From Exiguobacterium sp. s146 (GTDB taxonomy: Bacteria; Bacillota; Bacilli; Exiguobacteriales; Exiguobacteriaceae), in NCBI RefSeq assembly GCF_018618415.1, contig NZ_JACSMA010000002.1, forward strand, positions 124,001 to 188,000: a stretch of 64,000 nt of DNA. The letters are read 5' to 3'. Every line of letters begins with the position of its first letter. The first letter of the stretch is position 1. Shown here one piece after another: positions 1 through 64,000 of the stretch. Made by a program: the position numbers and the translations under genes. The notes under the pieces were generated by a model, which saw only the letters and a program-made list of their open reading frames with translations, did no database searches and had not been told where the DNA came from.

Positions 1-155
1 CCGGCCGGGAACCGATAGTCCCCACGTTCAAATTTGCCGGCGCAACCGCCCCATTCTCGTGACGACTCGTATACGGTCACGTCATGGCCGATCCGGCTCG
101 CGAGCGCCCCCGTCGTCAATCCGGCAATTCCCCCACCGATAATCCCGATTCGCAT
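1..155 (-). CDS. FAD-dependent oxidoreductase, phytoene desaturase-like (5' part only)
   Basis: The first 51 residues run off the left edge of the window. The protein opens with MRIGIIGGGIAGL, a classic Rossmann GxGxxG dinucleotide-binding turn, and an acidic residue ends the second strand (VTVYES), as expected for FAD binding. The following GGCAGKFERGDYRF resembles the region after the Rossmann fold in CrtI/CrtN-type carotenoid desaturases and related amine oxidases. A GGAGGGG ribosome binding site lies just upstream of the ATG at 155. The family is clear, but the substrate cannot be called from this fragment. Confidence 0.75.
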   Translation of the reverse strand, partial: MRIGIIGGGIAGLTTGALASRIGHDVTVYESSREWGGCAGKFERGDYRFPA

Positions 156-296
156 CCTGATCCCCTCCTGCCTTCATCATACATGCCTTCCCGAAATTCG
201 AGACATTTCAATCTGTCGCATGAACATATTTCATCCGCCAGGCAGGGTTCTGCCGGAAGATGGCGAAAAAAATCGATAAAGGACAGGTGAAACCAT

Positions 297-797
297 ATGC
301 GAAGTCGGGTCATCATTTATCTGCTCATTCCCATCTTGATTTTTATCGGCATTTTGATCACACCCCCATCCGAAGAATCACAAAAAGTCGCCACCATGAC
401 GGCTGTCAACATTCAAGAGATGATTCCGTATGAACGAGAGTATACAGCCCAAAAAGTGTTACTCGAGGAAGTGAACGATGGCCGCGAGGCAATTATCGAG
501 GAGTGGCGGCTCGAACGTGGGGCGCGAACGACATATAGTTATATGCTCCGACTCCAAGGGTTCGAGACGGTGATTCAAGTCGATGCCGGGGCGGCTAACA
601 CACGCTCGGACGGCTATTATGCCATGCAGGCGCATAGCCCTGTCTTCGAAGCGGACGAGCCGTTATCGACCGGTTATCCAATCGTGCTGTTCGCCACCGA
701 GCAACGACTCGTCCTGAACCAGATGGAAGTACGCATCCTGTACGAAGAGGACGGTGTCATTGAGAAATGGCGAATCCTTGAATCTAAAGAGTCCTAA
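297..797 (+). CDS. Hypothetical protein with N-terminal membrane anchor
   Basis: This is a 166-residue protein I do not recognise. Residues 4-23 are strongly hydrophobic and preceded by two arginines, consistent with an uncleaved signal anchor that leaves the rest outside the membrane. The remainder is acidic, rich in Glu/Val/Tyr and looks like a beta-rich extracytoplasmic domain. AGGTG lies seven bases before the ATG. It is first in a plus-strand run of small genes and has a divergent promoter region shared with the desaturase-like gene. No cysteines or catalytic motifs stand out. Confidence 0.6.
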   Translation: MRSRVIIYLLIPILIFIGILITPPSEESQKVATMTAVNIQEMIPYEREYTAQKVLLEEVNDGREAIIEEWRLERGARTTYSYMLRLQGFETVIQVDAGAANTRSDGYYAMQAHSPVFEADEPLSTGYPIVLFATEQRLVLNQMEVRILYEEDGVIEKWRILESKES

Positions 798-813
798 CAA
801 AGGCGGAACTGAC

Positions 814-1260
814 ATGAATCTTACGTTTCAACGAGCAACCGAATCACAACAAGCCGAAATATATGCACTTGCGGGCGTCAATCGCGAAGAAGCGACCAAT
901 CACGTGTCGGCTGATAGCCGGGAAAAGATGATTGAGGCATATGAACACTCCGCGAAGTTTGGCGCTTATTTTCTCTGTCTGGTTGATGGCGAGACACTCA
1001 TCGGCTGGACGCAAATCGACAAAGCATTTGATTATTTGACAGGCGCAGAGGTCGGCTGGATCAACGACTTATATGTGAAACCGGCATATCGGGGCCGAGG
1101 TTATTCGAAACAGTTGATGCGAGAAGCGCTTGATACATTCAAACAAATGGGCCATACCGACGTGCGCTTGAACGTGTATGCACACAATCAGACTGCGATG
1201 CATCTATATGAACAACTTGGCTTCTCCGACGTCAGCAAGTTCATGAAAATCGACATATGA
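814..1260 (+). CDS. GNAT family N-acetyltransferase
   Basis: This 148-residue protein shows GNAT motif A near residues 85-103, with the acetyl-CoA pyrophosphate loop R93-G-R-G-Y-S. Motif B lies around residues 121-137 (N...A..LYEQLGF). The substrate is unknown; small GNATs of this layout acetylate amines, amino acids, antibiotics or protein N-termini. The frame is open from 754, but an AAGGCGG site places the start at ATG 814. That start lies 16 bases after the preceding stop, so the gene probably belongs to the same transcript. Confidence 0.82.
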   Translation: MNLTFQRATESQQAEIYALAGVNREEATNHVSADSREKMIEAYEHSAKFGAYFLCLVDGETLIGWTQIDKAFDYLTGAEVGWINDLYVKPAYRGRGYSKQLMREALDTFKQMGHTDVRLNVYAHNQTAMHLYEQLGFSDVSKFMKIDI

Positions 1261-1272
1261 GAGGCTAGCCTT

Positions 1273-1794
1273 ATGCAAAAAATACTATTAATCGGCTCAG
1301 GCGGTTCGGGCAAGTCGACGCTCGCACGTGAACTAGGAATGCGACTCGGCATCGACGTCTACCACTTGGATGCTCTCCTCTGGAAACCAAATTGGACACC
1401 CGCCACGCGACAAGAACAAATTTCTATTCAGTCCGAGTTGATGGAACGTGATTCGTGGATCATCGACGGGAATTATGGGGGGACGCTCGATTTGCGAGTC
1501 GATGCTGCCGACACGATTGTATTTCTCGACTTGCCGCGTACCGTCTGCACGTATCGTGTCTTGAAGCGTATGCTCAAGTACCGCGGCAAGACACGCCCTG
1601 ATATGGGTCCAGATTGTGAGGAACGGTTCGACCCGAAGTTCTTGAAGTGGGTGTGGGGGTATCCGAAGTCGCAGCGACCGGATGTACTCAATCGACTGCA
1701 ATCCGTTCCTGCCGAAAAACAAGTCATCATGTTGGATTCTCAGAAACAGGTCCGCGACTTCTTGACGCGCGTCGGTAAGGAGCGACGCTTATGA
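1273..1794 (+). CDS. P-loop NTPase of the FlaR/adenylate-kinase-like topology modulation family
   Basis: A 173-residue protein with Walker A GSGGSGKST at residues 8-16, followed by a region (YHLDALLWKPNW) typical of small P-loop proteins annotated as DNA topology modulation protein FlaR. The fold is that of small nucleotide kinases, and the true substrate of this family is not established. GAGAGG lies eight bases before the ATG. The gene ends in an ATGA overlap with the nucleotidyltransferase downstream, implying translational coupling and perhaps a linked activity. Confidence 0.72.
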   Translation: MQKILLIGSGGSGKSTLARELGMRLGIDVYHLDALLWKPNWTPATRQEQISIQSELMERDSWIIDGNYGGTLDLRVDAADTIVFLDLPRTVCTYRVLKRMLKYRGKTRPDMGPDCEERFDPKFLKWVWGYPKSQRPDVLNRLQSVPAEKQVIMLDSQKQVRDFLTRVGKERRL

Positions 1795-2513
1795 CTCCTA
1801 AACTTAACCCGCTCGAAGCGGCACAGCGTTTCATCTCCACACATTTCCCCCGCTGTCAGGCGGCGCTACTCGCCGGGAGTGTCGTCCGTGGGGAGGCGAC
1901 CGAGACGTCGGATTTAGACATCATTGTCTTCGACGACACGCTCGTCTCGTCTTATCGGGAATCGTTCATCGAGGACGGATGGCACATCGAGCTGTTCGCC
2001 CATAACTTGATGTCGTATCACGCGTTCTTCGAACAGGATTGCCGGCGGGCCATTCCATCGTTGCCAAGAATGGTCACCGAAGGCATCGTCTTGAAGGATA
2101 CGGAAATCGTCGAAGAGATTAAACAGGAAGCGCGCGCCTTGCTCGACAGCGGGCCGGAGCCGTGGTCAGACGAGACGATTGAGTTGAAACGATACTTTCT
2201 GACCGATGCACTCGAGGATTTGATCGGGTGCAACACTCGGGCTGAAGGGTTATTCATCGCGAGCACTCTCGCCACGTTAGTCTGCGAATTCATACTGCGT
2301 ACGAATCGTCAATGGACGGGATCCTCGAAATGGACTTACCGCGCTCTCGACCGCTACGATGCGCAAGCCGCCCGAGAACTCGTCACTGCCCTTGAGGCGT
2401 ATTATCAAACGAACGAACCCGACGCGCTCATCCGTTACGTCGATGAGACGCTCTTCCCGTTCGGCGGCCGGGTGTTCGCCGGATACAGCCGGGGGAAATC
2501 AAACGAAACGTGA
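1791..2513 (+). CDS. Nucleotidyltransferase-domain protein (aminoglycoside-NTase-like)
   Basis: This 240-residue protein carries the Pol-beta nucleotidyltransferase signature: G29-S-V-V-R-G followed by the metal-binding S40-D-L-D. A probable third carboxylate is E67 in WHIELF. The C-terminal half is helical, as in aminoglycoside adenylyltransferases and uncharacterised NTases. By analogy it would transfer NMP to a small molecule, but the acceptor is unknown. The start overlaps the previous stop by four bases and has a TAAGGAG site eight bases upstream. The gene sits between two kinase-like P-loop genes. Confidence 0.72.
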   Translation: MTPKLNPLEAAQRFISTHFPRCQAALLAGSVVRGEATETSDLDIIVFDDTLVSSYRESFIEDGWHIELFAHNLMSYHAFFEQDCRRAIPSLPRMVTEGIVLKDTEIVEEIKQEARALLDSGPEPWSDETIELKRYFLTDALEDLIGCNTRAEGLFIASTLATLVCEFILRTNRQWTGSSKWTYRALDRYDAQAARELVTALEAYYQTNEPDALIRYVDETLFPFGGRVFAGYSRGKSNET

Positions 2514-2522
2514 GGAGTCTCT

Positions 2523-3050
2523 ATGTTCTTTCTACAAATGTCCGGTTTCCCCGGATCAGGTAAGTCGACGCTGTCTCGGGAAATCGCCCGACGACTGGAT
2601 GCGGTTATCGTCGATCACGATGTCACGAAGACGGCACTGCTCGAATCAACCGCACAATATTCGCTCGACCCGGCACTGGCCGGAACAGTCGCCTATGATC
2701 TCGATTGGGCGCTCGTCGAGTTCCATCTGTCTTTAGGACGGAATGTTATTCTAGATAGCCCCTGTCTGTATGACGTAATGATTGACCGTGGCCTGGCGAT
2801 GACGGCAAATAGCGGGGCCACATATCGTTACGTCGAGTGCCTCGTCGATGATGTCGATGAAATCAATCGCCGGTTGCGTGAGCGCGACCGAAAGCTCAGT
2901 CAAATCGGAAGCGTGTCACCAGAAGATTTTTATCGGACCGTCGCAGCCAGTAAAAAACCGCCGAACATGCATACGCTTACAATCAATACGAATCGCCCGC
3001 TCGAGGCGTATTTCCCGGACGTTATCGCCTATCTCCAGGCGATGGATTGA
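2523..3050 (+). CDS. P-loop kinase-like ATPase (AAA_33/zeta-toxin-like small-molecule kinase)
   Basis: This 175-residue protein has Walker A GFPGSGKST at residues 8-16. A central aspartate after a hydrophobic strand (NVILDSPC) and a late RLRERD segment resemble a kinase lid. The pattern fits the broad family of small P-loop kinases, which includes antibiotic phosphotransferases, gluconate-type kinases and zeta-like proteins. The exact substrate is not recognisable. GAGGAG lies five bases before the ATG. It is the last gene of the 297-3050 run and is followed by a probable terminator. Confidence 0.68.
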   Translation: MFFLQMSGFPGSGKSTLSREIARRLDAVIVDHDVTKTALLESTAQYSLDPALAGTVAYDLDWALVEFHLSLGRNVILDSPCLYDVMIDRGLAMTANSGATYRYVECLVDDVDEINRRLRERDRKLSQIGSVSPEDFYRTVAASKKPPNMHTLTINTNRPLEAYFPDVIAYLQAMD

Positions 3051-3057
3051 CCACCTG

Positions 3058-3093
3058 ATGCATCATGCGACTTTTGACCGGATGCATTTTTTA
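3058..3093 (+). terminator. Probable intrinsic terminator after the kinase-like gene
   Basis: Arms ATGCATC (3058-3064) and GATGCAT (3081-3087) can pair across a 16-base loop and are followed directly by a T run. The stem is short and the loop large, so strength is uncertain. Confidence 0.45.
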
Positions 3094-3114
3094 ATCTTTT
3101 TTGTATTTTTATGC

Positions 3115-3143
3115 TTTACAATTAATAATCATACATATACACT
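3115..3143 (+). promoter_or_regulatory. Sigma-A promoter for the binding protein/hisC pair
   Basis: A TTTACA -35 (3115-3120), a 17-base spacer and a TACACT -10 (3138-3143) lie about 30 bases before the ATG at 3175. A GGAGG ribosome binding site follows. Confidence 0.6.
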
Positions 3144-3174
3144 TAGTCTCATATCTTGAAGGAGGAATTCATAC

Positions 3175-3933
3175 ATGAAAAAGTGGGTCATTACAGGGGG
3201 ATTAGTGGCAAGTGCATTATTGGCAGGATGTAGCCAAGAGACGACGGGCGAAGAGAAAAAGACACTCGTCATGGGGACAAGCGCCGATTACTTCCCGTAT
3301 GAGTTTGTCGATACGGCGAACGGAGACGAAATCGTCGGATTCGACATCGAAATCGCGGAGACGGTCACGGAACGCCTCGGCTACGAGCTCAAAATTGAAG
3401 ACATGGACTTCGGCAGCCTGCTCGGCGCATTGAACGCCGGACGTGTCGACTTCGTCATGGCCGGTATGACGCCGACGGAAGAGCGGAAAGAAAATGCCGC
3501 CTTCTCGGACATCTATTTGTCGGCGACGAACTTAGTCATGACGAAAGATGAGTCACTCGAGTCGATTGAAGCGCTCGCCGGCAAGAAAATCGGCGTCCAA
3601 ACGGCATCGATTCAAGAGAACATCGCCAAAGAGCAGGCTCCGGATGCAGAACTCGTCTCATTGAACAAGATTCCAGAGATCGTTCAAGAGTTGAACACGG
3701 GACGAATCGACGCGATGGTCATCGAGGACACGGTCGCCCAAAAATACTTGGACCAAGATGCCGGCCTGTACACGTTCGCCTTGAAAGAAGATGGCGAGAA
3801 AGGTTCGGCCGCCGCCTTTAAATTAGAGGACGACCTGCGTGATCAGTTCAACGAGGAGTTGAACAAGATGATCGACTCAGGAGAAATCGACGAACTCGCC
3901 AAGAAATGGTTCTCGATGGAGCCGACGGAATGA
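3175..3933 (+). CDS. Amino-acid ABC transporter substrate-binding lipoprotein
   Basis: This 252-residue protein has a lipoprotein signal with lipobox LLAGC (lipidated Cys19). A family-3 bacterial solute-binding domain follows: an early SADYFPYEF segment, a VGFDIEIAE motif near the ligand carboxylate site, and AGMTPTEERK before the hinge. Such proteins bind polar, basic or cystine-like amino acids outside the membrane and deliver them to a permease. No permease or ATPase gene is adjacent. Instead the stop codon overlaps the start of an aminotransferase gene (ATGA). The ligand is unknown; an aromatic or histidine-related amino acid is speculative. Confidence 0.85.
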   Translation: MKKWVITGGLVASALLAGCSQETTGEEKKTLVMGTSADYFPYEFVDTANGDEIVGFDIEIAETVTERLGYELKIEDMDFGSLLGALNAGRVDFVMAGMTPTEERKENAAFSDIYLSATNLVMTKDESLESIEALAGKKIGVQTASIQENIAKEQAPDAELVSLNKIPEIVQELNTGRIDAMVIEDTVAQKYLDQDAGLYTFALKEDGEKGSAAAFKLEDDLRDQFNEELNKMIDSGEIDELAKKWFSMEPTE

Positions 3934-4937
3934 GACAAGTCTCCTTACCGATTTACCCAGTCACCTATCCGGAAGGATACCGTTTGAATCAAAATGAGAG
4001 CCAGTTCCCGGTGCCGTCGCGGTTGTATGATCGACTCGCGACGATCTCGTTCCAAGACTTGCATGAGTATCCGGTCCAACCGATTGACGAGTTGTTCACA
4101 CGCTATGCGGCATACGCTGGGGTCGAATCGAATCAGTTGCTCGTCGGTTGCGGCAGTGACGAGATGATTCACGTCGTCACCCAGGCATTGCTCGCACCAG
4201 AAGACGTCGTCTTGTCACCGAGTCCGGACTTCGCGCTTTACCCGATTTTCACGACGATTGCCCATGGCCGGCACGTGCAAGCCGAAGACCTATCGTATGA
4301 CGCACTCATCCAGGCAATCGCGCAACACGCACCGAAGCTGTTGCTGTTGTCGAATCCGAACAACCCGACCGGCAAATTATGGAGCGTCGCCGAATTGGCC
4401 GAACTCGCAGGACTCGTCCCATACTTGATCGTCGACGAAGCGTATATCGACTTCACGCCGACGTCGAGCATGGTGCCCCACCTCGACTCATTCACGAATG
4501 TGATTGTGCTGCGGACGTTATCGAAGGCGTTTGGCCTGGCCAACGTCCGCCTCGGTTTCATGGTCACGACGCCCGTGCTCGCCGCTTATTTCCGTCAGTT
4601 CGTCCCGCCGTTCAACATTAGCGGGGTCAGCGCGAAAATCGCCAACATGTTCTTACAAGATGCGACTTATCTCGACGAGGCCATCGCTTGGCACGCCGAC
4701 ATGCGCGGACAGTGGAGCGATTTGTTCGCCACGATTGGCCACGTCCATCCCGCTGAGGCGAACTTCATTTATGTCACGCTCGAGGAACCGGAGGCCGTCT
4801 GGGCCCACCTCGCCGCGCATGGGGTTCACACGTCGAAACAACCGAACGGGATACGTATCACGCTCGGCAATGAACAAGCCCTCGCCTTGACCCGTGAGGC
4901 GCTCAGCGTTTACGCCACTCAAACGGTGAATGAATAA
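3930..4937 (+). CDS. HisC-type pyridoxal-phosphate aminotransferase (second copy)
   Basis: A 335-residue fold-type I aminotransferase of the histidinol-phosphate family. SNPNNPTG lies at 141-148, the VDEAYIDF segment carries the PLP-contacting Asp and Tyr, and the Schiff-base lysine is K199 in RTLSKAFGLANVRLGF. It is similar throughout to the hisC inside the histidine operon at 9779-10792. In Bacillus one HisC also serves tyrosine and phenylalanine synthesis, so this copy may be the aromatic transaminase; that is inference. The frame is open from 3906, but the ATGA overlap with the binding protein fixes the likely start at 3930. Confidence 0.82.
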   Translation: MRQVSLPIYPVTYPEGYRLNQNESQFPVPSRLYDRLATISFQDLHEYPVQPIDELFTRYAAYAGVESNQLLVGCGSDEMIHVVTQALLAPEDVVLSPSPDFALYPIFTTIAHGRHVQAEDLSYDALIQAIAQHAPKLLLLSNPNNPTGKLWSVAELAELAGLVPYLIVDEAYIDFTPTSSMVPHLDSFTNVIVLRTLSKAFGLANVRLGFMVTTPVLAAYFRQFVPPFNISGVSAKIANMFLQDATYLDEAIAWHADMRGQWSDLFATIGHVHPAEANFIYVTLEEPEAVWAHLAAHGVHTSKQPNGIRITLGNEQALALTREALSVYATQTVNE

Positions 4938-4942
4938 ATAAC

Positions 4943-4971
4943 GCTCCGACTAGGTCCAGTCGGAGCTTTTT
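4943..4971 (+). terminator. Intrinsic terminator after the second hisC
   Basis: Perfect arms GCTCCGACT (4943-4951) and AGTCGGAGC (4958-4966) are followed by TTTTT. It lies between convergent genes. Confidence 0.85.
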
Positions 4972-4972
4972 G

Positions 4973-5527
4973 TCATGGGATAAGTTTGATCACTTTGGCC
5001 GGATTGCCCCCGACGACAGTCCGTGCCGGCACATCTTTTGTCACGACGGCGCCTGAGGCGATGACCGCATCGTCCCCGACTGTCACCCCTGGGTTCAAGA
5101 TGGCCCCACCGCCAATCCAGACTCGATGCCCGACCGTGACCGGCTTCCCGTATTCAAGACCTGAGATTCGTTCGATTGGGTCGAGCGGATGCGTCGCCGT
5201 ATAGACGTGGACACCCGGACCGAGCATGCAATCGTCACCGAACGTGATTGGACAGATGTCGAGGAATACGCAGTCAAAGTTGGCGAAGAATCGTTCTCCG
5301 AGATGAATGTTATAGCCGTAGTCGCATTTGAACGTCGGTTCCAAATAGTAAGAGCCCCCGGTCGAGCCGAACAGCTCGGCTAGCACTCCTTTTCGGAGAT
5401 CGAGTTCATCAATGCCGGACCGATTGAACCGTTCCGTCAAACGCCTCGCTTGACGTCGGTCGGCGACGAGCTCGTCATCCCCGGCGATGTAAAGTTCGCC
5501 CCGAATCATCTTTTCTTTTTCTGTCAT
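4973..5527 (-). CDS. maa: Maltose/sugar O-acetyltransferase (hexapeptide repeat)
   Basis: This 184-residue protein has the N-terminal Mac domain ([14 protein letters not shown]) of maltose and galactoside acetyltransferases. A left-handed beta-helix of hexapeptide repeats follows, with the catalytic histidine probably in YTATHPLDP. The C-terminal [12 protein letters not shown] turn is standard. It would acetylate a sugar hydroxyl from acetyl-CoA in the cytoplasm as a trimer. An extended frame reaches 5575, but a GGGGGAG site sets the start at ATG 5527. It is monocistronic and divergent from the next gene. Confidence 0.85.
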
Positions 5528-5617
5528 CTGCTTCTCCCCCTTTTCTTGTTTTAGTATAGAGGAATTTCTGACCAAACGGGGAATAGGAACATGACGAACT
5601 AGAGGAGGAATAGACAG

Positions 5618-6541
5618 ATGAAACGAATTCTTGATTGCAGAGCCAGTGATTTCTTGACGTTCAACCGCTCGGATTTGATCGGGTCGATTCGGAAGGCTGA
5701 GGGGCGTACCATCCTCGCCGAGGTGATCCCGACCGTGCAGCCGCTCTATCCAGAAGTGACGAACGCCGAACTCGCTCGGGCGTTCGGGGCCGATATGATC
5801 CTATTGAATATGCTCGACGTGTTCCATCCGTACATAAAAGGACTCGAAAGCCACGCCTTGTTCGGAAACGTACCGGGCGAGACGATGTCTGACAATCCGA
5901 TTATGGAATTGAAACGGCTCGTCGGTTTGCCGATTGGGGTCAACCTCGAACCGGTCGACTTCTCCGAGAAGTCAGAGGACATGTATGACGTGAAGCAAGG
6001 TCGACTGGCGACACGCGAGGCATTCGCGCGAGCATCCGAGCTCGGCATCGACTTCATCTGTTTGACTGGCAACCCGAACACCGGGGTGACGAACGAGGCA
6101 ATCGAGCAAGCCATCATCAACGCGCGCCAAGAATTCGCGGGCGTCATCATCGCCGGGAAGATGCATCAAGCCGGCGTCGGCCGGGTACTCGATCAAGAGG
6201 CGTATGTCCGCTTCGCTGAGGCTGGGGCCGACATCATCTTGATTCCAGCGCCCGGCACCGTTCCGGGCGTCCGCGAAGATGAGTTCTATGAAGTCACGCG
6301 CGAGATTCAGGCGTTGAACAAACTCGTCGTCGCCGCCATCGGCACGTCACAAGAAGGATCGGATGAGGCGACGATTCGCGACATCGCCTTATCCTCGAAG
6401 CGCGGCGGGACCGACCTGTTCCATATCGGCGACGCCGGCCTCTCTGGCATCGCCACACCGGAGAACATTCAGGCATTATCAATCGCCATCCGGGGACGGC
6501 GCCATACGTATATCCGCATGGCCGCGTCGGTCAACCGCTAA
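5618..6541 (+). CDS. Conserved TIM-barrel protein of unknown function
   Basis: This 307-residue protein has alternating strands and helices with glycine-rich phosphate-loop-like ends ([39 protein letters not shown]), which suggest a (beta/alpha)8 barrel. It resembles proteins annotated as haloacid-dehalogenase-like or PEP-phosphonomutase-like conserved proteins (DUF7916-type), but I cannot assign a reaction. AGAGGAGG stands ten bases before the ATG. It is a single gene, convergent with the histidine operon across a shared terminator. Confidence 0.6.
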
Positions 6542-6581
6542 TCAAAAGGAACGAAGCCAATTGCGGCTTCGTTCCTTTTGA
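6542..6581. terminator. Bidirectional terminator between TIM-barrel gene and hisE
   Basis: Two perfect 17-base arms (6542-6558 and 6565-6581) enclose AATTGC. T runs lie on both strands, so it serves both the plus-strand gene and the minus-strand his operon. Confidence 0.9.
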
Positions 6582-6583
6582 TG

Positions 6584-6892
6584 TTACCAGTCGGTGACGT
6601 CACGGCGTGGTTTCGCCGGGGTCGTCGTCCCATGCCGTTTGGCGAGGAGCGTCTCGACGTCTTGTAACGATACGCCTTTGGCGGCGAGCAAGACGAGCAA
6701 ATGATACAAGAGATCGGCCGACTCTTCGACCAAATCTTCATCGTTCAATGCCGCGATGACGACCTCGAACGACTCTTCCCCAAATTTTTTGGCAATCTTG
6801 TCGACACCTTGGTCGAATAGATAAGACGTATACGACCCTTCTTTCGGTGACGCCTGACGTTCTTGAATCAACTTCTCTAATTCGTGAATCAT
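6584..6892 (-). CDS. hisE: Phosphoribosyl-ATP pyrophosphatase
   Basis: This 102-residue HisE hydrolyses phosphoribosyl-ATP to phosphoribosyl-AMP, step 2 of histidine synthesis. The MazG-like helical core is visible: an EL..LI.ER start, KKFGEESFEVVIAA with its metal-binding glutamates, and ESADLLYHLLVLLA. In B. subtilis this activity is fused to HisI; here the two are separate genes with an ATGA overlap in different frames. It is the last gene of the operon, directly before the terminator. Confidence 0.92.
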   Translation of the reverse strand: MIHELEKLIQERQASPKEGSYTSYLFDQGVDKIAKKFGEESFEVVIAALNDEDLVEESADLLYHLLVLLAAKGVSLQDVETLLAKRHGTTTPAKPRRDVTDW

Positions 6893-7221
6893 CCTTCCAC
6901 CTCCGTGAAAAAGCAGCTTCGATTTCCGGTATGGCACGTCGGCCCGTTCGCATGGACACGGACCAAGAGCGCGTCTTGGTCACAATCGACGTGGATGCTT
7001 TCGAGATCGAGCGTATTTCCGCTCGACTCGCCTTTCATCCAGAGTCGCCTTTTCGAACGTGACCAGAACGTGACCGTATTCGTCTCGAGCGTCTTCTGAA
7101 TCGCCTCATCGTTCATGTAGCCTAACATGAGGACGGCGTCGTCCTCGGTCGACACGATGATGGCTGGAATCAATCCGTTTGCGTCGTAACGAACCGCATC
7201 GGCAAGTTGTGCTCGCTGCAT
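6889..7221 (-). CDS. hisI: Phosphoribosyl-AMP cyclohydrolase
   Basis: This 110-residue HisI opens the adenine ring of phosphoribosyl-AMP. The MLGYMN segment, the WSRSKRRLWMKGESSGN stretch and the metal-binding D-x-D/CHTGNRSCF cysteines are all present. The ATG at 7221 has a GAGGTG site eight bases upstream and lies 52 bases inside the end of hisF, an unusually long overlap. It ends in an ATGA overlap with hisE rather than being fused to it. Confidence 0.93.
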   Translation of the reverse strand: MQRAQLADAVRYDANGLIPAIIVSTEDDAVLMLGYMNDEAIQKTLETNTVTFWSRSKRRLWMKGESSGNTLDLESIHVDCDQDALLVRVHANGPTCHTGNRSCFFTEVEG

Positions 7222-7937
7222 ACGTGTTTCACCTCTTCCACTGTCGTTTTCCGGTCGTGCAAAATCGAGGCGAGTAGCGCCGCATCGACTTTCTCAAGCG
7301 CGTCCACGACATGATTCGCGTTCCCGGCACCACCTGAGGCGATAATCGGGATGTCGACGGCCTCGCGGAGCAGCTCGAGAATCGTTAAATCATACCCGTT
7401 CTGCTTCCCGTCCTGGTTCATCGACGTGACGAGTAGCTCGCCTGCTCCGAGCTCGGTCACTTGTTTTGCCCAGTCGACGGCCCGTAATTCGGTCCGATTC
7501 TTTCCACCATACGTGTAGACGATGTATTCCCCGTCCTCAAATTTGACGTCGATGGCGATGACGATGCATTGTGACCCGAATCGCTCGGCGGCCCGTTTAA
7601 TCAAATCAGGTGATTCGACGGCGAGCGTATTGAGCGACACTTTATCGGCTCCGGCTTTTAAAAGAGAAGAGATGTCTTCGAGCGACCGGATGCCGCCGCC
7701 GACCGTGAGCGGAATGAACACTTTGCGGGCGACGGCACTGACGACGTCGAGCATCGTCTGACGACGCTCCGTGCTCGCTGTAATATCGAGAAAGACGAGT
7801 TCATCGGCACCAGAGGCATCATAATATTTGGCAATCTCGACCGGATCGCCGATATCACGGAGTGCCACGAATTCAATTCCTTTGACGACACGGCCGTCTT
7901 TTACATCCAGACAAGGGATAATGCGACGTTTAAGCAT
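7170..7937 (-). CDS. hisF: Imidazole glycerol phosphate synthase, cyclase subunit
   Basis: This 255-residue (beta/alpha)8 barrel starts MLKRRIIPCLDVKDGRVVKG, with catalytic Asp11. The second catalytic Asp lies in the VIAIDVKF strand. It combines PRFAR with ammonia from HisH to form imidazole glycerol phosphate and AICAR. The start overlaps the end of hisA by eight bases, and the C-terminus overlaps the start of hisI by 52 bases. The length matches the family norm. Confidence 0.96.
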   Translation of the reverse strand: MLKRRIIPCLDVKDGRVVKGIEFVALRDIGDPVEIAKYYDASGADELVFLDITASTERRQTMLDVVSAVARKVFIPLTVGGGIRSLEDISSLLKAGADKVSLNTLAVESPDLIKRAAERFGSQCIVIAIDVKFEDGEYIVYTYGGKNRTELRAVDWAKQVTELGAGELLVTSMNQDGKQNGYDLTILELLREAVDIPIIASGGAGNANHVVDALEKVDAALLASILHDRKTTVEEVKHVCSEHNLPMRFVTTQTD

Positions 7938-8643
7938 GGCGCGCCTCCCACTCGATCAAGTCATCAAGGCTGACTTGGCCGGATAACAGTGCCTTGCCGA
8001 CGACCGCCTCATCGATGCCGGCCGCTTGCAGTGCTTCGACGTCAGCCTCGGTCGTCACACCGCCCGAGGCGATTAACGTGACCGATACGGCTTCACGGAG
8101 CGCCTTCATCCGTTCAAGGTTCGGTCCGTTCAATTTCCCGTCCGATCCAATGTCCGTATAGAGAATCGTCTTGACGCCTCGATCGACAAGCCCTTTCGCG
8201 GCATCGATATCTTTCAAATCGGTCGTTTCTTGCCAGCCGTTGACGGCGACAATCCCATCATAAGCATCGAGGGCGACGGCGACACGATCACCGTACTTCG
8301 CGAGCGCCCGGTCCAAGAATTCCGGGTCCATGAACGCTTTCGTCCCGAGCAAGACCCGGTCCGCGCCGGTCGCCATGACCGCGTCGAGCGCTTCTTCGGA
8401 ACGGATGCCCCCGCCCGTCTGAACGAAGAAACCGCATGTTTTGGCAAACCGGACCACGTCAAGATGTCTCGGTTCACCAGCCTTCGCCCCTTCGAGGTCA
8501 ATCAAGTGGAGCATCGGGACACGTCCTTGCCACTCCTTCAATTTCTCATACGGGTCTCCGTACTGTTCTTCTGTATTAAAATCGCCTTCCGTCAAGCGGA
8601 CGATTTTTCCGTCAATCAAATCAATGGCCGGTAGTAATCTCAC
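7930..8643 (-). CDS. hisA: ProFAR isomerase
   Basis: This 237-residue half-barrel-duplicated TIM barrel begins MRLLPAIDLIDGKIVRL, with catalytic Asp8; the second active-site Asp is in YTDIGSDGKLNGPN. It isomerises ProFAR to PRFAR. It overlaps hisH by 23 bases and hisF by eight, so the cluster is tightly coupled. Confidence 0.96.
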   Translation of the reverse strand: MRLLPAIDLIDGKIVRLTEGDFNTEEQYGDPYEKLKEWQGRVPMLHLIDLEGAKAGEPRHLDVVRFAKTCGFFVQTGGGIRSEEALDAVMATGADRVLLGTKAFMDPEFLDRALAKYGDRVAVALDAYDGIVAVNGWQETTDLKDIDAAKGLVDRGVKTILYTDIGSDGKLNGPNLERMKALREAVSVTLIASGGVTTEADVEALQAAGIDEAVVGKALLSGQVSLDDLIEWEARHA

Positions 8644-9208
8644 GTTCGACCGCCTCCTTCCATTCTTTCAATAAACTGAGTCCAAACGCGCCGCTCTTCT
8701 CCGGGTGGAACTGCATTCCCGTGACGAGCCCTTTCTGCACGATGGCCGGCACTTCTTCCCCCATATAATCGGCAGAGGCGATGACATGGACCGGGTCGGT
8801 CACGACGTGATACGAGTGAACGAAATAGACGTCCTCATCTCGCAAAATCGAGTTCCATCCGACGTGCGGCAGCCGTTTGGCCCGCATCCGTTCGACGCGT
8901 CCTTCAATCAAACCGAGCCCTTCTGTCGGGATCCCTTCCGTGCTCGACTCGAATAAGAGTTGCATGCCGAGGCAAATGCCGAGGAACGGCTTCTCCTGTG
9001 TCGAACGTTTCAACAACGGGATGAGTCCCGTCTCGCTCAGTGATTGCATCGCCTGCGGGAACGCCCCGACACCAGGAAGCAAGATGGCGTCCGCCGCCTC
9101 GATCTCTAAGGGATCGTTCGTGATGGTGACGTAACAGCCGATGGCTTGGAGCGCCCGTTCGACGTTGAACACGTTGCCCATCCCGTAATCGATAACCGCG
9201 ACTCTCAT
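8621..9208 (-). CDS. hisH: Imidazole glycerol phosphate synthase, glutaminase subunit
   Basis: This 195-residue class I glutamine amidotransferase has nucleophile Cys79 in LGICLGMQLLFE and the His/Glu pair in MQFHPEKSG. It releases ammonia from glutamine and channels it to HisF. Start and stop overlap hisB (four bases) and hisA (23 bases). It is slightly shorter than the B. subtilis protein, but all motifs are present. Confidence 0.95.
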   Translation of the reverse strand: MRVAVIDYGMGNVFNVERALQAIGCYVTITNDPLEIEAADAILLPGVGAFPQAMQSLSETGLIPLLKRSTQEKPFLGICLGMQLLFESSTEGIPTEGLGLIEGRVERMRAKRLPHVGWNSILRDEDVYFVHSYHVVTDPVHVIASADYMGEEVPAIVQKGLVTGMQFHPEKSGAFGLSLLKEWKEAVEREITTGH

Positions 9209-9792
9209 CCTTCAATCAGTCCTTTCGTCGATGGCAGTCGATTCGACCCGTCTTGCCCGATCGCTTCAGCGAGAGCGCGGCCGAACGCTTTGAACAGTCC
9301 CTCAATCATATGGTGGGAGTTCGACCCGTAGAGCACTTCGAGATGAAGCGTTAAGCGGGCGTTCATCGCAACGGCCCGGAAAAACTCTTCGGCGAGCTCC
9401 GTATCAAAATCCCCGAGTTTCGGGTTTTTGATATCGGCCCGGTAGACGAGGAACGGTCGACCCGACACGTCGACGACGGCTCGCGCGAGCGTCTCGTCCA
9501 TCGGCAAATAACTCGTGCCGTAGCGACGGATCCCGATTTTGTCGCCGAGCGCTTGATTGATCATCTGACCGAGGGCAATCCCGACGTCTTCGACCGTGTG
9601 GTGGGCGTCGACCCACGTATCCCCTTCGACATGGGCCGTCAAATCGATTTGGCTATGGAATGCGAACAGGGTCAACATATGGTCAAAGAAGCCGACGCCT
9701 GTCTTGACGTCACTTTGTCCCGTCCCGTTCAAGTCGAGTTTAAGTTCAATCTTCGTTTCTTTCGTCTCTCGTTTCGTCTCAGCTGTTCTCAA
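9205..9792 (-). CDS. hisB: Imidazoleglycerol-phosphate dehydratase
   Basis: This 195-residue monofunctional HisB has the two metal-binding histidine motifs HHTVEDVGIALG and its repeat near LEVLYGSNSHHMIEGLFKA. It removes water from imidazole glycerol phosphate. No phosphatase domain is fused, so histidinol phosphatase must be separate (hisJ at 13638). It overlaps hisC by 14 bases. Confidence 0.96.
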   Translation of the reverse strand: MRTAETKRETKETKIELKLDLNGTGQSDVKTGVGFFDHMLTLFAFHSQIDLTAHVEGDTWVDAHHTVEDVGIALGQMINQALGDKIGIRRYGTSYLPMDETLARAVVDVSGRPFLVYRADIKNPKLGDFDTELAEEFFRAVAMNARLTLHLEVLYGSNSHHMIEGLFKAFGRALAEAIGQDGSNRLPSTKGLIEG

Positions 9793-10792
9793 GTGAAGTC
9801 ACCTCTTCTATCGTTAGTTGAAGCAAGCGGTACGCCTCATCCGTACCCGCACTGACACGAAGGCCGTCTGCAAACGCGCGAACGTGCACGTCTTTTTCAA
9901 TGAAGCGGGCGGCCCAGGCTTCGCTGTCCGGTGTCTCGACGTATAGGAAGTTGGCACGGCTCGGTAAGACATTACCGATTGGCGCGAGCAACGTCTCGAG
10001 CTTTTGTCGCTGGGTTTGATGGAAGTTGATCGACTCATCGATATAATCGGGGTCGTTCAAGACGACTGTCGCCACGGCTGCACTCAACCCGCTCACATTG
10101 AACGGCGAGCGGAATCGGTCAATCTTCTCAATTAAGCGCTCGTCGGCAATCATGAAGCCGATACGCAGATTCGCGAGTCCGAACGCTTTCGATAGCGTCC
10201 GGAGAATGATCACGTTCGCATGATCTGCGAGACGGGATTTAAACGAATCTTCCATCGTGAAATCAATATACGCCTCATCGACGACAAGGTACGGAACTCG
10301 ACGTGCAATCGTCTCGAGCTCATCGAGCGACCACATCTTGCCGGTCGGATTGTTCGGGTTCGAGATGAGCACGAGTTTTGGATGTTCTGCTTCAATCGTC
10401 TGCATGATCGCCTCGTACGACAGTCCGTTCGCATCCGGTTGCACGAAGTTGCCGCGGGCGATGTGCGTGTAAATGCCATACATCGAAAAGTCGGGAATCG
10501 GTGCGGCGACGACGTCCTCGGTATCGAGGATGGCTTGACAGAGAATCGCGAGCAATTCATCGCTGCCACTGCCGACCATGAGTTGTTGTGGGCTCACACC
10601 GGCATACGCCGCATAGCTTTGTTTCAGTGCCGTCAACTCGTCGACCGGATAATGGCTCAAGTCGAGCGGCAGCTCTCGTATTGCCGTCTTCAAGCGCTCT
10701 GGGAACGCATACTGGCTCTCATTTTGATTCAACGCGTGCCCTTTGACCGCATGCGGGACGTAGCGTGGAATCGATTCATAGTTCAGTCTCAT
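9779..10792 (-). CDS. hisC: Histidinol-phosphate aminotransferase (operon copy)
   Basis: This 337-residue fold-type I PLP enzyme has SNPNNPT near 134-140 and the Schiff-base lysine K192 in RTLSKAFGLANLRIGF. It transaminates imidazole acetol phosphate to histidinol phosphate. It lies between hisD and hisB, whereas the B. subtilis his operon has no hisC. A second homologue lies at 3930-4937. The ATGA overlap with hisD sets the start. Confidence 0.93.
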   Translation of the reverse strand: MRLNYESIPRYVPHAVKGHALNQNESQYAFPERLKTAIRELPLDLSHYPVDELTALKQSYAAYAGVSPQQLMVGSGSDELLAILCQAILDTEDVVAAPIPDFSMYGIYTHIARGNFVQPDANGLSYEAIMQTIEAEHPKLVLISNPNNPTGKMWSLDELETIARRVPYLVVDEAYIDFTMEDSFKSRLADHANVIILRTLSKAFGLANLRIGFMIADERLIEKIDRFRSPFNVSGLSAAVATVVLNDPDYIDESINFHQTQRQKLETLLAPIGNVLPSRANFLYVETPDSEAWAARFIEKDVHVRAFADGLRVSAGTDEAYRLLQLTIEEVTSLENS

Positions 10793-12006
10793 ACGTCCTC
10801 CAATCGGACCGCCATCGCCCGGGCGTGGCCGTCAAGTTGTTCTTGTTTCGCGATTCGAATCGCGGCACGTGTGATGCGTTCATCGAGCTCTGTCATTTGC
10901 AGGAACGTCTGGCGTCGGTAAAAATCATCGACCGACAGTCCGCTCGAGAAGCGGGCCGTTCCGCTCGTCGGCAGGACGTGGTTCGGTCCAGCGATGTAAT
11001 CCCCAAACGCCTCCGCCGCTTCGTGACCGAGGAAGAACGATCCGCCGTGGCGGATGGCTTGCATGTAGTCTTCCGGGTCGGCGACGGCGAGTTGGACGTG
11101 TTCGGCCGCCATCTCGTTCGCATGACGAATCGCCTCATCCTTCGTCTTCACGAGGACACCTCCGCGCTTTATCGCCTCCGTCGCGATTTCACGGCGCGGC
11201 AGTTCGCCCAACTGTCGGTCCAGTTCTTGTCGAATTGCTTCAGCCAATTCGTCTGTCGGAACGAGCGCAAGTGCCGTCGCTTCGACATCGTGCTCGGCTT
11301 GGGCTAGCAAATCGGCGGCAATCCATCTCGGGTTGGCCGTCTCATCGGCGATGATGAGCACTTCGGACGGTCCAGCGACCGAATCGATGCCGACGATGTG
11401 GGACACGAGTGATTTTGCCGTCGCGACATAAGCGTTCCCAGGACCGACGATTTTATCGACGGCTTGGATTGTCTCGGTGCCGAACGCCAAGGCGGCCACG
11501 GCTTGCGCCCCGCCGACGAGATAGCATTCATCCGCCCCGGCGATTTTTGCCGCAATCAATAACGATAAGTCGATGCCGTCTTGTTTCGGCGGCGTCACCA
11601 TGACGACACGTTTCACGCCAGCCACTTTCGCCGGAATGATGTTCATCAACACACTCGACGGATAGACGGCCGTCCCGCCCGGCACGTACACGCCGACCGA
11701 GTCGAGCGGCATGAAACGGCGTCCAAGCCGGAACATCTCGTCTTCATATACGTCGTCTTGGCGTCGTTGGCGCTCGTGGAACGTGCGAATCCGTTCGGCC
11801 GCGAGTGTCAGCGCCTCGGTCAGTTCAGCGTATGCCTCAGGGGGGGTGAAAGTCGTCAAATCGACCGTCTCGATTTTGTCGACACCGTCAAATTTCTTCG
11901 TGAACGCGAGGAGCGCCTCGTCCCCGTTCGACTCCACGGCCTCGAGAATCGGTTTGACCGCTTCCGCCCAACTTTCCCGCCGGGTCCGGTTCGTTTCCGT
12001 ACTCAT
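10789..12006 (-). CDS. hisD: Histidinol dehydrogenase
   Basis: This 405-residue HisD oxidises histidinol to histidine in two NAD-dependent steps. The PGGTAVYPSSVLM loop, the KIVGPGNAYVATAK segment, the AGPSEVLIIAD motif and the late NHVLPTSGTARFSSGLSVDDF Zn-site region are all seen. An upstream in-frame ATG exists at 12039, but the ATGA overlap with the hisG stop favours 12006. The N-terminus is slightly shorter than in B. subtilis. Confidence 0.95.
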   Translation of the reverse strand: MSTETNRTRRESWAEAVKPILEAVESNGDEALLAFTKKFDGVDKIETVDLTTFTPPEAYAELTEALTLAAERIRTFHERQRRQDDVYEDEMFRLGRRFMPLDSVGVYVPGGTAVYPSSVLMNIIPAKVAGVKRVVMVTPPKQDGIDLSLLIAAKIAGADECYLVGGAQAVAALAFGTETIQAVDKIVGPGNAYVATAKSLVSHIVGIDSVAGPSEVLIIADETANPRWIAADLLAQAEHDVEATALALVPTDELAEAIRQELDRQLGELPRREIATEAIKRGGVLVKTKDEAIRHANEMAAEHVQLAVADPEDYMQAIRHGGSFFLGHEAAEAFGDYIAGPNHVLPTSGTARFSSGLSVDDFYRRQTFLQMTELDERITRAAIRIAKQEQLDGHARAMAVRLEDV

Positions 12007-12611
12007 TTCGCTTCCTCCTTGCTCAAACGACGAATCCATGCCTTCAACTCATCCGGATTGTTGGCGAGTGCCGCCTCACTCGTGATGAATTTAGCGTTTA
12101 TCGTGAAAATCGTCTCGTATTCTTCAAGGTCGTTCGCGCGCAGGGTCGCCCCTGTCTCGACGATATCGACGATGCAATCGGCGAGTCCGGTCAACGGTGC
12201 AAGTTCGACCGAACCGTTCAACGCGATCACTTCGACGTTCTGTCGCTTCGAGGCGAAGTGAGAGATGGCGATATTCGGATATTTGCTCGCGACTTTCAAT
12301 TTCTTCGTCCCGTTCTTCCGTTCTTTCGGTCCACAAACTGCCATACGGCAACGGCCGAACGGCAAGTCGACGACTTCCAGCACGCCAGGGGTCTTCTCGC
12401 GCAAGATGTCGCCGCCGACGACACCGACATCTGCCGCGCCGTGCATGACGTACTTATAGACGTCATCCCCTTTGACGAAGATGAACTCATGCCCGTCGAC
12501 TTCGACCGTCAGTTCACGGCCGCGCTTCTCCGGCCAGACCGTGAGTCCGACTTGTTCGAAATATTCTCGGGCTGCCTTTTCAATACGTCCTTTTGCGATG
12601 GCCACCTTCAT
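12003..12611 (-). CDS. hisG: ATP phosphoribosyltransferase, short form
   Basis: This 202-residue short-form HisG catalyses the first committed step, joining ATP and PRPP. It lacks the C-terminal ACT-like regulatory domain of long HisG and therefore needs HisZ, encoded immediately upstream with a four-base overlap. The PRPP-binding loop lies in DIVETGATLRANDLE. Histidine feedback should act through the HisZ-HisG complex, as known for this family. Confidence 0.96.
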   Translation of the reverse strand: MKVAIAKGRIEKAAREYFEQVGLTVWPEKRGRELTVEVDGHEFIFVKGDDVYKYVMHGAADVGVVGGDILREKTPGVLEVVDLPFGRCRMAVCGPKERKNGTKKLKVASKYPNIAISHFASKRQNVEVIALNGSVELAPLTGLADCIVDIVETGATLRANDLEEYETIFTINAKFITSEAALANNPDELKAWIRRLSKEEAK

Positions 12612-13531
12612 AAAATCACCTCACCTAACTGTTCTAAATCAAGGGACAGTCCGAACGCCCGTCGCGATTGGCCGAAATGTCCGTATAATGAATCATAGCG
12701 ACCACCCGACAGCACACGTCGTCCGTCGATGCTACCGGTCACCGTCAATCCTGAATAGTAATCAAAGTCACCGGTCTGTCCAAAGTCGTACGATACGTTC
12801 AAACCGATCGATCGTAGATGTTCGACCGCCCGCTCGACTTCGTCTATGGCAGACGTCAAGCTCGGCTCCGCGACTTCATGTAACTCATCCAGTGCCGAAT
12901 CGCCAATCAAGAACGGTAATTTCGCGATTAACGGGTATTGATACGTATCGGCAAGTTCCCGAAGCGATTCTAAGTTGCGGAGCGCCAAATATTGACGTAG
13001 CGTCCGCTCCGGGATACCGGCCTCGTCCGCCACAGCGGCGACCAAGGCAGCCGATCCGACTTGAATCCGGAGTCTGTCTTGTGGCAAGACACGCTCGGTC
13101 ATCTTGAGAAACGAGGCGATCAACTCCATATCAGGAGCATCTCCGTCAATCCATTCAAGACCGAGCTGTTGACGTTCATGCGGCTGGCCCGAGTGCTTCG
13201 GGGTACGTCGATAGACGGCGCCGGCATACGCAACACGCATCGGCTCATGACCGTCCGCAAGTTTCCGTGCGATTTGTAATGTATAGTCCGGACGCATGAC
13301 GAGCAACTCTCCGTCGTTCCCGAACAGACGATAATAGGCCGATTCATCGAATAGGGCCAAGTCTTGATAGTGCGAATAATATTCTACGAGTGGCGGTTCA
13401 ATTACGCTGTAGCCGTTTGCTTCGGCTCGCTCTAGAAATGATAACATCCACTGCTTCGGACGCAGGATGTCCTCCCCTTGCAATTCGTGCCATCCTTCCG
13501 GGATGGATCCTTTTGTATTGAACCAAATCAT
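12608..13531 (-). CDS. hisZ: ATP phosphoribosyltransferase regulatory subunit
   Basis: This 307-residue HisRS-like regulatory protein has class II tRNA synthetase motifs (VMRPDYTLQIAR, AYAGAVYRR, the LSGGRYDSLYG motif-3 region) but no anticodon-binding domain. It is shorter than B. subtilis HisZ (about 390 residues), because the chain ends soon after motif 3. An AAAGGG site eight bases before ATG 13531 is preferred over the in-frame GTG at 13540. It is first gene of the ten-gene his operon. Confidence 0.92.
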   Translation of the reverse strand: MIWFNTKGSIPEGWHELQGEDILRPKQWMLSFLERAEANGYSVIEPPLVEYYSHYQDLALFDESAYYRLFGNDGELLVMRPDYTLQIARKLADGHEPMRVAYAGAVYRRTPKHSGQPHERQQLGLEWIDGDAPDMELIASFLKMTERVLPQDRLRIQVGSAALVAAVADEAGIPERTLRQYLALRNLESLRELADTYQYPLIAKLPFLIGDSALDELHEVAEPSLTSAIDEVERAVEHLRSIGLNVSYDFGQTGDFDYYSGLTVTGSIDGRRVLSGGRYDSLYGHFGQSRRAFGLSLDLEQLGEVIL

Positions 13532-13556
13532 CGATATCACCCTTTATCTTATTATC

Positions 13557-13584
13557 ACTTTACCAAACTAAAGTAGTGTGTTAA
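13557..13584 (-). promoter_or_regulatory. Candidate promoter and operator for the his operon
   Basis: Reading leftwards, a TTAACA -35 (13579-13584), a 16-base spacer and a TAAAGT -10 (13557-13562) precede hisZ. The -10 is one arm of an inverted repeat, ACTTTA-CCAAAC-TAAAGT (13557-13574), which could be a repressor site for the divergent hisZ/hisJ genes. Promoter match is moderate. Confidence 0.38.
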
Positions 13585-13637
13585 ATTTATCAAACCAAGC
13601 CGGTGCTGTCAACCGGCGAACTCGAAAGGAATGTCGC

Positions 13638-14453
13638 ATGATGATTGACTTTACCCGTGATGGTCACCTTCACACCCCATTTTGCCCACATGGCTCGACA
13701 GATCCGCTCCATATGTACGTCGAGCAGGCGTTAGCCCGTGGCATCAAGACGCTCACGTTCACCGAACATGCCCCATTTCCAGCCCGGTTCCTCGACCCGA
13801 CGCCCGACAAAGACTCGGCCATGTCGGTCGAATCGTTACCGCTTTATATTGAAGCAATTCAAACGCTGAAGCGGTCATATCCCGATCTCGATATCCGACT
13901 TGGCCTAGAGATCGACTATTTACCGGGTAGTGAGTCCGAGACGTTGGCCTTCCTCGAGCCATATTCGGACGTATTAGATGAAACCATCTTGTCTCAACAC
14001 TTTCTCCTCGTCGACGGTGAGCTCCTGCCTGTCGACTTCTCGGCCGAGACATTTGACACGCTTGTACGTCGCGTCGGGTCGTTCGAAGAGGTAATGCGAC
14101 GTTACTACACGGCGCTTGAGGCCGGACTCGCTTTTCCATGGGAGCGCTTAAAAGTAAATCGCATCGGACATATCGATTTGCCAATCAAATATCAAGCAAA
14201 TTATGACTGGGAGCGAAAGAACGTTCTCCCTGAACAAACCCGTTTGCTCCAAACAATCGCGAACCGCGGATTCGGACTCGATGTGAACACGGCCGGGTTA
14301 CGGAAACCGGAATGTGGTCAAATTTATGCGCTCGATATCGCGCCGAAAGCAATGTCCTACGGCATCCCGCTCGTGCTCGGATCGGACGCCCATATCGCCG
14401 CTGATGTCGCCGCTGGATTCAATGACATACAAAAAAAAGCCACGTTCCTATGA
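13638..14453 (+). CDS. hisJ: Histidinol-phosphatase, PHP family
   Basis: This 271-residue PHP-domain phosphatase begins with the metal-binding DGHLHTPFCPHG motif; TFTEHAPFP and the late GSDAHIA supply further metal ligands. It dephosphorylates histidinol phosphate and fills the one step not encoded in the operon opposite. AAAGGA lies seven bases before ATG 13638; an upstream in-frame ATG at 13578 lacks such a site. It is divergent from hisZ with about 100 bases between, which invites shared control. A short GC-rich hairpin (13599-13617) lies in its leader. Confidence 0.93.
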   Translation: MMIDFTRDGHLHTPFCPHGSTDPLHMYVEQALARGIKTLTFTEHAPFPARFLDPTPDKDSAMSVESLPLYIEAIQTLKRSYPDLDIRLGLEIDYLPGSESETLAFLEPYSDVLDETILSQHFLLVDGELLPVDFSAETFDTLVRRVGSFEEVMRRYYTALEAGLAFPWERLKVNRIGHIDLPIKYQANYDWERKNVLPEQTRLLQTIANRGFGLDVNTAGLRKPECGQIYALDIAPKAMSYGIPLVLGSDAHIAADVAAGFNDIQKKATFL

Positions 14454-14466
14454 ACGTGGCTTTTTC
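14433..14466 (+). terminator. Terminator of hisJ
   Basis: Arms AAAAAGCCACGTTC and GAACGTGGCTTTTT enclose CTAT, with T's at the end. The hairpin overlaps the hisJ stop codon. Confidence 0.85.
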
Positions 14467-14581
14467 ACAGCGATCTAGCTATCTAGATCCCCATTTTTGG
14501 TTGTCGATAACGATATGGCGTTCCATTTCTTCATCTATTGACAATCATACCATACTGATTCGGCAATGCAACCTGAAAATG

Positions 14582-14610
14582 AAAAAAGGATGACGGAATT
14601 GTCATCCTTT
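14582..14610 (-). terminator. Terminator of the 118-residue hypothetical gene
   Basis: Perfect arms AAAGGATGAC (14585-14594) and GTCATCCTTT (14601-14610). On the minus strand a T run follows. Confidence 0.85.
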
Positions 14611-14615
14611 GTTAT

Positions 14616-14972
14616 TTAGACAGCCATTTCGGCGTATAATCCTTTTAGTTCTTCTGTAGCTGCCTCATCCATCTGTAACGCGACGAGTTCAACGAATTGA
14701 AGCGCTGGGTCCTTGTCGCCCGACATCCGAACGATCTCGGCTGCCGCATCGTCGAGCGCGAGTAAGATACCCGATACTCCGAGCGTTGGGTAGTAACGGA
14801 GTAGTGCGCGGACGTGTTTCATTTCTGAGATATCGTACCCATTAATCTTCAGAGCCTTGACCGCCAACTCCTTATGCGTCCCAATCGCAAATTTATCTTC
14901 CCACACCTCTTCGAGTGTGATTAACGCTTCCACATCATAGGCACCATCAGTGAAACGAACTTGTTTTTCCAT
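14616..14972 (-). CDS. Hypothetical protein
   Basis: This 118-residue, acidic, helix-rich protein is one I do not recognise. It lacks a signal peptide, membrane segments and cysteines, so it is probably cytoplasmic. GAGGGGAAATG-type spacing gives a good start, and a perfect TATAAT (15004-15009 on the complementary strand) lies about 30 bases upstream. It is monocistronic, with its own promoter and terminator, which supports a real gene. Confidence 0.65.
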   Translation of the reverse strand: MEKQVRFTDGAYDVEALITLEEVWEDKFAIGTHKELAVKALKINGYDISEMKHVRALLRYYPTLGVSGILLALDDAAAEIVRMSGDKDPALQFVELVALQMDEAATEELKGLYAEMAV

Positions 14973-15082
14973 GTAACATTTCCCCTCTCGTTAATCTACT
15001 TTCATTATAAGTAAGAAACACCCGAAAAGTTTGTGAAATATTGAACATTATGTGGAAACTTTGTCTCACCTAAATGTGAACA

Positions 15083-15109
15083 CAAAAAAAGGTCCCTCCG
15101 AAGAGAGAC
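15083..15109 (-). terminator. Terminator of the dCMP deaminase gene
   Basis: On the minus strand GTCTCTC-TTCG-GAGGGAC (one G-U pair, UUCG tetraloop) is followed by a run of seven T's. Confidence 0.85.
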
Positions 15110-15162
15110 AAATAATGGAAGAGTAAAACACCATTGGCAGTACATTAATAATATAACACCGA

Positions 15163-15177
15163 ATGTAAACGTTTACA
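15163..15177. promoter_or_regulatory. cre-like palindrome (CcpA site match)
   Basis: ATGTAAACGTTTACA fits the published cre consensus WTGNAARCGNWWWCA at every position. It overlaps the stop codon of the dCMP deaminase gene, an odd place for a repressor site. Function is unproven. Confidence 0.4.
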
Positions 15178-15748
15178 ATGTGTTTTTAAAACTTTTTTCA
15201 AGCGGCATATGTACCACGTCTATCCCGCTCTCGCGCATCAAATCGAGGCCGTCTCCATGTTCGTATCCAACCGCATAGACAACACGGGCGACGCGGGAAG
15301 CGATCAAGGCGAGCGAGCAGGCGTGGCACGGCGAATGGGTCACATAAGCCGTCGCTCCGAACGCGTTCGTCGAGTCGGCGGCGAGTTTTCCGATTGCATT
15401 GATTTCGGCATGAATCTCATGCTGCTTCGACCAATTATGATGATCGTACGGGTCCGAGCACTTGATAAAGGTCACACCGTCCTGGATGAACGTGGCCGGG
15501 GTCTCGAGCAAGTCGACCGCGTTCGCCTCTACGTATTCGGCGCGCTTATAGAACCCGTCGTCTCGCTTTACAAAGATTTCATTGCAGTTCGTGTGCCCGG
15601 GCGGCGTACCGTTCAGTCCAATCGAAATCGGCTTCTCATCTTTGACGATGACGCAAGCGACACTTTTCGAGGCACATTTCGAGTGACGTATCGCCATCAT
15701 ATTGGCAAATTGTAACCACGTCTCGTCCCATAGGTGCTGTTTATCCAT
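15173..15748 (-). CDS. Deoxycytidylate (dCMP) deaminase family protein
   Basis: This 191-residue zinc-dependent deaminase has H113-A-E and PCHAC (140-144), the canonical ligands and catalytic Glu. The N-terminal region with GLNGTPPGHTNCNE and the insert between the strands fit dCMP deaminases (ComEB/T4-like), which make dUMP for thymidylate synthesis, rather than short cytidine deaminases. The start has GAGGAGGATGAAC spacing. It is transcribed alone and followed by a terminator. Confidence 0.85.
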   Translation of the reverse strand: MDKQHLWDETWLQFANMMAIRHSKCASKSVACVIVKDEKPISIGLNGTPPGHTNCNEIFVKRDDGFYKRAEYVEANAVDLLETPATFIQDGVTFIKCSDPYDHHNWSKQHEIHAEINAIGKLAADSTNAFGATAYVTHSPCHACSLALIASRVARVVYAVGYEHGDGLDLMRESGIDVVHMPLEKSFKNTL

Positions 15749-15768
15749 TGTTCATCCTCCTCGAAGAA

Positions 15769-15798
15769 AAGGAAAGTCTGAATGCTCAGACTTTCCTT
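15769..15798 (-). terminator. Terminator of xpaC-telA
   Basis: Perfect 13-base arms (15769-15781 and 15786-15798) around ATGC, with a pyrimidine-rich tail on the minus strand. Confidence 0.85.
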
Positions 15799-15800
15799 GT

Positions 15801-17030
15801 TCAATATCCAGTCTCTTTTGGCAACTCTTTGTTTTTTGAGGCAATCTCGATGACTTTTTCTTTCAACTCGTGCTCCATCCGATCGAGTTCACGTTCCGCC
15901 TCACGACGCTTCTGACGTCCCTCTTGCTGAATCCGGAGCGTCTCATCGAGCGTCGAGAGCAAGTTCTCGTGCGCCACTTTGAGCGACTCGACCGAGACGA
16001 TGCCTTTCTCGTTCTCCGTTGCGATCTCGATGGACGAGTCTTTCAACATCTTCGAGTTCTGCTCGAGCAACGTGTTCGTCGTCTTCGTGACGTCTTGTTG
16101 CATCCGGAGCGCCGTCTTTTGTCGCGTCAAACTGAGCGCGAGCACGACTTGGTTCTTCCAAAGTGGAATCGTATTGACGACCGCCGACTCGATTTTCTCG
16201 GCTAGAATCTGGTTGTTCTGCTGGATGACCCGAATTTGCGGTGCCATCTGCAGGCTGATCGTCCGGCTTAGTTTCAAATCATGCAACTTCTTCTCGAACC
16301 GGTCCGCAAGTTGAATCATATCGTTCAACTGTTGCAGTTTGACCTGGTCTTTCGACATCTCGACTTCTTGACGGAGCGGGGCAATCTCATAGCTCCGTAC
16401 GTGATCAAGTTTCGTCTCGCCGGCGGCGATATAGACGTTGAGCTCTTCGAAGTAGCGTTTATTCTTGTCATACATTTGATCGAGCATCGTGATATCCTTC
16501 ATCAAGCCGAATTTGGCCCGATCTAGATTATGGATGACCTCTTCTAAATAGACGCTCATCTTTTCGAACTGTAACTTGTAGTTCTCGGCTTTCTTCTTGG
16601 CCCGGCCGATGAGCGGCAAGTTGTCCATGAAGCTCTTCTTCTCCGGTTGCAACATGTCCGGGTCCATCTTGCGCACGTTCTGCATCAAGTCGGACAAGAG
16701 CTTCCCGGCATCTCCGCCATCTTTCATCCGGACCTCGGTCAAGATTTGATCCGAGAATTGCGACAGTTCACGTTGGACGTTCGAACCGAACAGCATGACG
16801 GAATCGGTCTTTTTAATATCGATCGACTCGGCGATGCGCGTGATCCGTTCCCGGTGCGCTTGTGGGACGTCGGCATTCACTTGAATGGCCGGCACCTCCT
16901 GTTTCTCGGTCATTGATGACCAGTCCACGGACGGGTCCGAAATCGAATCGGTCTCTGTCTTCGTTTTCGTTTGGGAAGTCAGTTCTTCTTCTGGCCATGA
17001 CTGCCAGTTCGTTTCATTCGATGAAGTCAT
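15801..17030 (-). CDS. TelA-family toxic anion resistance protein
   Basis: A 409-residue, almost wholly helical cytoplasmic protein of the TelA family, which also contains YaaN/YceH of Bacillus. Members are linked to tellurite and other stress resistance, but the mechanism is unresolved. Features seen are a low-complexity Ser/Thr/Glu N-terminus (1-60), then long coiled-coil segments, including a Lys/Glu-rich C-terminal helix after about residue 350. It overlaps the upstream xpaC-like gene by 17 bases, the usual pairing for this family. Confidence 0.85.
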   Translation of the reverse strand: MTSSNETNWQSWPEEELTSQTKTKTETDSISDPSVDWSSMTEKQEVPAIQVNADVPQAHRERITRIAESIDIKKTDSVMLFGSNVQRELSQFSDQILTEVRMKDGGDAGKLLSDLMQNVRKMDPDMLQPEKKSFMDNLPLIGRAKKKAENYKLQFEKMSVYLEEVIHNLDRAKFGLMKDITMLDQMYDKNKRYFEELNVYIAAGETKLDHVRSYEIAPLRQEVEMSKDQVKLQQLNDMIQLADRFEKKLHDLKLSRTISLQMAPQIRVIQQNNQILAEKIESAVVNTIPLWKNQVVLALSLTRQKTALRMQQDVTKTTNTLLEQNSKMLKDSSIEIATENEKGIVSVESLKVAHENLLSTLDETLRIQQEGRQKRREAERELDRMEHELKEKVIEIASKNKELPKETGY

Positions 17031-17739
17031 GTTTTTTTCTCCCTTCTGGTTGATCGGCCAATACTCGCTCCATCATAATCAACTCTCGTTCAAAATCGAC
17101 CGCGTCGTCTTCGAGGAGACGGCTGCGCTGCTGTTTAAACTTGTCGACGATGAGACGCATATTGGTCATCAACTGTTCACGTGTCTCTTCTTGAATGACA
17201 ACGCGTTTTCCTTCTAGCTCTTTGAATTTCAAGACGACCGATACGAGCGAGTCCAAATAGAATGTGAACAAGTCACGGACATGTTTGGCGTCTTGAGGGT
17301 TCTCGAACAGCTCAGCGAATAGTTCGTGTGCTTCATTCGAGACCGCCTTCATCTCACGCCGTACCTCGATGTCTTTAATCTCAGGCAAGACGCGGTCAAT
17401 CTGTTGTAACTTCTCATAGCCTTGTTCAATCGTCCGCTGTAAAAATTGAAGTTCTAAATCATCTGTCACTTCGAATTGACGTACCGGCGCCGCTTCTTCG
17501 AGCGGTTTCAAGATGCGTGATCCGACGAACGGTTCATCCTCATCGAGCAACAGTTTCTTTTTGGCCCGCTTGGCGACGGGCGCCGGTGCCCGCTTACGGC
17601 GCTTATTGTTCGACCACACTTCGTTCAATACGAGCGCCCCGACGATGATAAACAACCAAGAGAAATCAAAAACGCTTATGGCAAAATATAGGATCGCCCC
17701 GGTCAGGGCCCATTTCATCCATGTTTTCATCCGTTTCAC
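17014..17739 (-). CDS. xpaC: XpaC-like membrane-anchored protein
   Basis: This 241-residue protein has two close hydrophobic segments (about residues 8-22 and 26-40), then a basic stretch NNKRRKR and a helical cytoplasmic domain with FVGSRILKPLEE. It fits XpaC, annotated as a 5-bromo-4-chloroindolyl phosphate hydrolysis protein. The natural role is unknown. It is encoded with telA as in Bacillus, and the pair probably forms a membrane-associated stress module. Confidence 0.75.
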   Translation of the reverse strand: MKRMKTWMKWALTGAILYFAISVFDFSWLFIIVGALVLNEVWSNNKRRKRAPAPVAKRAKKKLLLDEDEPFVGSRILKPLEEAAPVRQFEVTDDLELQFLQRTIEQGYEKLQQIDRVLPEIKDIEVRREMKAVSNEAHELFAELFENPQDAKHVRDLFTFYLDSLVSVVLKFKELEGKRVVIQEETREQLMTNMRLIVDKFKQQRSRLLEDDAVDFERELIMMERVLADQPEGRKKHDFIE

Positions 17740-17884
17740 CTCGTCTCATGATACTTCTATATACTTCTATTGTACCTTACGTGACCCTTCAAAAAAAGTT
17801 TCGTCATCTTTATAAGCTTAGCATAACGTTCCCGCACGCTCTCTCGGTCGCAAGAACGAAAAGTACTGAGTAAAGAAGTACAAA

Positions 17885-17914
17885 AAACCTCCTGATTCGT
17901 CGAATCAGGAGGTT
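17885..17914 (-). terminator. Terminator of the SNF symporter
   Basis: Perfect arms ACCTCCTGATTC and GAATCAGGAGGT around GTC; on the minus strand a T run follows. It sits about 8 bases after the stop codon. Confidence 0.88.
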
Positions 17915-17921
17915 ACTCACA

Positions 17922-19280
17922 TTATAATGTGACCCACGTCGACACCATGACGATGGCGACCGTCACCGGGATGACGTAACGGATCAGGAAGTGCCAGACC
18001 GGGTACAACTTCACACCAAGGTCTGACGTTTGAATCTCGTCTTTCAAGATGCGCTGATCGACGACATGTCCGACGAAAATTGACGTCAAGAGCGCCCCGA
18101 CCGGCATCAAGACATAGCTGACGATGTAATCCATCGAATCGAAGAACGTGCGACCGTTCAAGAACTGCATCTCGCTCATGATTCCGAACGAGAGCGCCGA
18201 TGGAATCCCGACCGCGAAGATGATGGCCGCTGACAAGAGGGTAACGTTGCGTTTCGACATCGTCTGTTTTTTCTCATTCAGCTTGTCCGTCACACCCGCG
18301 ACGACGACTTCGAGCATCGCAATCGACGATGTGATTGAGGCGAACGTGAACAAGAGGAAGAACAACACCATGAAGAATCCGCCGAGCGGTACTTGGTTGA
18401 AGACGGCCGGCAAGACGACGAAGAGAAGCGCCGGTCCTTCTGCCGGGTCAAGACCCGAAGCGAAGACGGCCGGGAAAATCGCGAGGCCCGCGAGTAGCGA
18501 GACCGCGATATTCAAGAGAACGATCATGTTCGCTGAACGATTGAGCGTCCCTTTCGTCTGAATGTACGACGCGTACGTCAACATGGCCGCGACCCCGAGC
18601 GACAGCGAGAAGAACGCTTGACCGAGGGCGAACAAGACCGATTCACCAGTCAAAGCTGAGAAGTCAGGTTGCAAGAAGAAGCGAACCCCTTCCATCGCCC
18701 CGTCAAGCGTCAACGAACGGATGACGAGTACGATGAAACTGACGAACAAGAGTGGCATTAAAATCTTACTCATGCGCTCGATGCCAGCCTCGACGCCTTT
18801 TAAGACGATCAAGAGCGTAATCAATAAGAACAAGAACTGTCCGAACATGGCGATGCCTGGTGACGAGACGACATCTCCGAACACGGCTCCGAACTCGTCA
18901 GGCGAGCGTCCGTTCAACGTCCCGCTCAGTCCGAGCCCGACATAAATCAAAACCCAGCCACCGATGACACTGTAGAATGAGAGCAATAAGAAACATGCGA
19001 TGACGCCTAGGTAACCGACGAGTGTCCAACGGCCATGGCCTAACTTTTTGAAAGCGAGCAGTGCCGTTTTTTGTGTCGAGCGTCCGACGATGAATTCACC
19101 AATCAACAACGGTAATCCGAGTAAGAGCGTGAACGCTAAAAACATGAGCAAAAAGGCGCCGCCTCCACTTGTGCCGGTAACATACGGAAATTTCCAGATT
19201 GCACCGAGACCAATCGCAGACCCTGCCGCCGCTAAGATGAATCCAATTTTTGAGGCGAACGAATTTTGCGCCATTACCAT
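17922..19280 (-). CDS. Sodium-dependent transporter, SNF family
   Basis: This 452-residue polytopic membrane protein begins with the SNF/LeuT signature SKIGFILAAAGSAIGLGAIWKFPY, whose unwound TM1 contributes to the Na+ and substrate sites. About 11-12 hydrophobic segments follow, in line with bacterial homologues such as YhdH/YocR. It is expected to import an amino acid or amine with Na+. Two in-frame ATGs (19280 and 19274) are possible; AGGAAG spacing slightly favours 19280. It is a single gene with its own terminator. Confidence 0.9.
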   Translation of the reverse strand: MVMAQNSFASKIGFILAAAGSAIGLGAIWKFPYVTGTSGGGAFLLMFLAFTLLLGLPLLIGEFIVGRSTQKTALLAFKKLGHGRWTLVGYLGVIACFLLLSFYSVIGGWVLIYVGLGLSGTLNGRSPDEFGAVFGDVVSSPGIAMFGQFLFLLITLLIVLKGVEAGIERMSKILMPLLFVSFIVLVIRSLTLDGAMEGVRFFLQPDFSALTGESVLFALGQAFFSLSLGVAAMLTYASYIQTKGTLNRSANMIVLLNIAVSLLAGLAIFPAVFASGLDPAEGPALLFVVLPAVFNQVPLGGFFMVLFFLLFTFASITSSIAMLEVVVAGVTDKLNEKKQTMSKRNVTLLSAAIIFAVGIPSALSFGIMSEMQFLNGRTFFDSMDYIVSYVLMPVGALLTSIFVGHVVDQRILKDEIQTSDLGVKLYPVWHFLIRYVIPVTVAIVMVSTWVTL

Positions 19281-19353
19281 CCCTACTTCCTGTTTTCATA
19301 TCTTTTTCATAATAATAGTGAAATACTAACACGGTTCAGAAACGAGAACAACT

Positions 19354-19386
19354 AAAAACAGAGAAAAGTCTGAATTCTTTTCTCTG
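19354..19386 (-). terminator. Terminator of the opu-like/lipid kinase operon
   Basis: Arms AGAGAAAAG and CTTTTCTCT around an eight-base loop. On the minus strand the hairpin is followed by TGTTTTTAG. Confidence 0.7.
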
Positions 19387-19406
19387 CTAGTAACGTTTAT
19401 TGATTT

Positions 19407-20285
19407 TTAGTGGGATGGGACGAGAAAGGATAACTCACTCGGCAAGACATCGATATCCAACCGTTGCGCCTTAAAGTGTTCTCCATCGACATCGATGATT
19501 TGTGATTCATTTAAATGGACGGTCAGTTGAGACATCTGTAGATGCACCCATTCCGGCGACGACTGTTCAAGCCCGAGCTGTTGGGTCAACAGCTGACGAA
19601 TCATTGGGAAGCCGATGGCCGAACTGTGGACGACCTCGACGAGCCCGTCCGTGAATGACTGGGTCGGGAGTTTCGTCGGAACCGTCCCGAGGTAAGCCCC
19701 GTTCCCGACATACAAGAAGCTGACCGGTCCATCGTGGACGACCTTCCCGCCGTGTTCGATGCGAACGTCGAACGGATCGAGTTCACGAAACTGGCGGATG
19801 GTGGCCAAGAAGTAACCAATCGATCCGAGTGATTCTTTTTGAAGTGGGTCGATTTGTCTCGACGCGTCCGCAATCAGACCGACGCCGATGAAGTTGAGTC
19901 CGTAGCGCTCGTTGACGCGCATCACATCGACCGCTTGCGCATAGCTCATCTTGAACAAGCGTGCCGCCTCGATTGGTTCGACCGGTAGCGCGAGGGCACG
20001 GGCGAAGTCGTTGCACGTACCGGCCGGAATCAGACCAATTGTCGGCCGTTCATCACGGGGCAGTCTCATCAAGCCATTGACAACCTCATGAAGCGTCCCG
20101 TCCCCGCCGATGACAATCAAGTGCTCGTAAGCCCCGCTCTCTTCAGCGAACCGGCCGGCGTCGCCTTGCGCCATCGTCTTCCGAATCAAAATCTCATCGT
20201 ATAACGATTCAATCGTCCCGACGACCTCACCGAGCATCGTCTCGTTCCCGCCAGAAGCCGGGTTGGAGATAATTAAAGCTCTCAT
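19407..20285 (-). CDS. Diacylglycerol kinase family lipid kinase
   Basis: This 292-residue DagK/YegS-type kinase has GGDGTLHEVVNGL (GGDGT at 60-64), the ATP-binding loop, and GTCNDFARALALP after it. Such enzymes phosphorylate diacylglycerol or other lipids at the inner membrane face. Its start overlaps the permease stop by four bases, so it is cotranscribed with the ABC transporter. A functional link between a lipid kinase and osmolyte uptake is not established. Confidence 0.88.
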   Translation of the reverse strand: MRALIISNPASGGNETMLGEVVGTIESLYDEILIRKTMAQGDAGRFAEESGAYEHLIVIGGDGTLHEVVNGLMRLPRDERPTIGLIPAGTCNDFARALALPVEPIEAARLFKMSYAQAVDVMRVNERYGLNFIGVGLIADASRQIDPLQKESLGSIGYFLATIRQFRELDPFDVRIEHGGKVVHDGPVSFLYVGNGAYLGTVPTKLPTQSFTDGLVEVVHSSAIGFPMIRQLLTQQLGLEQSSPEWVHLQMSQLTVHLNESQIIDVDGEHFKAQRLDIDVLPSELSFLVPSH

Positions 20286-21787
20286 AATAGACCTGCTTGC
20301 TCCAAGAAGTCTTTCGCGACGTCATACGCTCGTTCGTTGCCGTATGCGACACGACGGTTCAATTCAGACATCTCTTCGTCTGTGATTTTTCCGCCCAATT
20401 GATTGAGGGCGTCCTCGATTTCCGGGTGTTCGTCGAGCGTCTCCTGCTTCACTAACGGAGCGCCTTGGTAAGGCGGGAAGAACTGTTGGTCGTCCTCAAG
20501 GACGAGCAATTCGTTCTCCGCGATATCCGGGTCGGTCGCATACGCATCGACGAGGTTGACGTCCCCGCGGGCGATGGCACGATAGCGCAACTTTTGCTCC
20601 ATCGAGACGACTGACGGGAAATCGAGGCCGTACGCTTGCTGAAGTCCCGGATAACCATCTTCACGGTCCGTGAACTCGAGCGTGAATCCGGCTTTGATAT
20701 CCGACTGCACGTTTCGCAAATCCGAGATGGCGGTGATGCCCTCTTGCTCGGCATAGTCACGTGGAATCGCGATGGCGTAAGTGTTATTGAACTGCATCGG
20801 TTCCAGCAACGCATAGCCGTCATCAGCGAGTGCATCCCGTGCCTGCTCATACACTTCACGGGCATCGTTCGAATTCGGTGTCTCTTTCACGAGACTCGCG
20901 AGCACTGTTCCCGTGAACTCAGGATAGATATCGACATCACCGGACTGCAACGCGCCCCAGACGAACGTCGTCTCTCCGAAGTTCGGGCGGACCGAGACGG
21001 ACAAATCGGTTTGATCTTCAATCAACAGTTTATACATGTTCATTAAGATTTCCGGCTCCGGGCCGAGTTTCCCTGCGATGACGAGATCGGTCTGTTGTGT
21101 CCGGCCGAACGCGAGCGGGGCCGCGATGATGAGCGCCAATACGGTCGAGACGGCAATCAATTTCGTCTTGTTGCGCGTTGCCGTCGCTCCCTCCATTTGA
21201 CGAAGCAAGAAATCGAACAATAAGGCAAGGATGGCAGCCGGGATTGCCCCGAGGAGAATCAAATAGTTGTCGTTACGGTTGATCCCGAGAAGGATTAATG
21301 TCCCGAGCCCACCTGCTCCGACGAGGGCGGCGAGCGTCGCCGTTCCGACGATCAACACCATCGCCGTCCGAATCCCGGCCATGATGACCGGTAGTGCGAG
21401 CGGGAGTTCGACTTTCATCAAACTTTGGTTCGGTTTCATCCCACAAGCACGAGCCGCTTCGATCAGCGATTTATCGACTTCGTTCAGCCCGGTGAATGTG
21501 TTTCGCAAAATCGGGAGCAACGCATATAACACGAGGGCGATTGTCGCCGGTAAGGCACCGATTCCGACGAGCGGAATCATCAATCCGAGCAGTGCCAAAG
21601 AAGGAATCGTTTGAATAATAGCGGTAACGCCAATCGCGGTCTCGGCCACTTTCTTACGGCGCGTCAACCAAATCCCGAGCGGAACTGCAATCAAGACGGC
21701 AATCAAGAGTGAGACGACGGAGAGCTGCAAGTGCTCAATCAGTGCCTCGACGAGTTCGCCTCGTCGGTTTTGAAATGTCTCAAGCAT
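20282..21787 (-). CDS. ABC transporter permease fused to substrate-binding domain (OpuB/EgtU type)
   Basis: This 501-residue fusion has residues about 15-210 forming five to six membrane helices with the coupling motif (EAARACGMKPNQSLMKVELPLALP). A further hydrophobic segment (212-228) tethers an extracytoplasmic OpuAC-type binding domain (about 235-501). The family takes up glycine betaine, carnitine, choline or, for EgtU-type fusions, ergothioneine. Which ligand applies is undecided. It overlaps the ATPase gene by eight bases. Confidence 0.87.
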   Translation of the reverse strand: MLETFQNRRGELVEALIEHLQLSVVSLLIAVLIAVPLGIWLTRRKKVAETAIGVTAIIQTIPSLALLGLMIPLVGIGALPATIALVLYALLPILRNTFTGLNEVDKSLIEAARACGMKPNQSLMKVELPLALPVIMAGIRTAMVLIVGTATLAALVGAGGLGTLILLGINRNDNYLILLGAIPAAILALLFDFLLRQMEGATATRNKTKLIAVSTVLALIIAAPLAFGRTQQTDLVIAGKLGPEPEILMNMYKLLIEDQTDLSVSVRPNFGETTFVWGALQSGDVDIYPEFTGTVLASLVKETPNSNDAREVYEQARDALADDGYALLEPMQFNNTYAIAIPRDYAEQEGITAISDLRNVQSDIKAGFTLEFTDREDGYPGLQQAYGLDFPSVVSMEQKLRYRAIARGDVNLVDAYATDPDIAENELLVLEDDQQFFPPYQGAPLVKQETLDEHPEIEDALNQLGGKITDEEMSELNRRVAYGNERAYDVAKDFLEQAGLL

Positions 21788-22514
21788 CTAGCTCACCTCT
21801 TCCGCGTTGTGTAAAGTCGAGGACGAATGGATCCGTACTCGCTCTGATTTCATCCGGAGTACCGATGACGACCAATTCACCGTCTCGCATCAAGGCGATA
21901 CGGTCTCCCAGTTTCATCGCTTCTTGCATGTCATGGGTTACGAACAGAATCGTCTTCCCGAGCTCATCGTTCAAGCGTTTGATATCGTCTTGAAGTTGAC
22001 CTCGGCTAATCGGGTCGAGGGCAGAGAACGGTTCATCCATCAAAATGACTTCTGGGTCGGCTGCGAGTGCTCGTAGCACGCCGACACGTTGTTGCTGTCC
22101 GCCGGATAGTTCCGTCGGTTTTTTTGCACGTAAGACCGGATCTAATCCGGCAATCTTCATGAGCTCGGTCACGCGGTCCTTCGTCTTCTGTTTCGGCCAT
22201 TTCAATAATTCGGGAACGACAGAAATATTTTCCTCAACCGTTAAATGAGGGAATAAGGCAATTTGTTGAAGCACATAGCCGATGTTGCGTCGCAACTCGT
22301 ATATATCGAATTGATAAATCTCTTTTCCGTCGATGAGGATTTTTCCATCTGTATGGTCAATCAGTCGATTCACCATCTTCATCGTTGTCGTCTTGCCGCA
22401 CCCCGATGGTCCGATTAAGACAAATATTTCTCCTTTACGGACTGTCAAATCCAAGTCTTTGACGGCTAACGTCCCGTCTTCGTAGCGCTTGGATACATTT
22501 TGAAATTCTATCAA
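21780..22514 (-). CDS. ABC transporter ATP-binding protein, quaternary-amine uptake type
   Basis: This 244-residue ATPase has Walker A GPSGCGKT (35-42), a Q-loop in YVLQQIALFPH, signature LSGGQ (136-140) and Walker B ILMDEP (157-162). It matches OpuBA/OpuCA/ProV-type proteins but ends soon after the ATPase core, with no tandem CBS domains. The ionic-strength or c-di-AMP sensing known for CBS-bearing OpuA/OpuCA proteins would therefore be lacking. It is first gene of a three-gene operon with the permease fusion and lipid kinase. Confidence 0.88.
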   Translation of the reverse strand: MIEFQNVSKRYEDGTLAVKDLDLTVRKGEIFVLIGPSGCGKTTTMKMVNRLIDHTDGKILIDGKEIYQFDIYELRRNIGYVLQQIALFPHLTVEENISVVPELLKWPKQKTKDRVTELMKIAGLDPVLRAKKPTELSGGQQQRVGVLRALAADPEVILMDEPFSALDPISRGQLQDDIKRLNDELGKTILFVTHDMQEAMKLGDRIALMRDGELVVIGTPDEIRASTDPFVLDFTQRGRGELDA

Positions 22515-22652
22515 CTCTACCCCTCCTCGGCTCGTAACTTTATCATGAAAGTCAAATATTAGTTTGCCCGTTTCCGACGATAGTTAAACAATCGGACGTG
22601 CTGATCTGCTCCATTTGACCACCGCCTAGAGGTAGAATCATGAAAGAAGACA

Positions 22653-22680
22653 CAAAAAAAGGTCCTCCTGAAGGAGAACC
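22653..22680 (-). terminator. Terminator of the 3D-domain gene
   Basis: On the minus strand GGTTCTCC and GGAGGACC pair (one G-U) and are followed by seven T's, directly after the stop codon. Confidence 0.85.
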
Positions 22681-22685
22681 TGCTG

Positions 22686-23432
22686 TTATGGAAGTGTAAT
22701 CGTGATGTGGCGACGACCCCAGTTGATAGCCTCACCTTTCGTATCGACGAGCAAGTCGACGATATTGCCTTTGATGCGTCCGCCGGTATCGAGCGCAATC
22801 GCTTGACCGACACCTTCGATGTGAACGACCGTTCCGAGTGGGATGACGGCTGGATCGACGGCGATGATACGCATGCCGTTATAGTATATCGAATCCGTGA
22901 CATCATGTCCGGTCGCCGTCAAGACGCGGCCCCCGTAAGAGCCGTTGTCGGCTGCATCGTTCGTGTACGCCGTCGATTCGGCTTGAATGGAGCGGCCAGC
23001 CGTTGACACCGGAGTCGCAGTCGCCGTCGACTGTTTTTTCTCCGTCGCAGCTTGACGTTTCGCTTCGTCTTGTCGTGCCTGCTCGGCGGCGACGCGTTTT
23101 TCTTCGGCCAACCGTTCCGCTTTTGCTTCACGCTCCGCTTGCTCACGCTCGGCTTTCTCTGCAGCTACTCGTTTTTCTTCTGCAATCCGTTTCGCTTCCG
23201 CGACACGTTTTTCTTCCGCGATCCGCTTCTGCTCGGCCAGTCGTTTCTCTCGCGCAATCTTTTGTTGGCGTTCTTGCTCAATCGCCTTTCGTTCCAATTC
23301 AAGTGGGTTTTGGACAATTTTTTGTTCCGTCCCAATCCCAATTTGGGCCGCATCGGCCGTCGCGGCGAACGCGAACGTTCCAACAGCCATTAATAAGATA
23401 ATCATCATATATTTTAAGGAATGCATAATCAA
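22686..23432 (-). CDS. Secreted 3D-domain cell-wall protein (YocH-like) with charged repeat region
   Basis: The 248-residue product has a signal peptide (about 1-29, ending ATADAA). A long Lys/Glu/Arg/Ala coiled-coil region with repeats of the type RIAEEKRVAE runs from about 43 to 130, then a linker. The C-terminal 3D domain (about 155-248) has the Asp residues of DPAVIPLGT, LDTGGRIKG and DLLVDT. 3D domains occur in lytic transglycosylase or peptidoglycan-binding proteins. An AAAGGTG site eight bases before TTG 23432 suggests a TTG start; ATG 23426 is the alternative. A WalR-type box lies upstream, as for yocH in B. subtilis. Confidence 0.82.
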   Translation of the reverse strand: MIMHSLKYMMIILLMAVGTFAFAATADAAQIGIGTEQKIVQNPLELERKAIEQERQQKIAREKRLAEQKRIAEEKRVAEAKRIAEEKRVAAEKAEREQAEREAKAERLAEEKRVAAEQARQDEAKRQAATEKKQSTATATPVSTAGRSIQAESTAYTNDAADNGSYGGRVLTATGHDVTDSIYYNGMRIIAVDPAVIPLGTVVHIEGVGQAIALDTGGRIKGNIVDLLVDTKGEAINWGRRHITITLP

Positions 23433-23598
23433 TCGGTCAGCACCTTTCTCGTCATCTAACGAACAGAAGTAAACTTAACATGCCCGTCCGACCCCGAGAA
23501 GGGATTATGATGAAGTGAAATATTTCTGACATATCGACTCAATACCGGTTACAATCTGTAACATTTACAATAAACATAGCTCTACCAAGCGTTTTCAT

Positions 23599-23645
23599 AA
23601 AAAATTACAGATTCGTTACAACGTGACGTGTAACAAATCTGTAAT
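23599..23645 (-). terminator. Long terminator hairpin after the GDYXXLXY gene
   Basis: Arms of about 17 bases (starting at 23604 and ending at 23645) pair with one mismatch around a short loop. A run of six T's follows on the minus strand. One arm contains the WalR-box match, so terminator and regulatory site overlap. Confidence 0.85.
23604..23620 (-). promoter_or_regulatory. Candidate WalR box upstream of the 3D-domain gene
   Basis: Read on the minus strand the site is TGTAAC-GAATC-TGTAAT, an exact fit to the WalR consensus TGTWAH-N5-TGTWAH. A second, imperfect pair (TGTTAC-N4-TGTAAC) lies at 23548-23563, nearer the gene. The promoter itself was not resolved. Confidence 0.5.
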
Positions 23646-23652
23646 CTGATTG

Positions 23653-24117
23653 TCATTCTGTTTCAGCTTCGGTCGAGCGCAAATCATGGGGTCTTACCAT
23701 GCCCCAAGGTGCAACATCAACGTCTACTTCGAACGTCTTCGCCCCTTCGATTGCTGACGTCTCTTCCTCGGCGACCCGATACGAACTCATGTCATCAATA
23801 TACACTTGGCGATCGTAGTAGTTGGCCCGGGTACCACCGAAGAACGGACGTGAACTGACCCGGTCGATGGTAGCATATCCGTCGTCACCGGTTTTAAACG
23901 ACACGTATACCGTACCTGATTCGACATCTTGTCTGCCTTCGAACGAATCATATTCCAAATAGACAAAGTCACCAAAGAACGGGTCGTACGGTTCGTAAGA
24001 GGTCGCTTTGAACGTATAGGTCTCCCCAAACCACGAGACCGCGTAAACGAGCACGATAAACCCGACGGCAATCAACACTTGCACAATCGGTACTAACCAA
24101 GGTGTCAATCGTTTCAT
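23653..24117 (-). CDS. GDYXXLXY-motif membrane protein
   Basis: This 154-residue protein has one N-terminal membrane helix (about 8-29) and an extracytoplasmic domain containing GDFVYLEYD, the signature of the GDYXXLXY protein family. A Glu/Thr-rich tail ends the chain. The function is unknown. Homologues are usually encoded beside a DUF2157 membrane protein, as here, with a four-base overlap. The two products probably act together at the membrane. Confidence 0.8.
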   Translation of the reverse strand: MKRLTPWLVPIVQVLIAVGFIVLVYAVSWFGETYTFKATSYEPYDPFFGDFVYLEYDSFEGRQDVESGTVYVSFKTGDDGYATIDRVSSRPFFGGTRANYYDRQVYIDDMSSYRVAEEETSAIEGAKTFEVDVDVAPWGMVRPHDLRSTEAETE

Positions 24118-25295
24118 GTCTGAGCATCCCCTCTCGTACGACTACGGCTGCGCCACCACAAGGCGAGCGACAATGCGAAGACGATCAATGCTCCGATGAG
24201 GAAGAAGAGTGAAATATCGAGTTTGTCCCAAACATAGATAAAGTAAATCGTCATTTGAACGAGCAAGAAATAGATGAAGGCGAGCACGATTGGTTTACGG
24301 TTATGGTCTTGATAGACGAGATAAGCGAGCGCAACCACTTCAAGCAGGATAGCCAGCAAGATGCCTGAATCCTCAAATAATGAAAACGGGATGACGGCGA
24401 GCAGGCTGACCCACACCAAATCTGGACGGCGGTGCAACAAGTAGACCGCGACGAGTACGACCGAGAGAAGCGTCGCCTCGATGACCGACGGTGTTCGTTG
24501 CGACAACCAGCCTTCCGTCGCATTAATCAAATAGCCGATTGAGAGGATGGCTGCGACGAAGAGGTATAGATAGTTCCATTGGGCCCACTCCCGATAAACG
24601 AGAAATAAGACATGTAGCGCGGCGAGTGCCCATAACGGCCAAAAGCGGCCCTCATAGTCGACGTACTGACCAATCGTGATCAACAAGCCGTAGAAAGCGA
24701 ACCAGGCGAAAATCCGGTCGAGCTCATTGTCCCCATAATGAAACCAGACCCACGTCACGATCAAGCCGAATGCGATCAGCGTGATGCCGATGCCTTGAAA
24801 ACTATTCGTGATGGCCAAAAAGGCAGCGAGTGCGGCCAAGAACGTGAAAATCGGATGTTTGAAAATCAATTTGTGCATGACGGCGACGGCTAGGAAGAGC
24901 CAGAATAAGAACGGAATTTGCGAGGAAAGATTATAAGTCGAGAAGATGACAATCATCGTGGCGACGAAAAAGGCGACGCCCAACAGACGGAACAACGTGA
25001 CGTAGCGTGACGCCTTCACTTGCAGACGCTCGGCGGCCACATACATCCCGACCATAAATATGAGGAAAATGGCGACTTTCACAAGGTCAGGAATCGCTTG
25101 CCAATTGGCCGCGACAAAACTGAATAGACTAAGTGCGAGCAAAATCGAGCCGATAATCACAAGAATAGGCGGTTTGTGCTCACGTTTGTCACCGACCGCC
25201 AACTTCTTATGTTCATACTCGATCAAGCGCTGACCGGTCACGTCATCAAGCAGGCCGGCCTCTTCCCATTCACGAACTTTTTTGTCAATGGACAC
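24114..25295 (-). CDS. DUF2157 polytopic membrane protein
   Basis: A protein of about 393 residues with a short soluble N-terminus (VREWEEAGLLDDVTGQRLIEYE), typical of DUF2157, followed by around eleven or twelve hydrophobic segments. No transport or catalytic motif is visible. The frame has an ATG at 25304, but AAAGGG abuts it directly. The GTG at 25295 sits at proper distance and is the more likely start. It is cotranscribed with the GDYXXLXY gene. Confidence 0.75.
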   Translation of the reverse strand: MSIDKKVREWEEAGLLDDVTGQRLIEYEHKKLAVGDKREHKPPILVIIGSILLALSLFSFVAANWQAIPDLVKVAIFLIFMVGMYVAAERLQVKASRYVTLFRLLGVAFFVATMIVIFSTYNLSSQIPFLFWLFLAVAVMHKLIFKHPIFTFLAALAAFLAITNSFQGIGITLIAFGLIVTWVWFHYGDNELDRIFAWFAFYGLLITIGQYVDYEGRFWPLWALAALHVLFLVYREWAQWNYLYLFVAAILSIGYLINATEGWLSQRTPSVIEATLLSVVLVAVYLLHRRPDLVWVSLLAVIPFSLFEDSGILLAILLEVVALAYLVYQDHNRKPIVLAFIYFLLVQMTIYFIYVWDKLDISLFFLIGALIVFALSLALWWRSRSRTRGDAQT

Positions 25296-25321
25296 CTGAA
25301 TCATCCCTTTCGATTAAAAGG

Positions 25322-25516
25322 TCAGCTGGCGCGTTCAATTAATTCCAAATCTTTCTTCAGTAAAACTTGCTTCTCAAATTCGAGACCAAGCTGTTGAAAT
25401 TCTTCCATGATGGAAACGTCCCCGATGACCGTATTGGTCAATACGGCAGTCACTTCTGCGACCCAACCTTCACGAGTAGACTTGACGATATCACCCACAA
25501 CGAATTCTACAGACAT
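25322..25516 (-). CDS. DUF2187 (KOW-like) small protein
   Basis: This is a 64-residue protein with VEFVVGDIVKSTREGWVAEVTAV, a small SH3/KOW-like barrel pattern seen in DUF2187 proteins such as YkvS. The C-terminal half is helical and charged. The role is unknown. GGAAG at nine bases favours the second in-frame ATG (25516). It is immediately upstream of the DUF2157 gene and may share its transcript. Confidence 0.65.
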   Translation of the reverse strand: MSVEFVVGDIVKSTREGWVAEVTAVLTNTVIGDVSIMEEFQQLGLEFEKQVLLKKDLELIERAS

Positions 25517-25563
25517 ACCCATTCACTTCCAATCTTAAATTTGTTTCTATCATTATAACGAAA

Positions 25564-26190
25564 TTATATCGGTTTGAATACGTTTTCTTTAAGTCGTTTA
25601 ATAAATTGTGTCAAAATTTTTCCAGTCAATCCCCAAATAATGTAGTCTTCATGTTCATAAAAAGGTTCTCTCATTTTAATTACCCGTTTTTCGTACGCTT
25701 TAGCATTCGCCATCCGGTCAAACGGAATATTTTGATCCGGATTCATCGTCCACTCCATCTCGCCGTGGAACGGGTCGAGCAACAGCAGCGTCTCGACCGG
25801 GATGGAGAACAAATGGTCGACTTCATCGGTATGACGAACGTCAGGAATTGTTGGAATCACCCCGACGAACGGATAAATCAGTTGCCGGTGTGGCGTCGCG
25901 AGCGGTTGCAGGCGGCCGATCACTTCAATCTCATCCATCGCGAGCAGCAGCTCCTCGCTCGTCTCGCGAACTGCCGCCTCGACCGGAGTCTCGCCCGGGT
26001 CGAGACGGCCGCCCGGAAAGGAGATTTCTCCAGGTTGACGCCGCATCGTATGGGCCCTTACTTCAAAGATGACATGCCACGCCCCATCGACCTCGGCCAG
26101 GGGAATTAACACGGCGGCCGTCTGTTCATAGTTCTCCTCCATCGAGAAACTGTCACGTAATTGTTGTTCCGTGATCCACGATTGTTTCAT
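25564..26190 (-). CDS. Nudix hydrolase, CoA pyrophosphatase type
   Basis: This 208-residue protein has a full Nudix box at about 60-82 (GGRLDPGETPVEAAVRETSEEL), matching GX5EX7REUXEEXGU with a leucine at one glycine position. The preceding FEVRAHTMRRQPGEISFPG is characteristic of YeaB/NudL-like CoA pyrophosphatases, which hydrolyse CoA to phosphopantetheine and 3',5'-ADP. A GAGGTGGAGAGA stretch places the start at ATG 26190 rather than the upstream GTG at 26199. It is divergent from the monooxygenase gene. Confidence 0.82.
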   Translation of the reverse strand: MKQSWITEQQLRDSFSMEENYEQTAAVLIPLAEVDGAWHVIFEVRAHTMRRQPGEISFPGGRLDPGETPVEAAVRETSEELLLAMDEIEVIGRLQPLATPHRQLIYPFVGVIPTIPDVRHTDEVDHLFSIPVETLLLLDPFHGEMEWTMNPDQNIPFDRMANAKAYEKRVIKMREPFYEHEDYIIWGLTGKILTQFIKRLKENVFKPI

Positions 26191-26264
26191 TCTCTCCACC
26201 TCATTCTCTTTGTTTCTACACTTCCACCGTTGTCTCCTCGTTTAAACGCATCAAATGTCGGAAA

Positions 26265-26281
26265 TATCATTATTAATGATA
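26265..26281. promoter_or_regulatory. Perfect 17-bp palindrome before the monooxygenase gene
   Basis: TATCATTA-T-TAATGATA has eight-base perfect arms and ends at the ribosome binding site (26281-26285) of the monooxygenase. Size and form suit a MarR- or TetR-type operator. It is not a clean Fur or PerR box. Confidence 0.5.
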
Positions 26282-26294
26282 GGAGATGGTAGAT

Positions 26295-27830
26295 GTGGTG
26301 GACAAACAAGTTGATGTATTGATTGTCGGGGCGGGCCCGACCGGACTCACGCTCGCGCTGACGTTGGCCAGATATGGAATCTCATTTGAAATCATCGATC
26401 GCAAGACGACACCGTCGAACAACTCCCGCGCCATCGGGATTCAACCACGAACGATTGAAGTCTTTTCTCGTCTCGATGTCGCCAAAGAAGTGCTCGGTCG
26501 GGCGCGGACCATCGAGAAAGGAAATTTATACTTCTCAGGGCAATGGACGGCCAAGCTCGAGTTCTCTCGTCTCGTCACGCCCTATCCGTTCGTGACGTTG
26601 CTCCGTCAAAACGAGACCGAGGCGATTCTCGAGGCAGCGTTAAACGAGCATGGGCATTACGTGCAACGCGGAGAATCGCTCGTGTCGCTGACGCATTACC
26701 CGTCTCGCGTGCTCGCGCATCTGGAGTCGGATTCGAACCGGACGATCGAGGCCAAGTATGTGGTGGCAGCCGATGGGGCGAACAGCTCGATTCGACGCAT
26801 GCTCGCTTTGCCGTTCAGCGGAAAATCGTTCAAGGAATCGTGGGTGCTTGCCGACATGAAAGCCAAATGGAACATTTCGCGTGAAGAAGTGCATATCTTC
26901 TTCTCGGACCGCGGGGTTTTGGAAGTCTTCCCGCTCACGGATGACACGATACGCATCACGGGCAATCTCGCGAGCGATGAATCGTTCAGTGAGGCGGAGC
27001 TGCGTCAGTTGATTGAACAGCGCAGCCATATGGATGTCGAAATCGATGAGGTCGAATGGTTCTCGTTATTTCGGGTCCATAACCGCATGGTCGACTCGTT
27101 CATTCACAATCGCGTCATCCTCATGGGGGACGCCGCCCATATCAATTCGCCCGTCGGCGGACAGGGGATGAATACCGGCATCGCCGACTCGTTCAATCTC
27201 GGCTGGAAGCTTTGGCTTCATTTGAAGGCAGGTGCCCCGTTCCGCGTCGTCGCTTCGTATCGCGATGAGCGGGAGCATGTGGCGCGCAACGTGCTGCAGA
27301 CGACGAACGTGGCGACCGAAGTGCTACAGACGACGCTCCCGGTCCTGTTGCCGTTTCAGGCGCTCGGTGCCGACGTTTTCACACGCGTCAATCTCATCAA
27401 TCAAAAAATCACGGAACGGATCGCCCAACTACACTTGTCATACCCCGGACATTCCCGGGTCCCGTTCTTACGCGTCACCGAGGGTAAAATCTTCCCCGAG
27501 ATTGAGATTATCCGGACAGACGATGGTCTTCGCACCAAGATTTCAGAAGTCGCCGACGGACGGTTCCAAGTGCTCGTGCTCGATGATGACAAACGAGACG
27601 CGAGCGCCCTCTATGAATATTTGAACGACCATCAATCGTTTTTCCAAATCATCACGCTTTCGAAGACGAGCCGTCCGTTCTTCGATCAAGGCAACGAGCT
27701 CGCAAAATCGTTGTTCATGAAACGCGGGGTCCTCGTCATCCGCCCGGACGGTTATCTGCTCCACAAACAGCGGCACCTCCGCCCGGAAGCGCTTCAAGCG
27801 ACGATGGCAGCTTGGCTGCCATCGTCATGA
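26295..27830 (+). CDS. FAD-dependent aromatic monooxygenase (PheA/TfdB family)
   Basis: A flavoprotein hydroxylase of about 511 residues. It has the N-terminal GAGPTG Rossmann turn (about 12-17), a mid-chain DG segment (VVAADGANSSIRR) and the second FAD motif RVILMGDAAHINSPVGGQGMN. A C-terminal thioredoxin-like domain (about 390-511) is typical of phenol-hydroxylase-like enzymes. It likely hydroxylates an aromatic or polyketide substrate with NAD(P)H and O2. AGGAG abuts ATG 26286, so the GTG at 26295 or 26298 is the likelier start. The palindrome just upstream suggests substrate-inducible control. Confidence 0.83.
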   Translation: MVDKQVDVLIVGAGPTGLTLALTLARYGISFEIIDRKTTPSNNSRAIGIQPRTIEVFSRLDVAKEVLGRARTIEKGNLYFSGQWTAKLEFSRLVTPYPFVTLLRQNETEAILEAALNEHGHYVQRGESLVSLTHYPSRVLAHLESDSNRTIEAKYVVAADGANSSIRRMLALPFSGKSFKESWVLADMKAKWNISREEVHIFFSDRGVLEVFPLTDDTIRITGNLASDESFSEAELRQLIEQRSHMDVEIDEVEWFSLFRVHNRMVDSFIHNRVILMGDAAHINSPVGGQGMNTGIADSFNLGWKLWLHLKAGAPFRVVASYRDEREHVARNVLQTTNVATEVLQTTLPVLLPFQALGADVFTRVNLINQKITERIAQLHLSYPGHSRVPFLRVTEGKIFPEIEIIRTDDGLRTKISEVADGRFQVLVLDDDKRDASALYEYLNDHQSFFQIITLSKTSRPFFDQGNELAKSLFMKRGVLVIRPDGYLLHKQRHLRPEALQATMAAWLPSS

Positions 27831-27831
27831 C

Positions 27832-27862
27832 AAAAGCTCCACTCGGATTGAGTGGAGCTTTG
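27832..27862. terminator. Bidirectional terminator after the monooxygenase
   Basis: Perfect arms AAAGCTCCACTC and GAGTGGAGCTTT around GGATT, with A and T runs on the two sides. It serves convergent genes. Confidence 0.88.
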
Positions 27863-27863
27863 T

Positions 27864-28112
27864 TCACGCTTGGTTATAATACAGCGTCCCTGGTTTCGAC
27901 AGCGTCAAGTCGTAGAACGCCTCGAACGCTTCCATGTCTTCCAACTTGCGAAAATCGACCTTATCCGTCTCTTCATTCGGAATCGCGATGATGATGCCGT
28001 CTTCCGTTTGTTTGATCATCCCGGTCTGTCCGTTATGGATGCGGATATAGAGCACGTGCTTGTCTTCTAACAGCGTCACGGCTTCGCGACGCGATTGAAT
28101 CGTTGTTTTCAT
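27864..28112 (-). CDS. Hypothetical protein
   Basis: This 82-residue protein is not recognised. It is charged at the N-terminus, then beta-rich (HVLYIRIHNGQTGMI, GIIIAIPNEE), with an acidic helix near the end. It has no membrane segment. A GGGGG site six bases away favours ATG 28112. It is a single gene closed by the bidirectional terminator. Confidence 0.55.
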   Translation of the reverse strand: MKTTIQSRREAVTLLEDKHVLYIRIHNGQTGMIKQTEDGIIIAIPNEETDKVDFRKLEDMEAFEAFYDLTLSKPGTLYYNQA

Positions 28113-28206
28113 AGTCATCCCCCACTTTCTTTGAGTATACCGGTCCATCGTTGTTGCTTTCAACCGGATGCGACTTTAAAATTATGTAAAGAAGGGGTTG
28201 AATACT

Positions 28207-28500
28207 TTGGATTTGGAAACTATTTTGATTATCGTCTTAGGCATCACATTCGTCATTCTCGTCTCAATCCGTGCCGTCCGCAACTTACGGTGGGTCCGCT
28301 TCGGTGAGGCGTTCGGCAAACAAGGCGAGGCACTGCTCGACGACTATACGTATTTGACAGAACAAGGCATCACCTGCCGTGTCGAACATGGCTTGCCGAC
28401 CGGACGTCTATTCCGTCCGCTCGCGAAAAACTTGGACGACCGGGTCGCGTTGTTCGTCCATCGTAAAGACGCACAACAGGCTCGACAATTATTGAAATAA
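28207..28500 (+). CDS. Small membrane-anchored hypothetical protein
   Basis: A 97-residue protein with one N-terminal membrane helix (about 4-21, rich in Ile/Leu/Val), then a basic stretch and a soluble domain ending in FVHRKDAQQARQLLK. That end resembles the ligand-face of small signalling-type (DUF2007-like) domains, but the match is weak. The TTG at 28207 has AAGGGG nine bases upstream; the TTG at 28198 is directly adjacent to that site and less likely. It is transcribed alone. Confidence 0.55.
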   Translation: MDLETILIIVLGITFVILVSIRAVRNLRWVRFGEAFGKQGEALLDDYTYLTEQGITCRVEHGLPTGRLFRPLAKNLDDRVALFVHRKDAQQARQLLK

Positions 28501-28529
28501 AAATGGCGCTGACTCTTCAGCGCCATTTT
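28499..28529. terminator. Bidirectional terminator
   Basis: Arms AAAATGGCGCTGA and TCAGCGCCATTTT around CTCT lie between convergent genes at 28500 and 28529. Confidence 0.88.
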
Positions 28530-29104
28530 CATTTATGTACTTGACGTTCCGAGCAATAATAGGCGATATGCTTGATCGTCGCCTCGGACAACAGCTCGAG
28601 CTTCGTCTTCGTGATGACGTCGTCAATCACATCGAACGTCTCGGCACAGTTCGCTTTAATGCGCTCCACTTTGAGACGCGGTGTCTCCGGGAAAATCAAA
28701 AATGACGTGACGGGGACGGCTTGTCCGCATTGCTTCTTCAAGACGCTCCGGACGTGCTTCGTCATCCGCTCAAGTTCTTCCATCGGATGCGGATAGATGT
28801 TTTTCCAACCGAGCGGCGTCTCGAGACGACAATCCCGGTTCGTCATATGAACGGCCGACGTCGTCCGATTGATGCGGACTAAAAAGACGCCTTTCGGTCC
28901 GACCAACACATAATCGAGCACATCATCGCCGAGCTGGACGTGTTCAATCATCATCCAATCAAAGCGACACGTATGACGAATGATCTCGACAACCTCGTCC
29001 GTATATGACTTTGGTGGTGCGATGACTTCTTCTTTCTTGCGGAACAAGCCTTTCGTCTGTCGTTTCTCAGGTTCTTTCTTGACGGCCGTCAATACTTGTA
29101 ACAT
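28529..29104 (-). CDS. NERD-like domain protein
   Basis: This 191-residue protein has LDYVLVGPKGVFLVRINRT, resembling the core of nuclease-related NERD domains (hydrophobic strand, D, VVxGPxGIFVIE). The usual acidic and lysine residues are partly replaced (I/N instead of E/K), so catalytic activity is doubtful. Preceding residues are basic and followed by a helix. A GGAGGAGG site eight bases before ATG 29104 fixes the start. It lies downstream of gpsB and may be cotranscribed. Confidence 0.55.
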   Translation of the reverse strand: MLQVLTAVKKEPEKRQTKGLFRKKEEVIAPPKSYTDEVVEIIRHTCRFDWMMIEHVQLGDDVLDYVLVGPKGVFLVRINRTTSAVHMTNRDCRLETPLGWKNIYPHPMEELERMTKHVRSVLKKQCGQAVPVTSFLIFPETPRLKVERIKANCAETFDVIDDVITKTKLELLSEATIKHIAYYCSERQVHK

Positions 29105-29122
29105 CTTCTCCACCTCCTCCCT

Positions 29123-29422
29123 TTATTCGCTTGGACCGACCTGTTTTCCGAAGACGGCCTTTTCTAAATTCGAGATGCGACGCAACATGTCATAGTTCGA
29201 CGCGACAGGCTGGGCCGGTTTGACCGGTTCTGCTGCTTGTTCGTTCGAACCGCGACGGAGCGACTCGTTCTCTTGGCGCAACCGTTCGATCTCTTTCGTC
29301 ATCTTCTCGTAATCGCGGATGACGACGTCCAAGAACTGGTCGACTTCTTCTTGTGAGTAGCCGCGGAGGGCGGTTTTGAATTCTTGTTTATAAATGGCTT
29401 CAGCTGTTAATTCGGTTTGCAT
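29123..29422 (-). CDS. gpsB: Cell division protein GpsB
   Basis: This 99-residue DivIVA-family protein has the N-terminal membrane-curvature domain (IYKQEFKTALRGYSQEEVDQFLD), a central coiled coil and a short C-terminal helix (LRRISNLEKAVFG). It couples division and elongation by moving PBP1 between sites. The start may be ATG 29425 or 29422. It follows ypsA as in other Bacillales, and the target PBP gene ponA is close by. Confidence 0.92.
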   Translation of the reverse strand: MQTELTAEAIYKQEFKTALRGYSQEEVDQFLDVVIRDYEKMTKEIERLRQENESLRRGSNEQAAEPVKPAQPVASNYDMLRRISNLEKAVFGKQVGPSE

Positions 29423-29427
29423 CATTA

Positions 29428-29973
29428 TCACTCCCAATGTTGTTCCCATTGTTTTTCTTCTTCGATTACACGCAACTCTTCCGGCGTAATCAAGAATAAC
29501 TCCATCTGGTGTTTTCGTTTAGCCCCTTCCACGAGAAAACGAGGGCTTCCCCCCGTCTCTTCGTCATACAGCGTGATTAATCCTGCTGCTTTGTCCAAAA
29601 AGAAGGCGGTTTTTGCGCGCAATTGGCTCGGGTCCTCATACGGACGTTGGGTCAGCGGTTCAAAAAAGTCAGCCTCGAGTTGCAAGCGGATGAACAGTTC
29701 TTGTTCAAACGGCTTGTACTTCTCTTCCATTTGTAAAAAGGGTGGGAAGACGGCTATTTTGATTGGATACGTTTCTCTTAACTCTAACAATACTTCTCCA
29801 GCCCACAATTCACAACCGTTCGTGCCACTAAAGATGAACCATTCGGCCCCGAGTTCGATTGCTTCCATTATTTTTCGCTGATACGCTTCCTTGATGATAT
29901 CGATGCCGGGATGGTCGGCTTTGAAGATGCCGAGCTCATGTGGCCGATATCCGGTGATGGCGACAACTTTCAT
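29428..29973 (-). CDS. ypsA: YpsA, SLOG-fold protein
   Basis: This 181-residue DUF1273 protein begins MKVVAITGYRPHELG and has FSGTNGCELWAGEVLLEL, both typical of the YpsA branch of the SLOG superfamily, thought to bind a nucleotide or related ligand. It has been linked to cell division in Firmicutes. The length is normal. Its stop lies just before gpsB and its start overlaps mrfB by four bases. Confidence 0.9.
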   Translation of the reverse strand: MKVVAITGYRPHELGIFKADHPGIDIIKEAYQRKIMEAIELGAEWFIFSGTNGCELWAGEVLLELRETYPIKIAVFPPFLQMEEKYKPFEQELFIRLQLEADFFEPLTQRPYEDPSQLRAKTAFFLDKAAGLITLYDEETGGSPRFLVEGAKRKHQMELFLITPEELRVIEEEKQWEQHWE

Positions 29974-31127
29974 GATCGCTTCCTTTCTAACCGGCTCATT
30001 CGGTGACGGAGCGCCCGCATCTCGGTCAAGGCGGTCTGTCGAAGCACCGTCTCTTTCCGTTCCGCCAGCGTCAGCGCCTGCTCGGTGAACGTGATGGCCC
30101 GGTCGATGTCTTTTTGATGATGCTCGGCATATTTCGCCAGCTCGACGAGCGCCTCGACCGTACCGACCTGTTCGAACAGCGGCAACGCCTGTTCCATCTG
30201 CCCGGTCCGTTTCAACAACAGCGCTTGACGCATTAAGGCACGTTTCGTCGGCCGTTCGAGGCGCTCATATTCTTGGAGCGCCGCCTCGGCGTTGCCGAGG
30301 TCGTTCAACCAGTGGGCCCTTTCTTCACCGAACGGCGTTTCATCGGCTTCGACGAGATGACAGAGCCGTTTATAGAGCGAGACGAGACTCAAGCAGTCGG
30401 CATGGTGGTGCTCGATGACGGGCTGAATGATTGCCGGTTCCCGCTCTTTCACATATTGAAAATAGTGCATCGGCGCCAAAAAACCAGGCATGTCGTCCGT
30501 CCGGGCGTGGCCGAAGTGGGCCTCGACCGCTTTGAGCGAGACCGATTCAAGCGTCGGTTTCAACAGACGGCGGGAGGCATGCAACAAGTCGACATGGCCG
30601 ACGGCCGGAAGCGCCTTGACTTTGGAACGGACGAACGTATGCCTTGTTTTAATTTGGGGCCAGTCGAACGACTTGCCGTTATACGTCACGAAACGGACCT
30701 CGTCGCCGATATCGTTCAAGAAATGATAATAAAACGCCGTCTCGAACGCTGGGTGCGGCAACACGTATTGAATCATCTCCAGATGATCGTCTTGGAAGCG
30801 CGCGAACCCGATTAAAAAGATGGAGGTGCCTGAGCCGCGGAGCCCGGTCGTCTCGGTGTCCATGAACAACACCTGCTCGGACGGGACATCGACTTGAAAA
30901 AACGGATGGGTCGATGTCGCGAGCGAGGCTTTGGCCTCGCCGAACGTATAGTCATGATATGTCTCCTCGAGCGGATAAACCTGTTTCAAGCGGACGCACC
31001 ACTCTTGTTCGAACGTCAAAATTTCTCCGCCGCGCTCGCGCCACTTCGCCTGTTCGACGTCATCCGGCGTCACGGTCGTCGGTTTCGGTTCATTCGTTTT
31101 AATAAGTCGTGATAGTTTTGCTTTCAT
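29970..31127 (-). CDS. mrfB: MrfB (YprB), DEDD-type 3'-5' exonuclease
   Basis: This 385-residue protein has an RNase H-fold exonuclease core with motif I FMDTETTGL, a middle YNGKSFDWPQIKTRH and a late HHADCLSLV motif. A C-terminal helical, TPR-like region (about 270-385) follows. In B. subtilis MrfB works with MrfA in a mitomycin-repair pathway independent of UvrABC. It overlaps mrfA by four bases, supporting coupled function. Confidence 0.9.
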   Translation of the reverse strand: MKAKLSRLIKTNEPKPTTVTPDDVEQAKWRERGGEILTFEQEWCVRLKQVYPLEETYHDYTFGEAKASLATSTHPFFQVDVPSEQVLFMDTETTGLRGSGTSIFLIGFARFQDDHLEMIQYVLPHPAFETAFYYHFLNDIGDEVRFVTYNGKSFDWPQIKTRHTFVRSKVKALPAVGHVDLLHASRRLLKPTLESVSLKAVEAHFGHARTDDMPGFLAPMHYFQYVKEREPAIIQPVIEHHHADCLSLVSLYKRLCHLVEADETPFGEERAHWLNDLGNAEAALQEYERLERPTKRALMRQALLLKRTGQMEQALPLFEQVGTVEALVELAKYAEHHQKDIDRAITFTEQALTLAERKETVLRQTALTEMRALRHRMSRLERKRS

Positions 31128-33382
31128 ATCGTTCCTTTCAATGCTTGCAACTGTCTGACGACCTGCTGTTTAAAGTCACCGTAGCCGATCATCCCGACAC
31201 AACGCGGACAACCGCTCTCGCACGGACAATCGTCGACCGTTCGAATCGCTGCATCCAATACGTCGTCGGCGTCGCGATAGAGCGCCTCGCTCAGCCCGAT
31301 GCCGCCCGGGTAACGGTCGTATAAATAGACGGTCGGTTTGTTCGTATGGGTCGCTTTCATTTGAATCGTCGTGAACAGATCGAGCGTGTCACACATCAAA
31401 TAGAGCGGGGCCAGGCGCCGCAACAGGTCGCTGACCGCCTCGAGTTGGTCTTCCATGTCGGCTTCCGAGTAGGCGAACCGTTCATCGAGCGTGAACCAGG
31501 TCGCGGTCGTATGCAGTTCCCGTTCCGGCAAGTGAATCGGTCCGGAACCGATATTTTCATGCGTCCCGAACTTGATTTTCTTGAACAGCGTCGCCATCGC
31601 GATGACCGATACTTCCCCGAACGTCTTCACGCCGGTCGTCTTGTTCTCTTCCAACACTTTCAGCTCGACCGCCAAATTGGCGTCCGTATAGTAGTCGACG
31701 TCGACACGTCGGACATACGCTTTCTTCTCTTCAAAGTCGAGGCGCTCGACTTGATACTGCTCGGCGCCATGTAAATAGATGGCCTCGTCATGAAGCAACG
31801 TCATCGCGCTGAACGTATCCATCTCGCCGATGACTTGGTTCTTCGCGGTTTGATCGACGATGACGACGTTCTCTTGGTCACTCGTTCGAAGCGAGATGTC
31901 ATGGGCCGGGAACGCATCGGTCATCCAATAATATTTATTGGCCCGCTCATGCAAGATGTGGGCGTCCGTCAAGAAATCGAGAATCTCTTCCGTCTCGACA
32001 GTGCCGAACCGCTCTCCTTTTTGGAAAGGGAGTTCGAAGGCGGCACATTTCATATGGTCGACGAGGATGATCAAGTTGTTCGGGTCGAGACGCGCCGCTT
32101 CCGGAGACCGATCTAAAATGAGATCAGGCTGTTCGACGACGAGTTGGTCGAGCGATGACGACGAGGCGACGAAGATGACGAGCGCCTCGGAATGACGACG
32201 TCCAGCTCGGCCGGCTTGTTGCCACATCGAGGCGACCGTGCCCGGATAGCCGTTCAAGACGCACGCTTGCAATTGACCGATATCGACGCCGAGTTCAAGC
32301 GCGTTTGTCGAGACGACGGCTTTAATCTCTCCGTTGCGGAGCCGACGCTCGATTTCACGACGTTCCGACGGCAAGTAACCACCCCGATATCCGACAATCG
32401 ACTTCGGACCGAGTTCGCGCCGCGTTAATTCTTGTAAATACGTCAACAACACCTCGACCCTGACGCGCGAGCGGGCGAAGACGATTGTCTGGATATCTGC
32501 CTCGACGAGTTTTGAAGCGATCCGCTTCGTCTCGAGCGTCGCACTGCGGCGAATGCCGAGCGCCTCATTGACGACGGGCGGATTATAGAAAATCAAATGT
32601 TTCTTGCCTTGCGGTGCCCCGTTATTGTCGACGAGGACGACGTCTTCTTCCGTCAGCAGTTCAGCCAATTCGACCGGGTTGGCAATCGTCGCCGACGTCA
32701 TAATCCATTTCGGATGACTGCCATAATAGGCGCAAATCCGTTTCAAACGGCGGAAGACGTTGGCGACATGGCTTCCAAACACGCCACGATACGTATGCAA
32801 CTCGTCGACGACGATATACTCTAAATTCTCGAACAAGCGAATCCACTTCGTATGGTGCGGCAAGATGCCGGAATGCAACATATCTGGGTTCGTGATGACG
32901 ATATTGCCGGCGTCACGCACTTTCGTCCGGGCTGCCGGTGCCGTATCGCCGTCGTAAGTGAAGCAACGCAAATCGCCTTCGAGTGCTTCGACCATCTCCA
33001 TCAAATCACTGTTTTGGTCTTGCGCGAGCGCCTTCGTCGGATATAAGTAAAGCGCCCGGGCTGTCGGTTGTTCAATCATTTTCGACAGTACGGGTAGATT
33101 GTAGCAGAGCGTCTTCCCGGATGCGGTCGGGGTGACGATGACCGTCGAGTTCCCGCGCGCCGTCTGCTCGATTGCTTCGGCTTGATGCGTGTATAGTTGT
33201 TCAATGCCCCGGTCATGTAACACCCGGACGAGGTCTGGTGGCACACTCGACGGAATCGGCGCGTAACGGGCCGGTTTCGCCTCGACCATATGCCAATGTG
33301 TCACGTTTTGAGAAAAGCCCGGGTCGGTCTTGAGCGTATGGATCATTTCTTCGACGGAACGTTTTTTCCGCATGAGGTTCAC
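31124..33382 (-). CDS. mrfA: MrfA (YprA), DEAD/DEAH-box DNA helicase
   Basis: This 752-residue helicase has Walker A TPTASGKT (about 85-92), a DELH box, an SAT motif (MTSATI) and the helicase C domain with QQAGRAGRR. Near the C-terminus (about 720-735) four cysteines, CPCESGCPRC, form the zinc site of the DUF1998-type domain seen in MrfA. It repairs mitomycin-type DNA damage in B. subtilis with MrfB. The length matches the family. Confidence 0.93.
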   Translation of the reverse strand: MNLMRKKRSVEEMIHTLKTDPGFSQNVTHWHMVEAKPARYAPIPSSVPPDLVRVLHDRGIEQLYTHQAEAIEQTARGNSTVIVTPTASGKTLCYNLPVLSKMIEQPTARALYLYPTKALAQDQNSDLMEMVEALEGDLRCFTYDGDTAPAARTKVRDAGNIVITNPDMLHSGILPHHTKWIRLFENLEYIVVDELHTYRGVFGSHVANVFRRLKRICAYYGSHPKWIMTSATIANPVELAELLTEEDVVLVDNNGAPQGKKHLIFYNPPVVNEALGIRRSATLETKRIASKLVEADIQTIVFARSRVRVEVLLTYLQELTRRELGPKSIVGYRGGYLPSERREIERRLRNGEIKAVVSTNALELGVDIGQLQACVLNGYPGTVASMWQQAGRAGRRHSEALVIFVASSSSLDQLVVEQPDLILDRSPEAARLDPNNLIILVDHMKCAAFELPFQKGERFGTVETEEILDFLTDAHILHERANKYYWMTDAFPAHDISLRTSDQENVVIVDQTAKNQVIGEMDTFSAMTLLHDEAIYLHGAEQYQVERLDFEEKKAYVRRVDVDYYTDANLAVELKVLEENKTTGVKTFGEVSVIAMATLFKKIKFGTHENIGSGPIHLPERELHTTATWFTLDERFAYSEADMEDQLEAVSDLLRRLAPLYLMCDTLDLFTTIQMKATHTNKPTVYLYDRYPGGIGLSEALYRDADDVLDAAIRTVDDCPCESGCPRCVGMIGYGDFKQQVVRQLQALKGTI

Positions 33383-33387
33383 CTTCT

Positions 33388-33948
33388 TTACGATTTCGAA
33401 GGTGCGAGTCGCTCCACGATTGATTTCACTTCGCTGATTCGTTCATCGCGTACGAGCCGATGGACGGCAGGTAAGCGCAGCACCGCCATCTCTTTGAAGG
33501 CGTCGGCCACATGTCCATTCTCTTCTTCGAGTCGAATGATCGCATCGTCATACAACCGCTGCGTCGACCGCCCGAACAAGACGATGGTATGTAGCTTCGT
33601 ACATTTCGAATGGACGGCTTGCAAATGTTTCGTGTAACGCTGCACCGCTTTATGATAGTCTTCATGCGTCGCGAGCGCTTGACGCTTACCGCGCAGAAGT
33701 TCTGGATAGAATGATTCGTCGCCGAGGAACATCGTCTCGACACCGATTCGTTTCAAATAGGAATGACCACTGGCCTCGGCTATAGCTTGATCATCAATCA
33801 AACGTCCGAACGGAATCGACTCCTCGATGAGCAATCGGCTCATTTTCAAGCCGTTGATACCGTGTAACGGAATACCTAAATCATCGTCTTGCAGTCGGTC
33901 GATCACAAACAACACTTTCATCTTGCGTTTCAGTGAGAGTTGTACCAT
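33388..33948 (-). CDS. Hypothetical protein upstream of mrfA
   Basis: A 186-residue, basic, mixed alpha/beta protein I do not recognise. It starts with a strand (MKVLFVIDRL), and a later strand (LHTIVLFGRS) suggests a Rossmann-like layout. It has no membrane segment. The start at 33948 has AGGATGG just upstream. It ends five bases before mrfA, so a role in the same repair transcript is possible but unsupported by any motif. Confidence 0.6.
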   Translation of the reverse strand: MVQLSLKRKMKVLFVIDRLQDDDLGIPLHGINGLKMSRLLIEESIPFGRLIDDQAIAEASGHSYLKRIGVETMFLGDESFYPELLRGKRQALATHEDYHKAVQRYTKHLQAVHSKCTKLHTIVLFGRSTQRLYDDAIIRLEEENGHVADAFKEMAVLRLPAVHRLVRDERISEVKSIVERLAPSKS

Positions 33949-33995
33949 GTGTCACCATCCTATTCGCTTTCTTTTCATTATAGCAAACGAAACAG

Positions 33996-34023
33996 AAAAA
34001 CAGGGCGCTGATGTCGCCCTGTT
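33996..34023 (-). terminator. Terminator of recU-ponA
   Basis: Arms AAACAGGGCG and CGCCCTGTTT around a short loop, with a pyrimidine-rich tail on the minus strand. Confidence 0.85.
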
Positions 34024-34037
34024 TCCTGTGAGTCGGT

Positions 34038-36656
34038 TTAGTCACGACCACCGTTGCCATTCCCGTTGCCGTTACCCCGGCCATTCGAGTCTGTCGATTG
34101 ACGGCTGACGTCTCCGTTCGAATCCGCTTCCTCATCGGCTGGCGGTTCTTCTTCGGTCGGTGGTTCCGTGTTCTCGTCTTCAGTGTTCGTGTCGTTTCCA
34201 TTATTCTCGTTGTTGCCATTGTTATCTGTATCGCCGTTGTTCTCGGTAGTCTCACCATCGGTCGGTTCGCCTTCCTCTGCAGGCGGCGTCTCTTCCGTCG
34301 CTGGCTCTTCTTCCTCTTCGGCCGGAGGCTCCTCGCCTCGTTCGACCGTGTAAGAGGTTTGGAGCGGGCTCGACTGTTGATCGCCGACGAGCGCGTTCGT
34401 CGCGTTGGCGACAATCGTGAACGTCGTCTGCCCTTCAGCGAGTCCTGAGATTGCGATACTCGTGTCCTCGGTCGTCCCGACAACACGCTCGCTACCGTCT
34501 GGACGTGTCTCCGTCACAGTGAACGAAAGACCTTGGTAGCCAGCGGCTTGTACCCCTTGTGTGTCATATGACCACGAGAGTGTACCTGTCTCGCCTGGCA
34601 CATCATAGTCAATCGATGCGCCGGTTGGAGCGGCCAATTTATCCGGCTGTAAGTCTTTCGGTTTCGTCCCTTTGACGTACAACTCGTTGCCGAGCGAGAG
34701 CACCGACTCCGGTTGTTGGAAGCGTTCCGGCTGACCCGTCGCTCTCGTCACTTCTTGCATCATATACTCGAAGTAGTATTGAGCGTAGTTCGGTTTAAAC
34801 ACCGAGACTGGTACGTCATTTGGACGACCTGACCATACCGAAATCGAATAGTCGGTCGTATAGCCGGTGAACCATTTATCCTTTTCGTCACCATTATCAT
34901 CGTTCGTCGTCCCGGTTTTCCCAGCGACGTCATACGGGAACGCGCCTGGTTCATACGTGCCGTTCGACCCGCTGACGACGTCACGGAGCATGTCCGTTAA
35001 CATATATGCCGTATAGTCTTCCATCGCCTGCTTCGCCTTGATTGGCGAGTTGATGGTCGAGCCGTCATTGAACTCGATTTTTTGAATCAAGTGCGGCTTC
35101 GTATACATCCCGTTCGTGCCGAGCGCCGCATAGGCGGCCGCCATTTGCGTCGTGCTTGCTTCCGCTACACCGAGACTGTTCGCAGGTAGCAGCTCGTCAC
35201 CCGAACGCGCCGGTTCGATGCCAACGTTCTCGACGAATGATTCGATTGCCTCAGGTCCGAACTCTTCTTTTACTTCATTGAAGGCTCGGACGGCCGGCGT
35301 GTTACCCGAGATTGTCAAGTAATAGCGCATCGTGTTGGCACCCCGATATTCAGGGTAATAGTTTTTCGGGTTAAACTCACCTTCAGGAAACGGTTTATCG
35401 ATTAACACTTTCCCGGTCGACCACTGTGCGTTCTCAATCCCTGGACCGTAATCGAAGAACGGCTTCGCCGTCGACCCGATTTGGCGTTTCTCACGCGAAT
35501 AGTCACGATAGTTCTTGTCGCCTTGTTTCGCCTGTTCACTGTCGATGACGGCGATGATTTCACCCGTCTTCGTGTTCAATACGGTCGCCCCCATGCGAAG
35601 ATTTTCTGGGAACTGATCTGCAGGCAGATTGACGTTGTTGTTCTTAATGTCGCTGTTGAACTTCGTATGCAACTCTTTATTGATTGACGTGTACACCTTC
35701 AAGCCCGTCCCGTAAATGTCCGCCTGCTCGAGACCATAATCTTCTTCAAGCTCAGCTTGGACGCGAGCGTAAATCGAACGTGTATACGACTCTTCTTCCG
35801 ATTGGGCACCTGGTGAGATGATGTCCGCAATCTCGACGTCGAGCGCCTCGTTGTATTGTTCTTCCGTGATGTGACCGTCACGTTTCATCGACGAGAGCAC
35901 TTGCTCTTGACGGTAACGCGTGAGCTCTTGGTCGCCACTGATTGGGTCATAGGCGCTCGGACGTTGTGGGAGACCGGCCAAGATGGCCGCCTCTTGATAG
36001 TTCACTTCCGAGACCGGTTTATTGAAGTAAGTCTTCGAAGCCGCTTGGACGCCCCATGCCCCTGAACCGTAATAGTTCTTGTTCAAGTACATCTCTAAAA
36101 TCTGTTCTTTCGTGTACTCACGCTCAAGTTTGATGGCGAGCCACTGCTCTTGCAGTTTCCGTTTCAACTTTTTATCCGTTGATAAGAACGACTGCTTGAC
36201 GAGCTGTTGCGTAATCGTCGAACCACCTTCAGCTCCGAAGCCGTCGGTCACGTTCGCGAGCACGGCGCCACCGATGCGGCGCAAGTCGACACCGTTATGC
36301 TCGTAGAAACGACGGTCCTCAATCGAGATGACCGCTTGTTGCATTACTTCTGAAATATCGTCAATCGAGACGTACTCACGGATCTGTCCGTTCTCCTCGA
36401 GCGGTTCTCCTTCAGCCGATAACAGTTGAATCGGGTACGTATCGACCAATTTCTCTTCATCGAGCGGTGGTGCTGTCGCGATCGCATACGCGGTGTATGC
36501 GCCGCCGGCGATGACGCCGATGATGAATAAAATCCCTAGTATCGTTATGATGCGTCGAAACTTCGATTTCTTCGCTTTTGGTTTTGGCTTTTTGGCCGCT
36601 GGTTTACGTTTATTGGTCGTCGTGTCTTGTCGACGTGCCATCCGACTTCGTTCCAT
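34038..36656 (-). CDS. ponA: Class A penicillin-binding protein 1
   Basis: This 872-residue bifunctional PBP has a basic N-terminus and one membrane helix (about 36-60). The glycosyltransferase domain has catalytic Glu113 in EDRRFYEHNG and GGSTITQQLVKQ (145-154). The transpeptidase has S395-T-A-K, S450-G-N and K580-T-G-T. A fibronectin-III-like domain (about 690-785) and an 85-residue tail of Glu/Thr/Asn/Gly low complexity follow. It polymerises and crosslinks peptidoglycan outside the membrane. AAGGAG lies ten bases before the ATG. It is encoded with recU, as in B. subtilis. Confidence 0.95.
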   Translation of the reverse strand: MERSRMARRQDTTTNKRKPAAKKPKPKAKKSKFRRIITILGILFIIGVIAGGAYTAYAIATAPPLDEEKLVDTYPIQLLSAEGEPLEENGQIREYVSIDDISEVMQQAVISIEDRRFYEHNGVDLRRIGGAVLANVTDGFGAEGGSTITQQLVKQSFLSTDKKLKRKLQEQWLAIKLEREYTKEQILEMYLNKNYYGSGAWGVQAASKTYFNKPVSEVNYQEAAILAGLPQRPSAYDPISGDQELTRYRQEQVLSSMKRDGHITEEQYNEALDVEIADIISPGAQSEEESYTRSIYARVQAELEEDYGLEQADIYGTGLKVYTSINKELHTKFNSDIKNNNVNLPADQFPENLRMGATVLNTKTGEIIAVIDSEQAKQGDKNYRDYSREKRQIGSTAKPFFDYGPGIENAQWSTGKVLIDKPFPEGEFNPKNYYPEYRGANTMRYYLTISGNTPAVRAFNEVKEEFGPEAIESFVENVGIEPARSGDELLPANSLGVAEASTTQMAAAYAALGTNGMYTKPHLIQKIEFNDGSTINSPIKAKQAMEDYTAYMLTDMLRDVVSGSNGTYEPGAFPYDVAGKTGTTNDDNGDEKDKWFTGYTTDYSISVWSGRPNDVPVSVFKPNYAQYYFEYMMQEVTRATGQPERFQQPESVLSLGNELYVKGTKPKDLQPDKLAAPTGASIDYDVPGETGTLSWSYDTQGVQAAGYQGLSFTVTETRPDGSERVVGTTEDTSIAISGLAEGQTTFTIVANATNALVGDQQSSPLQTSYTVERGEEPPAEEEEEPATEETPPAEEGEPTDGETTENNGDTDNNGNNENNGNDTNTEDENTEPPTEEEPPADEEADSNGDVSRQSTDSNGRGNGNGNGNGGRD

Positions 36657-36677
36657 TCACGCTTCACTCCTTCTATT

Positions 36678-37265
36678 TCAATCGAGCCATGCTTCAATCG
36701 CCGTCAAATAATCGATGGCGGGCATTGCCCGGGTTGGAACTTCAATTGCTTCTTGCTCAATATAGGAGAGCGGAATCGACTTGCGTCCTGATTCACGCTG
36801 TTCCCACCAGACTAATAATTGCTCTGTTGATAACACATATTGCGTATTATAGCGGCTAAACCGAATGATGACAAAACAAATCCCTCCATGCCGCTCACAC
36901 TCGCGCATGTGGTGGATTTGGTGGTCGTGGAAGTTTCCGAGCGGAAATGACGTTTTATTGTTCGTCTCTTTCGCCTCGAAATCGATGTACTTGCCACGAT
37001 ACACCCCATTATAATCGGTCGTCGATGCTTGCTTGAAATACGCCTCTGTCACTTTTGCCGCGCTCCGTTTCGGATAATCGACTTTCACGATTTGCAGCGG
37101 CGTCGGTTTCTTATGAATGACCGCCCGACTGTGAAGCCGATAATACTCGTTCGTGTCGTTCAGCAGCGTCTCGAGGTTCATCCCTCGGTTCGCATACGTC
37201 TGCGGATTCGAGCGGGCCGGCTCAGCCGAAGGTTTCGGCTTTTTTCCGTTTGGATAGTGGAACAA
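36678..37265 (-). CDS. recU: Holliday junction resolvase RecU
   Basis: This 195-residue resolvase has the conserved HKKPTPLQIVKVDYP, TTDYNGVYRGKYIDFEAKET active-site region (D and E-x-K) and NFHDHQIHHM. It cuts Holliday junctions in recombination and chromosome segregation. An in-frame GTG at 37274 has no spaced binding site. The TTG at 37265, six bases after GGGGTG, yields an N-terminus (FHYPNGK) that aligns with B. subtilis RecU (MIRYPNGK). It is followed 21 bases later by ponA. Confidence 0.93.
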   Translation of the reverse strand: MFHYPNGKKPKPSAEPARSNPQTYANRGMNLETLLNDTNEYYRLHSRAVIHKKPTPLQIVKVDYPKRSAAKVTEAYFKQASTTDYNGVYRGKYIDFEAKETNNKTSFPLGNFHDHQIHHMRECERHGGICFVIIRFSRYNTQYVLSTEQLLVWWEQRESGRKSIPLSYIEQEAIEVPTRAMPAIDYLTAIEAWLD

Positions 37266-37624
37266 TGTCGTCACCCCTAATATCTAGTTTAACAGGTTCG
37301 CCCAGCCGTTCCTTCCGTCTGAAGTCTGATTGTCGAGTTCTGTCGCTCGACTCCTGCGTGGATTTTCCGCAATCCATATCGTACCAAACTCCCGTATGTT
37401 AAACTAGTATGTAGTGCATTGTGTAGTCAAATTGACACGACCTTGTTACGGAGAAGCTTTTTATTTTTCTGAAATAAGTCTTCTACTTATTAGCCATAAT
37501 CAAGGCGGATTAAACGCTGATTGACGGAAGTTTCTAAAAATGTGCATAAATAGTGTACGCAAGGTTGGCAAACAATTAGCAGGCTCGCTGTTATAAACAA
37601 TAGAGCCATGGTTGGAGGAGTAAG
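37266..37624. other. 359-base intergenic region between recU and the DUF3800 gene
   Basis: No convincing gene. Two small adjacent hairpins are possible: GTCGAG/CTCGAC (37332-37351) and TGGATT/AATCCA (37359-37376). GTCAA-A-TTGAC (37426-37436) is a palindrome holding a TTGACT -35 for the recU side. With an 18-base spacer, TAGTTT (37401-37406) would be its weak -10. AATAAGT/ACTTATT (37477-37495) is a third small inverted repeat. The region is AT-richer towards the DUF3800 gene. Confidence 0.5.
37589..37597 (+). promoter_or_regulatory. Extended -10 promoter element for the DUF3800 gene
   Basis: TGTTATAAA forms an extended -10 (TG-n-TATAAA) about 28 bases before the ATG. GGAGGAG follows at 37614-37620. 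No good -35 is seen. Confidence 0.45.
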
Positions 37625-38476
37625 ATGGAAACACAAAAGAAGTATGTCATGTTCGTCGATGAGACGGGGACGCCAAAGGGAAACACACAATTTAACCTGA
37701 CCGGCGTGTTGATGGAATATAAATATGCGATCGATGCTGACGAAGCCGGCATGCCTTGTGAATTGAAGCGTCGGTTACACGCCTTCAAACGCGACGTGTT
37801 CAAGACAGAGAATATCCCGCTCCATTTAAAAGAGATTTTAAAGGCCGAGCATCCTTACGGGAAAGAGGATGGCATCACGATCGATATGCTCCGTGACTTC
37901 TGGAACAAGTTGCCTGATTTCTTGCGCGATATCGATTGCACGATTGTCAGCGTCGAGGTCGATAAACAAAAGCTCCATGACTTCTACTCGACACCGAAAG
38001 ACCCGTACGTCGTCGCGTTCGCCCACTTGATGAAGTCGTTCTATGCGTTTTTGGAAGAGACGGAAGCCGTTAGCGCCCGCGTCGTCTTGGAATCTCGGGA
38101 TGACTATCAAAACTTGCTCATCCAAAAAGCGTTCTTCGATATCTTCAATTCAGGAACGGTCCATCTCGACGTCGAGAAGAGCCGTCAAAAAATCAAAGGC
38201 TTCATCTTTTCCGAGAAGCAGAACACAGTGTATCAGTCTGGGCTCGAAATCGCTGACCTCGTCTGCCTCCCACTCTCTCGTGTGCGCCGCGGCGTCATCG
38301 AAGTAAAACCACGGTTCGTCCATTATGGGGATGAGAACCGCATCTTTAAAGCCATCAAGGACAAGATTTACATTCGTAAAGAAAGTCCTGACCAAGACTT
38401 CCGCAACTGGGGATTCAAAAAAGTACCGATCACCAAAAAGCGTCGCGAATGGAGCGACCATCCGTGGAACCACTAA
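37625..38476 (+). CDS. DUF3800 domain protein
   Basis: This 283-residue protein has the DUF3800 pattern: an N-terminal strand with FVDETG, acidic residues on later strands (VVLESRDDYQN), and a C-terminal GLEIADLVCLP helix. The fold is predicted to be RNase H-like, and members are common beside mobile and defence genes, but their activity is unproven. It is a lone plus-strand gene between recU and nth, where B. subtilis has ypoC. It has its own promoter-like element and terminator, fitting a transferred cassette. Confidence 0.78.
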   Translation: METQKKYVMFVDETGTPKGNTQFNLTGVLMEYKYAIDADEAGMPCELKRRLHAFKRDVFKTENIPLHLKEILKAEHPYGKEDGITIDMLRDFWNKLPDFLRDIDCTIVSVEVDKQKLHDFYSTPKDPYVVAFAHLMKSFYAFLEETEAVSARVVLESRDDYQNLLIQKAFFDIFNSGTVHLDVEKSRQKIKGFIFSEKQNTVYQSGLEIADLVCLPLSRVRRGVIEVKPRFVHYGDENRIFKAIKDKIYIRKESPDQDFRNWGFKKVPITKKRREWSDHPWNH

Positions 38477-38514
38477 AAACTGCCTTGCCGAACATTTCGG
38501 CAAGGCAGTTTTTT
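38475..38514. terminator. Strong bidirectional terminator between DUF3800 gene and nth
   Basis: Near-perfect 17-base arms around CAT, with A and T runs flanking. It ends both the DUF3800 gene and the nth operon. Confidence 0.9.
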
Positions 38515-38517
38515 CGT

Positions 38518-39183
38518 TCATTGTCCGGTCGCTTGCTTGGACTTAATCCGTTTCTTCCCTTCGCGGCACATATCGAGCAACGGGCACGTCTCACAAGCGG
38601 GACGTTGCGCCTTGCAGTGATAGCGGCCGAAGAAGATGAACTGGTGATGGAGCTGCGACCATTCGTCGCGCGGGAACTTCTTCATGAGCGTGTCTTCGAC
38701 TTGACGGACGTTGTCTTTCCAGCGACAGATGCCGAGACGTTTCGAGACGCGCTCGACGTGCGTATCGACCGCGAACGCGGGTTCATGAAACGCGACCGAC
38801 AAGACGACGTTCGCCGTCTTCCGTCCGACGCCAGGCAACGCTTCGAGCGATTCGCGATCAGACGGGACGATCCCGTCGTGACGCTCCACGATTTGCATCG
38901 AGAGCGCCTTGACGTTTTTCGCCTTGTTCCGATACAGACCGATGCGCTTGATTAATGCCTCGATGTCGGCGACGTCGGCCGTTGCCATCGATTCGACGGT
39001 CGGATAGGCCTCGAACAGACCTGGCGTCACTTTGTTGACGAGCGCATCGGTCGCCTGTGCCGATAACGCCACGGCTACGACAAGCTCGAACGGATTTCGA
39101 TGCGTCAACTCACAGTGGGCGTCCGGGAACATGCGACGCATCGTGTCAGACACTTCGGTCAATTGGGCTCTCGTCAACATCAC
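38518..39183 (-). CDS. nth: Endonuclease III
   Basis: This 221-residue DNA glycosylase/AP lyase has the helix-hairpin-helix with catalytic Lys and Asp (ALPGVGRKTANVVLSVAF...VDTHVER). A 4Fe-4S site follows in CKAQRPACETCPLLDMC (C-x6-C-x2-C-x5-C). It removes oxidised pyrimidines. It overlaps dnaD by four bases. The ypoC gene that follows nth in B. subtilis is absent. Confidence 0.95.
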   Translation of the reverse strand: MMLTRAQLTEVSDTMRRMFPDAHCELTHRNPFELVVAVALSAQATDALVNKVTPGLFEAYPTVESMATADVADIEALIKRIGLYRNKAKNVKALSMQIVERHDGIVPSDRESLEALPGVGRKTANVVLSVAFHEPAFAVDTHVERVSKRLGICRWKDNVRQVEDTLMKKFPRDEWSQLHHQFIFFGRYHCKAQRPACETCPLLDMCREGKKRIKSKQATGQ

Positions 39184-39767
39184 TTTTTCCTCCGTTGATA
39201 ATCGACGAGATCCTCGAGTGATTCGACGTTATGGTCTTGCCACACTCGGAGAATCTTGTCCATATATTTGAAGTTGCGTACGTTACGTAGTTTCGCCTCC
39301 CGAAGCGCGGCCATAATCAGCTCTTCGCTGAAGCCGTCCTCGGTCAGCCAACCGACAATCTGTTCAATCTCGAACGGGGTGATCGTCCCGAACTCGCGCT
39401 CAAATGTATGAATGATGCTCTCATTCAACGAATGGGTCGACGTTTCCGGTGTCACCGCTCCGTCGAGCGCCGTGAATAACGGCAACAAGCTATATCGTTC
39501 GACCTCGGCCGACGCGTCGATGGCAATCAACTCTTTTTGGAGCAAGCCGAGCAAGACGGCGCGGGCCTCGCTCTCAGCCACGTTCATCCGGTCGCCGAGT
39601 TCGCTCGGGAGCGGCATCTCGATGCCTTCCCCCGTCATCTCCAGCAAGTGGATGATGAGATTGAACTCGACCGGACTCAAGTTGAGACGACGTGCCTCCG
39701 TGAACAGTTTTCTCGGAACGACGACTGGATTTTGTTCGAACAGCTTGATTAGATTATGTGCATCCAT
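39180..39767 (-). CDS. dnaD: DNA replication initiation protein DnaD
   Basis: This 195-residue DnaD has an N-terminal winged-helix oligomerisation domain (about 1-100) and a C-terminal DnaB/DnaD domain with the YxxxI-type motif in NFKYMDKILRVW. It helps load the replicative helicase. It is shorter than B. subtilis DnaD (about 232), lacking much of the basic tail. AAAGGA eight bases before ATG 39767 fixes the start. Confidence 0.93.
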   Translation of the reverse strand: MDAHNLIKLFEQNPVVVPRKLFTEARRLNLSPVEFNLIIHLLEMTGEGIEMPLPSELGDRMNVAESEARAVLLGLLQKELIAIDASAEVERYSLLPLFTALDGAVTPETSTHSLNESIIHTFEREFGTITPFEIEQIVGWLTEDGFSEELIMAALREAKLRNVRNFKYMDKILRVWQDHNVESLEDLVDYQRRKK

Positions 39768-39791
39768 GTCGCACATCCTTTCTAGACAAAT

Positions 39792-39822
39792 CAATCGGGG
39801 AAGACGAAGTCATCCCCGATTG
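39792..39822 (-). terminator. Weak hairpin between asnS and dnaD
   Basis: Arms CAATCGGGGA and TCCCCGATTG form a stable stem but only ATTTGTCT follows on the minus strand, so it may attenuate or punctuate the operon rather than end it. Confidence 0.5.
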
Positions 39823-39826
39823 GCGA

Positions 39827-41134
39827 TTATGGGTGAATGCGGTTCAAGAGGCGTGGGAACGGGATCGCTTCGCGGATATGCTCGATACCGCTGATCCAGG
39901 CGACCGTACGCTCAAGGCCAAGACCGAAGCCAGAGTGCGGGACCGACCCGTATTTGCGGAGTTCGAGATACCAATCGTACGCATCCGTCTCATCGAGACC
40001 TTCTTTAATGATTTCTTCTTTCAAGCGGTCGTAATCGTCTTCACGTTGCGAGCCGCCGATGATTTCGCCGTAGCCTTCCGGCGCGATCAAGTCGGCACAG
40101 AGGACAAGTTCCGGGTTCTCCGGGTCGACCTTCATATAGAACGGCTTGATGTCTTTCGGCCAATGTGTGATGAACACCGGGAGGTCATGCGCGTTGGCGA
40201 TGGCCGTCTCGTGAGGGGCACCGAAATCGTCGCCGTACTCGATGTCGTCAAAGCCTTCGTCTTTCAAGAACTTGATGGCATCCGTGTAACGGACGCGCGG
40301 GAACGGCGCTTGCACTTTCTCAAGTTTCGACAAGTCGCGTCCGAGCAATTCGAGTTCGTTGCGGCAGTTCTCGAGCGCCGATTTGGCGATATACGAGACG
40401 TAACGCTCTTGAAGCTCGAGGCTCATGTCGTGGTCGAAGAATGCCATCTCCGGCTCAATCATCCAGAACTCGATCAAGTGGCGGCGCGTCTTCGATTTCT
40501 CGGCGCGGAACGTCGGTCCGAACGAGAATACTTTGCCAAGTGCCATCGCAGCAGCTTCCATGTAAAGCTGGCCCGTTTGTGACAAGTAGGCCGGTTGTCC
40601 GAAGTAATCTGTCTCAAACAATTCCGTCGTGCCTTCTGGTGCGCTCGAGGTGATGATCGGCGGATCGATTTTCACGAACCCTTCTTGGTTATAGAACTCA
40701 TACGTCGACCGAATCAATTCGTTGCGGACTTTCATGATCGCATGCTGACGACGCGAACGGAGCCAAAGGTGACGGTTGTCCATCAAGAACTCGGTACCGT
40801 GCTCTTTCGGTGTGATCGGATAGTCGACCGATTCCGCGATCACTTCCATCGCCGTCACTTCGAGCTCGAAACCGAGCGGTGTGCGCCCGCCGTCCGATTT
40901 GACCGTACCAGTGACCCAGACCGACGTCTCTTGCGTCACGCCTTTGGCGAGCGCGAACAACTCCTCGGCTACATCGGCTTTGACGACGACCGCTTGCGCG
41001 AAGCCGCTCCCGTCACGAAGTTGGAGGAAAGCGATCTTTCCGCTCGAACGTTTGTTGGCGATCCAGGCTCCGACGCGTACCGTCTGGCCTTCGTAATCTT
41101 TAAATTGGCTGATTGAAATTGTTGTCATGTCCAT
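39827..41134 (-). CDS. asnS: Asparaginyl-tRNA synthetase
   Basis: A class II synthetase of about 435 residues. An N-terminal OB-fold anticodon-binding domain (1-105) is followed by the catalytic core with motif 2 ([24 protein letters not shown]) and motif 3 ([12 protein letters not shown]). The asparagine-type rather than aspartate-type fit is supported by the aspB-asnS-dnaD neighbourhood. Three in-frame ATGs (41140, 41134, 41128) lie near AAAGGA; the middle one has the best spacing. Confidence 0.94.
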
Positions 41135-41148
41135 ATCCATCCTTTCGC

Positions 41149-42336
41149 TTATCGAGCGTTACGTGTAATGAAGTCTTCTACTCGATCGAGCGCTTCTAAT
41201 ACCCGTTTCAATTCTGTTGCATAAGACAAGCGGACGTAGTCGTCCTGTCCGAAACCTGATCCAGGGACGAGGGCGACGAACGCTTCGCCGAGCACGGCCT
41301 CACACCATGCGTCGACCGAGTCGTATCCGCTCATCGATGCCGCCTCTTTGGCGTTGGCATATAAGTAAAATGCGCCTTGCGGCTTCAAGCACGTGATGCC
41401 AGGGATGGCAATCAGACGCTCATAGACGATCTCGAGTCGTTCCGCGAACGAGACGCGCATCATTTCGACGTCGTCTTGTGGTCCGTTGTACGCTTCGACC
41501 GCCGCCGCTTGGGCGATTGACGTCGGGTTCGACGTCGAGTGCGATGCGAGGTTCGTCATCGCCTCAATAATCGTCTGATCGCCAACGGCATAGCCGATGC
41601 GCCATCCCGTCATGGCGTGTGATTTCGAGACGCCGTTGATGATGATCGTTCGCTCCAACATGCCTGGAAGCGTCGCGATTGAGACGAACTCTGCATCGCC
41701 GTAGACGAGCTTCTCATAAATCTCGTCACTGACGACGAGCAGGTCGTGGCGTTTGATGACGTCCGCGAGGGCCGACAACTCCGCCTCGGTATAAATCATA
41801 CCGGTCGGGTTTGACGGGCTGTTCAGGATAACCGCTTTCGTCCGATCCGTGATGGCCGCCTCGAGCAAATCAGGCGTCAGTTTGAACATCGTCGTCTCGT
41901 TCGTATCGACGTAGACCGGTACGCCGTCTGCGAGCTTCACTTGCTCCGGATAGCTGACCCAATACGGTACCGGGATGATGACCTCATCTCCTTCATCTAA
42001 AATCGCTTGGAACAATGTATAAAGGGCATGCTTCGCACCAGAGGCGACCATGACCTCGGCACGTGTGAACGTCAAGTTACTGTCGCGCTTCGTCTTCTCG
42101 ATAATCGCGTCTTTCAATTCGACCGTCCCGCCAGATGGCGTATACTTCGTGTCACCATCGCGAGCGGCCTGACAGGCTGCCTCGATGATGCGTTCCGGCG
42201 TGTTGAAGTCCGGTTCCCCGGCGCCGAGGCCGATGACGTCTTGTCCCGAAGCCTTTAACGCTTTCGCTTTCGCCGTGATGGCGAGTGTCGTTGAAGGTGT
42301 CAACTGCTTTACACGTTGTGCCAATAGATGTTCCAC
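41149..42336 (-). CDS. aspB: Aspartate aminotransferase
   Basis: This 395-residue fold-type I PLP enzyme has [12 protein letters not shown] (about 36-47), [20 protein letters not shown] and the Schiff-base lysine in [15 protein letters not shown]. It converts oxaloacetate and glutamate to aspartate. It is encoded immediately before asnS, as in B. subtilis. Confidence 0.95.
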
Positions 42337-42357
42337 AAAAACTCCCCCTTGGTTTCG

Positions 42358-42834
42358 TTACGAGTCCGTCAATTGGACCCGTCGAATAAATTCGCCTGCT
42401 TGGAGCGTATAATACGAATACGTATACGATGCGCCCGATTTCGTGACGACCTCGATCAAGGCCCGTTCGTCAAACCCGTATTTACAGCTGACGAGTGACC
42501 CGCCCGTCTCCGCGACCGATTCGGCACAGACTTGGTCGCGGTCGACCGACGCGATGTCACGCGTCACGATCGGCAACTTGTCATCGACCGGCACAAACTG
42601 GACTTGATCCGTTTCCTCGAAAACGACGTACGGTTCCGTCCCGTTATACAGCTCGGCCCGTTCGATGTTGACGGCCGGTTGTTCGGTCTCGAGACGCTCG
42701 CGTGCCGCCTCGATCATCTTGTCTTTTGTGCGCTCGGTATGACCGACCGTGAACCAATAGATGCCACTAAATACGATGACGACACCAATCAGTGCCGTCA
42801 TGAACGCAACCACTACTTTCGTCTTCCGTGTCAT
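42358..42834 (-). CDS. ypmB: YpmB-like membrane-anchored protein (DUF5590)
   Basis: This 158-residue protein has an N-terminal membrane helix (about 7-29) and an extracytoplasmic domain with a repeated cystatin-like layout. Its length, anchor and position between ypmA and aspB identify it as YpmB. The function is unknown. Two cysteines (VCAESVAETGGSLVSCKYG) in the outer domain could form a disulphide. It overlaps ypmA by four bases. Confidence 0.82.
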   Translation of the reverse strand: MTRKTKVVVAFMTALIGVVIVFSGIYWFTVGHTERTKDKMIEAARERLETEQPAVNIERAELYNGTEPYVVFEETDQVQFVPVDDKLPIVTRDIASVDRDQVCAESVAETGGSLVSCKYGFDERALIEVVTKSGASYTYSYYTLQAGEFIRRVQLTDS

Positions 42835-43016
42835 TCCGTCCGATAGATGGTGAACACCATCTCTTCTTTCTTCGAATCATTCACTTTTTTCTCTAAAGCA
42901 AGACCGAACATTAAATCTTGGCCCTTCAACGTGCGGTTCAACAAGTCGACGATTTTGTATACATCTGCCGTCGGCTCGATTCGAACCGTCGCCAACGTCT
43001 CAATATTCGAATTCAT
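42831..43016 (-). CDS. ypmA: YpmA-like small protein (DUF4264)
   Basis: This 61-residue protein (NIETLATVRIEPTADVYKIVDLLNRTLK...) matches the size, pattern and location of YpmA. It is cytoplasmic and of unknown function. AAGGAGGAG lies seven bases before ATG 43016. It is the first gene of the ypmA-ypmB-aspB-asnS-dnaD-nth run. Confidence 0.8.
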   Translation of the reverse strand: MNSNIETLATVRIEPTADVYKIVDLLNRTLKGQDLMFGLALEKKVNDSKKEEMVFTIYRTE

Positions 43017-43050
43017 GATTACTCCTCCTTCAAAAAACACTATACCCATT

Positions 43051-43079
43051 ATTATAAAACGATAATATCGCCATGCCTA
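43051..43079 (-). promoter_or_regulatory. Promoter of the ypmA-nth operon
   Basis: Read leftwards, a TAGGCA -35 (43074-43079), a 17-base spacer and a perfect TATAAT (43051-43056). The spacer holds the palindrome CGATA-A-TATCG (43060-43070), which could be an operator. Confidence 0.6.
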
Positions 43080-43082
43080 GCG

Positions 43083-45893
43083 TTATCTCTGATTTCCTAG
43101 GCCGGTCTTCTCTTTCTCGTCTAAAAACAGTTCCAGTTCGGCGAGTGAGGTCTCGAGCGGACCGTCAATCCGGTCGACGGCCGGCAAACTGTTGATGAAC
43201 TGCTTCCCGTAACGTGTCGTCTCGACACGGCGGTCGAAGACGAAGATGGCGCCGTAATCCTCTTTCGAGCGAATCAGACGGCCGACCCCTTGCTTGAAGC
43301 GGATGACCGCTTGCGGGAGTGACAGCTCGAAGAATGACGATTTGCCGGTCGCCTCGATTTTCTCGGACCGCGCCTGCATGACCGGTTGGTCGGGCGGTGC
43401 GAACGGGAGGCGGACGATGATGAGGCAGCTGAGTGCCTCGCCCGGAATGTCGACACCTTCCCAGAAACTGGCCGTCCCGAACAAGATCGATTGGTCGATG
43501 CGCTTGAACTGTTTCGTCAAACGGCTGCGTGACCCGCCGCTGACGCCTTGGGCGAGGAGCGTATAGCCCTCATCGAGCTGGTCCTTGACGGCCTCGTGCG
43601 TCAACCGCAACAGTTCGTTCGAGGTGAACAAGACGAGCATCCGCCCTTTCGTCACATTGGCGATTTGGGCGATCGAGTCCGCTATCTGTTCGACGAACCG
43701 TGGCAACGGCACTTCGTTGATGAGCGGGATGTCGGACGGCACGAACAGCTTCGCTTGTTTCTTGAAATCGAACGGTGACGCCAGGACGACGCGACGGACA
43801 TCTTCGTGATCGAGGCCGAGACGGCGTTCGATGAATCCGAAGCGGCCTGAAACGGTCATCGTCGCCGACGTCAAAACGGTCGGACGTTTGGCGAACAGGC
43901 GTTCATGCAAGAGCGGTCCGATTTCGACCGGCTGCGTGTATACCGACGTCAGCTTGCGGTTCGCCAGGTTGAGTTCGACCCAACTGACCGCATCGTCATC
44001 CCGCGTGAGCATCGTCTCGTAGAGCACGCTCTCGATATCGCGCACGTCCCCGATGAACGCCTTCAAATCACCGAGCACGGCCCGTTGTTTGAACGTCATA
44101 TGCTCTTTGTGCTCATCGAGGAGGCGATGGAGCTGCCGGAGCGTCGTCCGGAGTGTCCGCAGACGGTCCTCGAGTCGCTTCGCCACTTCCCGGATTGGAC
44201 GGAACGGCTCCCCTTCCCGATCGAAGCGGACGGTTTGGCGCTGTTCGCGTTTCTTCCCGAGCGATTGGAGCGCCGTGAGCAAATCGTTCAGTTCGTCGTC
44301 GACGCGGGCGAGCGCTTGATCGGTCGCCTTGCTGAACGCCTCGGCTTCTTCCGAGACGGCCGTCAAATCAGCGAGTCCAAGCACGCGTGAATGGAACTTG
44401 CCATCGGCACCGTAACCGAACCACTTGAACAAACGGTCGAACTGAATCGCGTCGAACGTCACACCGAAGTGATGCGACGCGACTTCCTCGACTTGATGGG
44501 CCTCATCTAAAATGAGCGGCGTATCGGTCGGAAGGATCCCGGCCTGATGCTGCAAATCCGAGAACAACAAGGCGTGGTTCGTGACGATGATATCGGCCTC
44601 TTTCGAACGCAAGACGGCTCGGGTGAAGAAGTCCCGGCTATACCACGGATCGAAACGGCCGAAGTCTGAGGCCGCGTCGGCTTGGATGAGCCGTTTGAAC
44701 GAGGCCGGCCCTTGTGAGGCCGCGCCCGGTAGCGACAACTCTTCCAAGTCGCCGGTCTCCGTCTCGGTCAACCAGACGAGCACCATCGCCTTGCACATCG
44801 CCGGGAGCAAGCCTTCGTTCGCCTCTTCGAGAATCATCTCGAACTTGCGGAGGTCGATGTAATTGCGTCTCCCTTTCAATAGCGTGAACTCGATTTCAGG
44901 GAAAATCGCCTTTAAAATCGGCAAATCTCGATTCAACAGTTGTTCCTGCAATTGAATCGTATGTGTGCTGACGACGACCGGGCGTTTCGTCTCGAGTGCG
45001 TGATGCGCGCTCGGAATCAAATACGCCAATGTTTTTCCGGTCCCCGTCCCCGCCTCGATCAACAGCGTCGCTTCGTCATCGAGCGCCTTATAGACATGGC
45101 GCATCATCTCGAATTGACTTTGTCGTGGCTCGAATTGGCCGAACAGTGCAGGGAGCGTCTCTTCAATCGTCCGGTGCAGGAACGGTTCGAACGGCTCGCG
45201 CTCGACGGCGGGCTCGAACGTGTCGACAAGGCGTCTCAGTGCGATTTTCCGATGAATATCGTACGTCGTCTCATCGTCGGCCCGAATCCCGACTTGTATG
45301 ATCAATTCATCGAGCAACGGCTCGACGTTGCTTGTCCACGATTCGGACAACCTTCGCAATTGTTTCAGCGTGACGAGCGGTAACGCGCGCAACCGCTCGA
45401 CTAAACGAATGAACAGTTCCGCCGTCGCCTCGGCGTCGCTGAGTGCACGGTGAGCATCGGTGTGCACGAGGTTGAACGTCTCGGCGAGAGATTCGAGCGC
45501 GTGGCTCTCGAGCGTCGGATATAGAATCCGCGCCAGTTCGACCGTATCGATGGCCCGGCCCTGGAACGGTATATATCCGGCCAACTCTAAGCTCTCATTC
45601 AAAAAATTCAAATCAAACGATACGTTGTGGGCGACGAAAATCCGCCCGTCTAGCATCTTCCATATATCTGGGATCACGTCCTCAAACGTCGGGGCATCCG
45701 CCACGTCTTGATTCGTGATCGTCGTCAACTGCGTGATAAAAGGCGGGATCGGGCGACTCGGGCGAATCAAGGTACTGTAGCGCTCAATCACTTCACTCCC
45801 TTGAACGACCACCGCCGCAAATTCAATCAGTTCGTCGCCGGACTTGACGGAATGACCAGTCGTCTCCAAATCCACTATCACATAGGTGTCCAT
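43083..45893 (-). CDS. dinG: DinG-type helicase with N-terminal 3'-5' exonuclease
   Basis: This protein of about 936 residues joins an N-terminal DEDDh exonuclease (DLETTG, AHNVSFDLNF, HRALSDAEA) to an XPD-like helicase. The helicase shows Walker A EAGTGTGKT, DEAH and the late GTASFWEGVDIPG and QGVGRLIRS motifs. The four iron-sulphur cysteines of E. coli DinG are not seen between Walker A and DEAH, as expected for the Bacillus form, which acts mainly as an exonuclease. Start ATG 45893 is preferred over 45902. Confidence 0.93.
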   Translation of the reverse strand: MDTYVIVDLETTGHSVKSGDELIEFAAVVVQGSEVIERYSTLIRPSRPIPPFITQLTTITNQDVADAPTFEDVIPDIWKMLDGRIFVAHNVSFDLNFLNESLELAGYIPFQGRAIDTVELARILYPTLESHALESLAETFNLVHTDAHRALSDAEATAELFIRLVERLRALPLVTLKQLRRLSESWTSNVEPLLDELIIQVGIRADDETTYDIHRKIALRRLVDTFEPAVEREPFEPFLHRTIEETLPALFGQFEPRQSQFEMMRHVYKALDDEATLLIEAGTGTGKTLAYLIPSAHHALETKRPVVVSTHTIQLQEQLLNRDLPILKAIFPEIEFTLLKGRRNYIDLRKFEMILEEANEGLLPAMCKAMVLVWLTETETGDLEELSLPGAASQGPASFKRLIQADAASDFGRFDPWYSRDFFTRAVLRSKEADIIVTNHALLFSDLQHQAGILPTDTPLILDEAHQVEEVASHHFGVTFDAIQFDRLFKWFGYGADGKFHSRVLGLADLTAVSEEAEAFSKATDQALARVDDELNDLLTALQSLGKKREQRQTVRFDREGEPFRPIREVAKRLEDRLRTLRTTLRQLHRLLDEHKEHMTFKQRAVLGDLKAFIGDVRDIESVLYETMLTRDDDAVSWVELNLANRKLTSVYTQPVEIGPLLHERLFAKRPTVLTSATMTVSGRFGFIERRLGLDHEDVRRVVLASPFDFKKQAKLFVPSDIPLINEVPLPRFVEQIADSIAQIANVTKGRMLVLFTSNELLRLTHEAVKDQLDEGYTLLAQGVSGGSRSRLTKQFKRIDQSILFGTASFWEGVDIPGEALSCLIIVRLPFAPPDQPVMQARSEKIEATGKSSFFELSLPQAVIRFKQGVGRLIRSKEDYGAIFVFDRRVETTRYGKQFINSLPAVDRIDGPLETSLAELELFLDEKEKTGLGNQR

Positions 45894-45961
45894 AACATCC
45901 ATCCCATCTTCGGCACGCTCGTGCTTTCTGTCTGTCTCATCTTACCATAGAACGATACACG

Positions 45962-45996
45962 AAAAAACGGGGATGCCTTTCGCGGACATCCCCGTT
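45962..45996 (-). terminator. Terminator of panBCD
   Basis: Arms AACGGGGATG (45966-45975) and CATCCCCGTT (45987-45996), followed on the minus strand by a T run. Confidence 0.85.
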
Positions 45997-46000
45997 CGTC

Positions 46001-46384
46001 TTATAAAATCGTATGGGCGATCTCTTCGTAAAGAAGTTGATCGATCTCGTTTCGCTCGTTCAAGACGGCGACTTTCGGACGATGTTGTTTCGCTTCCTCG
46101 GCTGTCATTTGACCGTACGCCATGATGATGACGACGTCCCCGACTTGGAAATGACGGGCCGCAGCCCCGTTCAAACAGACGACGCCTGAACCTCGTTCGC
46201 CTTTGATGACGTACGTCTCGATACGAGCCCCGTTATGGTTGTTCGTGATATGGACATGCTCGTTCTCCATAATCCCGACCGCGTCCATCAAATCTTCATC
46301 GATCGTGATTGAGCCGACGTAATGCAAGTTCGCCTCGGTGACGGTCGCCTTGTGTAGTTTTGCGTGCATGAATGTTCGAATCAT
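46001..46384 (-). CDS. panD: Aspartate 1-decarboxylase proenzyme
   Basis: This 127-residue PanD has the self-cleavage site Gly-Ser in HYVGSITID, whose serine becomes the catalytic pyruvoyl group. [20 protein letters not shown] is the conserved late segment. It makes beta-alanine for pantothenate. AGAGGATG lies six bases before ATG 46384. It is the last gene of panBCD. Confidence 0.95.
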
Positions 46385-46389
46385 TGGAT

Positions 46390-47220
46390 TCATCCTCTCT
46401 TCCAAATCACATTATCAATCAAGCGGGCCCGTTCGAACTGCACCGCTACGGCAATCAATAGTTCGGTTGACGCCGAGGTCACCTCGGTCAACGTTGGATA
46501 GTCTTTGATTTCGACATAGTCGATCGTACTGTTCGGAATGTTGTTCAAGCGGTCCTCGAGCCGTGCCATCACGTCTCGAATCGCCTCACCTTGCGCGAGG
46601 GCGTCTCGCGCCTCGATTAAAGCACGGTTGATGTCACTCGCATCCGCCGTCTCCGTCTCCGACAGATAGACGTTGCGGGACGACTTGGCGAGGCCCGACG
46701 CTTCACGAATGATTGGACAGCGCCGAATCTCGACCGGGACGAAATAGTCGCGGACGTAGCCTTCGATTAACGCGACTTGTTGCGCGTCCTTCAACCCGAA
46801 ATAAGCGCGGGTCGGACGGACGAGATTGAACAACTTCGAGACGACGGTCAAGACGCCATCGAAATGACCGGGACGACTGGCCCCGCATAAGACGTCTGCG
46901 CCGGTGCGCACCGTCACCCGTGCCATGTCGAGCGGATACATCGTCTCCGTGTTCGGATAGAACAAGACGTCGACACCCGCCTCACGGGCGAGCGCCTCGT
47001 CCCGCTCGAAATCACGCGGATAGCGATCGAGGTCTTCGTTCGGACCGAATTGGGTCGGGTTGACGAAGATGCTCATGACGACGAGGTCGTTTTCTGACTC
47101 GGCCGCCTCGATGAGACTGAGGTGCCCTTCGTGCAAATAGCCCATCGTCGGGACGAAACCGATCGTCCCGACACCTGTCAATGCTTCCTGTAACGAACGT
47201 GGGGTCGTGACGATGTTCAT
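46390..47220 (-). CDS. panC: Pantothenate synthetase
   Basis: This 276-residue ligase joins pantoate and beta-alanine using ATP. The HIGH-like [14 protein letters not shown], the [18 protein letters not shown] segment and YFGLKDAQQ are canonical. It overlaps panB by four bases and panD follows almost immediately. Confidence 0.96.
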
Positions 47221-48053
47221 GCCTTGCCCCCATAGAGCGTGTCGAGCAATGACTCATCCATCGTGAACGTGTGCCGTTCAAGCGGGAACGAGCCGTCTTT
47301 CGTCGCATCGACATAATTGCGAATCGCCGTCGTCGCGACGTCGTTCACATCGGCATACGCCTCGACGAACTTCGGAAGACGGTCGACGCCATATTTCAAG
47401 ATATCGTGATAGACGAGCACTTGGCCGTCCACGTCAGCGCCCGCCCCGATGCCGATGACCGGGATGTGGAGCGCCTCGGCAATCTTTTTGGCCAATTGAT
47501 GCGGCACACATTCGAGGACGAGCATCTTCGCACCGACCCGCTCCGCCTCGAGGCTATCAGCAATCAACTGTTCCGCATCTTCGAGCGATTTGCCTTGCAC
47601 TTTATACCCTTCGAGCACACCGACCGATTGCGGTGTGAGGCCAAGGTGGGCGACACACGGCATACCGACTTTCGTCAGCCGCTCGATCGTCTCGAGTACC
47701 TCGCCCGCCCCTTCGAGCTTGATCGCGTCGGCCCGTCCGTCTTGGAACAGCGTCGCGGCCGCTTGGAGCGTGCGGTCGAAATCACCGTGGTATGTCGCGA
47801 ACGGCATATCGACGACGACGAACGTGTCACGTGCCCCGCGGCGTACGGCTTTCGCGTGATGGACCATATCCGAGATCGTCACGGGAATCGTCGAATCGTA
47901 GCCGAGCACGACCATCCCGAGCGAATCACCGACTAAAATGATATCGACGCCTGCAGCCTCGGCCAGTTTCGCGGACGGATAATCGTAGGCGGTCAACATG
48001 ACCAATTTTTCTTCTTGCTTCATCTTTTTCAATAACGAAGTCATCGTATGCAT
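47217..48053 (-). CDS. panB: 3-methyl-2-oxobutanoate hydroxymethyltransferase
   Basis: This 278-residue TIM barrel makes ketopantoate from 2-oxoisovalerate and methylene-tetrahydrofolate. Its metal- and substrate-binding segments [29 protein letters not shown] and [17 protein letters not shown] are present. GGAGGAG lies six bases before the ATG. It is the first gene of panBCD and is preceded by a structured leader with its own promoter and attenuator. Confidence 0.96.
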
Positions 48054-48240
48054 GTGCTTCTCCTCCTAATGTGGAGACAGGTTAGAAAAAACGCCTTCCT
48101 ACACGAATGGTAAGAAGGCGCACGAAAACAATCTCAAGTAGATGAGTGTCCTTCTGTCCCTGTCAAAATGATCAAGGCAGACAAATAAATGTAGTGACGG
48201 TCTGCAGTACGGGTACACTTCGCGAGCGATAGCGTCCGGC
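48054..48240 (-). ncRNA. panBCD leader RNA, candidate pan-motif element
   Basis: About 185 untranslated bases lie between the predicted start of transcription and panB. A hairpin at 48153-48181 pairs TCTG-CCTTG with CAGGG-A-CAGA, leaving a single bulged A. This recalls the bulged-adenosine stems reported for the pan motif upstream of pantothenate operons in Firmicutes. A terminator hairpin follows just before the ribosome binding site, so transcription attenuation is plausible. Assignment to the pan family is from memory of its general shape, not from a covariance model. Confidence 0.5.
48085..48120 (-). terminator. Attenuator hairpin in the panB leader
   Basis: CGCCTTC and GAAGGCG arms, extended by partly paired bases, precede a T run on the minus strand, 30-35 bases before the panB start. 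Its location upstream of the gene implies regulated read-through. Confidence 0.8.
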
Positions 48241-48246
48241 ACATTC

Positions 48247-48275
48247 ATTATAGACCATGAACCCGTTTCCATCAA
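48247..48275 (-). promoter_or_regulatory. Promoter of panBCD
   Basis: A TTGATG -35 (48270-48275), 17-base spacer and perfect TATAAT -10 (48247-48252). The -35 overlaps the stop codon of birA. Confidence 0.8.
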
Positions 48276-49234
48276 TCATTCCAAACCGCGATCTCGGCAG
48301 AGTAGATCGGCTCGACCGCTCCTTCATGTTCGAGCAGGAGCGCCCCTTCCTCTGAAATGCCGCGCATCGTCCCGCGTCGTGGTTTCCCAGACGCCGTCAA
48401 CGTCACCGGTTCGTTCAAATAGGCGGCATGTTCGAGCCAATGAGTGCGCACTGGGCCAAACCCCGACGCGAGGAACAAGTCGTATTCGGTCTCGAGCTCG
48501 GCGAGCAAGTGCGCGAGCAACTCGCTTCTTCGATACGTCTGGTTCGTTTCGAGCTTGATGGACGTCGCGCGATGGGCGAGCTCGTCCGGGATGACGTCGC
48601 TGTTGACGTTCAACCCGAACCCGAGGATGACGGCTTGAATCCGGTCGCCCTCCGTCTGCATCTCGGTCAGGATGCCCCCGATTTTTTTCCCGTTGAGCAA
48701 CAAGTCGTTCGGCCATTTTATTGTGGCCGGGATGCCTTGTGCGTGCAAGGCGCGCGCGAACGCGCTCGCCGCCATGAGCGTCAGCTTCGAGGCATCACGA
48801 ATCGGCAACGCCGGACGCAAGATGACGCTCGCCGCGATATTGACCTGGCTCGGATTATACCAGTTCCGGCCGAGTTGTCCTCGGCCCGCCGTCTGTTCCT
48901 CACTGATGACGAGCGTCCCTTCAAGCACGCCCTTTTGCGCCAATTCATGGGCGATGCGTTGGGTCGTGTCGACTTGATCATACGCATGGACGACTTGTCC
49001 GAACCGCCCTTTTCGGAACGAGACGAACGCCGGTTCATCGAGCCGGTCCGTCTGGCCGGACAATTGATACCCTTTCCGGGGAATCGTGTCGATCGCATAC
49101 CCGTCTTGTTTCAACGTCTCGATATGTTTCCAAATAGCGGTACGTGAAATATTTAACTGGCGGGCCAACTCTTGACCGCTCCAGACGGCCCCGTCCTGCA
49201 ACAGGTTTAATACTTTTCCGCGTGTTGAAGCCAT
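48272..49234 (-). CDS. birA: Biotin-protein ligase/biotin repressor BirA
   Basis: This 320-residue bifunctional protein has an N-terminal winged helix-turn-helix (about 1-60, SGQELARQLNISRTAIWKHIETL). The ligase core has AGRGQLGRNWYNP (biotinyl-AMP loop) and IKWPNDLLLNGKKIGGILTE. A C-terminal SH3-like domain follows. It biotinylates carboxylases and may repress biotin genes. Its start overlaps cca by 28 bases. Confidence 0.95.
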   Translation of the reverse strand: MASTRGKVLNLLQDGAVWSGQELARQLNISRTAIWKHIETLKQDGYAIDTIPRKGYQLSGQTDRLDEPAFVSFRKGRFGQVVHAYDQVDTTQRIAHELAQKGVLEGTLVISEEQTAGRGQLGRNWYNPSQVNIAASVILRPALPIRDASKLTLMAASAFARALHAQGIPATIKWPNDLLLNGKKIGGILTEMQTEGDRIQAVILGFGLNVNSDVIPDELAHRATSIKLETNQTYRRSELLAHLLAELETEYDLFLASGFGPVRTHWLEHAAYLNEPVTLTASGKPRRGTMRGISEEGALLLEHEGAVEPIYSAEIAVWND

Positions 49235-50346
49235 TGTTCGGCCTCCTTTCGTAACGGTTCCGGCTCGTTGGCGAGCTCGCCGTCCAGCACGAGCCGTTCG
49301 ACATGGGCGAGCACTTGCTTGATGCGCGGACCCCGGGCCCCGATTTCAAGCGCATCCCGTCCGTCGAAGCGAAGCTCCCGGCGCGATTGAATCGACAACT
49401 GCCGCTTCAACTGTTCGGCCGTCTCGGGCCGTCCCGACATCTCGAGATACGTCGCCAGCGTCTCCGTCGTCGTCTCATAAATCGTGAACGTATCGAGGCC
49501 GGTCGTGAACAACCGGGCGAGCACGTTCGCCTCCCGCTTCAGCGCGTTCGAGCGTTTCCACGGCGTCAGCCAATCGGGCGCGGCGGCATGATGGACGAAC
49601 AACGCCCAGCCCCCGACCGGATTGATCGGCGTCCGCTTGTCGGCGATGACGCGCTCGATCAGTTCTGCCGACACGTTCGGCAAATACTGATGGATGCCGA
49701 GGTCAAGCATCGCCGCGAGCGCTTTTCGATACGCCGGACCGACCATCAGCTTCTCGAACTCGATGGCGACCCGCTCCATCGCGATGTCTTTCAATTTGTG
49801 GCCGAGCTCGCGCGAGGCCCGTTGCACGTCGTCGTCGAGCCGGAAATCGAGCTGGGCCATGAAGCGGAACGCCCGCATGATACGGAGCGCATCCTCGTTG
49901 AAGCGTTCATACGGGCTGCCGACGGTGCGGATGACACGTGCCTCGAGGTCCATCCGTCCCCCGAACAAGTCGACGACGTTGCCGTCATGGAACGCCATCG
50001 CGTTCATCGTGAAGTCACGCCGTTTCATATCCTCCTCGAGCGAGACGCCGAGCGACACGTGATCGGGCCGTCTCGAGTCCGAATACGTCCCTTCTGACCG
50101 GAACGTCGTCACTTCGAACGGATGGTGGTCGAGAATGACCGTCACCGTCCCGTGGTCGATTCCGGTCGGCACCGATTTCGGGAACAAGCGCATGACCTCG
50201 TCCGGGAAGAGCGACGTGGCAATATCGATATCGTCCGGCAGCGTACCGCGCATGTAATCGCGGACGGCACCGCCGACGATATACGCTTCCCCGCCGTGGG
50301 CGTTAATCGTCTCGATAATCCGTTTGGCATATTCCCATTCCGTCAT
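49207..50346 (-). CDS. cca: CCA-adding tRNA nucleotidyltransferase
   Basis: This 379-residue class II enzyme has GGAVRDYMRG and DDIDIATS (metal-binding carboxylates) in the head domain. RRDFTMNAMAF and the templating ERFNEDALRIMRAFRF follow. It builds or repairs the 3' CCA end of tRNAs from CTP and ATP. It overlaps bshA by four bases, in the order known from B. subtilis. Confidence 0.95.
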   Translation of the reverse strand: MTEWEYAKRIIETINAHGGEAYIVGGAVRDYMRGTLPDDIDIATSLFPDEVMRLFPKSVPTGIDHGTVTVILDHHPFEVTTFRSEGTYSDSRRPDHVSLGVSLEEDMKRRDFTMNAMAFHDGNVVDLFGGRMDLEARVIRTVGSPYERFNEDALRIMRAFRFMAQLDFRLDDDVQRASRELGHKLKDIAMERVAIEFEKLMVGPAYRKALAAMLDLGIHQYLPNVSAELIERVIADKRTPINPVGGWALFVHHAAAPDWLTPWKRSNALKREANVLARLFTTGLDTFTIYETTTETLATYLEMSGRPETAEQLKRQLSIQSRRELRFDGRDALEIGARGPRIKQVLAHVERLVLDGELANEPEPLRKEAEQWLQHAEKY

Positions 50347-51464
50347 GGGCGCACCACCTGTTCATAGAGTTGTTCATACGCCGAGACGATATCGGCCGAG
50401 GCGAACTGTTTGGCCCGTTCGAGCCCGTTCGCGCGGAAACGAGCGTGCAGTTCTTTGTCGAGCAAAATCGCTTCGAGCGCTCTTGTCGCCGCCTGCGCAT
50501 CGCCACGTTTGACGACGAAGCCTTCCGCGCCGTCGGTGATGACTTCCGGCAATCCGCCCGCATCGCTGACGACCGACGGGACACCCGTCGCCATCGCCTC
50601 AAGCGCGACGAGACCGAACGCCTCTTTATCCGATAATAGGATATGGACGTCGCTGATCGACAAGAGCGCTGCCACTTGCTCTTGCTTCCCGGCAAAGATA
50701 ACTTGCGTCTCGAGGTCCATCTCGCTCACGAGGCGACGCATCGCCCCCATGAGTGGACCGTCACCGACGAGGAGCAGTTTCTTGTGCGGGACGTCCATCT
50801 GCTGGAACGCCTCGAGCACGAGGTCGATGCGCTTCACTTGCCGGAAGTTCGAGATATGGATGACGACCCGGTCGTGATCAGACAAGCCGTACCGCTCGCG
50901 GAGCGATGTGTCAGCCTGCGGTTGATAGACCGTCTCATCGATGAAGTTATGGATGACGTCGATTGACAGGTCCGACCCGATCCGCTCGAGCGTCTCTTGC
51001 TTCAAACTGTCCGAGACGGCCGTGATGGCGTTCGATTGCCGTAAGCCGTACAAAATCGCCGGCTTCAATTCCTCATCTTCTCCGAGCACGGTAATATCGG
51101 TGCCGTGGAGCGTCGACACGATCGGCGTCTTCGTTCCCGCCATCTCGCGCCCGAGGGCGGCACAGACGGCGTGCGGCACCGCATAGTGGGCGTGGATGAC
51201 ATCGAGGCCGAACGCCCGGATGACGCTCGCAATCTTCGACGCGAGCGTGATGTCGTACGGTGGATAGCGGAACACCGAATATTGATTGATCTCGACTTGG
51301 TGGAACGTGATGTTCGGATGATAGGCGTTCAACCGGAATGGGATGCTCGACGTGATGAAATGGACGTCATGGCCCCGGTCGGCGAGTTTCATCCCCAGCT
51401 CGGTGGCGAGAATGCCCGACCCACCGACCGACGGATAACAGAGAACTCCGATGCGTAGACTCAT
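50343..51464 (-). CDS. bshA: N-acetylglucosaminyl-malate synthase (bacillithiol step 1)
   Basis: This 373-residue GT-B retaining glycosyltransferase couples GlcNAc from UDP-GlcNAc to L-malate. The N-terminal GSGILATELGMKLADRGHDVHF loop and the C-terminal donor site SDKEAFGLVALEAMATGVPSV are typical of family 4. It sits next to bshB1, so the first two steps of bacillithiol synthesis are linked; bshC lies elsewhere. Confidence 0.93.
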   Translation of the reverse strand: MSLRIGVLCYPSVGGSGILATELGMKLADRGHDVHFITSSIPFRLNAYHPNITFHQVEINQYSVFRYPPYDITLASKIASVIRAFGLDVIHAHYAVPHAVCAALGREMAGTKTPIVSTLHGTDITVLGEDEELKPAILYGLRQSNAITAVSDSLKQETLERIGSDLSIDVIHNFIDETVYQPQADTSLRERYGLSDHDRVVIHISNFRQVKRIDLVLEAFQQMDVPHKKLLLVGDGPLMGAMRRLVSEMDLETQVIFAGKQEQVAALLSISDVHILLSDKEAFGLVALEAMATGVPSVVSDAGGLPEVITDGAEGFVVKRGDAQAATRALEAILLDKELHARFRANGLERAKQFASADIVSAYEQLYEQVVRP

Positions 51465-52144
51465 GTGAGCTCACCTGCCCGATGGACGACGTACGGGCGG
51501 CTCGTCATCAACCCTTCCGCATAGGCGGTCCCAATCAAGCTGCCGAAATGACGTTCCCGCGCCAATACCCGCTCGAGATAGGCGTCCGTGAGCGGCGTCG
51601 CCACGCCGTCGACCGGTGTGAATTGACTGGCGTATGCCCGAAGCGCGTCGAGTTTATGTTCGATCGTCCCCGTGATGTCGATGCAGACGTCCGGTGTCGT
51701 ATGGGCGTTAATCATATATTGATAGACGCTCGACGGCCGATATGCCGGGACGTCGGGCATGTATTTATGGATGCCGGCGTTAAAGAGCGCCTCCTCGACG
51801 AGTCTGGCGCAGGCACCGTGATCGGGATGGCGGTCGATGCCGTATGGATACAGGACGTGTGTCGGACGCTCGGTCCGAATCAACCGGACGATCGCCTCGA
51901 TTTGCGTGGCGTCCCCGGTCAAGCCCCGGTCTGGGAAGCCGAGATTGATGCGGCGGATGCCGAGCACACGATTGGCCGCTTCAGCTTCGAGGCCGCGTGT
52001 GACGACGTCCCCGTTCGAGGACAGTTCCGCCCGTGTCAAATCGACGTACAGGACGTCGATGCCGGCCTCGGTCCATTGGGCGGTCATGCCGGCGATTCCG
52101 ATTTCGATATCGTCCGGATGGGCCCCGATTGCTACTATTTTCAT
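51461..52144 (-). CDS. bshB1: GlcNAc-malate deacetylase (bacillithiol step 2)
   Basis: This 227-residue LmbE-family zinc deacetylase has AIGAHPDDIEIG near the N-terminus (His and Asp ligands) and the RHPDHGAC histidine motif. It yields glucosaminyl-malate. Its stop overlaps bshA by four bases. It is the first gene of the bshB1-bshA-cca-birA transcript, with a good promoter just upstream. Confidence 0.92.
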   Translation of the reverse strand: MKIVAIGAHPDDIEIGIAGMTAQWTEAGIDVLYVDLTRAELSSNGDVVTRGLEAEAANRVLGIRRINLGFPDRGLTGDATQIEAIVRLIRTERPTHVLYPYGIDRHPDHGACARLVEEALFNAGIHKYMPDVPAYRPSSVYQYMINAHTTPDVCIDITGTIEHKLDALRAYASQFTPVDGVATPLTDAYLERVLARERHFGSLIGTAYAEGLMTSRPYVVHRAGELT

Positions 52145-52165
52145 AAAATCACCTCTTCTGTGAAA

Positions 52166-52194
52166 AGTATATCGGACTCATCGTGGAATGTCAT
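52166..52194 (-). promoter_or_regulatory. Promoter of bshB1-bshA-cca-birA
   Basis: An ATGACA -35 (52189-52194), 17-base spacer and TATACT -10 (52166-52171), about 20 bases before bshB1. It differs from consensus by one base at each element. Confidence 0.65.
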
Positions 52195-52255
52195 ATGTAG
52201 AGGGTAGTCAATCAAGAGGTTTTTCGAGTACGCTACTAGGTGGGAGGTGAACCAA

Positions 52256-53131
52256 ATGACGGTACAATTACCGATTCGGTTTCGCAATATATTCTTTATT
52301 TTAATCGGTTCCTTTATTTTCGCGTTCGGCGTCTATCATTTCAACGTCCAAAACAATTTGGCGGAAGGCGGATTCACGGGAATCACCTTGATTCTGCGCG
52401 GGTTGTTCGACTGGTCGCCATCAATCACGAACTTGGCGCTCAACATCCCACTCTTTTTCGTCAGCTATAAGCTGCTCGGGCGGACGACGTTCATTTACAC
52501 GCTCATCGGTACGTTCAGTTTCTCGCTTTGGTACGCCCTTATCGCCAAATACTCGAACTTGATCATCGATTTGACGGACGATATGGTGCTCGCGAGTCTA
52601 TTCGCCGGTCTTTTCATCGGGATCGGTCTCGGCATCATCTTCAATAATGGCGGGACGACGGGAGGCGTCGACATTATCGCCCGGCTCGTCCAACGCTACG
52701 TCGGTTGGTCGATCGGCAAGACGTTCCTCGTCTTCGACTTTTTCGTCATCGTCCTCAGTTTGACGTATCTCGATATCCGCGAGGCGATGTACACGCTCCT
52801 CGCCGTCTATATCGGTGCCCGCGTCATCGACTCGATGCAAGAAGGGACCTATGCCGGCAAGGCCGCCATGATCATCAGCGACCATCGTACGGCCATCGCT
52901 GACGGGATTCACGCCACGATGAACCGCGGAACGACCCGACTCCTCGCCAAGGGCGGCTATTCGAACAAAGAGCTCGAAGTGCTGTACGTCGTCGTCGGAC
53001 GAAATGAGGTCAACCGCTTGAAAACGATCGTCAAACAGATCGACCCGCACGCCTTCGTGACGTTCCACCACGTCTATGAGGTCGGCGGTGAAGGGTTCAC
53101 GTTCGACGAAAACCGTGTACCGCTGAAATAA
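52256..53131 (+). CDS. YitT-family membrane protein (ypjC position)
   Basis: This 291-residue protein has five or six membrane segments in a YitT/DUF161 domain (residues about 10-200), with GTTGGVDIIARLV. A C-terminal cytoplasmic DUF2179 domain (about 215-291) follows. No transported substrate is known. GGGAGGTGAACCAA sets the start at ATG 52256 rather than the GTG at 52247. It occupies the place of ypjC in B. subtilis; mgsA and dapB, which lie between bshB1 and ypjC there, are missing. Confidence 0.83.
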   Translation: MTVQLPIRFRNIFFILIGSFIFAFGVYHFNVQNNLAEGGFTGITLILRGLFDWSPSITNLALNIPLFFVSYKLLGRTTFIYTLIGTFSFSLWYALIAKYSNLIIDLTDDMVLASLFAGLFIGIGLGIIFNNGGTTGGVDIIARLVQRYVGWSIGKTFLVFDFFVIVLSLTYLDIREAMYTLLAVYIGARVIDSMQEGTYAGKAAMIISDHRTAIADGIHATMNRGTTRLLAKGGYSNKELEVLYVVVGRNEVNRLKTIVKQIDPHAFVTFHHVYEVGGEGFTFDENRVPLK

Positions 53132-53418
53132 GTCACGACAAACAACGCCCCGTTCGGATGAACGGGGCGTTTCGTTATGGTTCGATCCGCGTCGACGATG
53201 ACGGCATCGGCGAGCAGTCGCTCCAGTTCGATGATTTTGGTTTCAATCCGCTCTTGTTCCCGGACCGCCTCTACATACGTCACGTCTTCACGAAAATCAC
53301 AAAACTTCCGTGCCGTCTTGACACGTTCGAGCGCCTCACGTCGGCTGTCGCCGCGCAACGTCTCGAGCTGTTCTTGTAAGCGGAGTCGCCCCGCTGTCGT
53401 CAACTGTGGTCGATGCAT
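53074..53418 (-). CDS. GreA N-terminal coiled-coil domain protein, C-terminal domain absent
   Basis: This 114-residue product matches the GreA/GreB N-terminal hairpin over residues 6-75 (LTTAGRLRLQEQLETL...ERVKTARKF). The acidic tip residues D41 and E44 fall at the same numbers as the catalytic pair of E. coli GreA. The FKBP-like domain that binds RNA polymerase is missing. Residues from about 80 on run through a terminator hairpin and antisense to the end of the YitT gene, so they look untemplated by selection. AAAGGAG six bases before ATG 53418 shows a real start. Confidence 0.65.
   Translation of the reverse strand: MHRPQLTTAGRLRLQEQLETLRGDSRREALERVKTARKFCDFREDVTYVEAVREQERIETKIIELERLLADAVIVDADRTITKRPVHPNGALFVVTYFSGTRFSSNVNPSPPTS
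53144..53172. terminator. Terminator between YitT gene and GreA-N gene
   Basis: Perfect arms AACGCCCCGTTC and GAACGGGGCGTT around GGAT. On the minus strand it lies inside the GreA-N reading frame, before the stop codon at 53074. T tracts are short on both sides. Confidence 0.75.
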
Positions 53419-53446
53419 CTGCTGCTCCTTTCGAAAACAAAATGTA

Positions 53447-53475
53447 AAAAAAATCCCGTCACGTGGACGGGACTG
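53447..53475 (-). terminator. Terminator of the zinc metalloprotease gene
   Basis: TCCCGTC and GACGGGA arms around ACGTG, followed on the minus strand by a run of eight T's. Confidence 0.88.
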
Positions 53476-53481
53476 ATGCTT

Positions 53482-54165
53482 CTACTCATCACGTGGCATG
53501 AAGACGATGAGCGCCAAACGAATCAATTCGGCGACAGCGACGAGTGTCGCGGCCACATAGGTCCAAGCTGCCGCGTTGAGCACTTTACGCGCGCCCGACT
53601 CTTCCGTTGCCGTGACGATGCCGTGGCTCGTCAATTCGGCCATGGCGCGTTTCGAGGCGTCGAATTCGACCGGTAACGTGACGAGTTGGAACACGACCGC
53701 CCCGAGCATCATGATGACACCGAGTTGGGCGAGGCCCATCGCGCCGAGCAAGAACCCACCTAAGAGAAGCGGGAACGACAAGTTCGACGTGATGTTCACA
53801 ACCGGGACGAGACGGTGACGGACCCGCATCATCTTATAGTCGGTCGCATCTTGAATCACGTGACCGATCTCGTGGGCCGCAATCGCAGCCGATGAGATCG
53901 TCGAACCTTGATACACTTCGCGCGACAAACGGACGACTTTATTGACCGGGTCGTAATGGTCACTCATCAAGCCATCAACCATCTCGATGCGGACGTTATG
54001 AACACCGTTTTGTTTCATGATGAAGTCAGCGACTTGTGCACCTGTGACGCCGCTTTGAATCGGTTGTTGGAGAAACTTTTTGTACGTACTTTTCACTCGC
54101 ATCTGGGCCCATAGCGGGATGAGCATAATCAGTGCAAGATAGAAAATATAGCCACCTAATGACAT
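53482..54165 (-). CDS. Membrane zinc metallopeptidase, YugP family
   Basis: This 227-residue membrane protein has a zinc motif HEIGHVIQD in the first half. Four hydrophobic segments (about 4-20, 115-155 in two parts, 195-215) are seen. It fits the neutral zinc metallopeptidase 2 (YugP) family, whose substrates are not defined. GAGGTGA eight bases before ATG 54165 is preferred to the in-frame GTG at 54177. It does not occur at this position in B. subtilis. Confidence 0.83.
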   Translation of the reverse strand: MSLGGYIFYLALIMLIPLWAQMRVKSTYKKFLQQPIQSGVTGAQVADFIMKQNGVHNVRIEMVDGLMSDHYDPVNKVVRLSREVYQGSTISSAAIAAHEIGHVIQDATDYKMMRVRHRLVPVVNITSNLSFPLLLGGFLLGAMGLAQLGVIMMLGAVVFQLVTLPVEFDASKRAMAELTSHGIVTATEESGARKVLNAAAWTYVAATLVAVAELIRLALIVFMPRDE

Positions 54166-54203
54166 GTTCTCTATCACCTCTGCGTGTATTTGATAATCTG
54201 ATT

Positions 54204-54818
54204 TTACATTCTTATGAACTTATTATCAAGCGAAGTGCGTAGGATGATGTGGTATCCCATAAAAAAACATATTCCGGTCAACCAGAAGGACCCGTACCCG
54301 ATCCAAGCGATATGTTCAGCGAGCGACGGATAGCGCGGCCACTGCCCGAGCACGTAATCGACGACATCGTTATGGAGGACCCAGATGAGCGTCAAGACGA
54401 ACGAGCGGATCGTCCATGTCATGAACGGCGCGTACAATAGCGCCTGGAACGCCATCGCCCCGTGTGACACCATCAGCATGACGGCCATGAGCACGGTGAA
54501 CATCTCCGCATCGGGACCGATTTCCCGCAAGAACAAGATGTTCATGATGACGGCCCATACCCCGTATTTGATGAGCGTCACGAAGGCGAGCGTCTCCATG
54601 AGCGGCGACTTCTTGCCGGCAATCCATAACCCGAGCACGACTGTGAAGAAGAGCGATGCCGTCGGACTGTCCGGCACGAACGGCCAATAGATGAGCGGTG
54701 TGTCACGGAGCTGGGGCTCATACCAGATGTATCCGTAAATCGTGCCGAACAAGTTGATGAGGAACAGGAGTATCAAGACGAACCGATGGGTGAGGATTGG
54801 GCGGATCATATGTATCAT
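54204..54818 (-). CDS. ypjA: YpjA-like DUF1405 membrane protein
   Basis: This 204-residue polytopic protein has five or six hydrophobic segments and conserved IYGYIWYEPQL and PFVPDSPTASLFF segments typical of DUF1405/YpjA. The function is unknown. It precedes the qcr operon as in B. subtilis. The neighbouring sporulation gene ypjB is absent, in line with a non-sporulating host. Confidence 0.85.
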   Translation of the reverse strand: MIHMIRPILTHRFVLILLFLINLFGTIYGYIWYEPQLRDTPLIYWPFVPDSPTASLFFTVVLGLWIAGKKSPLMETLAFVTLIKYGVWAVIMNILFLREIGPDAEMFTVLMAVMLMVSHGAMAFQALLYAPFMTWTIRSFVLTLIWVLHNDVVDYVLGQWPRYPSLAEHIAWIGYGSFWLTGICFFMGYHIILRTSLDNKFIRM

Positions 54819-54871
54819 TCGTGTATTCCATCCTTTTTTTCTTTATTGTAGCGCAACGGAGGCGAAGTAAA

Positions 54872-54906
54872 AAGAAGCGTGGCCCGTTAGACGGGCCACG
54901 CTTCTT
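54872..54906 (-). terminator. Terminator of qcrABC
   Basis: Perfect arms of 16 bases around TAG, ending AAGAAGCG/CGCTTCTT, just after the qcrC stop. The T tract on the minus strand is short. Confidence 0.85.
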
Positions 54907-54917
54907 ACACCAATCGA

Positions 54918-55712
54918 TTATTGGTTGTTTTCGCCGCCTTCACCGTATGACGCGATGAATTCAGACATGGCTTGGAGATCTTCATCCGAACCGTCCCATT
55001 GGCCGGCTGGCATCGTACCGACACCGTTGACCGCGATATCCGCGATCTCTTCGGCCGTGTACTGCGTGCCGACGAGTGCTGGAGCGGCTGCTCCGCCTTC
55101 GAGGTTCTGTCCGTGACAGTTCACGCAAGACTGAGCCGAATAAATCTCATAGCCAGGTGCGGCTGTATCGATTTCAGGGCCTTCGCCCGGAACTTCCAAA
55201 ATCCCTTGTTCATGAACTTGATCCCAGTGTGTCGTTTGGACCGATTCCCACGTCAAGTAGAAAATCGACAAGACGCCGAGCAACATGAAGCTGATCGCGA
55301 CCGGACGTTTCGCCGGACGGCGTTCGAGTCCTTGGTCGAGCCATGGTGCGATCAAGAGCGCCGTGAAAGCGACCCCTGGCAAGATGACCGTCCCGAGCAA
55401 GATCCAATCCCCTGCTGCGAACTGATACTTGAGCAATTGATACAAGAACAAGAAATACCAGTCCGGAAGCGGAATGTATGACGTGTTCGTTGGATCGGCG
55501 ATGTTTTGGAGCGGTGGGGCCTCGACGATCGTCAAGGCGATGAATCCGATCAAGAAGACCGAACCGACCATCCACTCTTTCAACAAGAAGTTCGGCCAGA
55601 ACGCTTCCGTGCGTCCTGGGTACTCTGAATAGTCTTTAGCAATATTTTGTTTCCGATTCGAGATTCCTACTCGAGAGTCGGTTACAAATTTCATCCCTTT
55701 ACCGCGATGCAT
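54918..55712 (-). CDS. qcrC: Menaquinol:cytochrome c reductase, cytochrome b/c subunit
   Basis: This 264-residue fusion has a subunit-IV-like part with three membrane helices (about 48-64, 103-123, 138-155), including PLPDWYFLFLYQLLK near the quinol site. A C-terminal cytochrome c domain follows, with heme motif C196-V-N-C-H200 and probable axial Met234. It passes electrons from menaquinol to cytochrome c outside the membrane. GGAGGAG lies eight bases before the ATG. It is last in qcrABC. Confidence 0.95.
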   Translation of the reverse strand: MHRGKGMKFVTDSRVGISNRKQNIAKDYSEYPGRTEAFWPNFLLKEWMVGSVFLIGFIALTIVEAPPLQNIADPTNTSYIPLPDWYFLFLYQLLKYQFAAGDWILLGTVILPGVAFTALLIAPWLDQGLERRPAKRPVAISFMLLGVLSIFYLTWESVQTTHWDQVHEQGILEVPGEGPEIDTAAPGYEIYSAQSCVNCHGQNLEGGAAAPALVGTQYTAEEIADIAVNGVGTMPAGQWDGSDEDLQAMSEFIASYGEGGENNQ

Positions 55713-55745
55713 ATCGTTTCTCCTCCTTTTTGTCTTCGAATCGGC

Positions 55746-56417
55746 TTATAGCGGTCCAGATACCCCTTGTTTACGAATCATCAAGAAGTGGGCTCCGAGG
55801 AGTCCGAACAAGGCCGCCGGTAAGAAGAAGACGTGAATGGCGAAGAAGTTCGTGAGCGTCCGTGCGCCGACGATCTCACCACCGGCGAGAAGCGTTTTGG
55901 CGATACCACCAATGACCGGGACACTCTCGGCAATTTGAAGTGTAACTTTCGTTGCGAATAACGCTTTCATATCCCACGGTAACAAGTACCCTGTAAGACC
56001 GAGCGCCAAGACGACGAAGAACAAGAGAACACCGACGACCCAGTTGAGTTCGCGTGGTTTCTTATACGACCCGGTAAAGAATACGCGGAGCGTATGTAAG
56101 AACAACATGACGATCGCAACCGATGCGCCCCAGTGGTGCATCCCTCGAACGATTTGTCCGTGCGCGATCTCGTTTTGAAGATAGTACACCGACGCGTGCG
56201 CGTTGATGATGTCTGGTACGTAGTACATCGTCAAGAACATCCCTGACAGAATTTGAATCACGATCGTGAAGAACGTCAGACCGCCGAAGCAATAAACAAA
56301 TGCTGAAAAGTGATGGGCAGGGTTGACGTGTTCTGGAACTTCATGGTCAGCGATGTCGCGCCATAACGGCGTGATGTCGACGCGTTCATCGACCCAATCA
56401 TAAATTTTTTGTAACAT
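55746..56417 (-). CDS. qcrB: Menaquinol:cytochrome c reductase, cytochrome b subunit
   Basis: This 223-residue b6-type cytochrome b has four membrane helices and two pairs of heme-ligand histidines (HHWGA and FLHTLRVFF in helices B; IHVFFLPAA later). Cys43 in YCFGG is at the place where Bacillus QcrB and plant b6 carry a covalently bound heme ci. The start has GAGGGGG upstream. The length matches the Bacillus protein. Confidence 0.96.
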   Translation of the reverse strand: MLQKIYDWVDERVDITPLWRDIADHEVPEHVNPAHHFSAFVYCFGGLTFFTIVIQILSGMFLTMYYVPDIINAHASVYYLQNEIAHGQIVRGMHHWGASVAIVMLFLHTLRVFFTGSYKKPRELNWVVGVLLFFVVLALGLTGYLLPWDMKALFATKVTLQIAESVPVIGGIAKTLLAGGEIVGARTLTNFFAIHVFFLPAALFGLLGAHFLMIRKQGVSGPL

Positions 56418-56432
56418 CGACTATTCCCCCTC

Positions 56433-56936
56433 TCACAACTGTGCGACTGGACTGCCCAAGTATAGGAAGCCGTCTTTTTCTTCTTTTTCGTAGCGTGCAA
56501 GTGGTGCAGTCGGAGGCGTACCGGGAATGTTCGTTCCATCTTTCTCATAGCGACCGAAGTGACACGGGCAGAAGAATTCTGTCGGTCGAGTCGGGTCTCC
56601 ACCATATCCAACTTGGCAACCGAGGTGCGTACAAATCGGAGACAAGGCGATGATTTCGCCGCTCTCATCTTTAAATACCCACGCCGAAAGCGTTTCTTCA
56701 AATTCATACCAAGCATCTTGCGTTTGTTTCTTAAAGTCGACACGTTGCGGCTCAGTCGTGATGTCATCAAGACTGATGACTTTTACTTTATCGCCCGCTC
56801 CCGATTTTTTTAAGACCGGATCGATCGCAAAGTTGACCATCGGACTGATCAATGTTGCCGCCATAAAGCCACCTACACCAGTCAACGTATACGTTAAGAA
56901 CTGACGGCGTGTGACTTTTGACCCATTTTGAGCCAT
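56433..56936 (-). CDS. qcrA: Menaquinol:cytochrome c reductase, Rieske iron-sulphur subunit
   Basis: This 167-residue Rieske protein has a twin-arginine-like N-terminus (TRRQFLTYTLTGVGG) and membrane anchor. The 2Fe-2S motifs C102-T-H-L-G-C107 and C123-P-C-H126 follow. It takes the first electron from menaquinol. A GAGGGGGG site precedes the ATG. It is the first gene of qcrABC. Confidence 0.96.
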   Translation of the reverse strand: MAQNGSKVTRRQFLTYTLTGVGGFMAATLISPMVNFAIDPVLKKSGAGDKVKVISLDDITTEPQRVDFKKQTQDAWYEFEETLSAWVFKDESGEIIALSPICTHLGCQVGYGGDPTRPTEFFCPCHFGRYEKDGTNIPGTPPTAPLARYEKEEKDGFLYLGSPVAQL

Positions 56937-57046
56937 TTCGTTCCCCCCTCATTCGTGTGCATAACCCCATAATTCTTTATGCATTCTTCACAAAAATTTC
57001 TCACTCAACAAAATAGTATATCAATAAAACCTCCACGTCAACCGCT

Positions 57047-57487
57047 TCATGTCGCCATCCAACGGCTCGAAAGCTCCGTGATGACTTGCGTCGCAAAATT
57101 TTGAACCATCGTGTGCGACTGCTCGGCGGTCATGCCTTTCAACGCCAGCGGCGGCACGAAAATAATCGGCAGTTCAGAGCCTTTGAAACGCAAATCCGAG
57201 GAGATGAACAACACGTGAGTAAACCCGGATGACGTCGCCTGGGCGGTTACTTGTTCGGCGAGCGAACGTCCTGCCTCCACGTCGACATAACTGAGCGTCG
57301 GGCTGAGCATCGTCCGTCCGGACAGTTGGCGCTCGGTCTCAAGCGCCACCGCTTGGATGACTTCGTTGCCTTCGGCTTTGCGCACCATGTCCTCATCAAA
57401 TGCCAGTTCGACGAGCGGGACGACGAGCGTATCGACGTATTGGCGTTCTGTCAGCGACTTCATCGCGTCTAGACCATCGAACCTCAT
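57047..57487 (-). CDS. ypiF: YpiF-like protein (DUF2487)
   Basis: This 146-residue protein has a Rossmann-like alternating pattern. Its size and location between qcrA and ypiB mark it as YpiF/DUF2487. The function is unknown; co-occurrence with the qcr genes is common in Bacillales. GAGGAGGAAG precedes ATG 57487, which is preferred to the upstream in-frame start at 57505. Over 100 bases separate it from qcrA. Confidence 0.82.
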   Translation of the reverse strand: MRFDGLDAMKSLTERQYVDTLVVPLVELAFDEDMVRKAEGNEVIQAVALETERQLSGRTMLSPTLSYVDVEAGRSLAEQVTAQATSSGFTHVLFISSDLRFKGSELPIIFVPPLALKGMTAEQSHTMVQNFATQVITELSSRWMAT

Positions 57488-57611
57488 CTTCCTCCTCCTC
57501 TCCATTCGACATACATCATTATGTTCATTGTAGCGTACCTACAATCGTTCCCTCTGCGAAACTTATGAACGAAATGTGAAATTATTGTGTATTCCTACGT
57601 CATTAATATAC

Positions 57612-57650
57612 CAAAAAACAAGCGCAACCCATAACGGAAGCGCTTGTTTT
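57612..57650 (-). terminator. Terminator of ypiA-ypiB
   Basis: Arms ACAAGCGC and GCGCTTGT around a 14-base loop, followed by a T run on the minus strand, right after the ypiB stop. Confidence 0.8.
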
Positions 57651-57652
57651 TA

Positions 57653-58186
57653 TTAAAATAATTTTGAGGCGCGGACTTGATGGAGCTGGCTCGTCAAGTT
57701 GCGGAACAATTTCTCGTCTCGTCGGTCGAGCGCCTTATCGATTTCGACGAGCAGACGCTCCTCCTCGAACTGGGCGACCGAGGCGCGAATGACCGTCTGG
57801 GCCGACGTCGTCACTTCGTCTTTCACTTCGGCGACAGGTTCAAACGGATTCAATTCCACGATATCAATCCACAGCTCATCAATCATCATGCCTTGAAAGT
57901 TCAACTCCACGTAGATGGCGCCGTCGTGGAGCCGGATGTCGTGATACGCTTTCTCGGGATTGACCGTGATGAGGTCACCCCGACGGTAACGGAACGGTTC
58001 GCCGTCGAATCCATACGCTGTCATGATCAGACTGCGCGGTGAGACCGAGGCGTTCGTGACGAAGTGAACGTTCCCGAGTTTTTCTGGATGTCTGAGCCAG
58101 TAGTCGATAATCCACTTGGCTTCTCGTTTCCGAAGCGTATGATGAGCGAGGAATCGCTTTAAAAATGTTCTTTTCCGCTCGACCAT
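57653..58186 (-). CDS. ypiB: YpiB family protein (UPF0302) with IDEAL domain
   Basis: This 177-residue protein has the UPF0302 domain (KREAKWIIDYWLRHPEKLGNVHFV and following beta-rich part). A C-terminal IDEAL motif follows (EERLLVEIDKALDRRDEKLFRNLTSQL, about 140-166). The role is unknown; IDEAL segments often mediate protein binding. AAGGAG precedes the ATG. It follows ypiA, as in B. subtilis. Confidence 0.87.
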   Translation of the reverse strand: MVERKRTFLKRFLAHHTLRKREAKWIIDYWLRHPEKLGNVHFVTNASVSPRSLIMTAYGFDGEPFRYRRGDLITVNPEKAYHDIRLHDGAIYVELNFQGMMIDELWIDIVELNPFEPVAEVKDEVTTSAQTVIRASVAQFEEERLLVEIDKALDRRDEKLFRNLTSQLHQVRASKLF

Positions 58187-58210
58187 ATGACCCCATCTCC
58201 TTTATATCGT

Positions 58211-59482
58211 TTAATCGTGATCCGTTAACCGCTCGAGCCGCTCTTCGAGTGCTTGGCGGTCATCGACATCGACGGTGTGCGCAAGCGTTTGCTCGAGCAC
58301 TCGTTGCGCTTGATCACGCTGTCCTTCTTCTATCAATAGTGTAGCCCATTCGATCGCAAATGACACGTCCTCTTTATAAACTGGCTCAATCGAGCGGTAC
58401 AACGTGACGGCCGTCTCATAGTCTTCTAGCTCATAGGCCGCTTTCGCTTTGTACCAAGTCATGAGCGGAGACGTCGAATGTTCTTCGAGCGCATCGATCG
58501 TCTCGAGGACGGCCTCCATGTCACCGGCTTCGAACAAGACCGATAAGAGCAGCTCGGTCGCCTGAAGCGATTCGGGGTTCAACGCGAGCGCCTCGCGCAG
58601 TTCCGTGACCGCCTCGTCCATCCGACCTTGTTTCAAGAACAGCTTCGCTTTCACCGTGCGCAACTCGTCGTTATAGTCGTCACGGTCGATGCCCTGACCG
58701 ATTACCTCGAGCGCCTCGTCGAAGCGGCCGAGCTCGTCGAGCGCTTCCGTATAAGGCAAATAGAGCGATGTGAAATCCGGGTCCATCGAACGAAGCGACT
58801 CGAACTGTTTGACGGCGATTTCGTCACGACCGATGCGGTGGGCCGTCATGGCGTGCCCGAAAATCGTGTTCAAGTTGCGGTCTTCCGCTTTCTCATACTC
58901 ATCGAGCGCCTCCTCGAACGAACCGATCATCGTGAGCGCCTCGGCATAATCGGCCTGATAATCGAGTTCTTCCGGCAAGCGCAAGTGCGGCAGACGCGCG
59001 TACAGCGGGACCGCCTGCTCGAACGAGCCGATCGAGGCGTACAATTCGGCCAGTCCGTAGATGAGGAGCGGTTCGTCCGGGTTCGTCTCGAGGGCCTCCA
59101 TCAATTTCTTGACGGCGACCTCATCCAATCCTTGTGATTGATATAAATCCGCGAGGAGGACGAGGCTGCGCATATGCGCCTCTTTGTCCGTCGCATCGAT
59201 TTTCTCGAGGACGGCGATCGCCTCTTCTTCACGGTCGCTATCCAAGTAGGCCTCGGCGAGCGACAAGGCGACGTGCGGGTTGCCCGCATAATCGACATAT
59301 AACGCCGCGAGCAACTTGACGGCCCGGTCGGCGAGACCGAGTTCGAGGTAGAGGTCGGCGATGGCCAGACGGTCCTCGTCCGACCCTTCCTTCTCGAGCG
59401 ATTCGAGATGCATGAGGGCATGCTCCGTCTCACCTTTTTCAAGCATCTCAATGATATGGTTTAATTCTGTTTCGTCTAACAT
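58211..59482 (-). CDS. ypiA: TPR-repeat protein YpiA
   Basis: This 423-residue, acidic, all-helical protein is built of about eleven tetratricopeptide-type repeats (for example ALMHLESLEKEG, ALTMIGSFEEALDEYEKAED). It is a protein-protein interaction scaffold in the cytoplasm, partner unknown. The length is the same as in B. subtilis. It is located between aroA and ypiB with the usual spacing. Confidence 0.88.
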   Translation of the reverse strand: MLDETELNHIIEMLEKGETEHALMHLESLEKEGSDEDRLAIADLYLELGLADRAVKLLAALYVDYAGNPHVALSLAEAYLDSDREEEAIAVLEKIDATDKEAHMRSLVLLADLYQSQGLDEVAVKKLMEALETNPDEPLLIYGLAELYASIGSFEQAVPLYARLPHLRLPEELDYQADYAEALTMIGSFEEALDEYEKAEDRNLNTIFGHAMTAHRIGRDEIAVKQFESLRSMDPDFTSLYLPYTEALDELGRFDEALEVIGQGIDRDDYNDELRTVKAKLFLKQGRMDEAVTELREALALNPESLQATELLLSVLFEAGDMEAVLETIDALEEHSTSPLMTWYKAKAAYELEDYETAVTLYRSIEPVYKEDVSFAIEWATLLIEEGQRDQAQRVLEQTLAHTVDVDDRQALEERLERLTDHD

Positions 59483-59518
59483 CGTCCAAATTCCTCCTAG
59501 CGGCTACTCGTATTGACG

Positions 59519-60769
59519 TTATTCTATCTCACGACCGAGTCGTTGTAAATCGTCACGGAAGCGCGGGTAACTCACGTCCGCTGCCTCGACGTGGTCAATC
59601 GTCACAGATTCCGTCGTCAATAAGTCCGCGATTTGGAGCATCATCGCCAAGCGATGGTCTCCATGCGAAGAGACGCGCCCCCCATGCAATCGGCTCGGAT
59701 AGACGTCAAAGCCGTCATCCGTCTCGCGAAGGTCGACACCGAGCGCCTTCAACTCGCTCGCGACCGTCTGAATCCGGTCCGTCTCCTTGACGCGGAGCTC
59801 GCCTGCGTCCCGGACCGATGATGGGCTCGACGCCTGCGATGCGACGAGGGCGAACAATGGCAACTCATCGATTTGATGTGGGATGGCAGTCCCGTCCAAC
59901 CGGATGCCGTGGAGTGCGCTCGTCGAGACGGTGACGTCCCCGACCGACTCTTCTCCGAGGGCGCGGACGTTCGTCACTTCAACGTGTGCCCCCATCCGTT
60001 CGAGTGTGCGCAAGAAGCCGATCCGCGTCTCGTTCAAACAGACGTCGGTCGTCGTGACGCGGCTATTCGGGACGAGTGCGGCCCCGGCCCACCAAAAGGC
60101 GGCCGAGGACGGGTCGGCCGGTACGGCCACCGTCGCGCCTTCCAGGACGGACGGCGTCAATCGAATCGTCCGGACCCCTTCGTCCGAGCTGATGTCAATA
60201 TCCCCTTTGAACAGCGGTAGCATGCGCTCGGTATGGTCCCTTGACAAGACCGGCTCGCGCACGACCGTCGGGCTGTCCGCGCGCAGTCCGGCCAATAAGA
60301 TGGCCGATTTCACTTGCGCACTCGCGACAGGCAACGTGTAATCGATGCCCGTCAACGTCCGCCCGTGAATCAGGAGCGGAGCGACGTCACCAGCCAGGTC
60401 GGCCCCCATGGCGCGTAGCGGCGCTGTGACGCGTCGCATCGGCCGCTTCGAGAGCGAGGCATCGCCGGTGAGCGTGAACGTACCGTCGTAGCCGGCAAGC
60501 AATCCTGCCATGAGACGCATCGTCGTGCCGGAATTCCCGCAATCGAGTTCCGCCGACGTGAGCGATTGGCTACCGGTAATGACCAGGCGATCTGCTTGTT
60601 CATCGACTTGCGCGCCCAAACGCCGGATCGCTTCGAGCGTCGACCGGCAATCCTCCCCGAGGAGCGGGTCGTACACCGTCGTCTGTCCGTGCGCCACGGC
60701 CCCGAGCAATAACGCCCGGTGCGTGATCGACTTATCGCTCGGTACGCGTATGAATCCGTTCAATCCCAT
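59519..60769 (-). CDS. aroA: 5-enolpyruvylshikimate-3-phosphate synthase
   Basis: This 416-residue EPSP synthase transfers enolpyruvate from PEP to shikimate-3-phosphate. It has PSDKSITHRALLLGA at the N-terminus, LDCGNSGTTMRLMAG and the RDHTERM stretch, which is the RxHxE signature of class II EPSPS. A late DHRLAMML motif is present. The gene is called aroE in B. subtilis. Its start directly follows the aroB stop. Confidence 0.95.
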   Translation of the reverse strand: MGLNGFIRVPSDKSITHRALLLGAVAHGQTTVYDPLLGEDCRSTLEAIRRLGAQVDEQADRLVITGSQSLTSAELDCGNSGTTMRLMAGLLAGYDGTFTLTGDASLSKRPMRRVTAPLRAMGADLAGDVAPLLIHGRTLTGIDYTLPVASAQVKSAILLAGLRADSPTVVREPVLSRDHTERMLPLFKGDIDISSDEGVRTIRLTPSVLEGATVAVPADPSSAAFWWAGAALVPNSRVTTTDVCLNETRIGFLRTLERMGAHVEVTNVRALGEESVGDVTVSTSALHGIRLDGTAIPHQIDELPLFALVASQASSPSSVRDAGELRVKETDRIQTVASELKALGVDLRETDDGFDVYPSRLHGGRVSSHGDHRLAMMLQIADLLTTESVTIDHVEAADVSYPRFRDDLQRLGREIE

Positions 60770-60770
60770 C

Positions 60771-61817
60771 TTAAAACCATCCTTTCAGCTGTTCGTATGC
60801 TTCGGCGAGGCGCTCGGTCGTGACGCTCGCCACGGTCACATCTTCACCGAGCAGGACGAAGCGAATCCGTCCCCTTCGATTCTTTTTGTCGTGCCCCATC
60901 ACTTCGAGATACGTTTCGAACGGCTGCCAATCGACCGGCGTGACCGCTTGTCGCTTCATGAATCCGGCGAGCGCTTTGGCGCGTGTGACGTCCCCGCCGA
61001 CCAAGAACGCATACACCATCCCGTATAAGACGGCCTCCCCGTGCGCCAATCGATACGCCTCGACCGATTCGAGCGCATGGCCGAACGTATGGCCAAAGTT
61101 CAGCCATGCCCGAACGCCTTGTTCTCGTTCATCGGCCTCGACGATCCGTCGTTTCACTTCAATCCCACGGGCGAGCCACGTTTCCCACTCGAGCGGTCCG
61201 TGCGCCAACGCGGTGAACAGGTCGTCCTCGAACGAGTGTCCGAGGACGTAGCGTGACAAGTAGGCGTGCTTGATCAACTCGCCGAGTCCGCTCAATACAT
61301 CTCGGTCCGTCAACGTCTCGAGACGGTCGACGTTATAGTGGACGCCGGCTGGCTGATAAAAAGCCCCGATGGCGTTTTTCGCGAGCGGGTGGTTGACCGC
61401 GACTTTCCCGCCGACGGCCGAGTCGTGGGCGAGCACCGTCGTCGGCACTTGTATGTACTGCAGGCCTCGCATATAGACACTCGCCAGAAAACCGGCCAAG
61501 TCGCCAATCATACCGCCGCCAAAGGCGATTACGAGCGTATCCCGGTCACAGCCGGCCGTCAACCCGTCCGCGACAAGACGTTCAATCGTCTCGAGTGATT
61601 TTGACCCGTCGCCCGGACGGACGACCGACCAGACGATCTGGCGCGCGTGCGCCTCGAGACGAGCGCGGAACGCCGTCCCATGCAAGCGGTCCACCGTATC
61701 GTCCGTGATGACCCAAATGCTCGAACACGAGAAGTAAGGGACGCGGTCGAGCCAGGCGTCCCCTCGTTCCATCGTGACGTCGTACGGTGCCGAGGTGTTC
61801 ACTCGAATCGTCACCAT
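60771..61817 (-). CDS. aroB: 3-dehydroquinate synthase
   Basis: This 348-residue enzyme cyclises DAHP using NAD and a divalent metal. [19 protein letters not shown], the [20 protein letters not shown] loop and the metal-binding [11 protein letters not shown] motif are visible. GAGGAG precedes ATG 61817; the longer frame to 61892 would run deep into aroC and has no binding site. It overlaps aroC by seven bases. Confidence 0.95.
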
Positions 61818-62971
61818 GTGCGAATCTCCTCGCGATACGCATCGACGCGCGCTTGGATGCGGCCGACCGTATCGTGTCCGAACGTCTCGCACAGCTCACG
61901 GGCGAGTTCGAACGCGACTACGGCCTCGACGACGAGTGAGGCGGCCGGGACGGCACAGGCGTCACTTCGTTCGATTTGCGCGAGGAACGGCTCTTTCGTG
62001 TCGATATCGACGGATTGGAGCGGCTTGTAGAGCGTCGGGATCGGTTTCATCACAGCGGTACAGACGATCGGCATCCCGGTCGTCATCCCGCCCTCGAAAC
62101 CGCCGAGATGGTTGCTCAGGCGTGTATAACCGTCCGGACCATAGGCGATCGGGTCCATCACTTCCGACCCTGGGCGATACGCCATCTCGAACCCGTCACC
62201 GAACGCGACGCCTTTGATGGCGTTGACGCTCATGACGGCTCGGGCGATTGCCGCATCGAGTTTCCGGTCGTATTGGACGTACGATCCAAGTCCCGGGATG
62301 ACGCCATGCACTTCTGTACAGATGACACCACCGAGCGAGTCGCCCGCCGCTTTCGCCTCATCGATTCGATGCATCATCGCCTGCCCTGCCGCCTCGTCCA
62401 TCGTCCGCACCGGTGACGCCTCAATTGTGGCGCGCAACGTCTCGAGCGACTCGTACGAGGCATCGGCCTCGACGCCGCCAATCACTTTGACGTAGCTGAC
62501 GAGCGACATCCCGACGGCAGCGAGCAATTGTTTGCTGAGGGCGCCGACGGCGACCCGGGCGGCCGTCTCACGTGCGCTCGAGCGTTCGAGGACGTCGCGC
62601 AGGTCACGATGATCGTATTTCAAACCGCCGACGAGGTCCGCATGTCCAGGTCTTGGACGGACGACACGGCGTTTGATTTCCACGTCCGCATCGATCGGTT
62701 CGGCCTGCATGACGTTCCGCCAATGCGTGTGGTCTTTGTTCTCGATCCAGAACGAAATCGGGGCCCCTGTCGTCACCCCGTGACGAATGCCGGCCCTCAC
62801 CTCGATTCGATCTGATTCGATTTGCATGCGGCGCCCACGGCCATAGCCGGACTGCCGCTTCGCGAGTTCTGTGTTGATGGCTTGCACATCGACCGCAAGC
62901 CCGGCCGGCACGCCCTCGATGATGATTGAAAGTCCAGGACCGTGCGATTCTCCTGCCGTCAAATAACGCAT
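61811..62971 (-). CDS. aroC: Chorismate synthase
   Basis: This 386-residue flavin-dependent enzyme converts EPSP to chorismate. The three family signatures are recognisable: [14 protein letters not shown] at the start, [35 protein letters not shown] in the middle, and the late [20 protein letters not shown] precedes ATG 62971. It is called aroF in B. subtilis. Confidence 0.95.
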
Positions 62972-62981
62972 AGCTGTCACC

Positions 62982-63764
62982 TCACTCTTCAATTTTTTCG
63001 TAGAAGAAGCTTTGCTTCATCTTGTAGCCGTATCGCTTCGGTTGAAAGATCTGCTCGGTCCCGCCGACGAACAGGACTCCGCCTGGCCGAAGCGATCGGT
63101 GAAACGATGTATATACTTTTTCTTTCGCTTCCTCGGTGAAATAAATCAAGACGTTTCGGCAGACGATCAAATCAAAATTCCGTTCGTACACGTCGGCCAG
63201 CAGATTATGTTTTTTGAACGTCACTAATTTTTTGATGTCCTCTGTGATGTAATAGTCGTCGCCGCGGCGGGTGAAGTAACGTTGCCGGAACTCTACCGGC
63301 AAGTCGACGAGCGCCCGCTCATGATACTTGCCTTGTTTCGCTTTTTCGATCACCACGTCATCTAGGTCCGTCGCCGTGATTGTGAACTGTGCGGGTGACA
63401 AATGTTTCGATAACAGCATCGCCAGCGAATACGGTTCTTCACCGGTCGAGCAGGCCGCGCTCCAAACGCGCAACTTGCCCTGACTCTTGCGGATGAGTTC
63501 CGGTAAAATGTCCGTCTCCAGTTGCTGCCAGCGGACCGGGTTCCGATAAAACTCGCTCACGTTAATCGTCATGCGATCCAAAAATTCATCATATAAGCCC
63601 CGGTCCGACTCCATCGCTTTGAAGTACTCGATAAACGTGGCATACCCTTTCTTCTCGCGAAGCGCAATCATGCGCCGCTTCATCTGGGCTTCTTTATATA
63701 AATTTAAGTCGATCCCCGACTTCAGATAAAACTTTTTTACGAAGATGGCATAATCATTTATCAC
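62982..63764 (-). CDS. cheR: Chemotaxis protein methyltransferase CheR
   Basis: This protein of about 260 residues methylates glutamates of chemoreceptors with S-adenosylmethionine. An N-terminal helical domain ([10 protein letters not shown]) and a C-terminal SAM domain with [19 protein letters not shown] and [13 protein letters not shown] are typical. The frame is open to 63812, but no ATG suits. GTG 63764 (nine bases after GAGG) gives the usual length of about 256-260; TTG 63779 is the alternative. It lies between aroC and ndk as in B. subtilis. Confidence 0.9.
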
Positions 63765-63842
63765 CAGTTCCAACCTCAATTCTTTCTCTTCTCCTAGATC
63801 ATGTCGTGCCAAAACGTGCGAAAGCGCTTCAATCCCAATACA

Positions 63843-63871
63843 AAAAGGGACAGGAGGCCCCCGTCCCTTTT
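63843..63871 (-). terminator. Terminator of ndk
   Basis: Arms AAAGGGAC and GTCCCTTT around a GC-rich loop, then T's on the minus strand. It separates ndk from cheR. Confidence 0.8.
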
Positions 63872-63878
63872 ATCGTCA

Positions 63879-64000
63879 TCAAACGTGTGATGCTTCAGTG
63901 GCGAACCAGAGTGACAATTCACGCTCTGCGCTCTCCACGCTATCTGAACCATGGATGACGTTTTGTGACATCGTCGAGGCCAAATCGCCACGAATCGTTC
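63879..64000 (-). CDS. ndk: Nucleoside diphosphate kinase (3' part only)
   Basis: The last 40 residues are seen: [22 protein letters not shown], with the active-site phosphohistidine in NVIHGSDS, and the SLWF end of the family. The 5' part lies beyond the right edge. The enzyme balances nucleoside triphosphate pools. Confidence 0.92.

Follow-up and report, generated by a model that had tools for sequence, protein, structure and literature searches.

A greA paralogue truncated by a 221-nt deletion in Exiguobacterium sp. s146, very probably a young pseudogene

The locus and its open reading frame

The analysed window is a stretch of 64,000 nt of contig NZ_JACSMA010000002.1 from Exiguobacterium sp. 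s146. The draft genome has 22 contigs and 2.85 Mb, with a completeness of 100% and a contamination value of 0.07. The genus was set as Exiguobacterium by named matches, and the nearest named record is E. chiriqhucha RW-2, with 92% identity over residues 1–79 of the protein under study. The ORF itself runs on the minus strand from 53418 to 53074, starts with ATG, ends with TAG (53076–53074) and encodes 114 amino acids. The ribosome binding site upstream of its ATG, AAAGGAG, was rated good, in line with the preliminary description of this DNA. The ORF and its surroundings are listed in Table 1, where greA2 is our own name for the paralogue of which the ORF holds the 5' part.

Table 1. Features at the greA2 locus (window positions)
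Feature	Position	Strand	Basis or remark
YitT-family membrane protein with DUF2179, convergent neighbour	52247..53131	+	Pfam 1.3e-60 and 8.8e-20
Accidental reading-frame extension, 37 codons and stop	53074..53186	-	Translation
Terminator hairpin between convergent greA2 and yitT	53144..53171		12 pairs, 8 G-C, loop 4
Ancestral TAA stop, out of frame in the window copy	53175..53177	-	Same TAA ends the intact gene in L003 and L004
Deletion junction	53186..53187	-	DNA alignment and coordinates
Surviving 5' part of GreA paralogue (greA2), codons 1–77	53187..53418	-	PF03449 and alignment with 16 orthologues
Upstream terminator after the zinc-peptidase gene	53452..53474	-	33 nt before the greA2 ATG; also in G017
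Putative neutral zinc metallopeptidase (Zn_peptidase_2), upstream neighbour	53482..54177	-	Pfam 7.6e-83

The ORF had been described as the coiled-coil N-domain of GreA with the acidic residues D41 and E44 at its tip. Residues 6–74 matched Pfam PF03449 (GreA_GreB_N) with an E value of 9.3e-15 and 55 bits (cut-off 24.5). A phmmer comparison with the PDB gave an alignment to E. coli GreA (1grj) over residues 6–79 (E 6e-5). Because this alignment is gap-free, the acidic pair can be numbered as in E. coli. Both D41 and E44 are present, in this alignment and in that of the orthologues, so the description held on both counts. Codons 1–77 make up the N-terminal coiled-coil hairpin with this pair and the tip ARKFCDFREDVTY. 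The protein model predicted helices at 8–38 and 46–71 and placed the hairpin at good confidence. The tail, residues 78–114, was modelled at a pLDDT under 50 and is predicted to be disordered.

A terminator inside the frame had also been proposed, at 53144–53172. The hairpin was found with 12 pairs and ahead of the stop codon, and its coordinates were corrected to 53144–53171; its tail reads GTTTGTCGTG. Its folding z-score was –3.85 and was equalled by one of 200 shuffles. From the ATG to the hairpin, the frame is free of stop codons. As had been stated, the stop lies beyond the terminator and antisense to yitT: the frame extension crosses the terminator and then the antisense 3' end of yitT, the stop follows about 67 nt past the stem, and the ORF shares its final 58 nt (53074–53131) with the opposite-strand gene. 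The same hairpin stands directly after the intact stop codon in the two closest relatives (copies L003 and L004), and close variants occur in L007, L008 and L009. It is an ordinary terminator between convergent genes, inherited from the intact state.

All 18 greA2 starts, that of the window and those of 17 relatives, lie 15–33 nt after an intrinsic-terminator-like hairpin. Therefore, little room is left for a promoter, and greA2 may be expressed only by read-through of the upstream terminator. A role of this terminator as an attenuator of greA2 was rejected, since the same hairpin occurs in genome G017, which lacks greA2. Because it is kept there, it probably belongs to the peptidase gene, though it may still play a part in the expression of greA2. 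Excerpts of PMC6829880 describe a terminator in the leader of E. coli greA that takes part in autoregulation, and the likeness of the two arrangements is architectural only.

Farther along the window, a strong 16-pair terminator-like hairpin (54872–54906, minus strand) lies upstream of an ORF for a 204-amino-acid membrane protein (54818–54204). It stands after a cytochrome-c-like ORF that ends at 54918.

The deletion and the state of greA2 in relatives

DNA alignment of the ORF with the copies L003, L004 and L005 showed that one block is missing from the window. Against L003 and L004 the block is 221 nt long and corresponds to nucleotides 233 to 453 of a 465-nt ORF. The DNA on both sides of the gap matches the relatives closely. 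At the junction, GACGCGG is followed directly by ATCGAACCATAACG. The motif TCGA lies at or beside both deletion ends in L004, and the deletion probably arose between these short repeats. The domain that it took out is the RNA-polymerase-binding C-domain of greA2, which had been described as gone and for which no PF01272 match was obtained in the window ORF. A length of 221 nt is not divisible by 3; the old stop codon is therefore out of frame and is bypassed by translation, and it sits 3 nt before the hairpin. In the relatives, the DNA that corresponds to the tail codons 78–114 is noncoding or antisense to yitT. Therefore, the terminator comes before the stop only as a consequence of the deletion.

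The paralogue greA2 is present in 17 of the 18 other genomes of the genus. The 16 copies that can be read to their end are all 151–156 amino acids long and contain the GreA C-terminal region; both PF03449 and PF01272 were matched in each of the three full-length copies tested out of these 16. The seventeenth copy, L006, meets a contig end at residue 111, inside the C-domain. The preliminary description had offered a shortened secondary-channel factor as one of its two readings and an orthologue alignment as the check. In that alignment D41 and E44 are kept, within a conserved tip. The short length is found in no orthologue, L006 running off its contig, and each of the 16 copies with a readable end continues into the C-terminal region, an outcome that the preliminary description had itself named as grounds for refutation. 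Accordingly, a conserved short factor was rejected. The other reading, a decaying greA fragment, stood in so far as the ORF is a fragment, made by the 221-nt deletion. The gene concerned is a second paralogue and not the housekeeping greA: the canonical gene (L002) is intact elsewhere in the window genome, with 217 bits against an NCBIfam cut-off of 145, and greA2 forms a clade of its own.

A second GreA match was absent from all 18 genomes of the sister genus, which belongs to the same family. In each of the seven that were checked at the locus, the zinc-peptidase gene lies next to yitT in convergent orientation, with no greA2 between them. Therefore, either the genus has acquired greA2 or the sister genus has lost it. 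Genome G017 has kept both the upstream and the downstream terminator with a short spacer between them (L038). This spacer may hold a remnant of the greA2 3' end, for which the alignment is ambiguous. The locus in G017 is a second, independent loss of greA2 between the peptidase and yitT genes. Within the genus, G017 has thus lost greA2, and the window genome has a truncated form of it. A phage origin was set aside: L003 found no relative when it was used to scan viral contigs, a method that reaches close relatives only.

Interpretation of the truncated copy

As is typical of a pseudogene or truncated allele, the orthologues in the relatives are intact while the window copy has a disabling lesion. 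In the one genome of the species at hand, the window ORF is very probably a deletion-truncated greA2, that is, a young pseudogene whose mRNA would be stop-less and would be cleared by tmRNA. A single deletion, probably between the TCGA repeats, stripped the C-domain and shifted the frame. Translation thus overruns the old stop and enters the terminator that formerly followed greA2. Most transcripts would end at the hairpin with no in-frame stop, and ribosomes would therefore reach the end of the RNA. We consider it sound to infer such a stop-less transcript. The stalled ribosomes would be freed by tmRNA, whose gene is present in the window genome (191 bits), and the product would be tagged for decay. 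The loss of greA2 would be tolerated because canonical GreA remains. The ORF is an example of a deletion that leaves an open frame through a terminator, an arrangement that seems exotic if only the sequence is considered.

It is very improbable that the deletion stems from faulty assembly or sequencing and that the gene of the strain is in fact normal and full-length. The single draft genome with its 22 contigs would allow for such an error, and the deletion is seen in none of the related genomes. Against it stand the clean 221-nt gap within a long contig, the closely matching flanks, the plausible short-repeat junction and the completeness and contamination values of the genome. An assembler would not be expected to collapse repeats as short as about 4 nt, which also speaks against an artefact.

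The state of the remnant bears on whether the truncated protein still works. For codons 1–75, dN/dS was 0.06, 0.11 and 0.115 in the pairs of the window copy with L003, L004 and L005, respectively, and 0.10–0.24 in the three pairs among these intact copies. Changes unique to the window N-domain were six synonymous and one amino-acid change, and the counts for L003 were identical. No sign of decay was seen in the N-domain by dN/dS or by unique changes. This fits a recent deletion, and it equally fits an N-domain that is still used. In the latter case the coiled coil alone would enter RNA polymerase as a secondary-channel factor, with weak transcript cleavage or with competition against full-length GreA. 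Koulich et al. in 1998 reportedly made a weak activity of the GreA N-domain conceivable. Besides the undecayed domain, the intact D41/E44 pair and 13-residue tip and the hairpin predicted at good confidence agree with a working protein, and antipause activity is ascribed to the GreA N-domain in the excerpted text of PMC7527559. However, the C-domain is kept in every one of the 16 orthologues that can be read through, and the transcript probably lacks a stop codon. The same excerpts (PMC7527559) point in this direction for E. coli GreA: the C-domain, the main polymerase-binding part, promotes binding to RNA polymerase, both domains seem to be required for specific binding, and the overexpressed N-domain (stop after codon 75) was without the lethal effect of full-length GreA. 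Hence we regard a working truncated protein as very unlikely. The young pseudogene remains the preferred reading, and the window ORF itself is of little importance. The intact greA2 of the relatives is the more interesting object.

The intact paralogue and known Gre-type factors

The tip of greA2, residues 36–48 (ARKFCDFREDVTY), is invariant at 13 of 13 positions across the 16 full-length copies and is common to the window copy and L006. Outside the tip, only six of 63 positions in residues 1–76 are invariant. The pairwise identity of greA2 is 42–78% (six pairs), against 89–99% for canonical GreA (15 pairs from six genomes of the genus). Canonical Gre tips read GDLSEN, GDISEN or GDLKEN in 30 of 30 rows. 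In the window (53274–53418, minus strand) and in L003–L019, the invariant tip has Cys40 beside the catalytic Asp41.

A search for DFREDVTY in 398 genomes of the phylum, done with an exact 24-base degenerate pattern that misses near variants, found one genome, the window's own. A greA2 profile was run against 250 Bacilli genomes at a cut of E 1e-34, strict enough to miss paralogues with weaker matches than canonical GreA. Scores were 182–260 bits in 12 other genomes of the genus, and the truncated copy of the window scored 125 bits. Of the genomes outside the genus, 69 passed the cut, none with more than 134 bits, and the eight best of these matches, all inspected, had GDLSENSEY tips. In a tree built without the incomplete window copy and L006, the 16 greA2 rows fell into one clade with a support of 100/100, L019 being on a long branch. 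Full-length greA2 of the relatives belongs to GreA/GreB by its two domains and its GreA fold. The AlphaFold model of L003 had a pLDDT of 87.7, and its best Foldseek matches in the PDB were GreA, Gfh1 and GreB. By these comparisons, greA2 is a fast-evolving paralogue with a frozen private tip, found only in Exiguobacterium among the samples.

Among the papers listed by literature searches on GreA paralogues and truncated GreA, none dealt with greA2, one of these searches being too loose to be informative. 'Exiguobacterium' with 'greA' gave one mention each in a study of an actinobacterial niche and in a review on Deinococcus, as judged from their titles and opening abstract lines. As a speculative and on balance unlikely proposal, greA2 could be a cleavage factor private to Exiguobacterium and gated by redox state or by metal, or else an inhibitor of the polymerase like Gfh1. 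It would be produced only by read-through of the upstream terminator and would be so dispensable that it was lost at least twice. In this tentative proposal, an invariant Cys adjoins the Mg-binding aspartate in a frozen tip while the protein body drifts fast. If the intact greA2 has a changed activity, it would be a genus-specific addition to the secondary-channel factors, and strains that have naturally lost all or part of the gene would be available as knock-outs. The extra members of the family of GreA, GreB, DksA, TraR, Rnk, Gfh1 and Rv3788 are mostly without a known role, according to excerpts of PMC4598747.

Three known systems were compared. With GreA (1grj, L002), the window copy shares the N-terminal coiled-coil hairpin with D41 and E44 and, unlike GreA, lacks the C-domain. 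The full-length copies of the relatives also share the GreA_GreB C-domain and the fold (TM 0.77–0.86). They differ in the tip, CDFREDVTY instead of GDLSENAEY or GDLSENSEY, and in the score for the NCBIfam GreA equivalog (cut-off 145), where L003, L013 and L019 obtained 127, 121 and 109 bits, all below. Rv3788 of Mycobacterium tuberculosis is a second Gre-like gene beside a working GreA; as described in parts of PMC3132773 and PMC4598747, it keeps the acidic tip residues and inhibits without stimulating cleavage, and greA2 is likened to it by description. Gfh1, a GreA-like inhibitor of Thermus, is an extra paralogue beside GreA, as greA2 is. The modelled greA2 has the same fold, with a TM of 0.85 to RNA-polymerase-bound Gfh1. 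The tips are different: that of Gfh1 is an acidic run, SSDDYDDS, whereas that of greA2 has DxxE and then DVTY.
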